From Hyphococcus sp. (GTDB taxonomy: Bacteria > Pseudomonadota > Alphaproteobacteria > Caulobacterales > Parvularculaceae), in contig JAJFGA010000043.1 in assembly GCA_021776375.1 (NCBI GenBank), positions 1 through 64,000 on the forward strand: a DNA stretch of 64,000 nucleotides, written 5' to 3'. The notes beneath the pieces were generated by a model. It ran no database searches, was not told the origin of the DNA, and was given only the letters and a program-made list of their open reading frames with translations. Positions 1 through 64,000 of this stretch are shown here, in pieces. Numbering within the stretch: position 1 is the first letter of the stretch; the number at the start of each line of letters is the position of its first letter. A program made the position numbers and the translations under genes.

Positions 1-180
1 GACTTCATCGCGGACTTCGTCTTCGACTTCATCCTCAACTTCATCTTCGACTTCGTCTTCAACTTCATCGCGGACTTCGTCTTCGACTTCATCCTCAACT
101 TCATCTTCGACTTCGTCTTCAACTTCATCGTGGACTTCGTCTTCGATTTCATCCTCGACTTCGTCATCTAGATCATCTTC
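1..180. repeat. 60-bp tandem repeat with 12-bp subrepeats
   Basis: Bases 1-60, 61-120 and 121-180 are near-identical copies. Each is built from degenerate 12-bp units of the form GACTTCRTCNTC. In the minus-strand coding frame they specify DEVE/DEVR repeats. The period is a multiple of three, so copy number changes would keep the frame. Confidence 0.9.
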
Positions 181-540
181 AAGCGCATCCTCCGCAGCGT
201 CTTTTGCTGCTTCGCGCGCTTCTTCAGCGGCATCCTTGGCTTCCTCGCGGGCGTCTTCCGCCGCATCCTTGGCTTCCTCGCGGGCGTCTTCCGCCGCATC
301 TTTGGCTTCCTCGCGGGCGTCTTCCGCCGCGTCTTTGGCTTCCTCGCGAGCATCTTCCGCAGCGTCAGCCACATCATCATCGGCAACGTCGTCACTGACC
401 AGGTCGACACTTTGCAGCATCATAGCAATATTTGTGGCGTAGCCTGCTGCGGGTACATCTGCCGAAGCTGGCCCAAAACCTTGAAAACTCAGCGCAGCCG
501 CTAGCGCCACTGTAGACGTACATGATTTCCAATTACGCAT
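1..540 (-). CDS. Secreted acidic repeat protein, C-terminal end outside window (partial)
   Basis: Read from ATG at 540 on the minus strand, the frame stays open to base 1, so the ORF track missed it. About 180 residues are visible. A typical signal peptide (MRNWKSC...ALAAALSFQGFGPASA) is followed by a short spacer. Next come about five copies of an 11-residue repeat of the type KDAAEDAREEA, encoded by a 33-bp tandem repeat. The rest is an acidic tract built on DEVE/DEVR units, in which five 4-residue units make a 20-residue (60-bp) repeat. A purine-rich RBS (AGGGAG) sits a few bases upstream. Hendecads of this kind usually form amphipathic helices or coiled coil; the acidic part could bind cations or surfaces. 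Function unknown. The strand is assigned from the signal peptide, the RBS and the biased composition. Confidence 0.8.
   Translation of the reverse strand, partial: MRNWKSCTSTVALAAALSFQGFGPASADVPAAGYATNIAMMLQSVDLVSDDVADDDVADAAEDAREEAKDAAEDAREEAKDAAEDAREEAKDAAEDAREEAKDAAEEAREAAKDAAEDALEDDLDDEVEDEIEDEVHDEVEDEVEDEVEDEVEDEVRDEVEDEVEDEVEDEVEDEVRDEV
226..358. repeat. 33-bp tandem repeat encoding an 11-residue hendecad
   Basis: A 33-bp unit (GGCTTCCTCGCGGGCGTCTT and on) is repeated about four times with few changes. On the minus strand it encodes KDAAEDAREEA. There are no unique spacers, so this is a coding repeat and not a CRISPR array. Confidence 0.85.
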
Positions 541-745
541 ACTATTATCTCCCTTAGGGTGTGTGTCTCATGGGGTAACGGTTGGCGCGCTGATATTATT
601 CCCAAAATTACAAAAATAATGTGAAATTGAGCTGATGATCTGCCCATCACGGCTGAAGGGCTGCGAACCTCGAAGACTTTATGAACAAGCTGTCATCTTT
701 GAGGGGATGGCGCGATGATTTGCCCCTCAAGCCGAACGGTTTTTT

Positions 746-1588
746 TTAATTGGGCTGCATGATCCGGGCGGTCCCAGAAACCCTGATTGAGCTGCCCGGC
801 TCGTTTGGGATTTCAGCTTTCAAGACAGACCGCACGCCCATATCCTCACCTTGAATAATGTCAATTACGCCATTGTGCGGCCAATCAATGGAGCGAAGGC
901 AGCCAGCTAACGCCGCCGCAGCAGCGCCCGTTGCCGGGTCTTCATAAACGCCGCCCGAGGCAAACGGGTTTCGCACATGGAACAACTGATCGGTTTCTGC
1001 AAAAACCAAGGCTACCGTAACCAGGCTTCTGGAATTCATATACTCCCGGCCTTTAGCGAGGTCATAGGCCATTGCAGACAGGCGTGCGCGGGACTTGAGT
1101 GCTAACAGTAAGTGCGTCGCTCCGGCGTTGATAATGGCGGGCGTGATCCTCGGGTCGAGGTCATCAAAATCATAACCAAATAGATCTAATGCTTCTTGTA
1201 CGATTTTCTCATCGGCCGGACCGCTGCTGGTTTGAGGGGACTGCAGGGCCGCGGTGATCAGGGAACCCGTTCGGCGGCCTTCAACGGTGATGGACGCTTC
1301 TTTTAGATTCAAATGAAACAAACCATCCCCTTCTTGCAGGGTTAAAGCCGCACCCATCCCGATGGTTGCGTGACCGCAAAATGGAACCTCTGTTTCCGGA
1401 GAAAAATAACGGACCCTCCAGCTATCGCCGTCCGGCGCCGCGAATGCCGTTTCAGAAAACCCAACCTCGGCGGCAACGGCTTGCATTTCTGCGTGAGAGG
1501 GCAGTGTGTTTGCGATAACGACACCTGCGGGGTTGCCGCCCATCTCACCATCTGAAAATGCTGCAATTTTTAAAACGTCCACGTTCAA
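746..1588 (-). CDS. PhzF family isomerase-like protein
   Basis: 280 residues with the hallmarks of the PhzF/diaminopimelate-epimerase fold: the N-terminal GNPAGVV, the GFSETAF segment carrying the family's catalytic glutamate (about residue 46), PFCGHAT, and the C-terminal EDPATGAAAAALAG. Characterised PhzF enzymes isomerise a dihydro-anthranilate in phenazine synthesis, but most family members occur without other phenazine genes, as here, and their substrates are unknown. The gene follows mlaF by about 20 bp and is probably the last gene of alr-mlaE-mlaF-phzF. The start is TTG at 1588 or GTG at 1582; the latter is better spaced from GGGTGA. Confidence 0.85.
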   Translation of the reverse strand: MNVDVLKIAAFSDGEMGGNPAGVVIANTLPSHAEMQAVAAEVGFSETAFAAPDGDSWRVRYFSPETEVPFCGHATIGMGAALTLQEGDGLFHLNLKEASITVEGRRTGSLITAALQSPQTSSGPADEKIVQEALDLFGYDFDDLDPRITPAIINAGATHLLLALKSRARLSAMAYDLAKGREYMNSRSLVTVALVFAETDQLFHVRNPFASGGVYEDPATGAAAAALAGCLRSIDWPHNGVIDIIQGEDMGVRSVLKAEIPNEPGSSIRVSGTARIMQPN

Positions 1589-1608
1589 GTCACCCGCAAG
1601 TTAGAACT

Positions 1609-2403
1609 CTATTTCTTGGATACGAAGTCGCGGCGGACTTGCATCTGGATCGGGCCTTCGGCGCGTCCGTGGACGAATTGATCGACCATTGGGTTGCCGG
1701 AATTTTCAACTTCATCAGGCTTGCCGCGCCAGATGATATGGCCCTGATATAGCATGGCGATCTCATCGGCGATCTTGCGCGCCGAGGCCATGTCATGGGT
1801 GATCGAAATGGTTGTCGCGCCGAGCGCCTTCACGCGCTCAACAATAAGATTATTGATAATGTCGGCCATGATCGGATCAAGCCCGGTCGTCGGCTCGTCG
1901 AAGAACAAAATCTCCGGGTCTGAGGCGATGGCGCGCGCCAGTCCGACGCGTTTTTGCATGCCGCCGGAAAGTTCCGCCGGCGCCAGATCGCCGACCTCCG
2001 GCGCCAGGCCAACTTGAGCGAGGCAGTCAATCGCTTTTTCCCGCGCGTGTTTGCGGGATTTTTTCTCCGCGTAAATCAGGCGGAAGGCGACATTTTCCCA
2101 TACATTTAAACTGTCAAACAACGCCGAGCTCTGAAACAGCATGCCCGATTGCCGCGCCATCAGCCGGCGGTCGCCGCCGGTCTGGCGGGCTATGTTGACG
2201 CCGTCGATTTCTATGACGCCTTCGTCTGCTTTTAACAGGCCAAGGAGGCACTTTATAAGAACGGATTTGCCGGTGCCGGAACCGCCGATAACGACGAGCG
2301 ATTGACCTTTGGCGACATCGAGATTGACGCCGCGGAGCACCTGATTGTCGCCAAACGCTTTTTCGAGCTTGCGAATAGAAACTTTCACGGGGGTACTGGT
2401 CAT
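1609..2403 (-). CDS. mlaF: MlaF-type ABC transporter ATP-binding protein
   Basis: 264-residue cytoplasmic ATPase of the Mla (maintenance of outer-membrane lipid asymmetry) type, which moves phospholipid between the membranes together with the MlaE permease. Visible motifs are Walker A GGSGTGKS (residues 40-47), signature LSGGMQKR, Walker B ILFFDEPTTGLDP and the H-loop region SITHDM. It starts 7 bp after the mlaE stop, with GGAGG 12 bp before the ATG. No MlaD, MlaC or MlaB gene is adjacent, so the substrate-binding parts must be encoded elsewhere. The paralogous mycobacterial Mce or plant TGD systems are the only realistic alternative. Confidence 0.88.
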   Translation of the reverse strand: MTSTPVKVSIRKLEKAFGDNQVLRGVNLDVAKGQSLVVIGGSGTGKSVLIKCLLGLLKADEGVIEIDGVNIARQTGGDRRLMARQSGMLFQSSALFDSLNVWENVAFRLIYAEKKSRKHAREKAIDCLAQVGLAPEVGDLAPAELSGGMQKRVGLARAIASDPEILFFDEPTTGLDPIMADIINNLIVERVKALGATTISITHDMASARKIADEIAMLYQGHIIWRGKPDEVENSGNPMVDQFVHGRAEGPIQMQVRRDFVSKK

Positions 2404-2410
2404 GAGGGCT

Positions 2411-3181
2411 TTAAACCTCCACCAGCAGAGAGGTCATCAGATAGTTGGACGCCAGCACCGAGACCGCTGCGGCGACAACGGCGGTGCGTGTCGCTGAGCC
2501 AACACCGCCAGCGCCGCCGCGGCTTTTATAGCCGTAATAACAGCCCATAACAGAGATTAAAAAGCCGAACACCGCCGCCTTAAGCAGGCCGCTAGTAACA
2601 TCGTCTACGCTTAGGAAATCAACCAGGTTAGTGACATAATGCGTCGGCTCAAAGCCAAGTGCGTAGACTGACACAAGATACCCTCCGTATACGCCAATAA
2701 TGTCTGCGATAAGAACGAGTAGCGGCAAGGCGAGGGTGGTCGCAAGAATGCGCGGCGCAATTAGATATTTAAACGGGTCAACCGAGAGCGTGGAGAGCGC
2801 GTCTATCTGCTCGGTAACGCGCATGGTTCCGATCTCCGCCGCCATCGCCGACGAGCACCGGCCCGCTACCATGAGTGCGGCAAGCACCGGTCCCAGCTCG
2901 CGGACAATCGAAACGCCTAGAATTTGCGGCAGGAACGCCTCGACATTAAACAAGGCGCCTTCATAGATGTTCAGCGCCAGTGCGGCGCCAGTGAAAATCG
3001 CTGTCAGCCCAACGACGGGCAGAGAGGCGTATCCGATACGCGCGAGCGCGCCCCCAAAAGCACGCCAGTAAAAAGGGCCGAGAAACCACGCGGTCCCGCC
3101 GCGCGCCGCGAAGTTGGCGATCCGGCCAATTTCGCCGATGGCGTCAAGCGTCAGACGTCCGGTAGCGGCGGCGACATTCAT
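2411..3181 (-). CDS. mlaE: MlaE-type phospholipid ABC transporter permease
   Basis: 256-residue inner-membrane protein with about five hydrophobic segments and the MlaE/YrbE signature RELGPVLAALMVAGRCSSAMAAEIGTMRVTEQIDAL. It partners MlaF, encoded immediately downstream. The ORF track starts at a GTG (3202), but ATG at 3181 is preceded by AGGGGA at good spacing and removes a 7-residue hydrophilic lead, so I chose it. The gene lies directly behind alr, suggesting cotranscription of envelope functions. Confidence 0.88.
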   Translation of the reverse strand: MNVAAATGRLTLDAIGEIGRIANFAARGGTAWFLGPFYWRAFGGALARIGYASLPVVGLTAIFTGAALALNIYEGALFNVEAFLPQILGVSIVRELGPVLAALMVAGRCSSAMAAEIGTMRVTEQIDALSTLSVDPFKYLIAPRILATTLALPLLVLIADIIGVYGGYLVSVYALGFEPTHYVTNLVDFLSVDDVTSGLLKAAVFGFLISVMGCYYGYKSRGGAGGVGSATRTAVVAAAVSVLASNYLMTSLLVEV

Positions 3182-3207
3182 GGTCAGATCCCCTGCTTGC
3201 ACGATGG

Positions 3208-4299
3208 TTAGAGGTAACGGCGATCCACTCTGCCGCCAAGCCCTGTGAGCAACTCATACGCATTTGTGTTGCACGATTTGGCGGTTTCAAAAAGGCTGAC
3301 CTCTTCGCCGAAGAATGTGGCTATATCGCCTGTTTTTATTGGGTTTTTACAATTGGTAATATCGAGAGAAATCAAATCCATAGAAATCCGTCCCGCTACG
3401 CGCGCGTGCGCGCCAGCGATCATAGCCTGGACGCGGCCGGAGCCGCTGGTCGGCATTCCGTCGCCATAGCCGAGCGCGACGGTGGCAAGCCTGGTCGGCG
3501 CGGTCGCCTTGAAGCTGGCATTATATCCGACCGTCTCACCGGGTGCGATATCGCGCAGTTGAACCACCGGCGCACGCAGCGCGGCGACTGGTTTGAGGCG
3601 TCGTTCGTCAACATCGAACGGGCTGCCGCCATAAAGCGCAATACCGGGTCGGATAAGATCAAAATGAAAACGCGCATCCATCAAGGCGCCGCCGGATGCA
3701 GAAAGACTGGCGCGCGCATGCGGGAAATCTTTTGCGACATTGGCAAACAGAATGCGTTGTTCTTCGTTCTTGGGGTGCGCCGGGTCGGACGCGCAGGCGA
3801 GGTGGCTCATCACCAGGTCGATATTCAAACCGCCGAGCGAAGCAATCGCATCGACTTCGCTGAGCGGTGCGCCAAGCCGGTTCATGCCGGTGTCGATATG
3901 CAGCGCGACGGGCGCGCCATCGCAATGCGTCGTCCATTGGGTCGCTTGTTCAAGGCTGTTGAGTACCGGCTTCAGCTTTGCACTTTGAAACAACGGCATG
4001 GTGTGTGGCAGCGGTCCGTTAAAAACATAGATTGTCGCATCAGCGTTGAGTGACTGTAAAACCGTACGCAAGTCGGCGCCTTCTTCCGGATAGGCGACGA
4101 AAAACGTCTTGCAGTTCAGTCCGGCGAGCTTTGTCGCCACCGCGGCAAGGCCGAGCCCGTAAGCGTTGCATTTTACAACCGCCGCCATCTCCGCGTCGGG
4201 CGCTGCCGCGCACAATGTCGCGTAATTGGCGGCAACCGCGCCAAGGTTGATATCGACCCAGGGGCCGGAGGTCTTATCGGATTGTGAATTGCCGCTCAT
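3208..4299 (-). CDS. alr: Alanine racemase
   Basis: 363-residue PLP-dependent enzyme converting L- to D-alanine for peptidoglycan. The PLP lysine lies in AVVKCNAYGLG (K43), and the second catalytic residue, a tyrosine, in ALGYGDGMP. The C-terminal ISMDLISLDIT region matches the beta domain. Length is normal. The gene follows dnaB by about 45 bp on the same strand, a standard alphaproteobacterial order, and is followed by mlaE, so one transcript could supply replication, wall and outer-membrane functions. Confidence 0.93.
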   Translation of the reverse strand: MSGNSQSDKTSGPWVDINLGAVAANYATLCAAAPDAEMAAVVKCNAYGLGLAAVATKLAGLNCKTFFVAYPEEGADLRTVLQSLNADATIYVFNGPLPHTMPLFQSAKLKPVLNSLEQATQWTTHCDGAPVALHIDTGMNRLGAPLSEVDAIASLGGLNIDLVMSHLACASDPAHPKNEEQRILFANVAKDFPHARASLSASGGALMDARFHFDLIRPGIALYGGSPFDVDERRLKPVAALRAPVVQLRDIAPGETVGYNASFKATAPTRLATVALGYGDGMPTSGSGRVQAMIAGAHARVAGRISMDLISLDITNCKNPIKTGDIATFFGEEVSLFETAKSCNTNAYELLTGLGGRVDRRYL

Positions 4300-4343
4300 G
4301 GGCGAGTTTTAGGGCGGTTTTGCCGCCAGGCAAAGCAACTAGC

Positions 4344-5822
4344 CTAATGATTGCTATATTGGTCTTGAGCGAGGTTGGAGAATTTGGTGAATTTCGCTTC
4401 AAAATGAAGATCGACTTTGCCAATCGGGCCGTGGCGTTGTTTGCCAATAATGACCTCGGCGGTGTCGCCGACTTCATCAAGGCGCGCCATCCACTTTGCA
4501 TGGTCCTCGGTGCCCTCGCGCGGCTCTGACCGGCTGAGGTAATATTTTTCACGATAGACAAACATAACAACATCCGCGTCCTGCTCGATCGAGCCGGACT
4601 CACGAAGGTCAGCCAATTGCGGTCGCTTATCGTCGCGCGATTCCACCTGACGTGAAAGTTGCGACAAAGCCATGATCGGCACGTTCAGCTCTTTCGCAAG
4701 CGCTTTCAGCCCCTGACTGATTTCGGTAATTTCCTGAACCCGGCCATCATTGCGGCGCCCGGAACCGGTCAGCAATTGCAGATAGTCAACGACCAGGAGA
4801 CCCAACCCATGCTGGCGTTTGAGCCGGCGCGCCCTTGCCGCAAGCTGGGCGATGGAAATCCCGCCTGTATCGTCGATATAGAGCGGCAGTTTTTCGAGCT
4901 CACGCGCGGCATGATAGATGCGGTCAAATTCTTCCTGATCGACATCGCCGCGACGGATGCGCTCGGATGGGACTTGGGCGAATTCGGAGATGATGCGGGT
5001 GGCGATTTGTTCAGACGCCATTTCCAACGAAAACAGACCGACAACCGCGCCCTCAATGGTTTTCATGGAGCCATCGGGCTGTTTTTCAGCACGGAAACTC
5101 TTGGCCGCGTTAATGGCAATATTCGTTGCAAGTGCGGTTTTACCCATCGATGGGCGGCCGGCGAGAATGATGAGGTCTGAGGGGTGCATGCCGCCGAGCA
5201 TTCGGTCGAGATCGCGCAGTTCTGTGGCGACGCCGGCAAGACCGCCGTCACGTTTAACTGCGGCATTGGCCAATTCGATGGCCTCGGTAATAGCGGAGCG
5301 AAACGTTTTAAACCCGCCGCCATATTTACCGGTCTCAGCGAGCTTATAGAGCAGTTGCTCGGCGTCTTCGAGTTGGCTCGAGGGGTGGTCTTCAAGGCTG
5401 GAGGTCTTTGCGCGATCGACCATTTCCGAGCCGATCGACATCAGCCCGCGACACACCGATAAATCAAAGACGATTTTTGCGTAATCCACTGCGCCGGTGG
5501 TTGAGGGAACATTGGCGGCCAGTTGCTCAAGATACTTTTTGCCGCCGGCCTCAATATATCCGGACGAACTGGCGAGATATGTATCGAGCGCCACCGGGGA
5601 GGCGAGGCGACCTGAATTGATCAGCTCGCCGCAAGCTTCAAAAATCAACTGGTGTACAGGGTCGTGGAAATGCTCGCCTTTTAAAAATGCAGCAGCACGA
5701 AAAAATATTTCATTATCAAACAGGACCGCGCCTAAAATCGCCTGTTCAGAATCGATGCTGACGGGGATTTTATCCTCCGCCCCCGGACTAAAATCGTCTG
5801 CTGTGTTCGCCCCATCCGCCAT
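4344..5822 (-). CDS. dnaB: Replicative DNA helicase DnaB
   Basis: 492 residues. The N-terminal DnaB domain (PVSIDSEQAILGAVLFDNE) is followed by a RecA-type motor with Walker A GRPSMGKTA and the later motifs VVDYLQLL and LSQLSRQVE.R.DKRP..ADLRESG. DnaB is the hexameric helicase that unwinds the chromosomal replication fork and binds DnaG, encoded at 41.6 kb. Length is normal for the family. The ATG at 5822 lacks a clear Shine-Dalgarno and lies only about 14 bp after the terminator of rplI, so the start or the transcription arrangement deserves a check. Confidence 0.95.
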   Translation of the reverse strand: MADGANTADDFSPGAEDKIPVSIDSEQAILGAVLFDNEIFFRAAAFLKGEHFHDPVHQLIFEACGELINSGRLASPVALDTYLASSSGYIEAGGKKYLEQLAANVPSTTGAVDYAKIVFDLSVCRGLMSIGSEMVDRAKTSSLEDHPSSQLEDAEQLLYKLAETGKYGGGFKTFRSAITEAIELANAAVKRDGGLAGVATELRDLDRMLGGMHPSDLIILAGRPSMGKTALATNIAINAAKSFRAEKQPDGSMKTIEGAVVGLFSLEMASEQIATRIISEFAQVPSERIRRGDVDQEEFDRIYHAARELEKLPLYIDDTGGISIAQLAARARRLKRQHGLGLLVVDYLQLLTGSGRRNDGRVQEITEISQGLKALAKELNVPIMALSQLSRQVESRDDKRPQLADLRESGSIEQDADVVMFVYREKYYLSRSEPREGTEDHAKWMARLDEVGDTAEVIIGKQRHGPIGKVDLHFEAKFTKFSNLAQDQYSNH

Positions 5823-5836
5823 GGTGATGTTAGATC

Positions 5837-5871
5837 AAAAAAAGCGCCGGCTGGAAAGCCAGCCGGCGCTT
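5837..5871 (-). terminator. Rho-independent terminator after rplI
   Basis: A 13-bp GC-rich perfect stem (AAGCGCCGGCTGG paired with CCAGCCGGCGCTT) has a 4-nt loop. On the minus strand it is followed by a run of seven T. It is placed to end rpsF-rpsR-rplI transcription, immediately before the dnaB start. Confidence 0.85.
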
Positions 5872-5919
5872 GTATTTTTCCCCCACATTTAAATAATGTG
5901 GTGTACTATTTTATTACAG

Positions 5920-6540
5920 TCAGGCATCTTCCGTGTTTGCGTCTTCGCCTTGTGCGTCTTCAGCAATTGCAGTTTGTGCTTCCTCGTCGAAGAACTCCGC
6001 CTTGGTGTCAGTGGCAGCTTCGGTTTCTGCCTCATCATCGTGATCGTCGCGCGTGTCGAGGACGTTTTCGCCGCGCGCCTGGCGCTCGGCTTCATCGTCA
6101 GAACGGGCGATGTTGATATCGATAGAGGCGTCGACTTCCGGATGGAGGACGATACGAACCGAAAAAACGCCGAGCGATTTGAGCGGCTTAGGCAGTCGTA
6201 CCTGGCCGCGTTCGATTTTCACACCATCGGCAGTCGCCGCATCTGCAATATCGCGTGTTGAAACCGAGCCATATAGACCACCGGTCTCTGATGCTTGGCG
6301 AATGACAACGAAAGCGCTGCCGTTGATTTTCTTGGCGGCGGCTTCTGCTTCGCTCTTGCGTTCGAGATTGTGCGCTTCAAGGTCGGCGCGCTGGGTTTCG
6401 AACGCTTTTTTGTTCATTTCGTTTGCGCGCAGGGCTTTTTTCTGGGGAAGCAGAAAGTTGCGTGCAAAGCCGGGCTTTACGTTGACGACGTCGCCCATCT
6501 GGCCGAGATTTTCGACGCGTTCCAGGAGAATGACTTCCAT
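5920..6540 (-). CDS. rplI: 50S ribosomal protein L9 with acidic C-terminal tail
   Basis: 206 residues. The N-terminal domain ([37 protein letters not shown]) and the C-terminal rRNA-binding domain are complete by about residue 150. About 55 residues of strongly acidic, low-complexity tail follow ([12 protein letters not shown]...EDANTEDA). Extended acidic L9 tails are common in alphaproteobacteria. L9 sits near the base of the L1 stalk and supports reading-frame fidelity. It is the last gene of rpsF-rpsR-rplI, 5 bp after rpsR. Confidence 0.95.
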
Positions 6541-6545
6541 TGGTC

Positions 6546-6770
6546 CTACTCCGATGCGTAAGGAAGCAGCGCCAGAAAACGAGCACGCTTGATAGCGCGC
6601 GCAAGTTCGCGTTGCTTCTTGTGAGAGACGGCGGAAATCCGCGACGGCACAATCTTGCCGCGCTCGGATACAAATCGCTGCAAAAGCTTGGGATCTTTAT
6701 AATCGATCACCGGCGCGTTGTCGCTTGAGAACGGGCAGGTTTTGCGGCGTCTGAAGAAGGGTTTACCCAT
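6546..6770 (-). CDS. rpsR: 30S ribosomal protein S18
   Basis: 74 residues with the S18 core ([60 protein letters not shown]). S18 heterodimerises with S6 on the 30S platform. It lies between rpsF and rplI on the minus strand with short gaps, as one operon. Confidence 0.96.
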
Positions 6771-6788
6771 GATTATGTTCCTTTTCCG

Positions 6789-7157
6789 CTAGCGGCGTTT
6801 ATCGCGGTCGCCGCGATCATTACGATCGCTGCGGTCACGGCGGCTTAATACTGGTGAGGGCTCGGCGTTGAGCTCTTCCACGCGGATGGTCATCGCCCGC
6901 AACACATCTTCATTAATGCGTTCCTGGCGCTCAAGTTCCTGCACGGCGCCGGCCGGCCCTTCGATATTGAACAGGCTGTAATGACCTTTGCGGTTCTTGG
7001 CGATTTTATATTGCAGGCTGCGAAGGCCCCAATATTCAGATTTTTCGATCTTGCCGCCATTGTCAGTGACAATTTTGGCAAGGGTTTCGGTAAGGCCTTC
7101 CACTTGCGCAGGGGAGATATCCTGACGCGCAATGAAGACGTGCTCGTATAACGGCAT
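6789..7157 (-). CDS. rpsF: 30S ribosomal protein S6
   Basis: 122 residues from ATG at 7157 ([20 protein letters not shown]). The ORF track extends in frame to 7301, but those 48 residues are not S6-like and overlap a hairpin-rich leader; AAAGGG lies just before the chosen ATG. S6 binds 16S rRNA with S18. The C-terminal tail is rich in Arg and Asp ([18 protein letters not shown]), an alphaproteobacterial habit. First gene of rpsF-rpsR-rplI. Confidence 0.95.
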
Positions 7158-7237
7158 AAGCCAGCCCTTTATCTGGCGATGGAGACCGGAATGACGCCAG
7201 CTGGGCGCTTCACTCGGCCTTTGGCTCACAAAAGCAA

Positions 7238-7268
7238 GGGGACTATCCCCTGAACCCGGCAAACCGGG
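7238..7268 (-). promoter_or_regulatory. Two hairpins in the rpsF leader
   Basis: Two adjacent perfect stem-loops, GGGGA-CTA-TCCCC and CCCGG-CAAA-CCGGG, lie about 80-110 bp upstream of the rpsF ATG. In other bacteria the S6:S18 complex binds an rpsF leader through a CCG element, so these are candidates for autoregulation. That is inference only. Confidence 0.35.
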
Positions 7269-7298
7269 CGCTTCTCGACCATCGCTCGCGAAGGCGGG

Positions 7299-7327
7299 CA
7301 ATTAGAACAATATCCAGGCTAGCGCAA
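7299..7327 (-). promoter_or_regulatory. Candidate sigma70 promoter of the rpsF operon
   Basis: On the minus strand TTGCGC and TAATTG are separated by 17 bp, about 140 bp before the rpsF ATG. The match to consensus is moderate, and no other good candidate lies in this gap. Confidence 0.4.
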
Positions 7328-7404
7328 GGGCCTTACAGCCTGCCGGTTTGTTTACAATCAGCTGGAAAACGACTACCCGGCGGGGACGGTAAAAATCTTC
7401 GGCT

Positions 7405-8109
7405 ATGCTCAATCGTTATTTTAAGCGCATTTATATCATAAACCTGAAATCGCGCGGCGACCGGCGGCGCGAAATGGCCCATGAATTAACGCGCGCCGGA
7501 ATGTCTTTTGACGACAGTGCGGTGCGTTTGTTTTCTGCCGTGAAACCTGATGACGCCGGTGAATTTCCAAGTATCGGCGCACGTGGTTGTTTTCTAAGCC
7601 ATTTGGGCATTTTAACCGATGCAGAACAAAGTGATGTCGGACCGATCGCGATATTGGAAGATGACCTTGAATTGGTCGAGGATTTCACAATTCGCGCACC
7701 GGCGATTCTCGATACGCTTGGCGAGAAATCCTGGTCGATATTCTATGGCGGGCATGAGGCCGGGTCGTTTGATGTCAAAGGGTTAAACCTCGTTCCGCCC
7801 AATATGGGCCTGCGAACAACGCATTTTATCTGTTTCAACGGGCCTGCGATCGCTGAGGCCAAGAGATATCTGGAGGCGATAATGACCCGCCCTGCCGGTG
7901 ACGCGCAGGGCGGCCCAATGCACGTCGATGGCGCTTATAGCTGGCTGCGCAAGGACAATCCGGAAATGGAGAGCTATGCCGCCTGGCCGCCGCTTGGCAA
8001 TCAGAGACCTTCGCGTTCGGACGTTGCCGGTTCGCGCTGGTACGACCGCACGCCCGGCCTTAACAAAGCGGCGACTTTCGCCCGGCGAATATTGCGGTCG
8101 CGGCGCTAG
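7405..8109 (+). CDS. Glycosyltransferase family 25 protein
   Basis: 234 residues resembling GT25 (LPS-type galactosyl/glucosyltransferases). It opens with FKRIYIINLKSRGDRRREMAHEL, then GARGCFLSHLGIL, and an EDDLELVEDF acidic motif that would hold the nucleotide-sugar metal. It probably adds a sugar to lipopolysaccharide or another envelope glycan; donor and acceptor cannot be read from sequence. It stands alone between the rpsF leader and fabD, on the plus strand. The RBS before the ATG at 7405 is weak. Confidence 0.8.
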   Translation: MLNRYFKRIYIINLKSRGDRRREMAHELTRAGMSFDDSAVRLFSAVKPDDAGEFPSIGARGCFLSHLGILTDAEQSDVGPIAILEDDLELVEDFTIRAPAILDTLGEKSWSIFYGGHEAGSFDVKGLNLVPPNMGLRTTHFICFNGPAIAEAKRYLEAIMTRPAGDAQGGPMHVDGAYSWLRKDNPEMESYAAWPPLGNQRPSRSDVAGSRWYDRTPGLNKAATFARRILRSRR

Positions 8110-8190
8110 TCGTTGTGCACCATTGCTTCCGCTATGCGGGAGCGTTAGGCAGCAAGAAGTTTCTTGCAAGAAAAGAAGGAATAATTGGGT

Positions 8191-9126
8191 ATGGCGCGCA
8201 GCTTTGTATTTCCAGGTCAAGGTAGCCAGACGGTAGGCATGGGTGCGGCTCTCGCCGACGCGTTTCCTGCGGCGCGCGAGGTCTTTGACGAGGTCGACGA
8301 TGCGCTTGGCCAAAACCTGTCAAAATTGATGCGCGAGGGGCCGATGGAGGAATTGACCCTGACCGCCAACGCGCAGCCGGCGCTGATGGCGCATTCGATG
8401 GCGGCGATGCGGGTGCTTGAACGCGAAGCCGGGGCCGATATCGCCAATGCCATGTTTGTCGCCGGACACTCCCTCGGGGAATATTCAGCCCTTTGCGCCG
8501 CCGGCGCGATCTCGCTTGCCGATACCGCCAAGCTCCTGCGGATCCGCGGCGAGGCGATGCAGGCGGCGGCCCCGGTTGGCGAGGGGGCGATGGCGGTGCT
8601 GATTGGTGTCGATCTTGAAGGCGCGCAAAAGGCGATTGATGCGGCGGCCGGCGACGGGATATGCGAGATTGCAAACGACAATGCGCCCGGCCAGGTGGTC
8701 ATCTCCGGGGCCAAATTGCGGGTTGAAGCGGTCTGCAGCGGCGCCAAAGAATTCGGCGCTAAGGTTGCGAAATTATTGCCAGTTTCGGCCCCATTTCACT
8801 CATCATTGATGGCGCCGGCTGCTGCGCGCATGATGGATGCGCTCGGCGAGACGACCATCACGGCGCCAGTGACGACATTGGTGGCGAATGTTACCGCAGG
8901 CGAGACTATGCGCCCGGATGATATTCGCGACCTTCTCGTTAGCCAGGTCACTGGCCGTGTCCGCTGGACCGAAAGCATCGGCTATATGATTGAGCAGGGA
9001 TGCGATAGCTTTATCGAGGTGGGTTCGGGCAAGGTGCTATGCGGCTTAATCAGGCGGATCAATCGCGACGCGAAAACACTCAATGTCGGCGAGCCTGGCG
9101 ACATTGACGGGTTTTCAAAACTTTAG
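8191..9126 (+). CDS. fabD: Malonyl-CoA:ACP transacylase FabD
   Basis: 311 residues from ATG at 8191 (MARSFVFPGQGSQTVGMG). The ORF track begins at an in-frame TTG at 8185, but AGAAGGA 10 bp before the ATG favours 8191. The nucleophile serine is in VAGHSLGEYSALCAAG, and the substrate arginine/histidine regions are in FVFPGQG and APFHSSLM. FabD loads malonyl groups onto ACP, encoded two genes downstream. First gene of a fab cluster with 27 bp to fabG. Confidence 0.95.
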   Translation: MARSFVFPGQGSQTVGMGAALADAFPAAREVFDEVDDALGQNLSKLMREGPMEELTLTANAQPALMAHSMAAMRVLEREAGADIANAMFVAGHSLGEYSALCAAGAISLADTAKLLRIRGEAMQAAAPVGEGAMAVLIGVDLEGAQKAIDAAAGDGICEIANDNAPGQVVISGAKLRVEAVCSGAKEFGAKVAKLLPVSAPFHSSLMAPAAARMMDALGETTITAPVTTLVANVTAGETMRPDDIRDLLVSQVTGRVRWTESIGYMIEQGCDSFIEVGSGKVLCGLIRRINRDAKTLNVGEPGDIDGFSKL

Positions 9127-9153
9127 TCGGAACACTCAAAGAAAGAGATGTGA

Positions 9154-9891
9154 ATGTTTGATTTAACAGGAAAACGCGCATTGGTGACCGGTGCGAGCGG
9201 GGGAATTGGCGGGGCCATTGCAAAGGCGCTGCATGACCAGGGCGCCAGCGTTGCAATTTCCGGAACGCGTGCAGAAAAACTGGAAGCCTTGGCGGGTGAA
9301 TTAAAAGACCGTGTCTACGTTACGCCTTGCAACCTGTCGGATCTGGATGCTGTGGATGCGCTCCCCAAACAGGCGAGCGAGGCAATGGGTGGGCTTGATA
9401 TACTTGTCGCTAATGCCGGCGTCACCCGCGATACGCTGATGATGATGATGAAACCGGACAAGTGGGACGAGGTGATCAAGATTAATCTCACTGCCTATTT
9501 CCGGCTGACGAAAGCGGTGTTGCGCGGCATGACCAAACAACGCTTTGGACGCATTATCGGCGTCACGTCGGTTGTCGGCGTTACCGGCAATGCCGGGCAA
9601 GCAAACTACGCCGCCTCAAAAGCCGGTATGATCGGTATGACGAAGTCACTGGCGCAGGAAGTGGCCCGCCGAAATGTAACAGTGAACTGTGTTGCGCCCG
9701 GATTTATTGCGACCGCCATGACCGAGGGTCTGAACGAGCAACAATGTGAGGCGATTTTAGGAAAAATTCCCGCCGGGGCCATGGGTACAGCCGACGATAT
9801 CGCCGCCGCTACGGTCTATCTGGCCTCCGATGAGGCCAATTATATGACCGGCCAGACGTTACATGTGAACGGCGGTATGGCAATGATATGA
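9154..9891 (+). CDS. fabG: 3-oxoacyl-ACP reductase FabG
   Basis: 245-residue short-chain dehydrogenase. It has the N-terminal NADPH motif VTGASGGIGGAIA, NAGVTRD, the catalytic serine in ITSVVG-like GVTSVVG, and YAASKAGMIG with the Tyr-Lys pair. It catalyses the first reduction of the fatty acid elongation cycle. The fabD-fabG-acpP-fabF context makes FabG much more likely than another SDR. Confidence 0.95.
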   Translation: MFDLTGKRALVTGASGGIGGAIAKALHDQGASVAISGTRAEKLEALAGELKDRVYVTPCNLSDLDAVDALPKQASEAMGGLDILVANAGVTRDTLMMMMKPDKWDEVIKINLTAYFRLTKAVLRGMTKQRFGRIIGVTSVVGVTGNAGQANYAASKAGMIGMTKSLAQEVARRNVTVNCVAPGFIATAMTEGLNEQQCEAILGKIPAGAMGTADDIAAATVYLASDEANYMTGQTLHVNGGMAMI

Positions 9892-9893
9892 TA

Positions 9894-9922
9894 GGCCCCT
9901 TATATGGGGCCGACCCTTTTGG
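9894..9922 (+). terminator. Weak terminator-like hairpin after fabG
   Basis: GGCCCC and GGGGCC pair around a 6-nt loop directly after the fabG stop, followed by GACCCTTTT. The stem is short and the T-run poor. It may lower read-through into acpP, which has its own leader. Confidence 0.4.
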
Positions 9923-10029
9923 CGTTGCAACGTGGGGCGATTTGCCTTAATTCGCCGAAAACCATGCTTTACCGGCTTATCGAGCTGATCGCAGTAGTAT
10001 TCTAAAATAGACGATTTAAGGAGCCTTGG

Positions 10030-10266
10030 ATGTCTGATCTTGCAGAACGCGTTAAGAAAATTGTCGTTGAACATCTCGATGCCGATCCGGCAAAAGTTGA
10101 GCCGAAAGCGAGCTTTATCGATGATCTCGGCGCCGATAGCCTTGATATCGTCGAACTTGTTATGGCGTTCGAAGAAGAGTTTGACGTTGAGATTCCAGAT
10201 GATGCGGCTGAAACCATTCAGTCCGTCGGGGACGCGATCAAGTTCATTGAAGAGCAAAAAAAATAG
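10030..10266 (+). CDS. acpP: Acyl carrier protein
   Basis: 78-residue acidic ACP. The 4'-phosphopantetheine serine lies in the canonical [26 protein letters not shown]. It carries growing acyl chains for fatty acid synthesis and donates them to lipid A and phospholipids. A strong RBS (AAGGAG) precedes the ATG. It lies between fabG and fabF, each separated by over 100 bp of non-coding sequence, as expected for separately controlled high expression. Confidence 0.97.
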
Positions 10267-10348
10267 TCTGTTTTTTGCGTTTTAACTCGCTCCACATGAA
10301 GGGGCGGGCGCTGCCTTTCGCCGGCACTCGTTTCTAGCAGCATGGTGT

Positions 10349-10377
10349 GCGCCCCCCGCGTCTGTCGCGAGGGGCGC
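10349..10377 (+). promoter_or_regulatory. Strong hairpin between acpP and fabF
   Basis: GCGCCCCCCGCG pairs with CGCGAGGGGCGC (11 of 12 pairs) around a 5-nt loop and ends 7 bases before the fabF Shine-Dalgarno TGGAGG. No T-run follows, so it is not a classical terminator. It could stabilise the upstream acpP message or modulate fabF translation. Confidence 0.5.
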
Positions 10378-10398
10378 GCGCATTTGGAGGCTGATAAT

Positions 10399-11685
10399 AT
10401 GCGGCGTGTTGTCGTGACAGGAATGGGCATTGTATCGCCTCTCGGCTTCGGCATCGAAGCGGTGTGGCGGCGGTTGATAGATGGCCAATCCGGCGCCGGG
10501 CGGATTGAAAAATTCGACACCTCGAAAATGGCCTGTCAGATCGCTGCCGAAGTGCCGCGCGCGAATGGGTATGGCGGCGGCGCGGCGGCTGGCGATGCGG
10601 CGTTCAACTCAGATGACTGGGTTGAACCGCGTGAGCAGCGCCGAATGGGCGATTTTATCATCTATGGCATCGCCGCTGCGCAAATGGCCTATGAGGATTC
10701 CGGCCTCGATATAAAAACCGACGAAGAACGCGAACGCATCGGCGTTATGACCGGCTCCGGTATTGGCGGGCTTCAGGGCATAGAATCGGAAGTCCTTGTT
10801 CTCAATGAGAAAGGACCGCGCAGGGTCTCGCCATTTTTTATTACCGGCAATTTGATCAATCTTGTTTCCGGCCAGATTTCTATTCGCCTGGGTCTGAAGG
10901 GCCCCAATCATGCGGTGGTCACAGCTTGCTCATCGGGCGCCCATGCGATTGGCGATGCTGCACGAATGATAGCGCTCGATGACGCCGATGTAATGCTTGC
11001 CGGCGGCGCCGAGGCGACGGTATGCCCGATTGGGATTACCGGCTTTACCGCGTGCCGGGCGCTAACAACTCATTTTAACGACACGCCGGAAAAGGCTTCG
11101 CGACCATATGACAAAGACCGCGACGGCTTTTTAATGGGGGAAGGGTCGGGCTTTCTCGTGCTGGAGGAATTTGAACACGCCAAGGCGCGTGGCGCAAAAA
11201 TCTATGGCGAAGTGATCGGCTACGGCCTGTCTGGCGACGCCTATCATATTACTGCGCCGGCTGAAGATGGCGATGGCGGGTTTCGCTCTATGGGCATGGC
11301 GTTGAAGCGCGCCGGGCTTGAACCGAAAGATATCGATTACGTCAATGCGCATGGCACATCGACGCCGCGCGGGGATGAGATTGAACTTGGCGCCGTGGAA
11401 CGTCTGTTCGGTGATGCAGCCGGGGGGATGGTGATGTCATCGACGAAATCCTCCATCGGTCATCTTCTCGGCGCAGCCGGTGCGGTGGAGGCGATTTTCT
11501 GTCTATTGGCGATGCGCGATGGGGTCGCGCCGCCGACCATCAACCTCGATAATCCGTCCGTTGAGACCCCGATAAACCTTGCCGCCAATAAGGCTGTGGA
11601 AAAACAGATTAATGTAGTGCTTTCAAATTCCTTTGGTTTTGGCGGCACCAACGCTTCTCTGGTGATGCGCCGGATAGACGGGTAA
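10399..11685 (+). CDS. fabF: 3-oxoacyl-ACP synthase II FabF
   Basis: 428 residues from ATG at 10399 (MRRVVVTGMGIVSPLG), 8 bp after TGGAGG. The ORF track's extra 19 residues from 10342 fall in the intergenic hairpin and are rejected. The catalytic triad is visible: Cys in VTACSSGAHAIGDA, His in VNAHGTSTPRGD and His in SSIGHLLGAAGAVEAI. It condenses malonyl-ACP with acyl-ACP and elongates unsaturated chains. Confidence 0.95.
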   Translation: MRRVVVTGMGIVSPLGFGIEAVWRRLIDGQSGAGRIEKFDTSKMACQIAAEVPRANGYGGGAAAGDAAFNSDDWVEPREQRRMGDFIIYGIAAAQMAYEDSGLDIKTDEERERIGVMTGSGIGGLQGIESEVLVLNEKGPRRVSPFFITGNLINLVSGQISIRLGLKGPNHAVVTACSSGAHAIGDAARMIALDDADVMLAGGAEATVCPIGITGFTACRALTTHFNDTPEKASRPYDKDRDGFLMGEGSGFLVLEEFEHAKARGAKIYGEVIGYGLSGDAYHITAPAEDGDGGFRSMGMALKRAGLEPKDIDYVNAHGTSTPRGDEIELGAVERLFGDAAGGMVMSSTKSSIGHLLGAAGAVEAIFCLLAMRDGVAPPTINLDNPSVETPINLAANKAVEKQINVVLSNSFGFGGTNASLVMRRIDG

Positions 11686-11730
11686 GCTGTTTGCCGAGCG
11701 AGGCGTCCTCGCAAACGGGCTGGAGGCAAG

Positions 11731-12768
11731 ATGCGGGCGAAAGACGAATTAGATCCAACAACGGAGCGGCGGCGCGGTGGCGTCAGGTCGTTTTTGTTTC
11801 TATTGGCCGGGCTCGGACTTCTGGCGAGCGCTGTGCTTGGCGTCGGCGGATATCTCGGCTACCGCGAAGCAAAAAGCCCCGGTCCCGCGGTCACGGCGAC
11901 GATAGTGCTTTTAGAACCTGGTAGCGCGGTGTCGACTATCGCCTACAAACTTCAAGACGCCGGGGTTATTCGCAATGCTGAATTTTTTACCGCTGTAGTC
12001 CGCATGCGCAGAGCGCAGAGTGGTCTGAAGGCCGGCGAATATGAAGTCCCCGCACGTGCGAGCCTTATGGACATCATCGACCTGTTGATCGAAGGCAAAA
12101 GTATTCTGCATTATTTCACCGCTCCGGAAGGCCTGACGTCGGCGCAAATTTTGCGGTTGATTGCAGCGGACCAAACACTCGTCACCGAAATCACGCTTGA
12201 GCCGCCGGAAGGCGAATTGCTGCCCGAGACCTATGCGTTTACGCGCGGCGAGACGCGGGACGAAATCATCCGCCGGATGATGAAATCGCAAGATGCGTTG
12301 ATCGATGAGATCTGGGATGGGCGGGCGATGGAGTTGCCATTTTCAACACCGGCCGAGGCGATTATTCTTGCGTCGATTGTTGAAAAAGAAACAGGCGTTG
12401 CTGATGAACGCACGCGAATTGCTGCGGTCTTTGTCAATCGTTTGAAGCGCAATATGCGCCTTGAGTCCGATCCGACGATTATTTATGGGCTGACAAAGGG
12501 GGAACCGCTGGGCAGAGGGTTGCGCCAAAGCGAGCTGCGCAGACATACGCCTTTCAACACCTATGTCATAAGGGGGCTGCCGCCGACACCGATTGGCAAT
12601 CCCGGCCGCGCGGCGATTGAAGCGGTTCTGCATCCCGCGGAGACCAATGAATTGTTCTTTGTTGCCGATGGCTCTGGTGGACATGTCTTCTCGTCAACCA
12701 ATCGCGAGCATGAACGCAATGTCGCGCAATGGCGACGCGTTGAACGCGAACGCCGCCAGGGCGGATAA
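11731..12768 (+). CDS. mltG: Endolytic murein transglycosylase MltG
   Basis: 345-residue YceG/MltG protein with a cytoplasmic N-terminus, one membrane helix (about residues 17-40) and a periplasmic catalytic part. The catalytic glutamate is in ILASIVEKETG. NPTIIYG-like ESDPTIIYGL and PFNTYVIRGLPPTPIGNPG are family motifs. MltG cuts nascent glycan strands and limits their length. It sits between fabF and yicC, a conserved alphaproteobacterial order. GGAGG precedes the ATG. Confidence 0.93.
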   Translation: MRAKDELDPTTERRRGGVRSFLFLLAGLGLLASAVLGVGGYLGYREAKSPGPAVTATIVLLEPGSAVSTIAYKLQDAGVIRNAEFFTAVVRMRRAQSGLKAGEYEVPARASLMDIIDLLIEGKSILHYFTAPEGLTSAQILRLIAADQTLVTEITLEPPEGELLPETYAFTRGETRDEIIRRMMKSQDALIDEIWDGRAMELPFSTPAEAIILASIVEKETGVADERTRIAAVFVNRLKRNMRLESDPTIIYGLTKGEPLGRGLRQSELRRHTPFNTYVIRGLPPTPIGNPGRAAIEAVLHPAETNELFFVADGSGGHVFSSTNREHERNVAQWRRVERERRQGG

Positions 12769-12777
12769 GGGCGGCTA

Positions 12778-13668
12778 GTGGCATTTCCGATTTCTTCGAT
12801 GACCGGGTTTGCGCGCTGTGACGGCGCGTATGAACAATGGCGCTGGACGTGGGAAATAAAAAGCGTCAACGGCCGCGGTCTCGAAATACGGGTGCGAATG
12901 CCGCAAGGGTTTGATGATGTTGAGCCAGATTTGCGCGGCCTGACGCGAGCGCGCCTCAATCGCGGCTCGGTCAATATCAATTTGACGCTGCAATCGGAAA
13001 CGGCTGATGCGCGCTACCGTATCAACCAGGTAGTGCTTGATGATGTCTTGTCGATGATCAAGCAAATCAGCGCTGATGTTCAATGCGACCCACCCCGCGC
13101 CGAGGCCATTCTCGCTTTGCGCGGCGTGATTGAAGCGGCGGACGAAGTGCAAAGTGAAGCCGCGCGCAAGGAGCTTATCAAGGCGCTGTTGGTGAGTTTT
13201 AAAAAGGCGGTTGACGGTCTTGTCGCAGCGCGCGCCAGCGAAGGCGCGGCTATGGGTGCGGTTTTGTCGGGTTTATTCGATGAGGCCGAGCGACTAACGA
13301 AGGCCGCAGCCGCCCTTGGCGCCGCCGCGCCTGAAGCTTTACGGGCCAAGCTCCACGCGCAAATCAGCGAGCTTCTTGTCGGATCGCAAATCCCTGAAGA
13401 TCGCCTTGCGCAGGAAGCGGCGCTGCTGGCCGTTAAAGCCGATATTCGAGAAGAGCTTGACCGGCTGCATTCTCATATCGCCGCAGGACGCGCACTGCTT
13501 GGCGAGCGCGGGCCGGTAGGGCGCCAGCTTGATTTCCTGACCCAGGAGTTTAACCGTGAGGCGAATACCTTGTGCTCTAAAGCGCATGATATGACCCTGA
13601 AACGTATCGGCCTCGACCTCAAGAAAACCATCGATCAACTCCGCGAACAGGTGCAGAATATTGAATAG
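12778..13668 (+). CDS. yicC: YicC family endoribonuclease-like protein
   Basis: 296 residues. It opens with the family signature SMTGFAR and has the N-terminal YicC domain and the C-terminal DUF1732 region (GRQLDFLTQEFNREANTLCSKAHD...IKTLIDQLREQVQNIE-like ending). YicC family proteins have been reported to act on RNA. The start is GTG at 12778, 9 bp after the mltG stop with AAGGG upstream. gmk follows 9 bp later; yicC-gmk pairing is widespread. Confidence 0.9.
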   Translation: MAFPISSMTGFARCDGAYEQWRWTWEIKSVNGRGLEIRVRMPQGFDDVEPDLRGLTRARLNRGSVNINLTLQSETADARYRINQVVLDDVLSMIKQISADVQCDPPRAEAILALRGVIEAADEVQSEAARKELIKALLVSFKKAVDGLVAARASEGAAMGAVLSGLFDEAERLTKAAAALGAAAPEALRAKLHAQISELLVGSQIPEDRLAQEAALLAVKADIREELDRLHSHIAAGRALLGERGPVGRQLDFLTQEFNREANTLCSKAHDMTLKRIGLDLKKTIDQLREQVQNIE

Positions 13669-13677
13669 AGAAATGCG

Positions 13678-14322
13678 ATGATCGGCGGTGATCTGAAAGT
13701 TGCCCGCAGGGGCCTGATGTTTATTTTGTCGAGCCCGTCCGGCGCCGGCAAGACGACGCTGGCTGGCCGCATCCTTGGAAAAGAAGACCAGATGGTGTTG
13801 TCAGTATCGGTGACAACACGAGAGCGGCGGGCCGGCGAGGTTCACGGCAAGGATTATTACTTCGTATCGGAAGAAGAATTCTTCCGCATGCGCGACCATG
13901 GCGAGTTGCTCGAATGGGCAAATGTCTTTGGCAATTTCTACGGTACGCCGCGCTCGCTGGTTGAAGATACGCTGCGTCAGGGTAGGGACGTTCTGTTTGA
14001 TATCGACTGGCAGGGCGCGCAACAGCTTGATGAAGTTGCGGGCGAAGATGTCGTAAAAGTCTTTATTCTGCCGCCATCGCGCAAGGAACTGGAAGCGCGA
14101 CTTCGCAGGCGCGCGCAAGACTCAGAAGAGGTTGTCCAGAAACGGATGGCGAAAGCGGATGCGGAAATGTCGCATTGGGCTGAATATGACTATGTCATCG
14201 TCAACTATCAGCTCGACGAATCCGAGGAGCTGTTACGGTCAATCCTGTTTGGCGAACGTTTGAAGCGTCGCCGACAAATTGGCCTGGCCTCGATTGTCAA
14301 AGAGATGACCGGCGACGGTTAA
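13678..14322 (+). CDS. gmk: Guanylate kinase
   Basis: 214 residues. It phosphorylates GMP/dGMP to the diphosphate. The P-loop is SSPSGAGKTTL, followed by the GMP-binding TTRERRAGEVHGKDYYFVS and DIDWQGAQQL. Length is normal. It is the last gene of the fab-mltG-yicC-gmk run, and a palindromic repeat follows. Confidence 0.95.
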   Translation: MIGGDLKVARRGLMFILSSPSGAGKTTLAGRILGKEDQMVLSVSVTTRERRAGEVHGKDYYFVSEEEFFRMRDHGELLEWANVFGNFYGTPRSLVEDTLRQGRDVLFDIDWQGAQQLDEVAGEDVVKVFILPPSRKELEARLRRRAQDSEEVVQKRMAKADAEMSHWAEYDYVIVNYQLDESEELLRSILFGERLKRRRQIGLASIVKEMTGDG

Positions 14323-14377
14323 GCGCGGCGGCGCGTCGCTTAGTGTTTTGAATATTCTACCGACCAAGGCGTGGCCA

Positions 14378-14489
14378 ATCCTTCCCGGCGCCGTTCTTCG
14401 AACGGCTCCTCAGGATGAGGTTTTTATCTTTTGCTACTATCACAACCTCATCCTGAGGAGCGAACCGATAGGTTCGCGTCGCGAAGGAC
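14378..14489. repeat. Composite palindromic (REP-like) intergenic element, copy 1
   Basis: Two arms of about 43 bp form an imperfect inverted repeat around a short AT-rich loop. The left arm ends GCTCCTCAGGATGAGG and the right arm begins CCTCATCCTGAGGAGC and ends GTCGCGAAGGAC. A second copy lies at 33469-33590. It sits between the convergent gmk and greA genes. Confidence 0.85.
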
Positions 14490-14526
14490 GAGGCGTGTTG
14501 TGATTTAAAGTATGGTCAAGATGCGC

Positions 14527-15000
14527 TTAGCGGAACACTACTTTCGCAATTTCGAAAGTGCGCGCGCCGCCTGGTGCGACGACTTCCACGCTTTCGCCTT
14601 TGGCTTTACCGATGACGGCTCTGGCGATCGGCGAGGAGACTGATATTTTCCGCTCTTTTACATCGGCCTCAAGATCACCGACAATTTGCCAGACTTTTTT
14701 GTCTTCGGTGTCTTCATCAATCAACGTGACTGTGGCGCCAAACTTGACGGTATTGCCCGTCAGTTTCGTCACATCGATAACCTCGGCGCGGGTGAATTTG
14801 TCTTCGAGGTCGAGAATCTGACCTTCAATCCAGCCCTGACGGTCTTTTGCGGTGTGATATTCTGCATTCTCAGACAGGTCGCCATGGGCGCGCGCTTCGG
14901 CGATCGCCTGGATGACGGCGGGCCGGTCTTCATTCTTGAGTTTTTTCAGATCCGATTCCAGTTGTTTATAACCGTCTATCGTCATCGGGAACTTATCCAT
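14527..15000 (-). CDS. greA: Transcription elongation factor GreA
   Basis: 157 residues. An N-terminal coiled coil ([50 protein letters not shown]) carries the acidic tip that stimulates cleavage of backtracked RNA by RNA polymerase. The C-terminal FKBP-like domain ends [27 protein letters not shown]. It is downstream of carB on the same strand but has its own promoter-like sequence. Confidence 0.95.
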
Positions 15001-15117
15001 GTCGTGCGCTTTCTATTCTGTCCGAGCCTTGCGTCTGAAATTTGGCGCCTGAAATTTGAGTGAAAAAAATAGCGCGGCCGGGCTGGCAAGCCGCGACCGT
15101 CGCTTCAGGCAGGGGTT

Positions 15118-15146
15118 ATAATAATAGCGGGCGGCGTCAATTTCAA
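15118..15146 (-). promoter_or_regulatory. Candidate sigma70 promoter of greA
   Basis: On the minus strand TTGAAA and TATTAT are separated by exactly 17 bp, about 120 bp before the greA ATG and after the end of carB. This is a good match to a housekeeping promoter. Confidence 0.55.
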
Positions 15147-15267
15147 GACCGGAGCGTGAAAGTTTGGCCTTTTGAAAGCGTAAAATTCTTTGAAAACAGT
15201 ACATTAAGACCCATAAGCAATGTGGTCCGCTAGGCTCGCAATGTCCTTTGGGTCGTTTCGAGGGCGG

Positions 15268-18200
15268 CTATTTTGCAAAATAGGACTGCAAGGACGCGAC
15301 CTCTACGCCGCCGGCGCGCAGCGCTTCAATGGCCTGAACGGCTGCGCGCGCGCCTGCCGCGGTGGTGATGCAGGGTATTTTCTGCGCCAGCGCAGTGATC
15401 CGGATTGAGCGCGAGTCCTTGACCGCCTGGGCCCCCTCCGTGGTGTTGAAGATCAGATCCACCGCGCCGTTCTTCAACGTGTCGACAATATGCGGGCGGC
15501 CTTCGAGCACCTTATTGACGCGCTCAACGTCAAGCCCTTGCGCGCGGAGGTAGTCGGCGGTCCCACCCGTGGCGATGATGGTAAAGCCCATATCCAGGAG
15601 CCGGCTGGCGGCGCCGGCCATTTCCGGCTTGTCGTCGTCTTTCAATGAGATAAAGACGCAGCCCGTCTCCGGCATGCGCGCGCCGACCCCGATCAGGCTT
15701 TTTGCGCGCGCCTTGGCGAAATTCACATCGATCCCCATGACCTCGCCAGTGGAGCGCATTTCCGGGCCAAGCACGGTGTCGACGCCGGGAAAACGCGAGA
15801 ATGGAAACACCACCTCTTTAACTGACATGTGAGACAACACTGGCGCCGCCAGCCCAAGCGTGGAGATTTTTTCGCCCGCCATCACCTTTGCTGCGATACG
15901 TGCAATCGGCAGGCCGGTGGCTTTTGCAACAAATGGCGCCGTGCGCGATGCGCGCGGGTTTACTTCCAGAAGGAAAATGACGCCGTCTTTAATCGCATAC
16001 TGAACATTCATCAGGCCAATAACGCCAAGCGCCAGGCCGAGTTGGCTGGTCTGGCTTTCAAGTTCCGCAATCACTTCCGCGGGTAGCGTATAAGGCGGCA
16101 GGGAGCAGGCGCTATCGCCGGAGTGTACGCCAGCTTCCTCGATATGTTCCATGATCGCCGCGATGAATACCTCTTCGCCATCACAGATCGCATCGACATC
16201 GACCTCGACAGCGTTCTGCAGATATTGATCGAGCAGAAGCGGCTCGTCTTCGGTTATTTCAATCTGCGCGGTCGCAAGATATTGCTTGAGGCCGGCGTCG
16301 TCATGAACGATTTCCATCGCCCGCCCGCCGAGCACATAGGATGGGCGCGTCACCAGCGGGTAGCCAACCTGTTCGGCGATTTGGGCGGCTTCCTCGCGCG
16401 ATGCGGCGGTCGCGTTTTTAGGCTGCAACAGGCCCAGCTGCATCACCAGCTTTTGAAAGCGCTTACGGTCTTCTGCAAGGTCGATGGAATCGTAGGGCGT
16501 GCCGAGGATCGGGACGCCCTCGCGTTCAAGCGTTTCGGCTAGCTTGAGCGGCGTTTGGCCGCCATATTGGACGATGACGCCAAGCAACGCGCCAGAGGCT
16601 TTTTCCTTCTCAATGATCTCCAGAACGTCTTCCGCGGTCAGGGGTTCAAAATAAAGCCGGTCCGAAGTGTCGTAATCAGTTGAGACGGTTTCCGGATTGC
16701 AATTGACCATAATCGATTCAACGCCGATATCGGCGAGCGCAAAAGCTGCATGACAACAACAATAGTCAAACTCTATGCCCTGGCCGATCCGGTTCGGACC
16801 GCCGCCAAGGATGATCACCTTTTTGCGGTCGCTGGGACGTGACTCACAGACTGCGGCGTCATTGAAGGTTGGTTCGTATGCAGAATACATATAAGGCGTC
16901 TTTGCTGCAAATTCCGCCGCACAACTGTCGATACGTTTATAGATCGGCCGCACGCCGCGCGCATGGCGCAAAGTGCGCACATCTTTCTCAGCACCGCCGC
17001 AAAGCTGGGCGAGACGTTTGTCGGAAAAGCCCATCGATTTAAGCATCCGCAACCGCCGAGGGTTATCCGGGAGGCCGTCGCGGGCGACAGTTTTTTCCGC
17101 GACAACAATCTCGTCGATGCGGTCGAGGATCCACGGATCATAGCGCGTGATGGCGCGCACCTGTTCAATCGGCAGCCCGTGACGCAGCGCCTCGGCGGCA
17201 ACCCGCAACCGGTCCGGCGTTGGCGCCGCCAGCGCCGCACGAAAGGCGTTGACGTCGTCGCCTTCGTCGAGGCCGGGAACATCAATCGGATCAAGCCCGC
17301 AAAGCCCGGTTTCCAGCGACCGCAACGCTTTTTGCAGCGATTCATGAAACGTCCGGCCAATCGCCATAGCTTCGCCAACCGATTTCATCGCCGTTGAGAG
17401 CATGGCCTCGGCGCCGGGAAATTTCTCAAACGCAAAGCGAGGTATTTTGGTGACGACATAGTCGATGCTCGGCTCGAACGAGGCCGGTGTTGCGCCGGTA
17501 ATGTCGTTGTCCAGTTCGTCGAGCGTGTAGCCGATGGCGAGCTTTGCCGCGATTCTGGCAATCGGAAAGCCGGTCGCCTTTGACGCCAGCGCCGATGAGC
17601 GCGACACGCGCGGGTTCATTTCAATGACGACAAGGCGGCCCGTGTCCGGGTTGATTGCGAATTGAACATTGGAGCCGCCGGTCTCCACCCCGATCTCGCG
17701 CATCACCGCGATCGAGGCGTTGCGCATGATCTGCAGTTCCTTATCCGTCAGCGTCAGCGCCGGAGCGATGGTAATGGAATCGCCGGTGTGAACGCCCATG
17801 GGATCGACGTTTTCAATCGAGCAGACGATGATGCAATTATCCGCCTTGTCGCGGACAACCTCCATCTCAAATTCTTTCCAGCCGATCAGGCTTTCATCGA
17901 TCAACACCTGTCCAACCGGGGAGGCGTCAATGCCCGAACGCACGAAGTGTTCAAACTCTTCGCGATTGTAAGCAACGCCGCCGCCGGCGCCGCCAAGCGT
18001 AAAGGCCGGGCGGATAATCACCGGCAGGCCGATGTCATCTATAGAGCGAAGCGCAGCAGCGACGCCGGCGGCGCGGTCATAGCCGATGGTGTCGCCGCTC
18101 TCATCATTGATCGGGGGCGAGGCGGCGATAACCGAGCGCGGATTTTCAAGGCCGATCTTTTCCATCGCCGCGCGGAATTTTTTACGGTCTTCTGCTTTTT

Positions 18201-18570
18201 CGATTACTTCGGCGCGCGCGCCGATCATTTCAACGCCGTATTTCTCCAACACGCCGGTACGCTCAAGATCAAGGGCGCAATTGAGCGCCGTCTGTCCGCC
18301 CATGGTCGGCAACACCGCATCGGGGCGTTCGCGCGCAATCACCATTTCGACAAATTCCGGCGTTACCGGCTCGATATAGGTGGCGTCGGCAAGCTCCGGA
18401 TCGGTCATGATGGTCGCCGGATTGGAATTCACCAAGATCACCCGGTAGCCTTCTTCTTTCAGCGCCTTAACCGCCTGCACGCCGGAATAGTCGAATTCGC
18501 AAGCCTGACCGATGACGATAGGCCCGGCGCCGATAATTAAAATTGAAGCTATGTCACTGCGTTTCGGCAT
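15268..18570 (-). CDS. carB: Carbamoyl-phosphate synthase large subunit
   Basis: 1100 residues in the usual layout: two homologous ATP-grasp halves (each with GGxxNRIGQGxEFDY-like or [14 protein letters not shown] starts and an [18 protein letters not shown] motif), then the C-terminal MGS-like allosteric domain. With CarA it makes carbamoyl phosphate for pyrimidines and arginine. CarA is encoded about 7.5 kb away on the same strand, so the subunits are not in one operon. Confidence 0.97.
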
Positions 18571-18796
18571 GTTTACTCGCGCGCAAGTCCGTTCCCGTGA
18601 TGAAGGCCGGCGGGCGGCCTTGCATTACGGGGTGCGGAATCAGATGTCGGTTAAAGCGGTGTTTTATGGGATGCGGGGCAAAAGGGAAAGCCGCTGAAGC
18701 CGTGAAAGTTGCTTTTTGGCGCCAGAAATCCTTAAACAAATAGTTGTATTTGAACGTCATAAAACACTCAGACCAGCAGCCTAGGGGAGTTTTGAT

Positions 18797-20137
18797 TTGG
18801 CGTATGGCGAAAAATGCGGTTCTTTAGCAATTGTTGCAGGCGCAGGGATCGGCGGCCTGGCGGCTGCGGCGGCTTTAGCGCCCCGGTTTGACCGGGTTGT
18901 CATATTAGAAAAAGACCGACAGTTAGGCGACTGCGTCCGCAGGGGGGCGGGTCAAGGCGCCCATATCCACACCTTGCTTCACGGCGGGGAGCTAGGGCTA
19001 GAGCGGCTGATGCCGGGCTTACGCAACGCATTTTTGAGCGCCGGAGCGGTCGAAATAGACGTTGGCAAGAATTTCCATGTTTATGATTTTGACAGCTGGT
19101 ATGTCAGCAGGCCGCTCGGCTTTTCTACTTTGCAGATGAGCCGCCCGGCTTACGAAGCTGTTATTCGCAAACGGGTTTTGGATTTTGGTAATGTGTCGAT
19201 CCAAACCGGGGCGTGCATGACCGGATTATCCATTGAAAAGGGTTGCGTGCGCGGCGTGCGCATATCGGAGGGTTCCGGCGAGCGGGAGCTGATTGCTGAT
19301 TTCGTAGTCGACGCGCGCGGTCGCGGGGGCGCCTTGCCGAGAGACCTCGCCAAAAACGGCTTTGGCGAAACGCCTGAATCGGTGATCGGCATTGCAATGT
19401 CTTATGTGAGTGGTCGTTTCAAGCGAAAAGCGACAGCGAACGAAGAAGCCGAAGCGATGATGATTCGCCCGAGGCTTCCGGACCGGCGCTACGGGCTTGT
19501 CTGTCCGACTGAGAATGATGAGTGTGTCATTTCCCTCGGCGGTCGTGGCGATATTGTACCGCCAACGGATCTTGATGGCTTTTTTGACTATGCTCGCATG
19601 CTGGGGGCGCCTGAATTTTATGAGTTTATTGAGGGTGCTGAGCTGATAGGCGAGTTACGCAGCTATAAAAAACCCACATCTAACTGGCGCCACTACGATA
19701 AAATGCCGTCCTTTCCAATAGGGTTGGCGCCGCTCGGTGATACGATTACGAGTGTCAATCCGGCTTTCGGTCAGGGAATGTCGGCTGCGGTATTTCACGC
19801 ACTCAGCCTTGCATCCGCTCTGGACAAGCACGGGCTCAACAATAGTGATTTGCATCAAGACTATCTTGAAGCTGCAATGAACACGAGCGCCGGTGCATGG
19901 TATCTTGCCGCTTTTGCTGATTTGGAATTTCCTGAAGTTACGGGTGAGCGGCCGGAGAATTTCGATCAGATCAGAGCCTTTTCAAGAGGCCTTAAACTTC
20001 TAAGCGATGATGATCCGGAAATTCACCGCCTGGGTGTTGAAATTGCGCATATGATGCATCCGGCGGAGCTTTTGCAAAGCGAAGAAATCATTGGGCGCGT
20101 CATGAAGAAATTGTTCGAAGCCCAATCAGCGGCTTAA
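18797..20137 (+). CDS. FAD-dependent oxidoreductase (monooxygenase-like)
   Basis: 446 residues. An N-terminal dinucleotide fold (AIVAGAGIGGLAAAAAL...VVILEKD) is followed by GQGAHIHTLLHGGELGLERLMPGL, typical of a large group of FAD hydroxylases and reductases related to aromatic monooxygenases and halogenases. The second FAD motif is APLGDTITSVNPAFGQGMSAA. The substrate cannot be read from sequence. The start is TTG at 18797, supported by GGGGAG 7 bp upstream. The gene is divergent from carB and stands alone. Confidence 0.8.
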   Translation: MAYGEKCGSLAIVAGAGIGGLAAAAALAPRFDRVVILEKDRQLGDCVRRGAGQGAHIHTLLHGGELGLERLMPGLRNAFLSAGAVEIDVGKNFHVYDFDSWYVSRPLGFSTLQMSRPAYEAVIRKRVLDFGNVSIQTGACMTGLSIEKGCVRGVRISEGSGERELIADFVVDARGRGGALPRDLAKNGFGETPESVIGIAMSYVSGRFKRKATANEEAEAMMIRPRLPDRRYGLVCPTENDECVISLGGRGDIVPPTDLDGFFDYARMLGAPEFYEFIEGAELIGELRSYKKPTSNWRHYDKMPSFPIGLAPLGDTITSVNPAFGQGMSAAVFHALSLASALDKHGLNNSDLHQDYLEAAMNTSAGAWYLAAFADLEFPEVTGERPENFDQIRAFSRGLKLLSDDDPEIHRLGVEIAHMMHPAELLQSEEIIGRVMKKLFEAQSAA

Positions 20138-20171
20138 TTTGGGCGTAGCTTAAATTTTCCGAACTTTTCAT

Positions 20172-20201
20172 TTGACATGATACCAAAAGGTTCCTTATAA
20201 C
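20172..20201 (+). promoter_or_regulatory. Sigma70 promoter of the arsR-type operon
   Basis: TTGACA and TATAAC are separated by 18 bp, about 25 bp before the ATG at 20225. This is one of the best consensus promoters in the window. Confidence 0.75.
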
Positions 20202-20216
20202 GTGAAACCATAAGGT
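20182..20216 (+). promoter_or_regulatory. Tandem palindromic operator (ACCAWAAGGT twice)
   Basis: ACCAAAAGGT (20182-20191) lies inside the promoter spacer and ACCATAAGGT (20207-20216) just after the -10 box. They are 25 bp apart centre to centre and nearly palindromic. Their position suits autorepression by the ArsR-type protein encoded next. Confidence 0.6.
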
Positions 20217-20224
20217 TTTATGTT

Positions 20225-20548
20225 ATGAACGAATCTGCACCCGCCCAACCCGTCTTCAGAGCGCTCGCCGACCCGACCCGGCGCGAGATCATATCGATGC
20301 TCGCCGCCGGCGCGCGGCCTGTCGGCGATATTGCCGCTGCGTTCGAGATTACCCGTCCGGCGATCGCAAAGCATTTGCGCATTCTAGAAGAAGGCGGATT
20401 GGTCAGTGTTGAAGTAAAAGGCCGTGAGCGGATCAACCGGCTCAACCCGCAAGCTCTAAAAACCGCTTCGGACTGGCTCAACTATTTTGAGGCTTTCTGG
20501 GATGAACGCCTTGCTAAACTCAAAACTGTCGTGGAGGACAAAAAATGA
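20225..20548 (+). CDS. ArsR family transcriptional regulator
   Basis: 107-residue winged-helix protein (VFRALADPTRREIISMLAAGARPVGDIAAAFEITRPAIAKHLRILEEGGLVSVEVKGRERINRLNP). No metal-binding cysteine cluster is visible, so it is not an obvious arsenic sensor. The sequence resembles ArsR members paired with AHSA1/SRPBCC genes. Its stop overlaps the next start by 4 bp, so the two are translationally coupled. It probably represses its own operon through the tandem ACCAWAAGGT sites. Confidence 0.85.
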   Translation: MNESAPAQPVFRALADPTRREIISMLAAGARPVGDIAAAFEITRPAIAKHLRILEEGGLVSVEVKGRERINRLNPQALKTASDWLNYFEAFWDERLAKLKTVVEDKK

Positions 20549-20967
20549 GTGGAATGAAAATCGTAAAGACATTGTTTTTGAAGGCGCCGCAGGAACATGT
20601 GTGGAAATTTCTGACCGACCCGGACCGACTTGCGGAATGGTTTCACCGCGGCGGCGGCGACCTTACTGAGGGCGGCGATTATGTTTTGCAAACCAACTCA
20701 TATGGCAAAGAGGGCGAAAAGATTTGCTGGGGAAAGGTGCTGGAAATGAAAAAGCCCGAACGGCTCGTACACACATTCACGCATAATTTTCTACAAAATG
20801 TCGAAACAACCTGCACCTGGACGTTGGAGAAAGTCATGGGCGGCACGATTTTAACGCTCGTCCATGAGGGTTGGGACAAGGTCGAGGACGACGCATTCGC
20901 CATGGCCGCAAACCATGACACTGGCTGGGATGAGCATTTTGCACGGCTGCGCAAGGTTGTAAGCTGA
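20545..20967 (+). CDS. SRPBCC / AHSA1-domain protein
   Basis: 140 residues of the START/AHSA1-like fold (KIVKTLFLKAPQEHVWKFLTDPDRLAEWF...). Bacterial members form a hydrophobic pocket and often sit next to an ArsR gene, as here, but their ligands are mostly unknown. The coding overlap with the ArsR gene and the DUF899 gene 28 bp downstream suggest one transcript. Confidence 0.82.
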   Translation: MSGMKIVKTLFLKAPQEHVWKFLTDPDRLAEWFHRGGGDLTEGGDYVLQTNSYGKEGEKICWGKVLEMKKPERLVHTFTHNFLQNVETTCTWTLEKVMGGTILTLVHEGWDKVEDDAFAMAANHDTGWDEHFARLRKVVS

Positions 20968-20995
20968 ACCGTCCGCTCACAAGAGGAGATATCAC

Positions 20996-21700
20996 ATGAA
21001 AACTGGTCAGGTTGTGACTGCGGATGAATGGCTTAAGGCGCGTGTCGATTTGCTTCGCCTGGAAAAGGAACACTCGCGTGCTCGGGACGCGTTAGTTCGC
21101 AAGCGAATGGCGATGCCCTGGGTAGAGATTGAAAAGGAATATGTCTTTGATGATCCGTCCGGCTCTGTCAGCTTGAAAGAGCTATTCGACGGTAAAGACC
21201 AGCTGATCATCTATCATTTCATGTTCAATCCGGAATGGGAGGCAGGATGCAAATCCTGCTCTTTCATTGCCGATCACATTGATCCAGCCGCCGTTCATAT
21301 CGCTGAACGCGATGTCGCGCTTGCCATCGTTTCCAAGGCGCCGATCGACAAACTTCAATCGTTCAAACAGCGAATGGGTTGGCGCTTCAGTTGGGTCTCT
21401 TCAGCAAGTTCTGAATTCAATCGAGACTTTCATGTCTCTTTCACGGATGAAGAACTGAACGGCAAGGGGTATTATAATTTCCGCGAGCAGGGGTTTCCCA
21501 ACCGCGAAGCGCCGGGCATAAGCGTGTTCGCAAAAGGCGATGACGGTGTGATTTATCATACCTATTCAGCCTATGCGCGTGGGCTGGAAGATTATATTTG
21601 CGCCTATCGTCTTCTCGATATTGCGCCCAAGGGGCGCAATGAGGGCGATCTTTCTTACGGCATGGAGTGGCTGCGTCTGAAAGACGAGTATGATCTATAG
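20996..21700 (+). CDS. DUF899 family thioredoxin-like protein
   Basis: 234 residues. The DUF899 signature is clear: an N-terminal VTADEWLKARVDLLRLEKEHSRARDALVRKRMAMPWVEIEKEYVF, then LIIYHFMFNPEWEAGCKSCSFIADH with a CxxC pair, and HVSFT. The fold is thioredoxin-like, but a redox role is only inferred from CKSC. A good RBS (AGAGGAG) precedes the ATG. Last gene of the arsR-AHSA1-DUF899 operon. Confidence 0.85.
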   Translation: MKTGQVVTADEWLKARVDLLRLEKEHSRARDALVRKRMAMPWVEIEKEYVFDDPSGSVSLKELFDGKDQLIIYHFMFNPEWEAGCKSCSFIADHIDPAAVHIAERDVALAIVSKAPIDKLQSFKQRMGWRFSWVSSASSEFNRDFHVSFTDEELNGKGYYNFREQGFPNREAPGISVFAKGDDGVIYHTYSAYARGLEDYICAYRLLDIAPKGRNEGDLSYGMEWLRLKDEYDL

Positions 21701-21840
21701 GCGACATTTTCCACGGTATGTAGCCGTCTAATAAAATTTTTAGCCTGATGTTTGTGACCTTCCTCTTGTGGCGCATGCAATCTGAATATGCTTTGTGTTA
21801 AGCTACATTGCAGATGCAATTAGATTGGGAGGTCATGACC

Positions 21841-22851
21841 ATGAGAGCTTTGGCGTTAATTGGCTTGGCGGCAGGCGTTATTGCGTCCGCTGCGACGGCG
21901 CAGGAAACCGTCGATATTCGCGAATGGGAAGTGCCGTTTGAGAATTCACGTCCGCGCGACCCGTTTGCTGAAAGTGCGAACTCGGTCTGGTTTGTTGGTC
22001 AACGCACGGGATACCTTGCTAATCTACAGGCGGATACTGGCGAGATTTCAAAATTTGATCTCAAACAAGGCTCCGGGCCGCACAATCTGATTGTCGGGTC
22101 CGACGGCATAGTCTGGTATGCCGGAAACAAGCATGGGCTTATCGGCCGATATGACCCAGAAACGGATACGGTCGAAGAAATTCCGATGCCTCGTTCAGCC
22201 GCCCGCGATCCGCACACTCTGGTTTTTGATGCGGGTGAGGAAAATATCTGGTTCACAGTCCAGGGCGGCAACATGGTTGGTCGGCTGAACATTGCTTCGC
22301 GCAAGGTTGACCTTATTGCCTCCAAAACTGAACGGTCGCGGCCTTATGGCATTAAGATGGCCGGCGACGGTTCTGTTTGGGTGGTTCTGTTCGGAACCAA
22401 TAAACTTGCACATATTGACGCTGAGACGCTTGCGCTAACCGAAATTGATTTGCCCCGGAAAGAGGCGCGGCCACGGCGGCTAGAAATTAGCGAGGAGGGC
22501 GCCGTTTGGTATGTTGATTACGCCAAAGGCATGCTTGGTAGATATAATCCCGAAACGGATAAATTTAAGGAATGGCCAATGCCGCAAGGCGAGAGCGCAC
22601 GTCCCTATGGCACGGCGATGGATAGCAAGGGCCGGATCTGGATCGCGGCGAGCGGCGTCAAACCCAATATATTTATGGGATTTAACCCAAAAGACGAGAA
22701 ATTCTTTGCTTTGACGCCAGTGCCGTCCGGCGGCGGTACGATCCGGCATATGCATTATCATGAGCCTTCGGGTGCGGTATGGTTTGGAACCGACACGAAT
22801 TATGTGGGGCGCGCTATTATAGAGCCTGTTAAGGCGGAGAGCGAAGGGTGA
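21841..22851 (+). CDS. Secreted Vgb-like beta-propeller protein
   Basis: 336 residues from ATG at 21841; GGGAGG 8 bp before this ATG makes it better than 21808 or 21835. The signal peptide MRALALIGLAAGVIASAATA is cleaved before QE. The mature part is a run of propeller blades with SxWF/VWYAG...IGRYDPET repeats, as in virginiamycin B lyase and SMP-30-like proteins. A His-rich stretch (IRHMHYHEPSG) is present. Actual streptogramin lyase activity is doubtful for a periplasmic protein. The next gene overlaps it by 4 bp and encodes a CxxCH protein, suggesting a joint extracytoplasmic function. Confidence 0.75.
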   Translation: MRALALIGLAAGVIASAATAQETVDIREWEVPFENSRPRDPFAESANSVWFVGQRTGYLANLQADTGEISKFDLKQGSGPHNLIVGSDGIVWYAGNKHGLIGRYDPETDTVEEIPMPRSAARDPHTLVFDAGEENIWFTVQGGNMVGRLNIASRKVDLIASKTERSRPYGIKMAGDGSVWVVLFGTNKLAHIDAETLALTEIDLPRKEARPRRLEISEEGAVWYVDYAKGMLGRYNPETDKFKEWPMPQGESARPYGTAMDSKGRIWIAASGVKPNIFMGFNPKDEKFFALTPVPSGGGTIRHMHYHEPSGAVWFGTDTNYVGRAIIEPVKAESEG

Positions 22852-23366
22852 ATCGAAGCGTCGCTGCAATCGGTTTGGTATTGACCGCATTAGCTCCTTT
22901 ACCGCTTGCAGCTTATCCTGATGGCGCCCCTTGGGAATCAGCAGACCCGAAAGCCGCTCAAAACTGTGCGTCGTGTCATTATTCTGAAAACCCGGTCGAG
23001 ACTTCGGAAGATATTCTGGTCACCGGGCTGCCCAGTGTAATCGAACGTGGAAAAACCTATTCGCTCAATTTAGCGCTGGTTCACTCAAGCCACGCGTCCA
23101 TGGGTTTTTTGGTATCTGCAAGCCGCGGGACCTTCTCCGGAATTGAAGACGAGACTATTGAAGTTCTGGGCGGAATGGCGCGATCAACGGCGCCGAAAAG
23201 CGCGGCGGATGAGGTCGGTTATTGGATGTTGGAATGGGCGGCGCCATTTGGCCTAAATCCGGGCGAAGTGGTGTCACTCTATATCGCCATCAATGCAGCC
23301 AACGATGACATGTCGCCGTTCGGCGACGTGATTCACTACCGAACAATCGTAATGACAGTTAAATAA
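22848..23366 (+). CDS. Secreted CxxCH protein with Reeler-like domain
   Basis: 172 residues with a signal peptide (MNRSVAAIGLVLTALAPLPLAA) and a single NCASCHYSE motif that could bind c-type haem. A beta-rich region (GKTYSLNLALVHSSHASMGFLVSASRGTFSG) resembles Reeler/choice-of-anchor domains found next to such motifs. Only one CxxCH is present and a distal Met ligand is not obvious. The GTG start overlaps the stop of the propeller gene, so the two proteins are made together. Function unknown; electron transfer is inference. Confidence 0.65.
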   Translation: MNRSVAAIGLVLTALAPLPLAAYPDGAPWESADPKAAQNCASCHYSENPVETSEDILVTGLPSVIERGKTYSLNLALVHSSHASMGFLVSASRGTFSGIEDETIEVLGGMARSTAPKSAADEVGYWMLEWAAPFGLNPGEVVSLYIAINAANDDMSPFGDVIHYRTIVMTVK

Positions 23367-23375
23367 TGCAAGAGC

Positions 23376-24110
23376 TTATTGCCAGCGCTTCGACGTTTTC
23401 TGATCGACCTCATTCGCCGGTTTTTGTTCCGTACCCTGATAGCCGGTAACGCTGTCGCCGACAAAGGGGTTGCTCTGGCGCTCAGCCCCGAATGTTGATG
23501 TTGGCCCGTGCCCGGGGACGAACTGCATATCGGGCCCGAGCGGCCACAGCTTTTGAGTAATCGAATTGATCAGGCTCTGGTGGTCGCTCTGGGGAAAGTC
23601 GGTGCGCCCGATCGATCCGGCAAACAGGACGTCGCCGACAAAGGCGATTTTGACGCCTTGATGATAGATGACGACATGCCCCGGCGTATGGCCGGGCGTC
23701 GCGACGACGTCGAATTCGATACCGTCGAGGTCAAGCGTGTCGCCGTCTTTCAGCCATTTGTCAGGCGCACAATTCTCGCCCATGCCGGGATGGCCATATT
23801 GCGCCCATTGCGATGCGATTTCGTCGAGCCAGAAGGTGTCGGCCTTGTGCGGGCCGATGATCGGCGCGCCGGTTTTGCGTTTGAGATCCTCCGCGCCGCC
23901 AGCGTGATCGAGATGGCCATGGGTCAGCCAGATCTGCTCGATCGTTGCGCCAAACTCTTCAGCGGCCTTCAAAATTTTATCCGCCTCGCCGCCGGGATCG
24001 ACCACCACGGCTTTGCCGGACGGCGCCTTGATGATTGAGCAATTCTGTTGCAACGGCGTCACCGGGACGACGCGAATTTGAAATGGCGGTTGAGCTTGGC
24101 TTTCTGTCAT
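23376..24110 (-). CDS. MBL-fold metallo-hydrolase (glyoxalase II-like)
   Basis: 244 residues with the metallo-beta-lactamase motifs THGHLDHAGG, ATPGHTPGHVVI, FVGDVLFAGSIGRTDF and PGHGPTS. This YcbL/GloB2-like subgroup hydrolyses thioesters such as S-lactoylglutathione or related compounds; the precise substrate is unknown. The last 30 residues are a polar tail beyond the fold. Convergent with the CxxCH gene, with 9 bp between stops. Confidence 0.85.
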   Translation of the reverse strand: MTESQAQPPFQIRVVPVTPLQQNCSIIKAPSGKAVVVDPGGEADKILKAAEEFGATIEQIWLTHGHLDHAGGAEDLKRKTGAPIIGPHKADTFWLDEIASQWAQYGHPGMGENCAPDKWLKDGDTLDLDGIEFDVVATPGHTPGHVVIYHQGVKIAFVGDVLFAGSIGRTDFPQSDHQSLINSITQKLWPLGPDMQFVPGHGPTSTFGAERQSNPFVGDSVTGYQGTEQKPANEVDQKTSKRWQ

Positions 24111-24155
24111 AGGCTTTGGCTAACGCTCGTTCGCAAGGGCGTCAACCGAAGCCCG

Positions 24156-24593
24156 TCAGGCCCCGATATTAACGGCTCTCAGCGTGACGAGTGCGGTAGC
24201 ACACAAAGTGCGCTCATCCCCGCTCTCGCCATAGACATTCACTTGAATGACGCCAATTGTGCCGCCCGCTGAGACGACGGTAGCCTCCGCTGCGAGCGTC
24301 TCGCCTTGTGCCGGTTTTAGAAAATTGATTTTCAACTCTATCGTCATGCAAGACCGGCCGCCCGCAAGCACTGATGCGTAAGCTGCGCCCGCAGCATGGT
24401 CAGCAAGGCCCGTTACGACGCCAGCATGAACATAGCCGAGAAATTGCGTCAGCTCTTCTTTCGGCGCGACCTCAAGGGTCACTTTGCCCTCTTCAAAATC
24501 GCGGATCTTAAAGCCGGACGCGCCGGTGAAGCCCTTATCGGTGATTTTCTGAAATAGATCTTGGAGGTTTTGATTTGTCATAGGGGGAGGCAT
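24156..24593 (-). CDS. PaaI family hotdog thioesterase
   Basis: 145 residues of the hotdog fold (FLGYVHAGVVTGLADHAAGAAYASVL...MTIELKINFLKPAQGETLAAEATVVSAG). The HAGV...DHAAG stretch matches the PaaI-like acyl-CoA thioesterase active site, where Asp and the helix dipole activate water. It lies upstream of the MBL hydrolase on the same strand, 45 bp apart; both may act on thioesters. Confidence 0.82.
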   Translation of the reverse strand: MPPPMTNQNLQDLFQKITDKGFTGASGFKIRDFEEGKVTLEVAPKEELTQFLGYVHAGVVTGLADHAAGAAYASVLAGGRSCMTIELKINFLKPAQGETLAAEATVVSAGGTIGVIQVNVYGESGDERTLCATALVTLRAVNIGA

Positions 24594-24688
24594 AAGGCTT
24601 TGCAGGCGACATGAAAATGACTTTTGGCAGTTCGCCTGCCAGTGTTATGTTTATTGCTTGATCAAAGTTCCGGAAGCTTGCTCGAACA

Positions 24689-25870
24689 GTGACCCTGAAA
24701 ATCTCAAATCGCGAAGCGCGCCGATTATGGCTGGACCGTCAAGGCTTGCTGGAGACGCCCACAGGTCAGCTCGACCAGCAGGGGCTTGCCGCGATCATCG
24801 AGCGGCTGGGCTTTGTGCAACTCGATACGATCCGGATCATCGCCCGCGCTCATGATCATATTTTGTGGTCGCGCAATCAGAATTACCGCGAACCGATGCT
24901 CGATCAGTTGATGCGGGACCGCATGGTGTTTGAGCATTTCACGCACGACGCCTCGGTGTTACCGATGAAATCTTATCCATACTGGCGGCGGCAGTTTGAG
25001 CGCATGCGCGCGCGCGTAGAGGACAGCAGATGGTATGAATTGATGCCGTCGAAACGTGAGCGCGAAAAGATTTTGAAACGGGTGGAAGAAGAGGGGCCCT
25101 TATCGACGCGCGATTTCGAGGCGAGGGCGAAACCGAAATCCAAACATGCCTGGGCGCGCCCGCCGCACAAGATTGCGCTTGATTTTTACTGGTATGCGGG
25201 CGTCCTTGCGACCTGCCACCGCAAGAATTTCATCAAGCATTATAATGTGAGCGAGAAAGTCATCCCCGGCGAACACCGGGACCGATCAATTACCGACGCC
25301 AAACAGCTCGACTGGCTTTGCTCAAACGGCCTTGAGCGGCTCGGCTTCGCAACCGAAGGCGACCTTCAGCGGTTCTGGGACGCCGCTGATCTAGGTGAAG
25401 TCAAAGGCTGGACAAAGAAGAACCGGAAGCGGCTCGTGGATGTCGAAATCGAAGGCGCGGATGGCGGGGCATACAAAGCGTTGGCGCCAGCCGATATTGA
25501 AGAACGGCTGAAGGCGTTGAGCCCTGCGACCAGCCGCCTACGTCTCCTCAACCCATTTGATCCGGTCATTCGCGACCGCCGCCGCCTCGAGCGGTTATTC
25601 GGTTTCGATTATCGCGTGGAAATGTTCACCCCCGCCGCAAAACGTCAGTATGGCTATTATGTCTACCCGATGCTGGAAGGCGAACGCTTTGTCGGCCGCA
25701 TCGAAGCCAAGGCCGACCGCAAGAAGGGAACGCTTTCCATCGACAATATCTGGTGGGAGAAGGGTGTGAAGGCAACCAACGCGCGCCGGCGTAAACTCGA
25801 GGCGGAACTGGAGCGCATCGGCCGGTTTGTTGGGGCGAAGGATGTGGATTGGAAGTGTAAGGCGGTTTAA
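24689..25870 (+). CDS. YcaQ-type winged-helix DNA glycosylase
   Basis: 393 residues of the HTH_42/YcaQ (AlkX-like) family. Family enzymes unhook interstrand crosslinks and excise bulky N-alkyl adducts. The catalytic Q-phi-D motif is visible as VQLDTIRIIARAHDHILWSR (about residues 38-57). The C-terminal LRLLNPFDPVIRDRRRLERLFGFDYRVEMF is the other family hallmark. The start is GTG at 24689. It stands alone before a repeat that ends at the carA stop codon. Confidence 0.82.
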   Translation: MTLKISNREARRLWLDRQGLLETPTGQLDQQGLAAIIERLGFVQLDTIRIIARAHDHILWSRNQNYREPMLDQLMRDRMVFEHFTHDASVLPMKSYPYWRRQFERMRARVEDSRWYELMPSKREREKILKRVEEEGPLSTRDFEARAKPKSKHAWARPPHKIALDFYWYAGVLATCHRKNFIKHYNVSEKVIPGEHRDRSITDAKQLDWLCSNGLERLGFATEGDLQRFWDAADLGEVKGWTKKNRKRLVDVEIEGADGGAYKALAPADIEERLKALSPATSRLRLLNPFDPVIRDRRRLERLFGFDYRVEMFTPAAKRQYGYYVYPMLEGERFVGRIEAKADRKKGTLSIDNIWWEKGVKATNARRRKLEAELERIGRFVGAKDVDWKCKAV

Positions 25871-25905
25871 GTCGGCTTATTTCGCGCCTGTTTTGCTGTC
25901 CAAAG

Positions 25906-26045
25906 CCCCCCCTTCGACCGCTTCGCGGCCGTCAAAAGTATACTTTTGACTCCCCGCAAGCGGGGGAAGAAGAAACAAGCTGCAAACTCAGAGTTATTCC
26001 TCCCCCGTTCTACGGGGGATGTGTCGCCAAAGGCGACGGAGGGGG
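25906..26045. repeat. Intergenic element made of five hairpins
   Basis: 140 bp fill the gap between the convergent ycaQ-like gene and carA. They contain CCGC/GCGG, a perfect 20-bp palindrome GTCAAAAGTATACTTTTGAC, CCCCGC/GCGGGG, CCCCCG/CGGGGG and GTCGCC/GGCGAC. The outer ends (CCCCCCCTTCG and CGGAGGGGG) are roughly complementary. It looks like a mobile palindromic repeat unit and also a bidirectional transcription stop. Confidence 0.7.
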
Positions 26046-27215
26046 TTAAGCCGCCTTTAAACCTTCAACAAACCTTCTGAAAATATAAAAACTATCCTCC
26101 GGCCCGGGTGAAGCTTCCGGGTGGTGCTGCACGGAAATCGCGGGTGCGTCTTTCAGCGCCAGGCCGGAATTTGAGCCGTCAAAGAGCGAGACATGGGTCT
26201 CGACAACATTGTCGGGCAGGCTACCGCTATCGACGGTAAAGCCGTGGTTCATAGAGACGATCTCGACCTTGCCGGTGGCGAGGTCTTTGACCGGATGATT
26301 GGCGCCGTGATGGCCCTGTGCCATCTTTATTGTCTTGGCGCCGGCGGCGAGCGCTAAAATCTGGTGACCAAGACAGATGCCGAGGATCGGCACTTTGTTT
26401 TCTATCAGCTTACGGATGACGGGCGCTGCATATTGCGCGGTCGCCGCCGGGTCGCCCGGCCCGTTGGAAAGGACAACGCCGTCGGGTTTGTCTTGCATGA
26501 TATCGTCATAGCTCGCCGTCGCCGTCACAACTTTAACGCGGCAGCCTTCGCTGGCGAGGCGGCGTAAAATATTTCGTTTGACGCCGTAATCGATGACGAC
26601 AATTTTCGGGCCGGGGCCTTCTTGCACACCATATCCGTCCGGCCATATCCAGCCGGTCTCGCTATAGCTGTAGGATTGCGGCGTCGTCACCTCTTTGGCG
26701 AGGTCGCGCCCATCGAGACCGGGCCAGGCTTTGGCGCGCGCGGCCAACGCCTCGACATCGAAGACGCCCGCCGGGTTATGGGCGATCACGCCCTGGGGCA
26801 TGCCTTGCTCGCGAATCAAGGCGGTGAGGGCGCGTGTGTCGATGCCGGCGATAGCGATAATGCCGCGACGGCGCAGCCATGCGCCAAGGTCGAGTTGCGC
26901 ACGGTAGCTCGACGGGCTGGTGACGCTGGCGCGAAAGACGGCGCCGCGCGCTGCGGTTGCGGCAGCGGGCGATGCATTTTCAACGTCATCTGGGTTGACG
27001 CCGACATTGCCAATATGCGGGAAGGTGAAGGTGATGATCTGGGCCGCATAAGACGGGTCGGTCAAAATTTCCTGATAACCGGTCATTGCGGTATTGAAAC
27101 AAACCTCGCCGACAGCCTCGCCAACGGCCCCCAGCCCTTCGCCGTAAAGCGCTGTTCCGTCAGCCAAAATCAGTGCGGCGGTGGGGTTTGGCAGGGGTGC
27201 TTGACTAATTTTCAC
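26046..27215 (-). CDS. carA: Carbamoyl-phosphate synthase small subunit
   Basis: 389 residues. The N-terminal CarA domain (PTAALILADGTALYGEG...CFNTAMTGYQEILTDPSYAAQIITFTFPHIGNVG) is followed by a class I glutamine amidotransferase with nucleophile Cys in GICLGHQILALAAG and a HPEASPGP His/Glu pair. It supplies ammonia to CarB. The gene diverges from the yqeY-type gene, the standard alphaproteobacterial arrangement. Confidence 0.97.
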   Translation of the reverse strand: MKISQAPLPNPTAALILADGTALYGEGLGAVGEAVGEVCFNTAMTGYQEILTDPSYAAQIITFTFPHIGNVGVNPDDVENASPAAATAARGAVFRASVTSPSSYRAQLDLGAWLRRRGIIAIAGIDTRALTALIREQGMPQGVIAHNPAGVFDVEALAARAKAWPGLDGRDLAKEVTTPQSYSYSETGWIWPDGYGVQEGPGPKIVVIDYGVKRNILRRLASEGCRVKVVTATASYDDIMQDKPDGVVLSNGPGDPAATAQYAAPVIRKLIENKVPILGICLGHQILALAAGAKTIKMAQGHHGANHPVKDLATGKVEIVSMNHGFTVDSGSLPDNVVETHVSLFDGSNSGLALKDAPAISVQHHPEASPGPEDSFYIFRRFVEGLKAA

Positions 27216-27441
27216 GAAGGCATATCTCTTTTTAGTTCTGGCGCCATATGCCAGCAGCGCGGCGGGACTGGCGATTGCGGTTTTAGCCGGCGCAAATTGG
27301 CGCGAAGCTATGCGAGCGCGCCGTTTGGGTCAACAACACACGAGACGGAATTTACCCAACCAAAACAATCTTATAGATTTAAACTCCTGCTGGTGGCGCA
27401 AGTTTTGAATTGCGCGCGCAAAAGCTTTTGGAGAATTACCG

Positions 27442-27900
27442 ATGCTCAGAGAGCAAATCGACACCGCCCTTAAAACGGCCATGAAAGCCAGAGACGACAA
27501 GCTTCGCGTGGCGACGCTGCGGCTCATCAATGCGGCGATTAAAGACCGCGACATTGCTGCGCGCGGAGAAGACCGCTGCAACGGCGCGACGCAGGAAGAA
27601 ATTCTCTCGATCCTCGCCAAGATGGTGAAGCAGCGCGAGGAAAGCGCGGCCGCCTTTGAAAAGGGGTGCCGCCCCGAGCTTGCCGAACAGGAGCGCAACG
27701 AAATTGTTGTAGTGCGCGAGTTTTTGCCGCGTCAGTTATCCGACGACGAGATCAAAACTGCAGTTGCGGGGGTGATCAAGGAATTTGAAGCGGCGAGCCT
27801 TAAGGATATGGGCAAATGCATGGCCGCACTGAAAGAGCGCCATACCGGTGAAATGGATTTCGGCCGCGCCGGGAAGCTGGTGAAGGAAGCACTGCAATAG
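27442..27900 (+). CDS. GatB/YqeY domain-containing protein
   Basis: 152 residues with the YqeY signature (MLREQIDTALKTAMKARDDKLRVATLRLINAAIKDRDIAAR...LPRQLSDDEI...MGKCMAALKERHTGEMDFGRAGKLVKEAL). The tail domain resembles the tRNA-binding tail of GatB, but the stand-alone role is unclear. TGGAGA lies before the ATG. In relatives this gene normally leads straight to dnaG-rpoD; here 14 kb intervene. Its last 11 codons are duplicated at about 29843. Confidence 0.9.
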   Translation: MLREQIDTALKTAMKARDDKLRVATLRLINAAIKDRDIAARGEDRCNGATQEEILSILAKMVKQREESAAAFEKGCRPELAEQERNEIVVVREFLPRQLSDDEIKTAVAGVIKEFEAASLKDMGKCMAALKERHTGEMDFGRAGKLVKEALQ

Positions 27901-27976
27901 GCTTTCTTCAGCACACGAGCAATTTTATCTAACTGGCTACAGTCGAAATTCGGTCGCGATAGCGCCGGCTTCCGGG
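27867..27976. repeat. Segmental duplication, copy 1 (boundary region)
   Basis: 110 bp covering the 3' end of the yqeY gene, the 28-bp gap and the 3' end of the LytTR gene are almost identical to 29841-29951. The similarity continues more weakly through the paralogous LytTR coding sequences. Confidence 0.9.
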
Positions 27977-28804
27977 AATAACCGAACCGTCGGCGAGGCT
28001 GATATCGACGCCGCCATCGCCAGTCGGTTTGATCCCGACAATATGATTGCGATTGACCAGATGCGAGCGGTGCACCCGAATATGCTCCTCGCCTGACTGC
28101 GCCAGTAAATTTTCGAGCGCGGTCATGGTCATGCGGGCGAGGAATGATTTGTCATGGGTGCGCACATCGACATAATTGCCGGCCGCTTGCGCTGTGATAA
28201 TTTCGGGAGCGCTGACAATGAAAGACACGCCGCCAGATTTTAACGTGATACGATGCGTGATGCGCGCCTGGCCGACGGCCGCTGCCGCCTCAAGCCGGCG
28301 TTGTTCCATGGCGCGAAAAGCAACGAACGTAAACATTAACACCGCATAGGTGAGGCCGTCCTTTTGCATTTCATATATGATGTGATGCGGCGCCAATAAA
28401 TTAACGTCGTAACTTCGCCCGACAAGCGGCGGAAACAGGATGAGGCGTAATGCATACATTATGTTCACGTGAAGCAAGGTGAACAGAGCGAACGCGCCGG
28501 CATGGATCGGTGCTGACCAGCGCCAGGCGAGCATCGATATTGGCGCCCGGTTGAGGGCAAGGGGAAACAATATCGACAGCGCGAATATAGTGGCATGGGA
28601 CGAGATTTCGAGCGTCCAGGTGTGACGCCACGAGATTTGAAGCCCAGCCTGGGCGATTTCGGTTCGCTGTGTTGCGATCTGCATGGTCACTGAGGCGGCG
28701 ATCATCAGGGCGATGAAGGCAAGTGCGCGCCGATCAGCGCGCCGGTCAGCGGCATGTTCTGGATTTGGGACGCGCCCTTGTTGCTCCACACCGCGGTTCA
28801 ACAC
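27929..28804 (-). CDS. Membrane-anchored LytTR transcriptional regulator (paralogue 1)
   Basis: 291 residues. Four hydrophobic segments (about residues 26-175) are followed by a C-terminal LytTR DNA-binding domain (SFIVSAPEIITAQAAGNYVDVRTHDKSFLARMTMTALENLL...VHRSHLVNRNHIVGIKPTGDGGVDISLADGSVIPGSRRYRDRI). There is no receiver domain, so the membrane part may sense the signal. It diverges from an outer-membrane protein gene, its likely target. The start is GTG at 28804, or TTG one codon later. Paralogue of the gene at 29903-30766. Confidence 0.85.
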   Translation of the reverse strand: MLNRGVEQQGRVPNPEHAADRRADRRALAFIALMIAASVTMQIATQRTEIAQAGLQISWRHTWTLEISSHATIFALSILFPLALNRAPISMLAWRWSAPIHAGAFALFTLLHVNIMYALRLILFPPLVGRSYDVNLLAPHHIIYEMQKDGLTYAVLMFTFVAFRAMEQRRLEAAAAVGQARITHRITLKSGGVSFIVSAPEIITAQAAGNYVDVRTHDKSFLARMTMTALENLLAQSGEEHIRVHRSHLVNRNHIVGIKPTGDGGVDISLADGSVIPGSRRYRDRISTVAS

Positions 28805-28971
28805 TTACATCCCCCGTTTTTCGTCCCTGATGGCCGCATTTCGTCACCGGTAATCATGGTCGTCCCCCGTTTCTGCATCCTGACCCATTCGTGATGACGC
28901 CGCCGCCAGTCCGCAACATAAAGCCCTTGTGGCTGGATTTATTCAATATCTCAACGCATAGGAAACTAAAA

Positions 28972-29637
28972 ATGCGGATTGCAAAAACTACTCAAGGCGT
29001 TATCGGCGCTGGCGTGCTCTTATCAGTGCTTTGCTCTATGCCGGCCCTCGCCATCGAAGGACCCGCAGTTATCGTTGGCGCTGAGGGCAAGGTCTTTGAC
29101 GGGCTTTATGGCGGCGTAGATTTCAGTCGACAAAACGTCATCGCCGGCTCGCTTGTGGGCGGGGTCGATATTCTTCAGGAAGACAACAAATTCGTCGCGT
29201 CATTTCTCGGCGGGTATCGGAAACAATTCGGCTCAATCGTGATTGGCGTCGAGGGGGGGTACGGTCGATATGACGGCGACTTGCAGTTTTCCGATCCGTC
29301 GCAGCAACTTGCTATCGCCTATGACAGTAACAGCCAGACCCATTATGGCGCCATCTTAGGCTATACGTTTGGGGCAGAACAAGATGCGCTCGCCTTCGGT
29401 TATGTTTCCGAAGTCAGCCGAAAATTCGATGTCGCAATTGTGAGCGCCGGTCAGTCTTTCGTCCAGCGTGATCGGCAGGGAATTTTGCGTTTCGGCGCCG
29501 GGTTGGAAAAGCGCATTTCAGGACCGCTCCACGGTCGGTTGACTGCGGGCGCTTCGCGAGCTGACTTTGATCAAGTGACGAATATTGACCCAGGTGTTGA
29601 GTTCGAAATCGGCGCTGCATTCATTTTTCAATTTTAA
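28972..29637 (+). CDS. Secreted outer-membrane beta-barrel-like protein
   Basis: 221 residues from ATG at 28972; the 27 upstream residues in the ORF track are not signal-like and TAGGA precedes this ATG. Signal peptide MRIAKTTQGVIGAGVLLSVLCSMPALA. The rest alternates short beta segments rich in Gly and aromatic residues (DGLYGGVDFSRQNVIAGSLVGG, SIVIGVEGGYGRYDGDLQF, HYGAILGYTFG) and ends IGAAFIFQF with a terminal Phe, the usual barrel ending. An OmpA/Opa-like 8-strand porin fold is likely. Divergent from LytTR paralogue 1. Confidence 0.72.
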   Translation: MRIAKTTQGVIGAGVLLSVLCSMPALAIEGPAVIVGAEGKVFDGLYGGVDFSRQNVIAGSLVGGVDILQEDNKFVASFLGGYRKQFGSIVIGVEGGYGRYDGDLQFSDPSQQLAIAYDSNSQTHYGAILGYTFGAEQDALAFGYVSEVSRKFDVAIVSAGQSFVQRDRQGILRFGAGLEKRISGPLHGRLTAGASRADFDQVTNIDPGVEFEIGAAFIFQF

Positions 29638-29840
29638 GGGGTGACTGCGAGCTTGCAACGAGGCCCTTGGTGGCGTCAAAGCGGAATTCATCAATGACCC
29701 TCGCCGATAGCTTTTCCACCCAAGTATAACCGGACGTGCGCCGCCGCTACGATCTCGATTGGCGTCACCGTTCGCTTCGCCACAGACAAGGCAACCTCAA
29801 ATAGCGGTTTTCAGCATCCAATCTTTGGCAATACTTGCTG
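29638..29840. other. Non-coding stretch before the duplicated segment
   Basis: No convincing ORF on either strand, no clear terminator. It lies between the barrel gene and the yqeY 3' relic and may be debris from the duplication. Confidence 0.5.
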
Positions 29841-29878
29841 CGCCGGGAAGCTGGTGAAGGAAGCGCTTCAATAGGCTT
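29841..29878 (+). pseudogene. 3' relic of the yqeY gene
   Basis: Bases read AGKLVKEALQ-stop in frame, matching the last residues of the intact gene at 27442-27900. No upstream coding sequence remains. It marks the left boundary of the duplication that created the second LytTR gene. Confidence 0.85.
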
Positions 29879-29951
29879 TCTTCCGCACACGAGCAATTTT
29901 ATCTAACTGGCTTCAGTCGAAATTCGGTCGCGATAGCGCCGGCTTCCGGGA
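29841..29951. repeat. Segmental duplication, copy 2 (boundary region)
   Basis: Matches 27867-27976 with only a few substitutions (for example CACTGCAATAG versus CGCTTCAATAG). Homology begins abruptly at CGCCGGGAAG. Confidence 0.9.
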
Positions 29952-30766
29952 ATGGTTTGGCCGTCGTTCATTGCAATTTTTACGTCGCCTTCGCCGGTCG
30001 GGCGGATTTCCTGAATATGATCGGTATTCACGATATATGACCGGTGGACGCGTACAGCGTTGACGCCGGCATCGGCGAGTTGCCTCTCTATGGCCGCAAG
30101 GGTTGCGCGCGCCAGATGCGTTTTGCCATTGGCGACGACTTCGACATAGTTTGACGCCGACTTCACCCAATGCACATCTTTAGCATCGACCCAGATTGAT
30201 CGTCCGCCGCATTTTAAGGTCAGTCTCTTTGACCGCTTTGCGTCTTCGCGCGCGGCGGCAATCTCCCTTCGTTGCTGCGCTAATTGTCTACCGAAGGTGA
30301 TGAAAAATACGAACAGCGCATAGGTCAGAACATCTTTTCGATATTCGTAAACCAGATCGCGCATTAGATGGTCGGAAAAGGTGTAAGAGGTCGAAAAAAA
30401 CAGCATGAATGCAAGTTTCCTGAACGCCACCATCAGCCCGACATGGATAAGCGAATAGATGATACTTGCGACCCCATGGACGCCGATAACGTATGACCAT
30501 TGATGTTGCCCCGGGGTTGCGCGGCTGGTGAGCCAAGCGACGGCCGGGAAGAGCGCAAATAATACGACAACGCTCGTTACCTCGTAGATCGCGAAATAAG
30601 TCGGTTCTGAGCCGCCGCCGTCGCGCCCGTATTCGGTGAGATTTGACAGAATATCGACCGCGAGGAAGGACGTCATGAACCCGGCCAGCCACAGGAAACT
30701 CAGACGGTCGGCGTCATCATCGTCCTGGTGTGGTGCGCGATTCGTTTTTGGGGAGGCTGTATTCAT
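29903..30766 (-). CDS. Membrane-anchored LytTR transcriptional regulator (paralogue 2)
   Basis: 287 residues with the same plan as the gene at 27929: four membrane segments (about residues 26-165), then LytTR (SIWVDAKDVHWVKSASNYVEVVANGKTHLARATLAAIERQL...VHRSYIVNTDHIQEIRPTGEGDVKIAMNDGQTIPGSRRYRDRI). The C-terminal 15 residues are nearly identical in both, the sensor part has diverged strongly. It is divergent from an acyltransferase gene, so each paralogue sits back to back with a different envelope gene. Confidence 0.85.
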   Translation of the reverse strand: MNTASPKTNRAPHQDDDDADRLSFLWLAGFMTSFLAVDILSNLTEYGRDGGGSEPTYFAIYEVTSVVVLFALFPAVAWLTSRATPGQHQWSYVIGVHGVASIIYSLIHVGLMVAFRKLAFMLFFSTSYTFSDHLMRDLVYEYRKDVLTYALFVFFITFGRQLAQQRREIAAAREDAKRSKRLTLKCGGRSIWVDAKDVHWVKSASNYVEVVANGKTHLARATLAAIERQLADAGVNAVRVHRSYIVNTDHIQEIRPTGEGDVKIAMNDGQTIPGSRRYRDRISTEAS

Positions 30767-30970
30767 CTGGTGCTTTTTGGGCGCTCAGCCGTATTTTCGC
30801 AACCACTATGCGCCGACGGCTTAAGCTTTCGTCACCGACGAGCCGCCGTTTATCCCACGAGCACCGGTTTTTCCGCAGTTTGCAACACGCAGCCGCCGCG
30901 CCGCCCTTCGCGCTGGCGGTATGGACGTTCTTTGGCCAGCTTGTCTGCAGGTATTCAAGGAATGAACAAG

Positions 30971-32200
30971 ATGGCGATTGCTGACACGATGAGCTCCGAT
31001 GGCAATGGGTTTTCTACGCCAATGGGTCGCCGATATGACCTCGACTGGTTGCGGGTGATCGCCTTCGGGCTGTTGATATTCTACCATGTGGGCATGTTTT
31101 ACGTGACCTGGGGTTGGCACGTAAAAAGCGCCTATGCAGGGCCGACGGGCGAAGCGTTAATGTTGCTGGTCAATCCGTGGCGGCTGACGCTTCTATTTTT
31201 CATTTCCGGCGTTGCGATTCGCTTCGCGTCGGACAAGGCGGGGTCAAAAAGGCGATTTGCCGCCTCCCGCCTGTTCCGGCTGGGGTTGCCGATCCTGGCC
31301 GGGATGATCGTTATCGTCACCCCGCAAGCCTATTTTCAGCTCCGTTACAGCGGCGAGATTGAGCCCGGTTACTTTTCGTTTTGGGCGGATTATTTGAAGT
31401 TGGAACAGGTCTTCTCTATCACAACGCCGACCTGGAACCATCTTTGGTATGTTGTCTATTTGCTTGCGTATATTTTACTCATTACGCCTCTCTTACCTTT
31501 GATGCGCCGCTTCGCGGAAGGCATGGGCGATAACTTTATGGCTCAGGCTCTCGGCGGGCCGGTGCGCCTTCTTCTGTTCGTTCCTATCCCCTTTATTGCG
31601 TATCAATTTTTCCTGGAGCCATATTTTCCGACAACGCATGATCTCGTAAATGACTGGGCCAATCACGCGCACCGGTTGACGATCTTCCTCTTGGGTTATT
31701 TTGCAGCCAAGAACGGACGGTTCTGGTTGAGCGTCGATCGTGCTCTGCCTTGGGCGGTTGGGCTTGTCATCATTATCGGCGGCGGACGATTGACCTTACG
31801 CGCATCCGATTGGGACCTTTATATATCGATATTGGAGAGCCCGTTTGGCGTTATGGTTATTACACTTTACGCTTGGAGCTTCATCGCAACGCTCTTGGGG
31901 ATTGGGCAGCGCTATCTCAATCGGCCGTCGCGCGCGCTGACATATCTCACCGGCGCAGTCTTTTGTTATTATATTTTGCATCAGACAATCATTGTGGTTG
32001 CTGGCTATTATCTTACACAACTGCAGCTTGGCGCATGGCCGGAGTTTATGCTCGTTACGGGCATGACAGTTCTTGGATGCGCCGCCGGCTATGAGTGTTT
32101 CAGGCGCATTCCGCTTTTGCGCATTTTCCTGGGCATCAAAACCGCGCCGCAACGTAAAATGGCGCGCGGTCGTGATCACGAGGTCACGGCCGCTGCGTGA
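30971..32200 (+). CDS. Acyltransferase family 3 membrane protein (OpgC-like)
   Basis: 409 residues with about ten membrane helices. The opening RRYDLDWLRVIAFGLLIFYHVGMFYV is typical of acyltransferase-3 proteins related to OpgC/MdoC, which add succinyl or acetyl groups to periplasmic glucans or other glycans. The His in FYHVG is the family's catalytic residue. I chose ATG at 30971, 10 bp after AAGGA; 30962 is possible, and the ORF track start at 30728 overlaps the divergent LytTR gene. The glycan substrate is unknown. Confidence 0.8.
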   Translation: MAIADTMSSDGNGFSTPMGRRYDLDWLRVIAFGLLIFYHVGMFYVTWGWHVKSAYAGPTGEALMLLVNPWRLTLLFFISGVAIRFASDKAGSKRRFAASRLFRLGLPILAGMIVIVTPQAYFQLRYSGEIEPGYFSFWADYLKLEQVFSITTPTWNHLWYVVYLLAYILLITPLLPLMRRFAEGMGDNFMAQALGGPVRLLLFVPIPFIAYQFFLEPYFPTTHDLVNDWANHAHRLTIFLLGYFAAKNGRFWLSVDRALPWAVGLVIIIGGGRLTLRASDWDLYISILESPFGVMVITLYAWSFIATLLGIGQRYLNRPSRALTYLTGAVFCYYILHQTIIVVAGYYLTQLQLGAWPEFMLVTGMTVLGCAAGYECFRRIPLLRIFLGIKTAPQRKMARGRDHEVTAAA

Positions 32201-32264
32201 TGTGGTCTGGACGCGGGGTTTGAAATCAGGCGATATCTGCTTCGGCTGATTGATCAGGGGCGTC

Positions 32265-33509
32265 ATGGATATTGCAATCGCGGGGGCGGGGATCGCAGGA
32301 TTGGCGGCGGCGTCTTTCCTGCGACGGTACGGTCATCGCGTTGTTATCTATGACCAGCTGGACAAGCCGGCGCCTGTCGGCTCCGGGCTTATCATACAGC
32401 CTACCGGCCAGGCGGTCTTGTCTGCGCTTGGGCTGGGCGAGGCGTTGTCGCGCCGCGGGGCGCGCATTAACCGACTTTTCGGCAAGGTCGCCAAAAGCGG
32501 GCGCACTGCGCTCGATGTGCGGTTTGATGCGGGAGGCGGTGAGACATTCGGCATTGGCGTTCACCGCGCCGCCTTGTTTGAACTTCTGTTTTCTGCGGCC
32601 ATGAAATCCGGCGCCGAGTTTGAGCCGTTACATGAAGTTACTGGCGTCGCCGCGTGCGCCGGTGGGAAAGCGGTCTTGGAATTTGCAAACAGCCGGCACT
32701 CTCCGCCCTATGATTTGATTGTCGATGCTCTTGGCTTGCGCTCGCCTTTGATCGAGCGCGAAAATGCATTCCTCGACTATGGCGCGCTCTGGGCGAATAT
32801 ACCGCTTACGGAAAATACAGCGTTTATGAAAAATACGCTGGAACAGCGATATGAAGGCGCGCGTAAAACCGCTGGCCTCATGCCCATTGGATCAATCGGC
32901 GGATATAACGGAGACGGGGCGCCTCTGGCGGCGTTCTTCTGGAGCTTGCGTCAGGATCAATATGTGCGGTGGCAAGTGGATGGGCTTGATGCGTGGAAGG
33001 GCGATGTTCTGGCGCTGTGGCCGGCGCTGGAGACGCATCTGGAGACCCTTCAAAACCCGGAGCAATTGGTGTTTGCGCGCTATGCGCACCATACAAACCG
33101 CACCCCGGTGGAAGATCGCCTTGTTCATATCGGCGATAGCTGGCATGCGGCGAGCCCGCAATTAGGGCAGGGCGCCAATATGGCGCTGCTTGACGCCTAT
33201 GGGCTCGCACAATCAATTGACGAAACGGCGGATATTGGCGACGCGTTGGCAACATACAAACAGCTGCGCCAGCGCCATATCTGGCTTTACCAAATCATCA
33301 GCCAGCTTTTCACGCCGTTTTACCAGTCGGATTCCAGGCTGTTGCCATGGCTGCGCGACACTATCGCCGCGCCATTGTCGCAACTTCCACCTGTAGCGGC
33401 TGTCCTATCGTCGATGGTGGCGGGAACGCTGGGCGCGCCGTTGGGGTTGATGGATAGACGCGTTGCTGATCCTTCGCGACGCGATGCTGTGCAGCGCTCC
33501 TCAGGATGA
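32265..33509 (+). CDS. FAD-dependent aromatic-type monooxygenase
   Basis: 414 residues from ATG at 32265 (AGGGGC upstream). The dinucleotide motif is AIAGAGIAGLAAASFL; the second FAD motif is HIGDSWHAASPQLGQGANMALLDAYGLA, of the PHBH/UbiH hydroxylase class. Substrate unknown. The last 13 residues (DPSRRDAVQRSSG) and the stop codon are encoded by a palindromic repeat, so the native C-terminus has been replaced. The loss lies beyond the FAD and substrate domains and probably leaves activity intact. Confidence 0.82.
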   Translation: MDIAIAGAGIAGLAAASFLRRYGHRVVIYDQLDKPAPVGSGLIIQPTGQAVLSALGLGEALSRRGARINRLFGKVAKSGRTALDVRFDAGGGETFGIGVHRAALFELLFSAAMKSGAEFEPLHEVTGVAACAGGKAVLEFANSRHSPPYDLIVDALGLRSPLIERENAFLDYGALWANIPLTENTAFMKNTLEQRYEGARKTAGLMPIGSIGGYNGDGAPLAAFFWSLRQDQYVRWQVDGLDAWKGDVLALWPALETHLETLQNPEQLVFARYAHHTNRTPVEDRLVHIGDSWHAASPQLGQGANMALLDAYGLAQSIDETADIGDALATYKQLRQRHIWLYQIISQLFTPFYQSDSRLLPWLRDTIAAPLSQLPPVAAVLSSMVAGTLGAPLGLMDRRVADPSRRDAVQRSSG

Positions 33510-33590
33510 GGGTGGTTATATGCTGCGTGGGTAGCAAAAAGTAATTCCCTCATCCTGAGGAGCAGACCGAAGGTCTGTGTCGCGAAGGAT
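33469..33590. repeat. Composite palindromic (REP-like) element, copy 2
   Basis: 122 bp inverted repeat. The left arm ATCCTTCGCGAC...GCTCCTCAGGATGAGG matches in reverse complement the right arm CCTCATCCTGAGGAGC...GTCGCGAAGGAT. Same family as 14378-14489. The left arm overlaps the 3' end of the monooxygenase ORF. Confidence 0.88.
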
Positions 33591-33621
33591 AGAGCTACAT
33601 CTGGCATTTAGCGTATTCGCG

Positions 33622-34218
33622 TTACTTCGAGACGCGTGCGCCAAACAGACAGTCTCCAATAGTGGAGATTACAACATCGACGGCAGGCCCAAAAAGACGG
33701 TCGCCAAAGAAACCCCTTTGTAGACTGAGCATCATTAGCAAAGTTATGCGTGCAGCGACGGCATCGCGTTTAGGCGGCGATTTTTTCATATTCCAGCGCG
33801 TGATCAGCGCGTCCAGAAACTGCTGATCTTGCGTCTGGTGGGCGAGCAATCTTTTGGGTGGGACTCTGTTTGTAATGGCGATGCGCTCAGCCTCCCGGCC
33901 CATAATCTGGACCAAGGGGTCGTCGCAGATTTGTGCAAATAATGCTCGCAATCGTTTTTCAAACGCTCCGCGGGACCGGGCTGTTCCTGTTAGTAGGGGC
34001 GCCCGGATACGATTTTGCGCGTCTTCAAGCAGCTCAAAATATAAAAGTTCTTTCGTGTCATAGAATTTATAGAACGATCCTTTAGCGATACCGGCGCGGG
34101 TCGCGAGGTGTTCAACGCTGGTTTTGATTACGCCAGTTTCAGCGAAAAGACGCGCGCCCTCATCGCGCAGCCGCGCACGAATAGCGGTGAGTTCATTGTC
34201 GTTAAAGGCGCGCGGCAT
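33622..34218 (-). CDS. TetR family transcriptional regulator
   Basis: 198 residues. The N-terminal helix-turn-helix (RLRDEGARLFAETGVIKTSVEHLATRAGIAKGSFYKFYDTKELLYFELL) is classic TetR; the C-terminal ligand domain is not assignable to a subgroup. It is divergent from a small membrane protein gene and a MAPEG gene. An inverted repeat TGACTA-N11-TAGTCA between them is the likely operator, so it probably represses itself and those genes. Confidence 0.88.
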   Translation of the reverse strand: MPRAFNDNELTAIRARLRDEGARLFAETGVIKTSVEHLATRAGIAKGSFYKFYDTKELLYFELLEDAQNRIRAPLLTGTARSRGAFEKRLRALFAQICDDPLVQIMGREAERIAITNRVPPKRLLAHQTQDQQFLDALITRWNMKKSPPKRDAVAARITLLMMLSLQRGFFGDRLFGPAVDVVISTIGDCLFGARVSK

Positions 34219-34237
34219 GGTGTTTCCTGTGACTGTT

Positions 34238-34260
34238 TGACTAATATCATTAAATAGTCA
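34238..34260. promoter_or_regulatory. Candidate TetR operator
   Basis: TGACTA and TAGTCA form a perfect 6-bp inverted repeat (7 of 8 with flanks) separated by 11 bp, between the divergent TetR gene and the 133-residue membrane protein gene. It overlaps TTGACT and TATTGT promoter-like boxes. Confidence 0.6.
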
Positions 34261-34294
34261 TATTGTATATATTGAAAAACCCATAGGTGGCGCT

Positions 34295-34696
34295 ATGTCG
34301 AAATTAAAACCGCTGATGCTGCTGATTGGCGCAATGGCCGGGCTGACATTTGCAGGCCTCACAATCGTTGCAGCGATACATGGCGGCGAGCATATGGTTG
34401 GGTTGTCAATGATTGTCGGTATTGCACTTCTTGCGGTGGTCGTAGCGCCAGACGCCCCAAAACGAAATGCTTTTGCGAGCGGCTTTCTTATGGCGCTAGT
34501 CGCAGTTCTAACGCAAGCGGCGTTCCTGCCAATCTATTTTGACAATAACCCGTCCTACCAGTTGATTGAAATTCCCTTCGGCTTAAGCGCGCGCAGTTAC
34601 ATAATTTTGTTCGCGCCGATCGGTGCAGTAGTCGCCGGCGTTGTTACTGCAATTTTCGCGTGGGCGGCGGCGGTGATTTTTCTGCGCAAAAAATAA
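34295..34696 (+). CDS. Small four-helix membrane protein of unknown function
   Basis: 133 residues with about four hydrophobic helices (LMLLIGAMAGLTFAGLTIVAAI, MVGLSMIVGIALLAVVVA, SGFLMALVAVLTQAAFLPIYF, YIILFAPIGAVVAGVVTAIFAWAAAVIFL). I do not recognise a family. A good RBS (AGGTGG) precedes the ATG. It is followed by the MAPEG gene after 15 bp, probably one TetR-controlled operon. Confidence 0.7.
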   Translation: MSKLKPLMLLIGAMAGLTFAGLTIVAAIHGGEHMVGLSMIVGIALLAVVVAPDAPKRNAFASGFLMALVAVLTQAAFLPIYFDNNPSYQLIEIPFGLSARSYIILFAPIGAVVAGVVTAIFAWAAAVIFLRKK

Positions 34697-34711
34697 AGTC
34701 TGGAACATGCA

Positions 34712-35101
34712 ATGACATTGGATCTTTGGGCGCTGGTCGCAACACTGGGACTGGCGATGGTGCAAGTGGGCATGCAAAGCATTGCAACATTGCGCCAGCT
34801 AGGACCGGGTTGGGTGCTTAGCCCGCGTGATGAAACGAAAGCTGTAACGGGCTTGAGCGGACGTATTGTCCGGGCCCATCATAATCTGTTGGATATATTT
34901 CCGCAATTTGCAGCGGCGTTATTCGTTGTCCATATGGCTGGCGTGAATGGACAATATACGATCATCGGCGCTTGGCTGTTTTTCGTAGCGCGCGTCATTT
35001 ATGTGCCGGCCTATATTTTTGGACCGACGGGGCTGCGACCGCTGTGCTGGACGGCAGGGCAAATGGCGATCCTGGTTATTTTATGGGACATCGTTAGGTA
35101 G
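34712..35101 (+). CDS. MAPEG family membrane protein
   Basis: 129 residues. MAPEG signatures are visible: R/K near the start of a helical bundle, LSGRIVRAHHNLLDIFPQFAAALFVVHMAG, RVIYVPAYIFGPTGLRPLCWTAGQMAI. Four helices. The family includes eukaryotic microsomal glutathione transferases; bacterial roles, such as detoxifying lipid peroxides or electrophiles, are mostly inferred. Second gene after the TetR operator. Confidence 0.85.
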   Translation: MTLDLWALVATLGLAMVQVGMQSIATLRQLGPGWVLSPRDETKAVTGLSGRIVRAHHNLLDIFPQFAAALFVVHMAGVNGQYTIIGAWLFFVARVIYVPAYIFGPTGLRPLCWTAGQMAILVILWDIVR

Positions 35102-35157
35102 GGAGAGGCGGGAGCCGCAAATTCCGTCTTTCCGGACGGAACTGTTGGTTTCGGCTC

Positions 35158-37017
35158 TTAATCCGCCTGATTTTCGGCCTTCGCACGGCGTTTTCTCAAA
35201 TGCGGTTTTAACGCAATTTTCCGCAATCGGATGGATTTTGGCGTGACTTCGACCAACTCGTCATCGTCAATATAGGAAATAGCCTGTTCCAGCGTCAGTC
35301 GCTTTGGCGGGGTGAGGCGAACGGCCTCGTCCTTGCCGGCGGCGCGGATATTGGTGAGCTGCTTGGCTTTTAGGGGGTTAACATCAAGATCATTGGGCTT
35401 GGCGTTCTCGCCGACAATCATGCCTTCATAGACTTTGTCGCCGGGCGAAATAAACATCACGCCCCGTTCTTCCAGGTTCCAGATCGCGAACGGCACAGCT
35501 GCGCCGTCTCCATTGGAGATGAGGACGCCATTGCGCCGCCCTTCGATGGCGCCTTTATGGGGGGCATGTTCGAGATAGGAACGGTTCATGACGCCGGTGC
35601 CGCGCGTGTCGGTGAGGAAATCGCCATGATAGCCGATCAGCGAACGCGCCGGCGCATGCATGGTGAGGCGGGTCTTGCCGGCGCCTGCCGGCTTCATCTC
35701 CACCAGCTCGGCTTTGCGCTGCGAGAGTTTTTCGATGACAACGCCGGAATAGTCATCATCGACGTCAATCACCACTTCTTCAATCGGTTCCAGCAGCGTT
35801 CCATCATCGTCTGTGCGGGTAACGACGCGCGGGCGCGAGACGGCGACTTCAAAGTCTTCCCGGCGCATATTCTCAATCAGAACGCCAAGTTGTAATTCGC
35901 CGCGCCCGGCAACTTCAAAGGCGTCGCTGTCCGCGGTCTCGCTCACGGAAATTGCGACATCGCCTTCGGCCTGGCGCAACAGCCGCTCGCGGATGACGCG
36001 GGACTGCACCTTGGAGCCTTCACGTCCGGCAAGCGGTGAGTCATTGGCAGAGATTGTAACCGATAGCGTCGGCGGATCGATCGGCTGTGCAGGCAGGGCC
36101 TCGGTTACGGTGAGGTCACAAAGCGTGTCGGAGACCGAGGCTTGGGAAAATCCGGCAATTGCGACAATGTCGCCGGGCAGGGCTTCATCAACCGGCTGGC
36201 GTTTTAGCCCGCGAAAGGCGAGCACTTTTGTGACCCGCGCCTGTTCAATTTTTTTGCCGTCCCGCGACAGCGCTTTCATTGTAACGCCCGGCTTGGCGCG
36301 TCCGGAAACAACCCGTCCCGTGAGTAGACGACCAAGATAGGGATCGGCTTCCAACGTCGTCGCCAACATACGGAACGGCGCGTTGTCGCCGTCGGATTCG
36401 ACTGACGGCGCCGGTACATGGCGTACGACGATCTCAAACAAAGGCTGCAAATTCTCGCGCGCGTTATCCAGCGTTAGCGCCGCCCAGCCGTCGCGGCCTG
36501 CGGCGTAAAGCACGGGGAAGTCGAGCTGTTCGTCATTGGCGCCAAGGGCTGCAAACAGATCGAAGGTCGCATCAAGCGCCTTGTCCGGTTCCGCCGACGG
36601 TCGGTCGACTTTGTTGAGAACGACAATCGGCCGGAGGCCAAGCGCTAAGGCTTTTGATAATACGAATTTGGTTTGCGGCATCGGCCCTTCGGCGGCGTCA
36701 ATCAGGAGCAGGCAGCCATCGACCATCGACAGGATACGCTCGACTTCGCCGCCAAAGTCGGCGTGACCCGGCGTGTCGACGATGTTGATGCGCACCGGGG
36801 TATTATCCTTTTCCCAGAGGACGCTAGTGCACTTGGCGAGAATGGTGATCCCGCGTTCGCGTTCAATGTCATTGGAGTCCATGGCGCGCTCGGCCATTTC
36901 CGAGCCTTTGCGCACGGCGCCGGACTGGCGCAGCATCTCATCGACGAGCGTTGTCTTGCCATGATCCACATGAGCGATGATGGCGATATTGCGGAGCGAT
37001 ATTGTGCGTTGCGTCAT
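35158..37017 (-). CDS. typA: Translational GTPase TypA/BipA
   Basis: 619 residues. G1 [17 protein letters not shown] switch, DTPGHADF (G3), NKVD (G4); EF-G-like domains III and V follow, then the TypA-specific C-terminal domain ([41 protein letters not shown]...[28 protein letters not shown]). It helps 50S assembly and stress adaptation, especially in the cold. Length is normal. Divergent from the TIR-TPR gene. Confidence 0.96.
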
Positions 37018-37164
37018 GAGGCGCGACGTGCGCTATTTTCAGCCAATAGGCAAGGGTTTCAACCGATTTCTGTGCAAATGAATATGATTTGCTCTATAGG
37101 TCGTTGCGGACACAGGGCTGGGCTGTGACTTTGATTACACCCGGCCTGCTGCGGGCTGGAAAAA

Positions 37165-39156
37165 ATGGCGCATCTGTTCATTAGCTATTCGCGGGCTGAT
37201 CGAGACGCGATTGAGAAGCTGGCCGCCACATTGGAGGCGGCGGGCCACTCGGTGTGGTGGGATCGCCATATTCGCGGCGGGGCGTCCTTCGCCAAGGATA
37301 TCGAGGCTCAACTTGTTAAAGCGGATGCCATCATCGTCGCCTGGTCGCCCGACGCCAACCAATCTGACTGGGTCAAAGACGAGGCTGTCTTCGCCCGTGA
37401 CAAGGGGATATTGATCCCGATCTGCCTGTCGCATTGCGAAGCGCCGCTGGGGTTTCGCCAATATCAAATGATCGACTTCCAGAAATGGAAGGGCGATCAG
37501 GCAGGGCCGGAGATGCGATCAGTTCTGAATGCGGTCGCCGAACTCACGGGCGGGTCTGCGCCCGCGCTTGAAGCCGCGACGCCGAAATCCCTGATTGCAA
37601 AACTCAAAACCGAGCCGGCATACATGGCAGGGGCTGCTGCGGCGTTGGCGCTTGCCGCGTTGATTTATGTATTCGTCATCCATCCCGCTTTCGAGCCTGA
37701 TGGGGAATTGACTGTTACTGAGGTGCTGGGCCCCCTGCCGGCGCCAGCAGAAATTTCAATCGCCGTCCTGCCTTTTGCCGACATGTCGCCGGAAGGCGAT
37801 CAGGAATATTTCGCAGACGGATTATCGGAAGAGCTCCTCAATGTGCTGGTGCATGTGGACGGGCTCAAGGTTGCCTCGCGCACCTCGGCCTTCGCCCTCA
37901 AAGGCGAAGCGCTCAGCGTGGGCGATATTGCCGAGCGCTTGCAAGTCAATCATGTCCTGGAGGGCAGTGTCCGTAAGATGGGCGCCACCGTTAAAATTAC
38001 GGCTCAGCTTATCGATGCCCGCGATGACCGGCATTTGTGGTCTGAAACCTATGACCGACAGTTATCGGACCTGTTTCGTATCCAGGAAGAAATAGCGACA
38101 GCCGTTGTCGTTGAGTTGCGCAACCAGCTTGGCATGAAGGAAAGCGCGCCGGTCCATATCAAAACCGCCACCCACAATATGAGCGCCTATGACACCTATT
38201 TAAAAGCACGCGAATTATTCGCCGCGCGCGGCAAAGCCAATGTGAAAGAAAGCCTGCGCTTGTTTGAACAAGCCGTTGATATGGACCCGAGCTTTGCGAA
38301 AGGGTGGGAAGGACTTGCCGCCGTTTATGGTGTTGCGACGAGCTATAGCATTATGGATCGCGATTACTCCGCGCTGGCGCTTGCCGCCAACAAAAAAGCG
38401 CTTGAGCTGGATCCGGACCTATCGATGCCCTACGCCGTCATTGGTTTGACGTATCGGGGGCATTACCCGACGCCTTGGGCTGAATCTTTCGACAATCTGA
38501 ATAAGGCGGTGGAGCGCGATCCTAAAAATGTCAGCGCCTGGCAGTGGCTCGGCATGAACTATATCGCCGTCGGCGCGCGGGAAGACGCCATAAGCGCTTT
38601 TCGGACTTGCCTTGAGCTGGATGAGGCGAGGCAGTTGTGCCGACGCTACCATTCTGTAGTCAATATTATGCTCGGTAATATCGACGAAGCCATGAAGGAT
38701 GCCAGCATGAATGCGGAGGCCAACTATTTTGGCGGCTTTGACGCTTACCTCCCTGTTCTTCTCGAGCGCGACGAGCGCATGATGGCGTTTGCGGCGTCGC
38801 GAATGATTAACTGGCGGGCAGGCTTTCCGCATAAAGAATATATAAGCGCGCTGGAGAGCCCGGCGGACCAGCCGCCAGATCAGCTAGAAATTTTTACGGC
38901 CTGGGGTGCGGATGCGAAAGTTAATGTGGCTCGTAAAACCAATGTCATGCTGGCCTTGCGGGCGTATGACAAGATCAACGTTGGTACATTTGGCAATGAT
39001 TATCCGGATTTGTGGCTGCCGCAGTTCGCCCACTATCGTCGCTCGCCGCAGTTTAAGCAGTTGGCGGAAGATCTCGGTTTAACAGACTATTGGCGCACGC
39101 ACGGGTTTCCGCCGCAGTGCCACGCTGTTTCAGAGACTGACTTTGAGTGCAGCTAA
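37165..39156 (+). CDS. TIR-TM-TolB-like/TPR membrane protein
   Basis: 663 residues. TIR_2 domain (residues 1-115): MAHLFISYSRADRDAIEKL, VWWDRHIRGG, and SDWVKDEA with E73 at the place of the TIR NADase glutamate. One membrane helix (about 152-173), with lysines before it and acids after, predicts N-in/C-out. A TolB/FlgO-like module (SIAVLPFADMSPEGDQEYFADGLSEELLNVLVHV...) follows to about residue 320, then TPR-like repeats to about 560. TIR domains in bacteria commonly cleave NAD or signal through cyclic ADP-ribose-type products; here that is inference. Convergent with the TIR-WD40 gene; the stops overlap. Confidence 0.8.
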   Translation: MAHLFISYSRADRDAIEKLAATLEAAGHSVWWDRHIRGGASFAKDIEAQLVKADAIIVAWSPDANQSDWVKDEAVFARDKGILIPICLSHCEAPLGFRQYQMIDFQKWKGDQAGPEMRSVLNAVAELTGGSAPALEAATPKSLIAKLKTEPAYMAGAAAALALAALIYVFVIHPAFEPDGELTVTEVLGPLPAPAEISIAVLPFADMSPEGDQEYFADGLSEELLNVLVHVDGLKVASRTSAFALKGEALSVGDIAERLQVNHVLEGSVRKMGATVKITAQLIDARDDRHLWSETYDRQLSDLFRIQEEIATAVVVELRNQLGMKESAPVHIKTATHNMSAYDTYLKARELFAARGKANVKESLRLFEQAVDMDPSFAKGWEGLAAVYGVATSYSIMDRDYSALALAANKKALELDPDLSMPYAVIGLTYRGHYPTPWAESFDNLNKAVERDPKNVSAWQWLGMNYIAVGAREDAISAFRTCLELDEARQLCRRYHSVVNIMLGNIDEAMKDASMNAEANYFGGFDAYLPVLLERDERMMAFAASRMINWRAGFPHKEYISALESPADQPPDQLEIFTAWGADAKVNVARKTNVMLALRAYDKINVGTFGNDYPDLWLPQFAHYRRSPQFKQLAEDLGLTDYWRTHGFPPQCHAVSETDFECS

Positions 39157-41324
39157 CCGGCTTTGCGTGTCCGTCGGCTGAAGTTGCGCAAGATTGTCGC
39201 CCGCCAAATCCACCGCAACAGGGCAAATATCGTCGCCGGCACAAAGGCCAGTGTCAGCCACAGGGCGAGGGCCTCAGCCGGTAGCGCTGAAGCGATCAAC
39301 AAACCAACATAGGCGGAGACGGCAAACAGCACTGTCACCACGACCAGGCGGGCGGGCGCATGGGCTTTGACTACCCACAATATGCCTTTGACGATGAGCG
39401 CCGCCAGCAACAAAGCGGCGGCGATTAAAACGCCCTTGCCCAGGAGATTGCCCGCCTCTCTCGGGTGTTTTTTGAAATCAACCGGGACAGGCGCTTGCGA
39501 GGAGACAAACACCGGCGGCGTGTCGATCGCCATGGGCAGATCAATCGCTGATTTGATATGACCCATGGTGACCAGTTCCTCGCCGGTCACCCCATCCCAT
39601 ATGCGCGCGGTGTTATCACGCGAGCCACTGACGATGATTTTCCCGTCGCTGGAGGAATCCAAGGCGCGAGTGGCGTCGCGATGGCCTTCAAGCTCAGCGA
39701 TCAGCGTCTGGTCGGCGATGTTCCATAAGCGGATGACCGGGTCGATGCCGCTGGTCGCCAGAGTCTTGTCGTTATTGGCGAATGCGACGCCGAAGGCTTT
39801 GGCGGCGCCGTGATTAAATGTAGCCAGACGCTGCCGGCCCTCGGTGCGCCAGATGCGAATGCGGCCATTGTCGGCGGCTGCGGCGAACATCGATCCATCA
39901 TTGGAAAAGGCCACATCGTTGCCTTCGCCGCCAATGGAAAGCGTTGAAATGCGCCCTCCGCTGCGCCAATTCCACAAGCGGACATTGCCGTCTCTGGAAG
40001 CGGAGACGAGCTTTTCTCCGTCGGGGCTGAAGTCAATCGCCGCGACGCGGTCCGTGTGTCCGGTCAACGTTCGCACCACTTCACCGGTGTCAGGGTCCCA
40101 GATAATGATCGTATTGTCATTGCTGGACGTTGCGATGGCCGAACCGTCAGGCGACCAGGCCGCGTCGCGAACACTGGAGCTGTGGCCTTTAAGCTGGCGA
40201 ATGAGCTTGGCGTTCGATGTCGACCAGATGTCGGCGCTTAGGTCGCGCGAGGCGGAGACCGCGAGTTTTCCGTCTGGCGAAAAGTCTGCATCCCAGACCC
40301 AGTTTTCGTGTTGTTTAAATTCCGCCAGCTCAACCCCGGTGGTCGCGTCCCACAGTTTTACCGTGGAATCATCGGACGAGGTGAGGAGGCGCTTGCCCGC
40401 GGTGTCGAGGGTGACGCCGTTAATGTCGGCCCCTTCGATGCCTTTGACCTGAACACCTTCGAGCGCTGCGGCGTAGATCCGGCCCTCAAGGATGAGCGGG
40501 GCGCTGGCGATCAGGGAGAACAGGATCAGCGCCATATAAGAGCGCGGCAAGAGCGCAAGCGAGGCGGCGCCGGCGGCGCGGTCGGCCTCCAATGTTCCGT
40601 AGCGGGATAAAAACGCCAGAATGCCCATGGCGCCAACGAAAAACGGCCGGTAGGCGGCGAAAACAAAATCTGACGTATAAGCGAGCGCGCCGAAGGCGGC
40701 GGCGATCAGCGCGGCCATAAAGATTGCCTGCGCAAACAACGCCAGACGACGTTTGGAGCCGGTAGTCGTATAAGCGCTTTTTTGCGCCCTGGGTTGTTTG
40801 GCGCGTTTGGGCGGTTTTGGTTTCTTTTGTTTTTTGGGCCGCTCCTTGGCAGTCGGCTCTGGGGTTGATGGTTCTGGTGCTGCGGGCGCAGGCGCCGGTT
40901 GCGGCCGGCGATCGGGCGCGCCACGTGCGTTCGCGGCGCCGTCGCTGACGGCGCCGATAAAGGCTTTGAACGCGTTGTCGTTGAGATTGCCGCGCCAATG
41001 CGTCAGGTCGGCGGTTTGGATCTGCCGAAAGCCGAGCGGGATATCGACATTGTCGATCAGGGCAGGGAACAAGATGTCGCGCGCCGCACCTTCGTCGGCT
41101 TCATCGGCGACGAAGCGCGAGGCCACCGAATAGCGTGACCACATGACAATGACCGACCGCGTCGAGTTGAGCGCTTCGCCAATTTCCTGACGGAACCCGG
41201 CGCCGGTTTTGATTTCCGGATCCCACCACACGCGCAATCCGCGCTGCGAGAGCGCGTGGGCGATTTTCTCTACCTTCGGGCGATCCTCGCGCGAATAGGA
41301 AATAAATACGTCATGGTTCGCCAA
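39153..41324 (-). CDS. TIR-TM-WD40-TM membrane protein
   Basis: 723 residues from TTG at 41324, with GAGGGG 7 bp upstream; the 40 extra residues in the ORF track are not TIR-like. TIR_2 domain (1-120): HDVFISYSREDRPKVEKIAHAL, VWWDPEIKTG, FVADEADEG with E75. A very basic Pro/Lys linker (about 150-185), then three helices, seven WD40 repeats (KLWD, DIWS, IIWD, RLWN, RIWR, RLWN, RIWD), then three more helices and a basic C-terminus. Charge distribution places the TIR domain inside and the propeller outside. The mechanism is inference. Confidence 0.8.
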   Translation of the reverse strand: MANHDVFISYSREDRPKVEKIAHALSQRGLRVWWDPEIKTGAGFRQEIGEALNSTRSVIVMWSRYSVASRFVADEADEGAARDILFPALIDNVDIPLGFRQIQTADLTHWRGNLNDNAFKAFIGAVSDGAANARGAPDRRPQPAPAPAAPEPSTPEPTAKERPKKQKKPKPPKRAKQPRAQKSAYTTTGSKRRLALFAQAIFMAALIAAAFGALAYTSDFVFAAYRPFFVGAMGILAFLSRYGTLEADRAAGAASLALLPRSYMALILFSLIASAPLILEGRIYAAALEGVQVKGIEGADINGVTLDTAGKRLLTSSDDSTVKLWDATTGVELAEFKQHENWVWDADFSPDGKLAVSASRDLSADIWSTSNAKLIRQLKGHSSSVRDAAWSPDGSAIATSSNDNTIIIWDPDTGEVVRTLTGHTDRVAAIDFSPDGEKLVSASRDGNVRLWNWRSGGRISTLSIGGEGNDVAFSNDGSMFAAAADNGRIRIWRTEGRQRLATFNHGAAKAFGVAFANNDKTLATSGIDPVIRLWNIADQTLIAELEGHRDATRALDSSSDGKIIVSGSRDNTARIWDGVTGEELVTMGHIKSAIDLPMAIDTPPVFVSSQAPVPVDFKKHPREAGNLLGKGVLIAAALLLAALIVKGILWVVKAHAPARLVVVTVLFAVSAYVGLLIASALPAEALALWLTLAFVPATIFALLRWIWRATILRNFSRRTRKAG

Positions 41325-41599
41325 AGCGCCGCCCCTCTCGTGCTCTGTCTTCTTGCCCGCAATCTCACCCTCAGAAGATGCGGTTTTCTCCCCCGCTCCC
41401 CCTGCTGACCTGTGAAAACTAGCAAAAACGTCGCATCGGGACAATCGCCTGATTTGTCAGATATTTGACTGGGGATAAATTTCTTTGGGCGCCGGCTTCA
41501 AAATCTGGATTTATTGTCGTTCTGGCCTGCAAACCCCCTTTGAGCTTCCGCCTTTGCGGCATATTGAAGGGCTTATTATTTTGGAGGCCTCTGCGCCAG

Positions 41600-43582
41600 A
41601 TGGCTCGCTTCACACCAGACTTTCTAGATGAGCTAAAGGCCCGGCTGCGGCCTTCAGATGTCATCGGGCGTTATGTGAAGCTAAAGAAGCAAGGCAATGA
41701 ATGGGCTGGACTTTCTCCATTTACGAAAGAAAAAACGCCGTCCTTTTTCGTCAATGATCAAAAGGGTTTCTACCACTGTTTTTCGTCCGGAAAGCATGGC
41801 GACGTCATCTCGTTTTTGCAGGAAACCCAGCGGCTGACATTTCATGAGGCGGTCGAACAGCTTGCGGAAGAGGCGGGTTTACCGTTGCCGGCGGAAACCC
41901 CCGGGGACGCCGCCAGGGCTCAGCGGGCGCAAGGTCTGGCGGAAGCCTGCGCCGGCGCTGCGCAATATTTCGCCGCGATGTTGCAGCGCAGTGACGGCCG
42001 TCAGGCGATGGACTATTTGCGCGGACGCGAGGTCAGCGACGAGCAGATCAAACAATTCAATATTGGCTACGCGCCGTCAGGGCGCGGCGGGCTCAAGGAT
42101 TTTTTGATCAATAAAAGTTTTGCGGAAGATGTTCTGATTGAGGCCGGGTTGATCATCAAACCGGAAGACGGCTCGGCGAGTTTTGATCGTTTCCGTAATC
42201 GGATCATGTTTCCAATTACCGGCGCGCGCGACCGGGTGATCGCATTTGGCGGCCGCGCCCTCGACCCGGAGGCGCGTGCAAAATATCTCAACTCGCCGGC
42301 GACGCCGCTGTTTCACAAGGGCTCGGTGCTTTATAATTTCAACGCTGCACGCATGGCGGCGGCGGACGCCAAGGCGCCGCTGATGGTTTGCGAAGGCTAT
42401 ATGGATGTCATCGCGCTGTGGGGGGCGGGGTTTAAGCATGGCGTTGCGCCGCTGGGCACAGCGCTTACGGAAGATCAGCTCACGTTGTTATGGCGCGCAT
42501 CGGACGAGCCGGTTTTGTGCTTTGACGGCGACAAGGCTGGCGTCGCCGCAGCGCATCGCGCAATTGATCGCGCCCTGCCGTTGATTAAACCCGGCAAGTC
42601 TCTGTCTTTCGCCTTTTTGCCAGAAGGTCAGGATCCGGACGATGTCGTCCGGTCCGAGGGCGCGGCGGCGTTTGGCAAAATTTTGAACGAGACCCAGCCG
42701 CTGGTTGATGTGTTGTGGGACCGGGAAATTCAGGCGCGCCCGCTCGACACGCCTGAACGCCGCGCTGCGCTGAAGGCGCATTTGCGCGAGCTGGTTAAGA
42801 CCATTGTCGACAACGATGTGCGCGGCGCCTACGGGACAGAGTTTGCGCGCCGGCTTGATGAGCGCTTCGCGCCGCCGTCGCGCGCAGGCGGGCAGCGTTC
42901 CGGCGGTGGATGGCGGGGAGGCAAAGGTGCGGGCGGGCAGGGGGGAGCCCGCAACTGGGGTGCGAATCAGCGCGGCCAGGGCTTCCGTTTTGCCGAACCC
43001 GCACGCCCGAGCCCCGGCCTAAAGCGCCGCGGCGCGCCCTCGCAATGGAGCCGTGAGGCGGCGCTGATCCTCGCGGCGATCAACCATCCGGCGCTGATAG
43101 AACGCCAGGAAACGGCGTTTTTTGACCTCGAACTTGCCGATCCGGGCTTAAAAGGTCTTCTAAGCGAGGTTTTATCGGCAATTTCGTTGGATACCGGCCT
43201 TGACAGCGCCGGGCTGAGGAGCCATCTCAGCGGAACCGGCGCGGCAGGTTCTATGGAGCGGGTTTTGAATGACCCTGAGCTCTCGAAACACCGATTCCTC
43301 CGCCCCGACACTGGGATTGACGAAGCAGAGCAAGGATTTAGAAATGCTCTGGCCCTTCACCTGTTTGATTCCACCCTCAAACAGGAGGTTGTGCGTTCGG
43401 CGTCTCAGATATTCACAGATGGCGACGAGAGCTGGAAAGCGGCCGCCGCGGCGCGAGAAGAATTGGTCAATACGAATAAAGCTAGCGAACAAAATGTGCT
43501 GGACAATGGCGATTCGCCCAAGCGCTTTGATGACGCGCTGGAGCGCATGAAACAAAGCGTTGATAAAAAGTTCAACCGGTAA
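41600..43582 (+). CDS. dnaG: DNA primase DnaG
   Basis: 660 residues from ATG at 41600 ([23 protein letters not shown]); TTGGAGG lies 12 bp upstream and the ORF track's 45 extra residues are rejected. The CHC2 zinc-ribbon region is present but most ligands are replaced (see findings). The TOPRIM core shows [12 protein letters not shown] and [11 protein letters not shown] Gly/Arg-rich linker (about 430-470) leads to the helicase-binding C-terminal domain. It makes RNA primers and binds DnaB. It leads directly into rpoD after 15 bp. Confidence 0.95.
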
Positions 43583-43596
43583 GGGTTTACAAAGAC

Positions 43597-45561
43597 ATGG
43601 CGAAAAAAGCAGCGGCGAAAAAACAGACGGAAACGGTAGAGCAGGGCGATGGCCCGATCCTCGATCTCACCGACGCCCATGTCAAAAAGCTGCTCAAGTC
43701 AGCTAAAGCCCGCGGCTATGTCACCTATGACGAGTTGAATAAGGTCTTGCCGTCCGAAGAAGTCTCTTCGGAAAAAATTGAAGACATCATGGCCCAGCTT
43801 TCGGAGATGGGCATCAATGTCGTTGAGAATGAAGACGACGAAGACGAGGCCCCAGAGGCGGCCGCCCCGAAAACAAAAGCGCTGGCTACCAAAGACGCGA
43901 AGAAAACGGGCGTCATCACCACCAACACCAGTTCGTCCGCCGACCGCACCGACGATCCGGTGCGGATGTATCTGCGCGAAATGGGAACGGTCGAGTTGTT
44001 GTCGCGCGAGGGCGAGATTGCGATTGCAAAGCGCATCGAGGCCGGCCGCGAGACGATGATCCGCGCTTTGTGCGAAAGCTCCCTGACCTTTGAGGCGATC
44101 ACGGTTTGGCGCGATGAGCTGACCGAGGGCCGGGTCTTGTTGCGCGATATTATCGACCTTGACGCAACCTATGGCGGCGGGCCGGAATCACGCCCTGACA
44201 TGACCCAGCCCGAGGTCGCCGAGCGCGTCCACAAGGAAGAGGCCGAAAAGGCCGAAACCGCTGACGACGATGAGGATGATTTCGACGAAGGCGCGCTGTC
44301 GCTGTCGGCGATGGAGGCGGAACTGCGCGATGGCGTGATGATGACCTTTGACGACATCTCGTCTGATTACAAAAAACTCCGCCGGCTCCAGGACATTATG
44401 ATCGAGGAGCAACTGAAGGGTGATGACCTCACCGCATCGCAGACGCGGCGGTTTAAAAAGCTCCAGCGTGATATTGTCGACCGGGTGCGCTCGGTGCGGC
44501 TCAATAATCAACGTATCGAGGCGCTGGTCGAACAGATTTACGACATCAACCGGCGACTGATGGCGCTTGAGGGCAAGCTGGTGCGGCTCGGCGACAGCTA
44601 TGGCGTTAACCGTCGCGAGTTTTTGGCCGACTATATCGGCGCCGAACTCGATCCTGACTGGTTTGACCGGATTTCGAAAAAAACCGGCAAGGGCTGGCAG
44701 AACTTTGTCACCAAGGCCGGCAAACAGGTTTTGATGATCCGCGAAGAGATCGGCAATCTGGCGACCGAGACCGGCCTAACCGTGCAGGACTTCCGGCGTA
44801 TTGTCTCGACCGTGCAAAAAGGCGAGCGCGAGGCGCGCATCGCCAAGAAGGAAATGGTCGAGGCTAATCTCCGCCTAGTGATTTCCATCGCCAAGAAATA
44901 CACCAATCGCGGCTTGCAGTTTCTCGACCTCATTCAGGAAGGCAATATCGGCCTGATGAAGGCGGTCGATAAGTTTGAGTATCGCCGCGGCTACAAATTC
45001 TCGACCTATGCGACCTGGTGGATCCGCCAGGCGATCACCCGCTCGATCGCTGATCAGGCGCGCACCATCCGTATTCCGGTCCACATGATTGAGACGATCA
45101 ACAAGATTGTGCGCACCTCGCGTCAGATGCTGCATGAGATTGGCCGCGAGCCGACGCCGGAAGAATTGGCCGAAAAGCTCTCCATGCCGCTGGAGAAAGT
45201 CCGTAAGGTGATGAAAATCGCCAAAGAGCCGATTTCGCTCGAAACGCCGATTGGCGATGAAGAGGATTCACATCTCGGCGACTTTATTGAGGACAAAAAC
45301 ACCATCCTGCCGATCGATGCGGCGATCCAGTCAAACCTGCGCGAGACAACAACGCGAGTTCTGGCGAGCCTGACGCCGCGCGAAGAACGCGTGCTGCGCA
45401 TGCGCTTCGGCATCGGCATGAACACCGACCACACGCTAGAAGAAGTCGGCCAGCAGTTCTCGGTGACGCGTGAACGCATCCGTCAGATTGAGGCGAAGGC
45501 GCTCAGGAAGCTTAAGCATCCGAGCCGGTCGCGGAAGCTGCGGAGCTTTTTGGATAACTGA
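43597..45561 (+). CDS. rpoD: RNA polymerase primary sigma factor RpoD
   Basis: 654 residues. Region 1.1 at the N-terminus, an acidic non-conserved insertion ([22 protein letters not shown]), region 2 ([58 protein letters not shown]), region 3 and region 4 with the DNA-binding [31 protein letters not shown]. The housekeeping sigma70 factor. Cotranscribed with dnaG. Confidence 0.97.
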
Positions 45562-45720
45562 TCCAAGCTCGGCTTGAATGACTTCAATTCGCCGCTTTTT
45601 GCCGCTGATAATCCGCACCAAAATGTCCGTTTTTTCAGCGGATATAAGACATTCGTAATTGTCTAACTTATCTCGGTTTTTGCACCGCTCTAGACAGCGG
45701 AACTTGGTATGAAGTAGTGG

Positions 45721-46959
45721 CTACTTTGCGCTAAGAGCCGTTCGCATTTGCTTTAACCGCATATAGATTTGCTTCATGTCGGCAGATGGTTCCGGGTTTG
45801 ATTCGATTAGATTTACTGCAATGTCGACTTGTTCAAGGGCCGCCACACGATTTCCGCCGGATGCGTATGCGTTTGCCAGCAGGAAATATGGAAACGGAGA
45901 ATCCGGATACTGATCGACATAGACCTTTGCCATCGCGATGCCGGAAGCGACATCGCCGCTTTGTAATAAGCGCTGGATTTCCCCGAAAAACCCCTCATGA
46001 TTATATCGCGCCTCAGTGCCGTATTTTTTTGACAATCCATCAATATGCGCTTTGATATTCCCAGATTTAGCGGCTTGCGCGAGTGGCCAGTCTTGTCCAA
46101 AATTTTGCTCTAGGGCGCGATAGATACCGATAAGACGTGTTTGCATATGCGACCTGCCATCTTGTCGTTCAGCATTCCATTGAAAAGCGACGGGTGCATT
46201 GTCCTTCAGTGCTGATGTCATTTTCACAAACCCTGCTTCCAAATTTGGTTCATCGCCAAGGGTGATGAAGTACGAGCTTTGCAAATCGGGATTTTCTTTC
46301 ATCAAGGTTGTCATACGCTCAACAAACGACGCACTAATTCGTGCGTTGAAGAAAGGGCTTTGGGCGAAATAGCCTTGGAATAGGGTTGGTTTTTCGATCA
46401 ACGCAAACGTAGAAAACAGACCACCCAGCGAGTGACCCGAAAGCATGTGGTAGGATGTGGTCCGGTAAGTTTGGTCGATAAATGGCAGCAATTCCATATC
46501 GATATATTTCAAAAATTGCGTTGCCTCGCCAGGCACTGTGCCTGCGGGTGCATTTTCTGTAACGAATTCCGGCGAATAATCGGCGCCACGGGTTTCGCCA
46601 GCATGTAAGCCAACAATAATAAGCTCCGGTATCTGGCCATCATCTGACATGAATTTTGCAACAATGTTGGTGAACTCAAGATTGTTTTCCCCGTCTAAGA
46701 TATACAAAACGGGAAACCGTTGATCCGGGCGCTCAAAATATCCTGTTGGTAATTGCACTGTAATATGACGCTCTTGCTCGGAAAATTGCGACGTCATCGC
46801 GTGTTCATTGATGGAAGTCTTTGTTTGGGAAACTTCATTTTGTTGTAGGTTTGGAATTTGTGCGCTTTTTGTCTCACATGATATTGTCGTCGATATAATC
46901 GCAACGATGAACACCGATCTAATGAAGGCCCGCACCGGTATTGTGTTAAAAGTGATCAT
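45721..46959 (-). CDS. Esterase D-like alpha/beta hydrolase lipoprotein with TPR tail
   Basis: 412 residues. The N-terminal signal ends SVFIVAIISTTISC, a weak lipobox, suggesting a lipoprotein. The hydrolase is of the esterase D/IroE kind: FPVLYILDGENN, YHMLSGHSLGGLFSTFALIEKPTLFQGYFAQSPFF with nucleophile Ser in GHSLGG. The last 110 residues have TPR-like helices (ASGIAMAKVYVDQYPDSPFPYFLLANAYASGG). Its substrate is unknown; some relatives hydrolyse siderophore esters. Base composition is visibly AT-richer than the neighbours. Confidence 0.78.
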   Translation of the reverse strand: MITFNTIPVRAFIRSVFIVAIISTTISCETKSAQIPNLQQNEVSQTKTSINEHAMTSQFSEQERHITVQLPTGYFERPDQRFPVLYILDGENNLEFTNIVAKFMSDDGQIPELIIVGLHAGETRGADYSPEFVTENAPAGTVPGEATQFLKYIDMELLPFIDQTYRTTSYHMLSGHSLGGLFSTFALIEKPTLFQGYFAQSPFFNARISASFVERMTTLMKENPDLQSSYFITLGDEPNLEAGFVKMTSALKDNAPVAFQWNAERQDGRSHMQTRLIGIYRALEQNFGQDWPLAQAAKSGNIKAHIDGLSKKYGTEARYNHEGFFGEIQRLLQSGDVASGIAMAKVYVDQYPDSPFPYFLLANAYASGGNRVAALEQVDIAVNLIESNPEPSADMKQIYMRLKQMRTALSAK

Positions 46960-47291
46960 TGGTTTTTCTTTCTAGCTTTGGGTGCTGATTAGAAGATGGG
47001 CGTCAGGCTGATCTGGATCTATCACGCAAACTCTTAAGGATAATGGAAACAAGTTCACGCGCTTCCCCTCAAGTCGGGCGTTATGACTGACTGGATATGA
47101 CCCTATCGGCATTCAAATCTCGATTATAGAACGATTGTGCATTCCGTTTTCGGATAGGTAGCGGAAAGCAGATTGCAAGCGACCGGCAAGAATGGGCCAA
47201 TTCGCGATATTCCGGTTGAAACAAAATACCTAAAAGGTGTAATTGCGAATCGCATGACAAAGTCGCGAACGTATCTAAGGAATCCCCACCC
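46960..47291. other. 332-bp intergenic stretch without a recognisable gene
   Basis: Separates the divergent esterase gene and the 96-residue hypothetical gene. The minus-strand ORF 47081-47320 inside it overlaps the next gene and lacks an RBS or family features. No terminator or strong promoter is clear. Composition is relatively AT-rich, like the esterase. Confidence 0.5.
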
Positions 47292-47582
47292 ATGACTGCG
47301 CCCACAGGATCAAAAGCCAACCCGTCCCAGTTTGATTGTTATAGCGATCTCGGCGAGGACGAGCCCTATTTCGTTATTCGCGCGGATGATCCTTTGTCGG
47401 ATTCTCTGGTTGAGCTTCACGCCTATATTGGCGCCGGTCAGTCGGGGGTTGCCCATAACAAGCTTGCCGAAATCATGTCGCTTGTGGCGGACCGTCCGCC
47501 GCGCCCTTCGGACTCGCCAAAATACCGAGAGACCTTCACCATCTCGCAGGCCATGGAGGTTTGGCGGCGGAACAATCGTTAG
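47292..47582 (+). CDS. Small hypothetical protein
   Basis: 96 residues (MTAPTGSKANPSQFDCYSDLGEDEPYFVIRADDPLSDSLVELHAYIGAGQSG...FTISQAMEVWRRNNR). No signal or membrane segment. I do not recognise a family. AAGGA lies 11 bp before the ATG, and the acidic, evenly used codons look like real coding sequence. Confidence 0.6.
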   Translation: MTAPTGSKANPSQFDCYSDLGEDEPYFVIRADDPLSDSLVELHAYIGAGQSGVAHNKLAEIMSLVADRPPRPSDSPKYRETFTISQAMEVWRRNNR

Positions 47583-47764
47583 CGCAGAATGCGCCGCAAT
47601 GCGGCTCCGCGCGTCATGATTTTAGGGCCGCTGTATCAGCATTTTGGAACAACCGGCGCCGTCAAAGCATCTGCACCCAACCCTTGCGCCAAGGCCCGCA
47701 ATCGCTAAGGTCTGCCCGGAATTTTACCAGCCATCCCATGCATGGGACTGAACAGGAGAAACTG

Positions 47765-48061
47765 ATGGCAGTCGACGGCAAATGGAACCTTACGATCAAA
47801 ACGCCGATGGGCGACCAGACCGGCGTTTTAACCCTCAAGCAGGAAGGCGACGCGCTGACTGGTGATATGTCAGGCCCGCAGGGCGCCGCACCGATTGAGA
47901 ATGGCGCTGTTGAGGGCGACGTTTTGAAATGGCATGCGAAAGTGACTTCGCCAATGCCGATTACGCTCGAATTTGAAGGCAAAGAAGACGGCGGCAATCT
48001 TTCAGGCTCCGTCAAGCTCGGCGCGTTCGGTTCGTCGACCTTTTCCGGCACACCGGCTTAA
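47765..48061 (+). CDS. Small conserved beta-rich hypothetical protein
   Basis: 98 residues from ATG at 47765 (AGGAG 8 bp upstream); the ORF track's extra 68 residues from 47561 are not supported. MAVDGKWNLTIKTPMGDQTGVLTLKQEGDALTGDMSGPQGAAPIENGAVEGDVLKWHAKV has a lipocalin-like alternating pattern seen in short conserved proteins. It may bind a small hydrophobic ligand; that is inference. Followed 10 bp later by the DUF885 gene. Confidence 0.7.
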   Translation: MAVDGKWNLTIKTPMGDQTGVLTLKQEGDALTGDMSGPQGAAPIENGAVEGDVLKWHAKVTSPMPITLEFEGKEDGGNLSGSVKLGAFGSSTFSGTPA

Positions 48062-48071
48062 GGGTTGATCG

Positions 48072-49409
48072 ATGAAATACCTCGCCGCCGCCGTCGCCAG
48101 TTTTCTGCTCGCGGCCTGCGGCGGCGAGACTGATCTTGCGCCTTCACCAGCGCATGAAGTCAAGACGGACAACGCCCCAGAAAATCCAGACGCAACCGCC
48201 GCCCTTCATGAGATAGGGGAGGCATTTGTTAAGCTATCACTGGCGATCGGCGTTCTCGACCCTGCCTTTGTCGACGCCTATCACGGCCCTGAAGAATGGG
48301 CTGACGCTGCAGCGAGCCAAACACAATCTTATGACGCGCTCGCCGCCGATGCAGAGGCGTTGTTGATCAAAGTCTCCAGAGCCAATGCAGATGCGCCGAG
48401 CTTGCGCGGTGCGATGCTCGAAAAGCTGGTCCGCGCCAGCGTTGCGCGCATCGAAATAGCGCAAGGGCAGTTTTATCCATTCGATGAAGAAACGCGGCTC
48501 TTATATGACGCCGTCGCGCCGCAATATGATGTAAACGAATTTTATGCAGTGCTTGCTGAAATCGACGTGCTGCTGCCGGGCGATGCGCCGCTCTATGAAC
48601 GTGTTGATGCATTTCGCAACTCACTAGCGATTGCAGAAGATAAATTACTGCCGGTTTTTAATGCTGCCATCGCCGAGTGCCGCAAACGGACGCTGGCGCA
48701 TTACAAACTACCGGACAATGAGCGCTTTCGCCTGGAATTCGTGACCGACAAACCCTGGAGTGGTTACAACTGGTATCAGGGCGATTATGAAAGCCTGATC
48801 CAGGTCAATACCGATTTTCCGATCATCATTGATCGCGCGGTCGATCTGGGTTGCCATGAAGGCTATCCGGGGCACCACACATGGAATGTGATGCTTGAGC
48901 GTGATATTCTAAACGGTAAGGGGTGGATCGAATATTCTGTCTATCCGCTGTTTGCACCGCTGTCCGTGACGGCGGAGGGTTCGGCCAATTACGGCATTGA
49001 GCTGGCTTTTCCCGATGATGAGAAAATCACCTTTGAGCGTGACGTCTTGTTTCCGCTGGCGGGCCTGAACCCGGAGGACGCGGAAAAGCTGGACCGGCTG
49101 AACAAGGCGCGCCGCAAACTCTCCCATTCGCGCAACCATATCGCGCGCGCCTATCTTGACGGCGATATTGATCGTGAAGAAGCGGTGAGGGTGTCAATGG
49201 AGTTCGGGCTTCAGTCGCGCGAGCGGGCCGAACAAGGCATACGGTTCATCGAGACCTATCGTGGTTACGTTATCAATTATAATCTTGGTCGCGATCTGGT
49301 AGAAAATTACGTGCATCGTAAAGTCGATGGGGGCGAGGATCGTTGGGACGCGTTTCGCACGCTGCTGACTACGCCGCTGGCCGCTTCCGATATTGAGGCG
49401 GCGCAGTGA
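48072..49409 (+). CDS. DUF885 family lipoprotein (peptidase-like)
   Basis: 445 residues with a clear lipoprotein signal (MKYLAAAVASFLLAAC|GG). The core matches DUF885, including the metal-site-like LGCHEGYPGHHTWNVMLERDI and VTAEGSANYGIELAFP. DUF885 proteins resemble zinc carboxypeptidases, but activity is unproven for most. The stop overlaps the start of a PepSY gene by 4 bp. Confidence 0.82.
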   Translation: MKYLAAAVASFLLAACGGETDLAPSPAHEVKTDNAPENPDATAALHEIGEAFVKLSLAIGVLDPAFVDAYHGPEEWADAAASQTQSYDALAADAEALLIKVSRANADAPSLRGAMLEKLVRASVARIEIAQGQFYPFDEETRLLYDAVAPQYDVNEFYAVLAEIDVLLPGDAPLYERVDAFRNSLAIAEDKLLPVFNAAIAECRKRTLAHYKLPDNERFRLEFVTDKPWSGYNWYQGDYESLIQVNTDFPIIIDRAVDLGCHEGYPGHHTWNVMLERDILNGKGWIEYSVYPLFAPLSVTAEGSANYGIELAFPDDEKITFERDVLFPLAGLNPEDAEKLDRLNKARRKLSHSRNHIARAYLDGDIDREEAVRVSMEFGLQSRERAEQGIRFIETYRGYVINYNLGRDLVENYVHRKVDGGEDRWDAFRTLLTTPLAASDIEAAQ

Positions 49410-50137
49410 CATTCGCAAAAATTGTTCAGCGGATTCATCTTTGGGCGGGGCTGTTGCTTGGCGTTCAGGTGATTATCTGGATGCTGAGCGGCGTTGTGAT
49501 GAGCTGGTTTCATCTCGATCTGGTGCGCGGCGAACGCTCCGCTTTTTCCGCACCGGCGCCGGAGCTTGAAGCCAAAGGCTACGCCTCGCCCGGCGGCGTG
49601 ATTGCGCAGATGGATGGTGCGATTACGATTTCGTTGCGTTATTTCCTCGGTCGCGTGGTTTATGAAGCTGAGGGTGTCAATGAGCGCGCATTATTTGATG
49701 CATCGACAGGAGAACGCATTACCCCGATTGAAGAAAAATCGGCGCGTAAAGTGGCGAATACTGATTATGTCGGCGCGGGTGAAATTAAACAGCTAAGGCT
49801 GATGAGCGATGCGCCCCATGAATATCGCGGCAAACAACCCGTATGGCGCGCCGATTTTGATGATCGATTGCATACGCGGCTTTATATCTCACCAGAGAAC
49901 GGCCGCGTCGTTTCCCGCCGCAACGACATCTGGCGGGTCTACGATTTCTTCTGGATGCTGCATATTATGGATTATGTCGATCGAAAGGATTTCAACAATC
50001 CGCTGATCAAGGCGTTCTCCGCTGGCGGCCTGTTATTTTCTTTTTCCGGCATGATTTTGGTGGTGCTGAAAAAGGGTAGAAACCAAATCGCAAGGGATCT
50101 GCAATTCATCGTCGGGCGCCGGCGCCGCTCAACATAA
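49406..50137 (+). CDS. PepSY domain membrane protein
   Basis: 243 residues. An N-terminal helix (IHLWAGLLLGVQVIIWMLSGVVMSWFH) is followed by a periplasmic PepSY-like region and a second helix near the end (AFSAGGLLFSFSGMILVVL). The helix-PepSY layout resembles iron-uptake and reductase-associated PepSY proteins; PepSY domains also inhibit peptidases, which may matter next to the DUF885 gene. GTG start overlapping the upstream stop. Confidence 0.78.
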   Translation: MTFAKIVQRIHLWAGLLLGVQVIIWMLSGVVMSWFHLDLVRGERSAFSAPAPELEAKGYASPGGVIAQMDGAITISLRYFLGRVVYEAEGVNERALFDASTGERITPIEEKSARKVANTDYVGAGEIKQLRLMSDAPHEYRGKQPVWRADFDDRLHTRLYISPENGRVVSRRNDIWRVYDFFWMLHIMDYVDRKDFNNPLIKAFSAGGLLFSFSGMILVVLKKGRNQIARDLQFIVGRRRRST

Positions 50138-50166
50138 AAATCGCGCCGCAAGATTATCGCGGCGCG
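50135..50166 (-). terminator. Terminator after the 112-residue secreted protein gene
   Basis: CGCGCCGC and GCGGCGCG form an 8-bp stem with a 9-nt loop. In the minus direction a T-rich run (ATTTTTATG) follows. Confidence 0.65.
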
Positions 50167-50193
50167 CTCATATTCGTTGGGGATGTCGAAAGT

Positions 50194-50532
50194 TTAAAAG
50201 CCGAAATAGATCGGTTCCGGGCCAGCCTGCTTGAATTTCTCAGATTTGTCGTCTTCGGTCTCATTTGCGTCTTTGCCCGCATTACATTCATCATTTGATG
50301 AGTGTGAGCCTCGATCGTCAGCCTTGTCGGTCGAATATCCTACCGAACCGGCTATTGCGGTGACTGAGACAGAAAGCTGGTCAACGAAATAAGCAAGCAC
50401 GCCTTTGCTTTCGCGCTTTACCGTCTCGTCGGCAGATTGGCTCGCCGTCATAGACCCGCCTAGCGGGCCAGCCGCCGCGCCGCTAATACATAGCGCGCCA
50501 GCAACGATCGCAGCGGTTGCAAATTTCATCAT
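50194..50532 (-). CDS. Small secreted hypothetical protein
   Basis: 112 residues with a signal peptide (MMKFATAAIVAGALCISGAAA) and a hydrophilic, acidic mature part (SVGYSTDKADDRGSHSSNDECNAGKDANETEDDKSEKF) ending EPIYFGF. One cysteine. I recognise no family. GAGGAG sits well before the start; it has its own terminator, so it is probably monocistronic. Confidence 0.65.
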   Translation of the reverse strand: MMKFATAAIVAGALCISGAAAGPLGGSMTASQSADETVKRESKGVLAYFVDQLSVSVTAIAGSVGYSTDKADDRGSHSSNDECNAGKDANETEDDKSEKFKQAGPEPIYFGF

Positions 50533-50721
50533 TGTTCGTGTCTCCTCACGCCTTTATGCACGCGATTGCAGTATAATAGCAACTATCCAGCCCCTCTCCG
50601 ATAGGCCTGAAACTCTTACCATGACGTAACAATTAAGGCATTTTCGGCATTCAGATGGGTGTTCACGCAGATTTTACAATCTTGCAGCGCACAAAATCTG
50701 CGTGACGGCATGCGTCAGCGC

Positions 50722-51834
50722 TCATGAGAGCGCGTCAGCAGCTGCCGTAAAGGGTACATTGAGCGCCTCGGCGACGGCCTGATAGGTGACCATCCCGCGG
50801 TGAATATTGAGGCCATTGCGCAAGTGCGGGTCGTCTCTCATGGCGTCCAGCCCCTTATTGGCGAGGCGCAAGCCATATTGCAGGGTTGCATTGTTCAGCG
50901 CGTGAGATGAGGTCAGCGGCACTGCGCCCGGCATATTCGCGACGCAATAATGCAATACCCCATCGACCACATAGGTCGGATCTTCGTGGGTGGTCGCTTT
51001 TGAGGTTTCAAAACACCCGCCCTGGTCAATCGCAACATCGACGAGGACGGCGCCTTCTTTCATGCTTTTCAGCATGTCGCGGGTCACCAGCTTTGGTGCG
51101 CTGGCGCCGGGAATTAACACCGCGCCAACGACGACGTCGGCGCCTTTGGTTTCGTCTTCCAGCGCTTCAAAGGTTGAGTAACGTGTTTTGGCGCGGCCCT
51201 CGAAGAGATCGTCAAGCTCGGTCAGCCGGCGATGGCTGCGCTCCAGAATGGTTACGTCCGCGCCAAGCCCGACGGCCATGCGCGCCGCATGCGTGCCGAC
51301 AACGCCGCCGCCGATCACGACGACTTTCGCCGGCAAAACGCCGGGAACGCCGCCCATCAAAAGTCCACGTCCGCCCTGATGCGCTGTGAGCGCATAGGCC
51401 CCGGCCTGCACAGAAAGCCGGCCGGCCACTTCGCTCATGGGCGCCAGCAAGGGCAGGCCGCCAAAAGCGTCGGTTACGGTTTCATAGGCAACCGCCGTCA
51501 CGCCAGACTCAATCAGACCACGGGCCTGGTCCGGATCCGGCGCCAGGTGAAGATAGGTATAAAGAATTTGTCCCTCACGCAGCTGCGCCCATTCGCTCGG
51601 CTGCGGTTCTTTTACCTTCACGATCATCTCGCTGTTTGCAAAAACCGTCTTGGCGTCGGGCGCGATCTTTGCGCCGACGGCCTGATAATCACTGTCGCTG
51701 ACTTTAATGCCCGCGCCCGCGCCGGTCTCGACCAGGACGTCATGACCATTGGCGACATATTCGCGAACGCTGCCCGGCACCAGGCCGACGCGAAATTCCG
51801 AGTTTTTGATTTCCTTAGGTACGCCCACCTGCAT
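50722..51834 (-). CDS. ald: Alanine dehydrogenase
   Basis: 370 residues. [34 protein letters not shown] (catalytic Lys), [24 protein letters not shown] for NAD, and [24 protein letters not shown] are diagnostic. It interconverts L-alanine and pyruvate/ammonia. A strong RBS (AAGGAGA) precedes the ATG. It diverges from an Lrp-type gene, the usual arrangement of an alanine-responsive activator. Confidence 0.96.
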
Positions 51835-51892
51835 GATCTTCTCCTTAAGACGATTTCAGGCGCATTCTATTCTCTTATCTAAGGATATTTTT

Positions 51893-51911
51893 GATAATTT
51901 ATCGGAATTAT
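51893..51911. promoter_or_regulatory. Candidate Lrp-type operator between ald and the regulator
   Basis: Two overlapping palindromes, GATAATTTATC and ATAATT-N6-AATTAT, lie in the AT-rich centre of the divergent intergenic region, as expected for Lrp/AsnC sites. Confidence 0.5.
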
Positions 51912-51969
51912 GAGATAGTGAAGGATGCTATCCCCAAGTGAGTTGAAATCGAGAACAGGATTCGAAATT

Positions 51970-52422
51970 ATGGATGAGTTTGATGCGGCGATCTTGAACG
52001 TCCTTCAGGAAGATGGACAAACGCCTTTTACCGAACTGGGCGAACAAGTGGGGCTTTCGCCGTCGGCCTGCCACAAGCGCGTCAAGGAGCTGCGCCGGTC
52101 GGGCGTAATCGCGCAACAGGTCGCTATTGTTGATGAGCGCAAGCTGGGGATGGAAACATCCGTATTTATCCAGGCGACATTAAAAAACCAGCGACAGGCG
52201 ACGCTGTCCGCCTTTGAAAAAGCGGTGGCGCTTCATCGTGAGATTATGGAGTGTTATCTGATGGCGGGTCTTTCAGATTACTTGCTGCGCATTCTTTGTC
52301 GCGACGGCGCTGATTATGAACGTATCCACGCCGATATCCTTACCCGGCTTCCGGGCGTCGACCGGGTGATTACCAATTTTTCGATCCGCAAAGTTCTGCG
52401 CCGAACCGCAGTGCGGCTATGA
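51970..52422 (+). CDS. Lrp/AsnC family regulator (AldR-like)
   Basis: 150 residues from ATG at 51970 (MDEFDAAILNVLQEDGQTPFTELGEQVGLSPSACHKRVKELRRSGVI), an AsnC-type winged helix, followed by the RAM/ACT ligand domain. The divergent ald gene and AT-rich palindromes suggest it controls ald in response to an amino acid, probably alanine. The ORF track's 15 extra residues lack an RBS. Confidence 0.9.
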   Translation: MDEFDAAILNVLQEDGQTPFTELGEQVGLSPSACHKRVKELRRSGVIAQQVAIVDERKLGMETSVFIQATLKNQRQATLSAFEKAVALHREIMECYLMAGLSDYLLRILCRDGADYERIHADILTRLPGVDRVITNFSIRKVLRRTAVRL

Positions 52423-52588
52423 CCCTATATGAGTTGGCGTTCATTAAGACTTGGATAGGGCGGGGTTTTGACAGGGCTGGGCGGCAAAGCCCCGAAAATA
52501 CGATTCAATTTGACCTGTAAAGCTTAAGGCGACGGCAAACCCTCCAGCGCAGTCTTTTTTCTGCCCGTTGATGTTGGAGTTGAAAATA

Positions 52589-53311
52589 ATGTTGTCGACT
52601 GCTCGTGTTGCTATCCCCGTTCCCGTCGCCGTACGGCTTAAAACCGACGCTGCATTTTTCGATAATGTAAATGATTATGCGCGCGATGATTTAATCGGTT
52701 TTAAGCGACCGATTGCTGCGGCGTTTGCGTTGATTGCGCCGGTGTCGATGGCGTTTGTTTATCAGGGCGAGGGGGCCATGTCAGCGCTGCAGATTGCGGC
52801 TATGATTATCGCCATTGTCGGCGCCGGGCTCTATTTTGTCGGCAAGCAGGAATGGCCGAACATTGTCGCCGAATTCCAAACGCTCGCGCGTGCTAAAAAG
52901 CACGCCATTGCCGATCTGCGTTGCGGGTTTGGCGAATCGTCCTTTCTCAGCAATGGTCGCAGCCCGCGGTTTTTCGAATATGATCACGGCGTCATCGCGA
53001 TGGCCGATGCGGGTGATCTAAAGACGTTATTCTTCGACATCACCAATGACGGCGCCGATCCGCGCTGGACGCTTTATTGCGATGGCGAGCTGCACCGCCG
53101 GGTCTGGCGGTGGCTGCGCCTGCCGGTCTCGCGCGAGGTGGTCAAATTCACCACCGAGGGCTCAAAACTCGCCAGCACCGGCGCACCCCCCGTAATCGAT
53201 TCGATTGAAGCCTGGGAAGCGGTCAATGTCGCGCTCGGAGAGCCGCTCGATGGATCGCTCATCCACCGGCCCTTCGACGAGCTGGTGGAAATGGTTGAGC
53301 GCCTGGTTTAG
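52589..53311 (+). CDS. Hypothetical membrane protein
   Basis: 240 residues from ATG at 52589 (TTGGAG 9 bp upstream). Two hydrophobic segments near residues 40-80 (IAAAFALIAPVSMAFVYQ and LQIAAMIIAIVGAGLYFVG) resemble a two-helix hairpin; the remaining soluble domain contains ADLRCGFGESSFLSNGRSPRFFEYDHGVIAMADAGDLKTLFFDITNDG. I do not recognise it. It precedes lipA by 61 bp. Confidence 0.65.
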   Translation: MLSTARVAIPVPVAVRLKTDAAFFDNVNDYARDDLIGFKRPIAAAFALIAPVSMAFVYQGEGAMSALQIAAMIIAIVGAGLYFVGKQEWPNIVAEFQTLARAKKHAIADLRCGFGESSFLSNGRSPRFFEYDHGVIAMADAGDLKTLFFDITNDGADPRWTLYCDGELHRRVWRWLRLPVSREVVKFTTEGSKLASTGAPPVIDSIEAWEAVNVALGEPLDGSLIHRPFDELVEMVERLV

Positions 53312-53372
53312 TCGCTTTCGGGGTGATTTCAGCCCCTTACATTCGCCAGGGCCCGCTGCTACATGACGGTGC

Positions 53373-54326
53373 ATGGCGACCCTGATCGACAACCCCAATG
53401 GCGGCCCGAAACGTCCGCGTCACCCGGAAAAGCAAGCGCGCGCCGACAGCCCGGTTTTGCGCAAGCCGGACTGGATTCGCGTCAAGGCGCCGGTCTCAAA
53501 AGGCTATGCCGCTACGCGTGAGATTGTCCGCTCGCGAGGCCTGCATACAGTTTGTGAAGAGGCGTCGTGTCCGAATATCGGCGAATGCTGGGACAAAAAA
53601 CACGCAACCATGATGATCATGGGCGATACCTGCACAAGAGCGTGTGCGTTCTGCAATGTGAAGACTGGCTTGCCGGGACCGCTTGATGCATCCGAGCCTG
53701 AACACGTCGCGGAAGCTGTCGCTGAAATGGGCTTGAAGCATGTGGTCATCACATCGGTTGATCGCGACGATCTCGCCGATGGCGGTGCGGAACATTTCGC
53801 CAAAGTAGTACGCGCGATCCGTGCCGGCTCGCCTGAAACCACGATCGAAATTTTAACGCCGGACTTTCTGCGCAAGGACGGCGCGGCCGAAGTGGTCATC
53901 GATTCCAAGCCCGATGTCTTCAATCACAATCTTGAAACCGCGCCACGGCTTTATCTCACGATCCGTCCGGGTGCGCGCTATTTTCATTCGTTGCGGTTGT
54001 TAGAAAAGGTCAAGGAGCGCGACCCGCAGATGTTCACAAAGTCCGGCATCATGGTTGGCCTTGGCGAAGACCGAAATGAGGTGATGCAGGTGATGGACGA
54101 CATGCGCTCGGCCGGCATCGATTTCATCACCATCGGCCAATATCTCCAACCGACGCGCAAACATGCGCCGGTCGACCGGTTCGTACATCCCGATGAGTTC
54201 AAGTCTTACGAGACCATGGCGCGCGCAAAAGGTTTCCTTATGGTTTCCGCATCGCCGCTGACGCGCTCATCGCATCACGCCGGCGAGGACTTTGCCAAGC
54301 TGAAAGCCGCGCGCGCGGCGCTTTAA
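53373..54326 (+). CDS. lipA: Lipoyl synthase
   Basis: 317 residues. Auxiliary cluster cysteines in [14 protein letters not shown], radical-SAM cluster in [10 protein letters not shown], and the late RSSYHA-like serine ligand region [12 protein letters not shown]. It inserts sulfur into octanoyl groups of lipoyl proteins. Neighbour of ratA-type protein in many alphaproteobacteria, as here two genes on. Confidence 0.97.
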
Positions 54327-54333
54327 TTAGGCT

Positions 54334-54972
54334 CTATGGCTGTCGGCACCGGCGGTCGAGCAAGTTTGCCGCGTCGCCACATAAAATCAGTATATCCTGA
54401 TCTGCAATGTCATCGCCGACCTGCACGTCATTGGTTTGGCGCTGGTCGTTTGTCTGCGAGACGGTGGTCTGGACATTGACCTTGGCGGCCGGGTGTTTTT
54501 GTTTATGGCCAGCGAGTTTCTTGTCGTAGTTGCGTTCAATGTCGCGCAGTCGTTCAGCCAAATCTGAAAAGCGCCGTTCCGCGTCTTTGCGGTCGCTCGC
54601 CGCCATATAGCAACCGGCCTCATCGTAGAGTTTGACTTCCAGGCAGTGTGTATGGGTTTTGCAACGCATAACGACGGCATTGTAACTGGCGTTGATTTCA
54701 GCGCGAAACCGCTCAAGCGACACTCCGGTAATGTCCGGATAGGCGGCGGTCTTGGAAATGATGGACTGGACGGCGGACAGATAGTTTTGCCGGTCATATT
54801 CAAATTGCACTTCGCAGGTTTCAGCGGCGACTTTTTTACGGTCTTCAAGCGTCGGGTGTTGCGGTCCGCCGATGCGTTGATTGCGCACTACAATGTCGTC
54901 AACGGCGACTTTATGGCTGCAGGCCGTGGCGCTTAACGCAGCAATTGAAAGGATAAAGGTTCTGGCGTTCAT
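54334..54972 (-). CDS. Secreted or lipoprotein-like hypothetical protein
   Basis: 212 residues from ATG at 54972 (GGGAGGC just upstream; the longer ORF is rejected). MNARTFILSIAALSATAC looks like a signal ending at a cysteine. The rest is helical and charged (LERFRAEINASYNAVVMRC, DRKDAERRFSDLAERLRDIERNYDKKLAGHKQ) and ends with a Gln/Asn/Asp-rich tail and four late residues CRQP. No family recognised. Probably cotranscribed with the small membrane protein upstream at 55031. Confidence 0.65.
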   Translation of the reverse strand: MNARTFILSIAALSATACSHKVAVDDIVVRNQRIGGPQHPTLEDRKKVAAETCEVQFEYDRQNYLSAVQSIISKTAAYPDITGVSLERFRAEINASYNAVVMRCKTHTHCLEVKLYDEAGCYMAASDRKDAERRFSDLAERLRDIERNYDKKLAGHKQKHPAAKVNVQTTVSQTNDQRQTNDVQVGDDIADQDILILCGDAANLLDRRCRQP

Positions 54973-55030
54973 GGTTGCCTCCCGCGGCATTCGAAAATTA
55001 TTTGTGGTGAGTTTGGCTGGGATGCGTTCG

Positions 55031-55288
55031 TTAATGCTTTGTCCCTTGCAACTCGAAATCGAAGTTGAGTTCCAAAACACCGAAACAACACACGTAGTGC
55101 GGCGCTGAAAAATACCCCGCCCGAACACCGGCGGCGTACCCAATGCCGAGCACGACGAGTGTTCCCAAGATCGCAATCACGATATGTAAAAACCGATTGC
55201 TCGATGGTTTGGGCGATGCATTGCCGCCGCTTTTTCCGACCTTGACGATGGTAATGTCGTCAAAACTCTGTTTGTCTCCATGCAGCAT
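55031..55288 (-). CDS. Small single-pass membrane protein
   Basis: 85 residues from ATG at 55288 (AGGGG 6 bp upstream). A hydrophilic N-terminus, one helix (FLHIVIAILGTLVVLGIGYAAGV) and a C-terminal part with CC. It lies 58 bp before the 54334 gene on the same strand. No family recognised. A 25-bp inverted repeat lies upstream. Confidence 0.6.
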   Translation of the reverse strand: MLHGDKQSFDDITIVKVGKSGGNASPKPSSNRFLHIVIAILGTLVVLGIGYAAGVRAGYFSAPHYVCCFGVLELNFDFELQGTKH

Positions 55289-55309
55289 TGCCACCCCTCA
55301 ATATTACTG

Positions 55310-55334
55310 GTTGTGATATTATTATTAACACAAC
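55310..55334. promoter_or_regulatory. Inverted repeat GTTGTG-N13-CACAAC
   Basis: Perfect 6-bp arms around an AT-only 13-bp spacer, about 22 bp before the small membrane protein gene. A typical operator geometry for a dimeric regulator; the regulator is unknown. Confidence 0.5.
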
Positions 55335-55518
55335 TATAGGTTATGTTGGCTTTTGCCGTGCGAAGCGCAAAGCTCTATTTTTCCACAAGGCCGGCATGCG
55401 ACAAAGGTTGCAGGCGCTATTCTAGGGCGGCTCACGCATTGAGCTTGTTGTCTTAATCGCTTAAGAATCGGTCGAAATTTAGCATTTCGGGCTTCTGTTT
55501 CTCACATTTGAAAGCGCT

Positions 55519-55590
55519 ATGAGCTTGCTGAAATTATACGATCCTGCCTTGGCCAAATATGGCGTGCTGTCAGCAAAGGCAGCCCGGTGA
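55519..55590 (+). CDS. Possible 23-residue upstream ORF before ratA
   Basis: ATG at 55519 reads MSLLKLYDPALAKYGVLSAKAAR-stop, and its TGA overlaps the GTG start of the RatA-like gene. It lacks a good RBS. It could couple translation to ratA, or be chance. Below the ORF track cut-off. Confidence 0.3.
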   Translation: MSLLKLYDPALAKYGVLSAKAAR

Positions 55591-56042
55591 CGTCACGGAC
55601 CACCTTGACCGATGTCCCCTATAGCGCAGCGCAGATGTTTGATCTGGTCGCTGATGTTGAGAGGTATCCGGAGTTTTTGCCCTGGTGCATTGCGCTGCGT
55701 GTTCTCAATAAGGATCTGTCTGAAGCGGGGGGAAAGCTGTGCGCTGAGATGATCGTCTCCTATAAGGTTTTTCGCGAACAGTTTAAAAGCGACGTCGCTT
55801 TAGACGTCGCGGACAAAAAGGTTGACGTTTATTATATCGACGGCCCGTTCCGGCGGCTGCACAATCGGTGGCGGTTTGAAGATAATACCCATGGCGGATC
55901 GACCATTCATTTTTTCATCGAGTTTGAATTTCGCAACATCCTCTTGCAATCGACGGCGCGCGCTGTTTTTGAAAAAGCGTTCGCGCGTATGAGTGAGGCG
56001 TTTGTCGCCCGCGCCGACGATCTTTATGGGCGCCCCCGTTGA
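55587..56042 (+). CDS. ratA: RatA/COQ10-like SRPBCC protein
   Basis: 151 residues of the START-like RatA/COQ10 family (YSAAQMFDLVADVERYPEFLPWCIALRVL...FRRLHNRWRFEDN). E. coli RatA binds 50S subunits; mitochondrial COQ10 binds ubiquinone. For bacterial genes near lipA the true role is uncertain. The GTG start overlaps the tiny upstream ORF. Confidence 0.85.
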   Translation: MTSRTTLTDVPYSAAQMFDLVADVERYPEFLPWCIALRVLNKDLSEAGGKLCAEMIVSYKVFREQFKSDVALDVADKKVDVYYIDGPFRRLHNRWRFEDNTHGGSTIHFFIEFEFRNILLQSTARAVFEKAFARMSEAFVARADDLYGRPR

Positions 56043-56074
56043 AGGCGCCGCAGTTTGTAAAAAGGAAGGCGTCG

Positions 56075-56923
56075 ATGAAGTATCGCCATCGCATTTGTGG
56101 ATTGTTGGGTGCGCTTCTCGGCGTCTCTTCGTTGCCGGCGCTGGCTCTTGGTGGTGAGCTGTTTGAAGCACGCCAGATTGCCAAGAGCTGTAAAAGCGCC
56201 GCGTCTGTATCGCTCGCTTCGTTTAAAGAGCGTGATGTGTTGTGCTTGCGAGGCGAGATCGACAAGCGGATGGAAGAGGAAATCACGCGGCGCCTCAGGC
56301 TTCGTCCCCGAAATCTGGCGGTGGTGGTCGACAGCGCTGGCGGTTCGGTTGCTCGCGCGATCAACATTGCGGATCTATTATCGCCGCATGGCTTTGACCT
56401 GATTGTCGCCAAAGCGTGCTATTCGAGCTGCGCCAATTATCTCTTCGTCGCCGCCGGCCGGAAATTCCTGTTAGAGGGCGCCGACATTGGCTGGCACGGC
56501 TCGACCGCGCCGCGCAGTTTTGATCGCTATATCGATATCTTCTTCGCTAAGGACAAACCGCTTGGCGCGTCGGCGCGACAAAAATTACGTAAACGCTATG
56601 AAGCGTCGAAACGTGCGCAGGAAGACTTCGTTCGGAAGTATAAAATTTCCGAGGATATCTATTTTGTGCACTGGAACGCCTACGCCTGCGCCGCTGGCGC
56701 GCCAACCTGGAACAATTATCGCGGCGCGCAAGGCCAGCGCGTCTTTAGCGTGCGCTGGCGGCCGTCCTTGTCGAGCATGGAAAATCGATTTGGGATAGCA
56801 AATGTCACGGCGACGACGCCGGGCAATTATGCAGACAATTTTGTTTCGGTGACGCTGGATGACGGCAAACGAGAGTTGGTCAGCGTATCTGATCGATGCC
56901 TGTTCAAGCCGCAGCCGCGTTGA
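56075..56923 (+). CDS. Periplasmic ClpP/crotonase-fold protein (COG3904-like)
   Basis: 282 residues from ATG at 56075 (AAGGAAGG upstream). Signal peptide MKYRHRICGLLGALLGVSSLPALA. LAVVVDSAGGSVARAINIADLLSPHGFDLIVAKACYSSCANYLFVAAGRKFLLEGADIGWHGS is the ClpP-like core, with a Gly-rich turn, a Ser in CYSSCANY and HG following. Bacterial relatives are uncharacterised; a catalytic triad is not proven. A cysteine pair in CYSSC could form a disulfide in the periplasm. Confidence 0.75.
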   Translation: MKYRHRICGLLGALLGVSSLPALALGGELFEARQIAKSCKSAASVSLASFKERDVLCLRGEIDKRMEEEITRRLRLRPRNLAVVVDSAGGSVARAINIADLLSPHGFDLIVAKACYSSCANYLFVAAGRKFLLEGADIGWHGSTAPRSFDRYIDIFFAKDKPLGASARQKLRKRYEASKRAQEDFVRKYKISEDIYFVHWNAYACAAGAPTWNNYRGAQGQRVFSVRWRPSLSSMENRFGIANVTATTPGNYADNFVSVTLDDGKRELVSVSDRCLFKPQPR

Positions 56924-56946
56924 AACCCCGCTAGCCAAGGCTTAGA

Positions 56947-57429
56947 TCATCGCCCGATGATCTCGTCGAGCGCGCGGAGGATAAGCTGTAAGGCTTTTTG
57001 AGCGGCCTCGGTCCTGACGAAATCACGCGACCTGGCCTCGAAGATATGGTTCTCGGTTTGAACGCCGTCCCCGCGCCGGGCGAGGCCGAACCACACCAGA
57101 CCAACCGGCTTTGAAGCGCCGCCGCCAGTTGGCCCGGCGATGCCGGTGACGGAAACCGCGATGTCGGCGCGCGAGTGTTGCAGCGCGCCGGCGGCCATGG
57201 CGCCAGCGACTTCCTCGCTGACTGCGCCGTGCTCATCGATCAGCGCCATCGCTACGCCAAGCATCTCGTGTTTGGCCTCGTTGGTGTAGGTGACAAAGCC
57301 GCGATCAACGACAGCCGAAGAGCCGGCAATATCGGTGAGCGCTGCGGTGATCATACCGCCGGTGCAGGATTCCGCTGTAGCGACCATGAAGCCGTTGGCG
57401 CTTGCCTTGTCGATAATGGCTTGCGCCAA
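56947..57429 (-). CDS. CinA C-terminal domain protein (NMN amidohydrolase)
   Basis: 160 residues of the stand-alone PncC/CinA domain: MVATAESCTGGMITAALTDIAGSSAVVDRGFVTYTNEAKHEMLGV and VSVTGIAGPTGGGASKPVGLV. It deamidates nicotinamide mononucleotide in NAD recycling. The annotated start is TTG at 57429 without an RBS; the frame stays open upstream with family-like residues (ATDQHILSLAQ), so the true N-terminus may begin at a rarer codon further up. Confidence 0.88.
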   Translation of the reverse strand: MAQAIIDKASANGFMVATAESCTGGMITAALTDIAGSSAVVDRGFVTYTNEAKHEMLGVAMALIDEHGAVSEEVAGAMAAGALQHSRADIAVSVTGIAGPTGGGASKPVGLVWFGLARRGDGVQTENHIFEARSRDFVRTEAAQKALQLILRALDEIIGR

Positions 57430-57490
57430 TGAGAGTATGTGTTGGTCTGTGGCTATTTTTTGAATCTCCGTTACGGCGCGCTAGTGTCGG

Positions 57491-58210
57491 TTACTGATCT
57501 TGAAAAGTAATAACAAAACTATCGAGCGATCGCTTCGTTACACTATCGGAGAAAAGTTCATATTTTTCAGTCAGCGGATCGCCATCAGGAAAATCCGCAA
57601 GCGTCCAGCCATGATCAGCCACCGGCTCTATATAAAAAATAATCAACTCATGGCGCCGCTCGTCGCCAAGGGCTGTTCCAAAACGTGACATGATGAGTTC
57701 GCCATCAATCGCATAGCCTTTGTCTGCAAACATGTTCAGCGTTGCCGCTGCTTCAAGACCGGGATTGTCGCGGGCCGACGCCGCATTGTCGAAGGCCCAA
57801 GTGTTGTGGACAAAACTTTTGCCGCCAAGGTCAATCCGTTTCGGTGAAAATTTGTAATTGGCGCCGGATAAATTCGCCCCGGGGAGGGCGATATTATACT
57901 GGCCGTCGGCGTCGTCGAGAAACCCCTCGAACTGCACGATGATCAACTTTGTAACACGCCCTTCGTGTGCAACCACCCAATGGTGGCGCTCTGCTAATGC
58001 GATGCCTTTGACAGTCAGCGTTACGGAACCAACATACTCAAATGCGTCATCGGGCTTAAACCGCATAGCTGGGTTGGTTGATGAAACCAGGGCGCCATCT
58101 TGCAGCGTGCGTAATTTCTCAGCGGTTTGCTCGGCGACTTCTGTGCGTTCGCACGCAAATGTGAAAGACGCCAATAAGATGACTGCCGCAACCAATGTTA
58201 ATTTCTTCAT
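57491..58210 (-). CDS. Hypothetical lipoprotein-like envelope protein
   Basis: 239 residues, ATG at 58210 overlapping the ispDF stop (ATGA). MKKLTLVAAVILLASFTFAC ends at a likely lipid-modified cysteine. The mature part has a beta-rich pattern (VGSVTLTVKGIALAERHHWVVAHEGRVTKLIIVQFEGFL). No family recognised. Translational coupling suggests expression with ispDF, although a functional link is not evident. Confidence 0.7.
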   Translation of the reverse strand: MKKLTLVAAVILLASFTFACERTEVAEQTAEKLRTLQDGALVSSTNPAMRFKPDDAFEYVGSVTLTVKGIALAERHHWVVAHEGRVTKLIIVQFEGFLDDADGQYNIALPGANLSGANYKFSPKRIDLGGKSFVHNTWAFDNAASARDNPGLEAAATLNMFADKGYAIDGELIMSRFGTALGDERRHELIIFYIEPVADHGWTLADFPDGDPLTEKYELFSDSVTKRSLDSFVITFQDQ

Positions 58211-59415
58211 TGTTTTATCTCCGATTGGGGAAGCGCAACCGTTGCCGTCGCCATCGCGGCAATGCCTTCACGCCTGCCGGTAAAGCCCAATTGTTCCGTG
58301 GTCGTTGCTTTGACAGAAATCCGCGCTGTTTCAATTTTCAAAATTTCGCCCAGCGCCGCACGCATTTTCTCTCGATGGGGCCCGATCTTCGGCGCTTCGC
58401 AAATCAGCGTCACGTCGCAATGGCTAATGCGGCCTGTATGTGCGGCGACCAGATCGCGCGCCTTGGCCAGGAAAACGTTTGACGCAACGCCCTTCCATTG
58501 TGGGTCACTCGGTGGGAAATGATCGCCGATATCGCCTTCGCCGATAGCGCCAAGAATGGCGTCGGTGAGCGCGTGCATGCCGGCATCGGCGTCGGAATGG
58601 CCTTTGAGCTTTTTGTCATGGGGGATTTCAACACCGCAAAGAATGACGGCGTCGCCATCTTCAAAGGCGTGAACGTCAAAGCCGTGACCGGTGCGGTATT
58701 CCATCTCGTCTACTTTCCGTCGCAGCAGAATTTCGGCCATGCCAAAATCTTCCGCCTGGGTGATTTTCATATTGTCTGGCGAACCGGCGACCAGCGCGAC
58801 GCGCATTTGCGCGGCTTCCGCAACTGCGGCGTCGTCGGTCAGCACCTCGCCTTGGGCCGCGCGATGGGCGCTGAGGATTTTATCATAGCCAAAGCCTTGC
58901 GGCGTTTGCGCCCGCCACAACCCGTCGCGCGGCACAGTTGCGTCAATCAATGCGCCGGCGCTCGCGCGCTTAATCGTGTCGTGCATGGGCAGGGCGGCGA
59001 TTGCCCCGTCATGGGTTTGCAACGCGGCGATGACGCGGGTGATGGTCGGCGCATCGATAAACGGTCTTGCCGCATCGTGGATGAGAACATGAGCGGGCGC
59101 GTTCGCCTCAAGGCTTTCAATACCGATGCGCACCGAGTCCTGGCGCTGGGCGCCGCCATCGACCGGCGGCATAAGTTTAGGGTGCGCCAGCAGCCCGGCC
59201 ATCGCTTCTTCATAAACATCGTGATCATCGCGATGAATGATGATGCGCACAGCATCGATATCGCGGTGGTTAAGAAAAGCCTCCGCCGTCCAGGCGATTA
59301 CCGCCCGCTGCCCAAGCGTGCGATATTGCTTCGGCCCGCCAGCGCCAGCCCGCGCGCCGCGCCCGGCGGCGACAATGATGGCGATAGTGTCCGGCTTTTC
59401 CATGTGCAAACTCAT
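58207..59415 (-). CDS. ispDF: Bifunctional IspD/IspF enzyme
   Basis: 402 residues. The N-terminal half is the MEP cytidylyltransferase (VAAGRGARAGAGGPKQYRTLG, DAARPFI); the C-terminal half (from about residue 242) is the MEcPP synthase (GHGFDVHAFEDGDAVILCGVEIPHDKKLKGHSDADAGMHALTDAILGAIGEGDIGDHFPPSD). The fusion carries two steps of isoprenoid synthesis and is common in alphaproteobacteria. Start at 59415 or 59403; neither has a clear RBS. Confidence 0.95.
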   Translation of the reverse strand: MSLHMEKPDTIAIIVAAGRGARAGAGGPKQYRTLGQRAVIAWTAEAFLNHRDIDAVRIIIHRDDHDVYEEAMAGLLAHPKLMPPVDGGAQRQDSVRIGIESLEANAPAHVLIHDAARPFIDAPTITRVIAALQTHDGAIAALPMHDTIKRASAGALIDATVPRDGLWRAQTPQGFGYDKILSAHRAAQGEVLTDDAAVAEAAQMRVALVAGSPDNMKITQAEDFGMAEILLRRKVDEMEYRTGHGFDVHAFEDGDAVILCGVEIPHDKKLKGHSDADAGMHALTDAILGAIGEGDIGDHFPPSDPQWKGVASNVFLAKARDLVAAHTGRISHCDVTLICEAPKIGPHREKMRAALGEILKIETARISVKATTTEQLGFTGRREGIAAMATATVALPQSEIKQ

Positions 59416-59472
59416 TTGTAAGCTGTTGGTTTAACGGCTAAACACCCTCGTAGCCAAGGACGCTTAAGAAGA

Positions 59473-60483
59473 ATGTTTTCAATCAACGGCATAAACCTTT
59501 CCAACGCGGTGATCGCAGCGCCGATGTCCGGCATCAGCGATTTACCGTTCCGGCGGGCGGCGGCGCGCCTCGGTGCGGGGATGGTTGTTTCGGAAATGGT
59601 CGCCAGCATTGAACTGGCGCGGGCGCGGCCGGATGTGGTGCGCCGGACGGCTAGTGACGGGGCCATCTTCCCATTGGTGATCCAGCTTGCCGGGCGCGAA
59701 GCGCAGTGGATGGCGCAAGGCGCAAGGCTTGCCGAGGCTGCCGGCGCCGACATCATCGATATCAATATGGGCTGTCCGTCGCGGCAGGTGACCGGCGCGG
59801 CGTCCGGTTCGGCGTTGATGCGCGATCTGGACCACGCCTTGCGGCTGATTGAGGCAAGCGTGGCGGCGACGTCAAAGCCGGTGTCGCTGAAAATGCGTCT
59901 TGGCTGGGACCATGATTGCCTCAATGCGGCTGAGCTTGCAGCAAGGGCGCAAAGCGCCGGCGTGCAGATGATTACTGTCCATGGCCGCACACGCTGCCAG
60001 TTTTTTACCGGCAAGGCCGACTGGTCCGCCCTGCGCGCGGTAAAGGAGGCGGTCGAAATACCCATTATCGTTAACGGCGATATCGTCGATGATGCGACTG
60101 CGCGCGACGCCTTGTCCCAGTCCGGCGCTGACGGCGTGATGATCGGGCGGGCGATGATCGGCCGGCCATGGCTCGCCGGCGTTGTGGCGAGGGCGTTGGC
60201 GACTGGCGAGGCGATGACGCCGCCGTCGCTGGACGCCCAGAAAGACGCAGCGCTGGTGCATTATGCTGAGACTATCGCCCATTATGGCGCGCCGCTCGGT
60301 GTCAGGATGGCGCGAAAACACCTTGCCGCTTATGTCGATCATGCGCCGATTGATATTGATCCGGCGTTGCGCCGGGCGTTCCGGGCGGCCATCTGCCGGA
60401 TCGCGGCGCCGGAACGGGCTGCGGAAGCCTTGAGCGCCTTTTTTGAGCGTGATGACGCCACACTTGAATGCTTCGCCGCCTGA
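59473..60483 (+). CDS. dusB: tRNA-dihydrouridine synthase
   Basis: 336 residues. INGINLSNAVIAAPMSGISDLPFRR, the DINMGCPSRQVTG motif with the catalytic Cys, KMRLGWD, HGRTRCQFF, and NGDIVDDATARDAL for FMN. It reduces uridines in tRNA D loops. Also called nifR3. In many alphaproteobacteria ntrBC and ntrYX follow; here only ntrYX does. Confidence 0.95.
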   Translation: MFSINGINLSNAVIAAPMSGISDLPFRRAAARLGAGMVVSEMVASIELARARPDVVRRTASDGAIFPLVIQLAGREAQWMAQGARLAEAAGADIIDINMGCPSRQVTGAASGSALMRDLDHALRLIEASVAATSKPVSLKMRLGWDHDCLNAAELAARAQSAGVQMITVHGRTRCQFFTGKADWSALRAVKEAVEIPIIVNGDIVDDATARDALSQSGADGVMIGRAMIGRPWLAGVVARALATGEAMTPPSLDAQKDAALVHYAETIAHYGAPLGVRMARKHLAAYVDHAPIDIDPALRRAFRAAICRIAAPERAAEALSAFFERDDATLECFAA

Positions 60484-60582
60484 TCGTCACACGACGTATT
60501 ACCGACTGTTTCATTTTAGCCACATTTGTGTTGATTTCTTGCAACAATCGACGCAGCATCACCCGTGGTTCGTGGCTTGCAC

Positions 60583-60598
60583 TGGTTTGCAGCTTGCA
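60583..60598 (+). promoter_or_regulatory. Sigma54-like promoter motif upstream of ntrY
   Basis: TGGTTTGCAGCTTGCA has GG and GC exactly 10 bp apart and matches TGG----G----TTGCA of the sigma54 consensus except in the CAC positions. It lies about 70 bp before the ntrY start. Confidence 0.35.
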
Positions 60599-60668
60599 GG
60601 CGGCTAATCAGCCACGGCTCCGGCGTGGGCGACTTTGCTAGCGCACACAACCGGAGGGACGAGAATAT

Positions 60669-62984
60669 TTGAGATCCGCAGGACGGCGTGAGTTGGGTTT
60701 AGAAGATCATATCGAGGGCAAGGCAGGCGGCGCAGAGGCTGGTGCGCGCGGCGCCGCGCGTTTCCTGCCGCAATGGGCGTTGTCGAATACAACGGCGGCG
60801 GCGGCTTTGTTCGGCGCGGGCGGCGTTGCCTTCCTGACGACCTGGTTTTTGATGTCGCCGCTGGTCGAGCGCGTCGACCGCGCCTTCCTGACGTGGATGG
60901 TGGTTGGCAATATTGTCATTGCTGCAGGCTTTGCGATTCTGATCGGCGTGCGGCTGTGGCATGTGTTGTCGGAGCGCCGCGATCAGCTTGCCGGCTCGCG
61001 CACCCACCTTCAGCTTGTCGGCATCTTCTCCGCGCTTGCAGTAGTCCCGGCAATTATTGCGTTTTTGTTTGCATTCACCATTTTGCGCACCAGCCTCAAT
61101 GATGTCTTCAGTGAGCGGATTGATAATTATCAAAATACGGCACGCGACCTAGCCAATGGCATCGTCGATATGCGCAGGGTCGAGCATGAACAGACCATGC
61201 GCGAAATTGCCTTCGACATTAGTCGTCAGGAAGAGGCCGGCCTTGGGTTTACAGAAACGCCGATCAGTTTCCGGCGCTACCTTTTTGCGCAAGCGCAGGT
61301 GCGCGGGCTTTCAGCGCTCTATCTGATCGACGGTGATATGCGCATCATGGTCCGCACCGAGGTTGAGCCCGGCAGTTACAATCTGCCATCGGCGGAAAAT
61401 CTTGAAAAAGTCCAGTCCGCAAACCTACCCGGCGAGGTGTTTTTCTTCGGCGTGAATGACGCCGCAACATTCGATACATTTGTTGGTGCGTTGGGGCTTG
61501 CCTATTATGATGGCGGCACGCTGATCGCCTATCGCTCGATTGACGCCCAGACCGCAGGGCGCCTGGTCGCCACGCGCAGCGTTGTCGCCGATTGGGAGGA
61601 TGCAAAGCTCGGCCGCTCACGGCTCGAGCGAGTGTTCCTGCTTGGCTATATCGTGCTGGCGGTGATTATCCTTTTTGGGGCCATTTGGCTCGCGCTGTGG
61701 GCGGCGACACGTCTGGTTCAGCCGATCACGCGGCTTGTCGATATGGCCGGACGGGTCTCCGGCGGCGCGCTCGATGCGCGTGTTGAAGTGCACCAGAACG
61801 ACGGTGAACTTGGCGTTCTCGCTCGCTCCATGAACCATATGACCGCCCAGTTGCAGACCCAGCGTGACGACCTCATCGACACCAACAGGCAGTTTGATGA
61901 ACGTCGGCGATTTACCGAGGCGGTCTTGTCCGGCGTATCGGCGGGCGTCATCGGTCTTGCTGAAGGGGGCCGGATTACGATTGCAAACAAGTCTGCGGCC
62001 GAACTTCTCAGCGAAGATGCCGGCCGGATCACAGGCCAGAATATCAAAACCGTGATGCCGGAATTATGCGCCCTTCTTGAGGCGTCTTCGGCCTCGTCCT
62101 TCGCTGAGGTTGGCGATCAGATCAATTTGACGCGCCATGGCCGCATGCAGACGCTAAATGTCCGTATCGTGAAGGACATCGTCGATGGGCGCAAACGCTT
62201 CGTTGCGACATTTGACGATATAACCCAACTGATTTCCGCCCAGCGCAACGCTGCCTGGGGCGATGTTGCGCGCCGTATCGCGCATGAAATTAAAAACCCG
62301 CTCACCCCGATCCAGCTGTCGGCCGAAAGATTGCGGCGGAAATATCTGAACGAAGTCACATCGACGCCGGAAGTGTTTGACAAATGTACCGAAACAATCA
62401 TCCGCCAGGTCAACGACATTGGCCGCATGGTCGACGAATTCTCTTCCTTTGCGCGGATGCCCAAGCCGGTGATCGGCAGGGAAGACTTGCGCGAACTGGT
62501 GAAAGCGGCGGTTTTCCCGCAGAAAGTGACCTTTCCTGAGATTGAATTCATTATTGAAGCGCCGGATGCGCCGGTGGTTGCCGAATGTGACGGCCGGTTG
62601 CTGGTGCAGGCGTTTTCCAATCTGTTGAAGAATGCGGGTGAGGCCGTTACCGCGCGGCTTGCCGATACGGATGATGCAACGCCCGGCAAGATCAAAGTGG
62701 AAATCACTGTCGATGACGGCATTTCCAAAATTCATTTTATCGACAATGGCGTTGGACTGCCCGAGGCGGAACGCCACCGCCTTACCGAGCCCTATATGAC
62801 GACGCGAACCAAAGGCACCGGCCTTGGTCTTGCGATCGTTAAAAAGGTCGCCGAAGATCATGGCGGCGCATTAGATTTTTCAGATGACAGATCATTAGGA
62901 AGCAAAGGCGCGCGGATCACGATGACGTTGCCGTGCGCAGAAGAAGAAATGGCGGTCGCAAGTAGTCCCGCGGCGGCTGAGTAG
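60669..62984 (+). CDS. ntrY: Nitrogen-response sensor kinase NtrY
   Basis: 771 residues: N-terminal membrane helices (two before residue 110, another about 330-350), a periplasmic region, HAMP (ITRLVDMAGRVSGGALDARVEV), PAS-like domain, HisKA with IAHEIKNPLTPIQLSAERLRRKY, and HATPase ending NGVGLPEAERHRLTEPYMTTRTKGTGLGLAIVKKVAEDHGG. It phosphorylates NtrX in response to a nitrogen or redox signal. The TTG start is 11 bp after GGAGGGA. Confidence 0.93.
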   Translation: MRSAGRRELGLEDHIEGKAGGAEAGARGAARFLPQWALSNTTAAAALFGAGGVAFLTTWFLMSPLVERVDRAFLTWMVVGNIVIAAGFAILIGVRLWHVLSERRDQLAGSRTHLQLVGIFSALAVVPAIIAFLFAFTILRTSLNDVFSERIDNYQNTARDLANGIVDMRRVEHEQTMREIAFDISRQEEAGLGFTETPISFRRYLFAQAQVRGLSALYLIDGDMRIMVRTEVEPGSYNLPSAENLEKVQSANLPGEVFFFGVNDAATFDTFVGALGLAYYDGGTLIAYRSIDAQTAGRLVATRSVVADWEDAKLGRSRLERVFLLGYIVLAVIILFGAIWLALWAATRLVQPITRLVDMAGRVSGGALDARVEVHQNDGELGVLARSMNHMTAQLQTQRDDLIDTNRQFDERRRFTEAVLSGVSAGVIGLAEGGRITIANKSAAELLSEDAGRITGQNIKTVMPELCALLEASSASSFAEVGDQINLTRHGRMQTLNVRIVKDIVDGRKRFVATFDDITQLISAQRNAAWGDVARRIAHEIKNPLTPIQLSAERLRRKYLNEVTSTPEVFDKCTETIIRQVNDIGRMVDEFSSFARMPKPVIGREDLRELVKAAVFPQKVTFPEIEFIIEAPDAPVVAECDGRLLVQAFSNLLKNAGEAVTARLADTDDATPGKIKVEITVDDGISKIHFIDNGVGLPEAERHRLTEPYMTTRTKGTGLGLAIVKKVAEDHGGALDFSDDRSLGSKGARITMTLPCAEEEMAVASSPAAAE

Positions 62985-63007
62985 AAAAGTGAAAAGAGCG
63001 TATACAG

Positions 63008-64000
63008 ATGAGCATTGATATTCTTGTAGTTGACGACGAGGAAGATATTCGCGAACTGGTCTCGGGCATCCTTGAAGATGAGGGCTTTAGTCCACGATCG
63101 GCTGCGGACGCGACATCGGCGCTATCAGCGGTGCGCGACCGGCTGCCGGCGCTGGTCATTTTGGATGTCTGGCTACAAAACTCGACCATGGATGGCATTG
63201 AGATTTTGGAGGAGTTGAAGAGAATTCATCCCGACCTCCCGGTTGTCATAATTTCCGGACACGGAACGATTGAAACAGCGGTCGCGGCTATCAAGAAGGG
63301 CGCATATGATTTTGTCGAAAAGCCGTTCAATGCGGACCGGCTTATTTTGGTGGTCAACCGGGCGCTTGAGGCGGCGCGGCTACAGCGCGAGAATACTGAA
63401 TTGCGCGCCCGCGCGGCGGATTGGGGCCTCATCGGGTCGTCATCGGCGGTAACGGCGCTTCGCGGGATCATTGAGCGGGTCGCCGATGCGCGTTCGCGGG
63501 TCCTGATCGCCGGACCGCCGGGCTCGGGCAAAGAAATGATTGCGCGGCTGGTCCATACCTCATCGGGCCGCGCCGACATGGCGTTTGTGGTCGCCAGCGC
63601 GGCGTCGATTGCGCCTGATCGGATGGAGCAGGAATTATTCGGCATCGAGGGCGAGGACGGCGCGCCGCGGATGACCGGGCTCATGGAAAAGGCCCATGGC
63701 GGCACTTTGATGTTCGACGAGATCGGCGACATGCCGCTGGAGACACAGGGCAAAATTCTACGGGTTCTGGTCGACCAGCGCTTCAAGCGCGTCGGGGGCG
63801 AGAACTCGGTGTCGGTCGATGTGCGCATCATCTCCACCTCGTCCAAAGACCTCTTGGAGGAGGCCTCGAACGGACGGTTCCGGGAAGATCTTTTCCACCG
63901 CCTCAACGTCGTTTCCGTTACGGCGCCCGGGCTTGACGAACGGCGCGAGGATGTGCCGGCGCTTGCGGTTTACTTTGTCGATCGGATTGCCCGCACCTCC
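63008..64000 (+). CDS. ntrX: Response regulator NtrX (partial, runs off right edge)
   Basis: 331 codons are visible from ATG at 63008 with the frame open to the window end. Receiver domain: ILVVDDEEDIRELVSGILEDEG, LVILDVWL (phosphoryl Asp) and EKPF. AAA+ domain: Walker A GPPGSGKEMIARLVH, Walker B GGTLMFDEIGDMP and later RVGGENSVSVDVRIISTSSKDL. The GAFTGA loop that contacts sigma54 in NtrC is replaced by GAPRMTGLME. The DNA-binding end lies beyond the window. Confidence 0.92.
   Translation, partial: MSIDILVVDDEEDIRELVSGILEDEGFSPRSAADATSALSAVRDRLPALVILDVWLQNSTMDGIEILEELKRIHPDLPVVIISGHGTIETAVAAIKKGAYDFVEKPFNADRLILVVNRALEAARLQRENTELRARAADWGLIGSSSAVTALRGIIERVADARSRVLIAGPPGSGKEMIARLVHTSSGRADMAFVVASAASIAPDRMEQELFGIEGEDGAPRMTGLMEKAHGGTLMFDEIGDMPLETQGKILRVLVDQRFKRVGGENSVSVDVRIISTSSKDLLEEASNGRFREDLFHRLNVVSVTAPGLDERREDVPALAVYFVDRIARTS

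What the first reader, a model, noticed from the sequence alone, without database searches (positions are those of the whole stretch)
37165..41324. Convergent pair of membrane-spanning TIR proteins with predicted periplasmic sensors
Two TIR_2 genes meet tail to tail with overlapping stop codons (39153-39156). Seen in sequence: both have FISYSR at the N-terminus and a conserved Glu where TIR NADases have their catalytic residue (E73 and E75). One then has a single helix followed by a TolB-like/TPR module, the other three helices, a seven-blade WD40 propeller and three more helices. Lys/Arg on the TIR side of the helices and acids on the other predict TIR inside and repeat domain outside in both. 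A layout with an outward sensor and inward TIR effector would be an unusual signalling or defence design; known TIR defence systems are mostly cytoplasmic.
Basis: partly seen in the sequence, partly recalled or inferred. Interest (0 to 1): 0.85.

Follow-up and report, generated by a model that had tools for sequence, protein, structure and literature searches.

The report
Two trans-envelope TIR sensor proteins
Two neighbouring bacterial genes encode inner-membrane proteins with a TIR signalling domain inside the cell and a sensor outside it; one looks like the acid sensor CadC with its DNA-binding part swapped for TIR, and relatives of the other sit beside predicted nucleotide-gated membrane proteins, which suggests a Toll-receptor-like route from envelope to cytoplasm.

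Summary
Gene A (37165-39156, +) is TIR, one membrane helix, CadC-type sensor. Gene B (39153-41324, -) is TIR, three helices, seven-blade WD40 propeller, three helices. They are convergent with overlapping stops. The catalytic-position Glu is invariant in 15 A and 18 B sequences. Outward sensors are supported by charge bias, by cysteines that come in pairs outside, and, for A, by the best structural match being CadC's periplasmic domain.

Three parts of the reading change. (1) The design is common here: Marinicaulis-like Parvularculaceae carry 0-19 TIR genes each, and the same CadC-like module is also fused to DNA-binding domains. (2) The pair is a vertically inherited insert between typA and dnaG, not an obligate unit: A is missing alone in two species, B in one. 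(3) There is no defence-island signature; selection is purifying.

New lead: in four other Parvularculaceae-type genomes B adjoins a SLOG/RyR/TrkA or SLOG-DUF4231 membrane protein. The own genome has a SLOG-DUF4231 gene beside a third, Glu-to-Gln TIR-FGE gene. Best explanation: periplasmic signals activate TIR NADases whose NAD-derived product gates these membrane proteins. NAD cleavage, messenger and gating are untested.

The parts
37165..39156 (+). Gene A: TIR - one membrane helix - CadC-type sensor protein, 663 aa
37177..37500 (+). A: TIR_2 domain (aa 5-112), cytoplasmic
   Evidence: Pfam E=9e-25
37381..37383 (+). A: Glu73, catalytic position in a WxxxE motif (W69), invariant in 15 orthologs
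37624..37680 (+). A: single membrane helix (aa 154-172), basic on the TIR side, acidic on the other
   Evidence: model helix 152-171, low confidence there
37744..38169 (+). A: TolB/CadC-like alpha/beta subdomain (about aa 194-335), predicted periplasmic
38170..39153 (+). A: TPR and C-terminal subdomain (about aa 336-663) with four invariant cysteines C482, C492, C652, C662
39153..41324 (-). Gene B: TIR - three helices - WD40 propeller - three helices, 723 aa, TTG start
40986..41309 (-). B: TIR_2 domain (aa 6-113), cytoplasmic
   Evidence: Pfam E=7e-22
41100..41102 (-). B: Glu75, catalytic position (FVADE), invariant in 18 homologs
40482..40745 (-). B: helices TM1-TM3 (aa 194-281), 98-100% identical in the four closest orthologs
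39561..40433 (-). B: seven-blade WD40 propeller (about aa 298-588), predicted periplasmic
39210..39464 (-). B: helices TM4-TM6 (about aa 621-705), C-terminus inside
39153..39156 (.). Overlapping stop codons of A (TAA 39154-39156) and B (TAG 39155-39153)
   Evidence: not conserved in relatives
35158..37017 (-). typA (bipA), fixed left neighbour of the insert in the genus
41465..43582 (+). dnaG, fixed right neighbour; joins typA directly in 10 genomes without A and B

Best explanation
A and B are two separate inner-membrane receptors that carry envelope signals to the cytoplasm through TIR domains. A is a CadC-like sensor whose DNA-binding domain is replaced by a TIR domain; B holds a WD40 propeller in the periplasm between two three-helix bundles. 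A periplasmic ligand or envelope state changes their oligomeric state, the cytoplasmic TIRs assemble and cleave NAD+, and an ADP-ribose-type product acts on a SLOG-type membrane protein (in this genome the SLOG-DUF4231 protein on contig C90, outside the window), which alters membrane permeability. Shown by sequence: the domains, the kept Glu, the sensor-module swap, and the gene neighbourhoods in relatives. Well supported by inference: the topology. Inferred only: ligand-driven assembly, NAD+ cleavage, the messenger, and the target.
For: Topology: N-in charge pattern in all orthologs; 4 invariant outer Cys in A and 0-or-2 Cys in B's propeller; A model best matches CadC periplasmic domain 3ly7-3lya, E about 1e-7; the same module follows Trans_reg_C winged-helix domains in relatives. 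Catalysis: Glu invariant. Effector link: B orthologs in L077, L079, L080 adjoin TM-TrkA_N-RyR proteins and in L078 a SLOG-like-DUF4231 protein; a catalytic TIR-FGE adjoins such a protein in G029; SLOG-DUF4231 adjoins TIR-FGE in all 11 genus loci compared; eight of twelve independent SLOG/RyR loci in the order have a TIR gene within two genes. SLOG domains of ThsA bind 3'cADPR (PMC11204291); RyR-domain phage proteins bind and cleave 2'/3'cADPR (PMC13232231); SLATT proteins are predicted ADPR-gated membrane effectors (PMC9503650, PMC7159879).
Against: In the window's own genus the SLOG gene is not next to A or B. Presence of B and SLOG correlates (Fisher p=0.015) but rests on only two phylogenetically independent pairs. 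Outside the order, RyR/TrkA genes sit with SLOG or patatin genes and not with TIR genes. The SLOG assignment rests on motif (GVTGHR ... GGTA) and a weak YAcAr hit, not on a structure. WD40 domains are mostly cytoplasmic elsewhere.
Confidence: 0.5

Rival explanations
1. A and B are membrane-anchored abortive-infection proteins: the outer domain senses phage adsorption or envelope damage and the TIRs deplete NAD+ until growth stops; no messenger is needed.
For: TIR NADases of this type do this in known systems (SpbK, Thoeris; PMC12847820 and PMC11204291 as listed); PADLOC TIR models match the TIR parts.
Against: Both genes sit in a fixed core-gene locus, are inherited vertically, and evolve under purifying selection in every folded domain; no defence genes or mobile elements lie around them; PADLOC matches are TIR-only and partial.
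Confidence: 0.2
2. The TIR domains are non-enzymatic adaptors that recruit other TIR proteins, such as the Glu-to-Gln TIR-FGE protein on contig C90, to the membrane.
For: Genus genomes hold many TIR paralogs, and a conserved TIR-FGE with Gln at the Glu position exists in the same genome, so mixed TIR complexes are possible.
Against: The Glu is invariant in all A and B sequences examined, including homologs at 40-50% identity.
Confidence: 0.15
3. A and B form one functional two-protein receptor.
For: Adjacent in 14 of 27 genus genomes and both absent in 10 (Fisher p=8e-5).
Against: The two are physically linked, so one deletion removes both; A is missing with B kept in G009 and G019, and B is missing with A kept in G013. 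B homologs in other genera lack A as neighbour and have SLOG/RyR partners instead. 0.7-3.9 kb of other genes separates them in G024, G014 and G021.
Confidence: 0.1
4. The repeat domains are cytoplasmic scaffolds and the helices only anchor the proteins.
For: TPR and WD40 domains are cytoplasmic in most proteins.
Against: Charge pattern, paired outer cysteines, and CadC periplasmic homology.
Confidence: 0.05

Closest known systems
CadC of Escherichia coli (ToxR-like one-component regulator)
   Same: One membrane helix and a periplasmic two-part sensor (alpha/beta plus helical repeat); best PDB match of the A model; CadC also has a periplasmic disulfide (PMC3096576).
   Different: The cytoplasmic winged-helix DNA-binding domain is replaced by a TIR domain; A's four cysteines lie in the C-terminal part, not at the CadC positions.
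Thoeris (ThsB TIR plus ThsA effector)
   Same: TIR NADase-type protein coupled in relatives to a SLOG-type effector gene.
   Different: Here the TIR protein is membrane-anchored with an outer sensor; the partner is TM-TrkA_N-RyR(-SLOG) or SLOG-DUF4231, not SIR2-SLOG or TM-macro; the partner is not next to A/B in this genome.
TIR/SLOG/SLATT NAD-ADPR network described by Aravind and co-workers (PMC9503650, PMC7159879)
   Same: TIR genes beside SLOG and DUF4231/SLATT-like membrane proteins.
   Different: The trans-envelope TIR receptors with CadC, WD40 or FGE outer domains are not described in the passages I read; the 2015 founding paper was not held.
Animal Toll-like receptors
   Same: Outward sensor, membrane helix, inward TIR.
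   Different: Unrelated sensor domains, reverse order (TIR is N-terminal), and predicted enzymatic rather than adaptor signalling; analogy only.

Membership tests
TIR-domain NADases | TIR fold family match | tested here: met
   TIR_2 E=9e-25 and 7e-22
TIR-domain NADases | Catalytic-position Glu | tested here: met
   E73 and E75 align with 3h16/AbTIR Glu and are invariant
TIR-domain NADases | NAD+ cleavage | not testable with these tools
   needs a biochemical assay
CadC/ToxR-like regulators (gene A) | N-terminal winged-helix DNA-binding domain | tested here: not met
   TIR_2 in its place; paralogous modules in relatives do have Trans_reg_C
CadC/ToxR-like regulators (gene A) | Single membrane helix with periplasmic CadC-fold sensor | tested here: met
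Thoeris | ThsA effector (SIR2-SLOG or TM-macro) next to the TIR gene | tested here: not met
   window neighbours are typA and dnaG; relatives have other SLOG/RyR proteins
TIR-SLOG/SLATT/RyR network | TIR gene beside SLOG, SLATT or RyR membrane protein | tested here: inconclusive
   met for B in L077-L080, not met at the window locus; the genome's SLOG-DUF4231 gene is on contig C90
Mobile anti-phage defence system | Patchy horizontal distribution in defence islands or mobile elements | tested here: not met
   fixed typA-dnaG site, vertical inheritance with losses
Mobile anti-phage defence system | Phage protection | not testable with these tools
   needs a phage challenge assay

The most novel reading that the evidence does not exclude
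A trans-envelope TIR second-messenger pathway: an outer sensor (CadC-type, WD40 or FGE) drives a cytoplasmic TIR to make an NAD-derived messenger that gates a RyR/RCK/SLOG membrane channel. It would be a bacterial receptor that combines Toll-receptor layout with cADPR-like gating of a RyR-domain membrane protein.
Probability: 0.3. Interest if true: 0.88.

Novelty: new variant of a known kind. Interest (0 to 1): 0.62.

Why it matters
Bacterial TIR proteins studied so far mostly detect trouble inside the cell. A periplasm-facing CadC or WD40 sensor on a TIR NADase would connect envelope sensing to NAD-derived signalling. It also offers a testable case for what bacterial RyR and SLOG membrane proteins respond to: their neighbours in Parvularculaceae are TIR receptors, and RyR-domain proteins of phages were recently shown to recognise cADPR isomers (PMC13232231).

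Tried and rejected
Obligate two-gene receptor: rejected because each gene is lost without the other. Conserved stop overlap: rejected, gap varies. Known defence system: NCBIfam and PADLOC give only partial TIR matches. Diversifying sensor: rejected, dN/dS is well under 1 in all folded domains; only A's helix is free. Co-occurrence of B with SLOG as proof of linkage: correlation exists but fails as an independent test. RyR-TIR adjacency across the class: only the L077 locus again shows it. SLOG by PDB profile: no match. Viral copies: the module in viral contigs is fused to nucleotide cyclases, not TIR, except one NACHT-FGE protein.
Full report
OBSERVATION. Both genes are present as described. 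A is 663 aa, B is 723 aa, and their stop codons overlap by 2 nt (39154-39155). Pfam finds TIR_2 in both with E of 9e-25 and 7e-22, TPR repeats in A, and six WD40 units in B. NCBIfam adds a CadC-like match over A residues 194-407 (E=1.2e-6, below that family's cut-off). Alignment to solved bacterial TIRs puts E73 of A and E75 of B at the catalytic Glu. It is invariant in 15 A sequences and 18 B sequences.

TOPOLOGY. Hydropathy finds one helix in A (154-172) with 2-5 Lys/Arg on the TIR side and mostly acids on the other side in all orthologs. It finds six helices in nearly all B orthologs, three before and three after the propeller, with basic inner loops and a basic C-terminus. The one exception is the stretch just before TM4, which carries four basic residues in B. 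Cysteines give a second line. A has four invariant cysteines, all beyond the helix. Across 36 proteins with the same outer module, the number of outer cysteines is even in 33. In 18 B homologs the propeller has 0 or 2 and never 1, while the inner parts vary as 0, 1 or 2. Related sequences make these counts non-independent, but the paralogs show several different even patterns. Third, the AlphaFold model of A (mean pLDDT 75) has as best PDB matches the four structures of the periplasmic domain of CadC (E about 1e-7, TM-score to target 0.60-0.64). The B model (mean pLDDT 77) matches seven-blade WD40 propellers. I regard an outer sensor as about 0.9 likely for A and 0.85 for B. No topology experiment was possible.

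MODULE SWAP. Genomes of the same family and order hold many proteins with A's outer module. Some have TIR in front, some a short membrane-anchored N-terminus (ELRRRNVFRVA type), and some a Trans_reg_C winged-helix domain. So A is best seen as a CadC-type sensor with a TIR output.

THE PAIR. The organism belongs to a Marinicaulis-like group of Parvularculaceae, judged from named relatives with B orthologs. In the genus, A and B lie between typA and dnaG. In ten genomes that lack both, typA and dnaG are direct neighbours. On a typA tree both genes look ancestral to the genus with several losses. A is missing but B kept in G009 and G019, and B is missing but A kept in G013. Between them lie up to 3.9 kb of other genes in some species. 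Adjacency is therefore mostly inherited synteny and does not show a two-protein unit. Purifying selection acts on TIR, CadC-like, TPR and WD40 parts (dN/dS about 0.03-0.2). B's first three helices are 98-100% identical among the four nearest species, while A's single helix varies freely. That fits a plain anchor in A and a working bundle in B. None of this looks like a mobile defence island.

PARTNERS OF B ELSEWHERE. B homologs at 48-50% identity occur in Parvularcula lutaonensis, P. mediterranea and two MAGs. In all four the next gene is a large membrane protein. Three have a TM region, TrkA_N-type Rossmann domains and a RyR domain (RyR E=6e-11, 8e-11 and 6e-8; the TrkA_N match is over the cut-off in one). 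A profile of this set matches animal and bacterial RyR structures (E down to 2e-29) and TrkA. Two of them end in a SLOG-like stretch. The fourth has a SLOG-like N-terminus and DUF4231 (SLATT-like). A TIR-FGE protein with intact Glu overlaps a relative of these proteins in G029. In the own genome the SLOG-DUF4231 gene (C90:50186-52060) is followed by a TIR-membrane-FGE gene whose TIR has Gln at the Glu position; the same gene order is found in all ten other genus genomes compared, and Gln in the three read out. In the order, eight of twelve independent SLOG/RyR membrane genes have a TIR gene within two genes (L077, L078, L079, L080, L129, the genus locus, L164, L168; not L133, L165, L166, L167). 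With 3-19 TIR genes in about 3,000 genes, chance would give this for roughly 1% of genes (my estimate). RyR genes are rare in the class (6 of 385 genomes), and the other five class loci have SLOG, patatin or unrelated neighbours and no TIR_2 gene, so the TIR link is a feature of this group.

MECHANISM. The parts fit a chain: periplasmic signal, TIR assembly, NAD+ cleavage, ADPR-type messenger, SLOG/RyR/DUF4231 membrane effector. Published precedents: ThsA SLOG binds 3'cADPR (PMC11204291); phage RyR-domain proteins bind and cleave 2'/3'cADPR (PMC13232231, preprint); YpsA-like SLOG and SLATT proteins are predicted ADPR sensors and membrane effectors (PMC9503650; PMC7159879). CadC itself uses a periplasmic disulfide in sensing (PMC3096576). 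For the window's genes the last two steps are in trans and inferred. Within the genus, presence of B and of the SLOG gene correlate (13 both, 8 neither, 3 and 3 single; Fisher p=0.015), and seven related species lack A, B and SLOG together, but only two phylogenetically independent pairs exist, so this is weak.

VERDICT. New variant of a known kind, with a testable lead to a trans-envelope TIR pathway.

Noticed in passing
L128:6187-10262 (own genome, contig C90:50186-54261): SLOG-like-DUF4231 membrane protein gene followed by a TIR-like (Gln at the Glu position)-membrane-FGE-sulfatase gene, just upstream of dnaK; conserved in the genus.
   Followed up: partly
L062 (G017:C222:10000-29000): Tandem run of at least five TIR-TolB/TPR genes in one relative, with differing cysteine patterns and one without a clear membrane helix.
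   Followed up: no
L164:3822-9976 (G054, order-level relative): TIR-membrane-TolB gene and SLOG-DUF4231 gene flank a predicted secreted trypsin-like protease gene.
   Followed up: no
L209 (G128) and L207 (G252): TrkA/RyR membrane genes clustered with SLOG-like genes and, in L209, a patatin-like phospholipase gene, without TIR.
   Followed up: no
L082, L083, L084: Hyphomonadaceae-type MAGs encode TIR-membrane proteins with a different cysteine-bearing outer part, a further member of the same layout.
   Followed up: no
window 27929-28804 and 29903-30766: Two LytTR-type DNA-binding membrane proteins on the same strand, the second next to an acyltransferase-like membrane gene.
   Followed up: no
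window 21808-22851: Exported propeller protein that resembles a streptogramin-lyase-type (Vgb-like) fold by eye.
   Followed up: no
L049:8855-12693: In G021 a pentapeptide-repeat membrane protein gene and an AraC-family regulator gene lie between A and B.
   Followed up: partly
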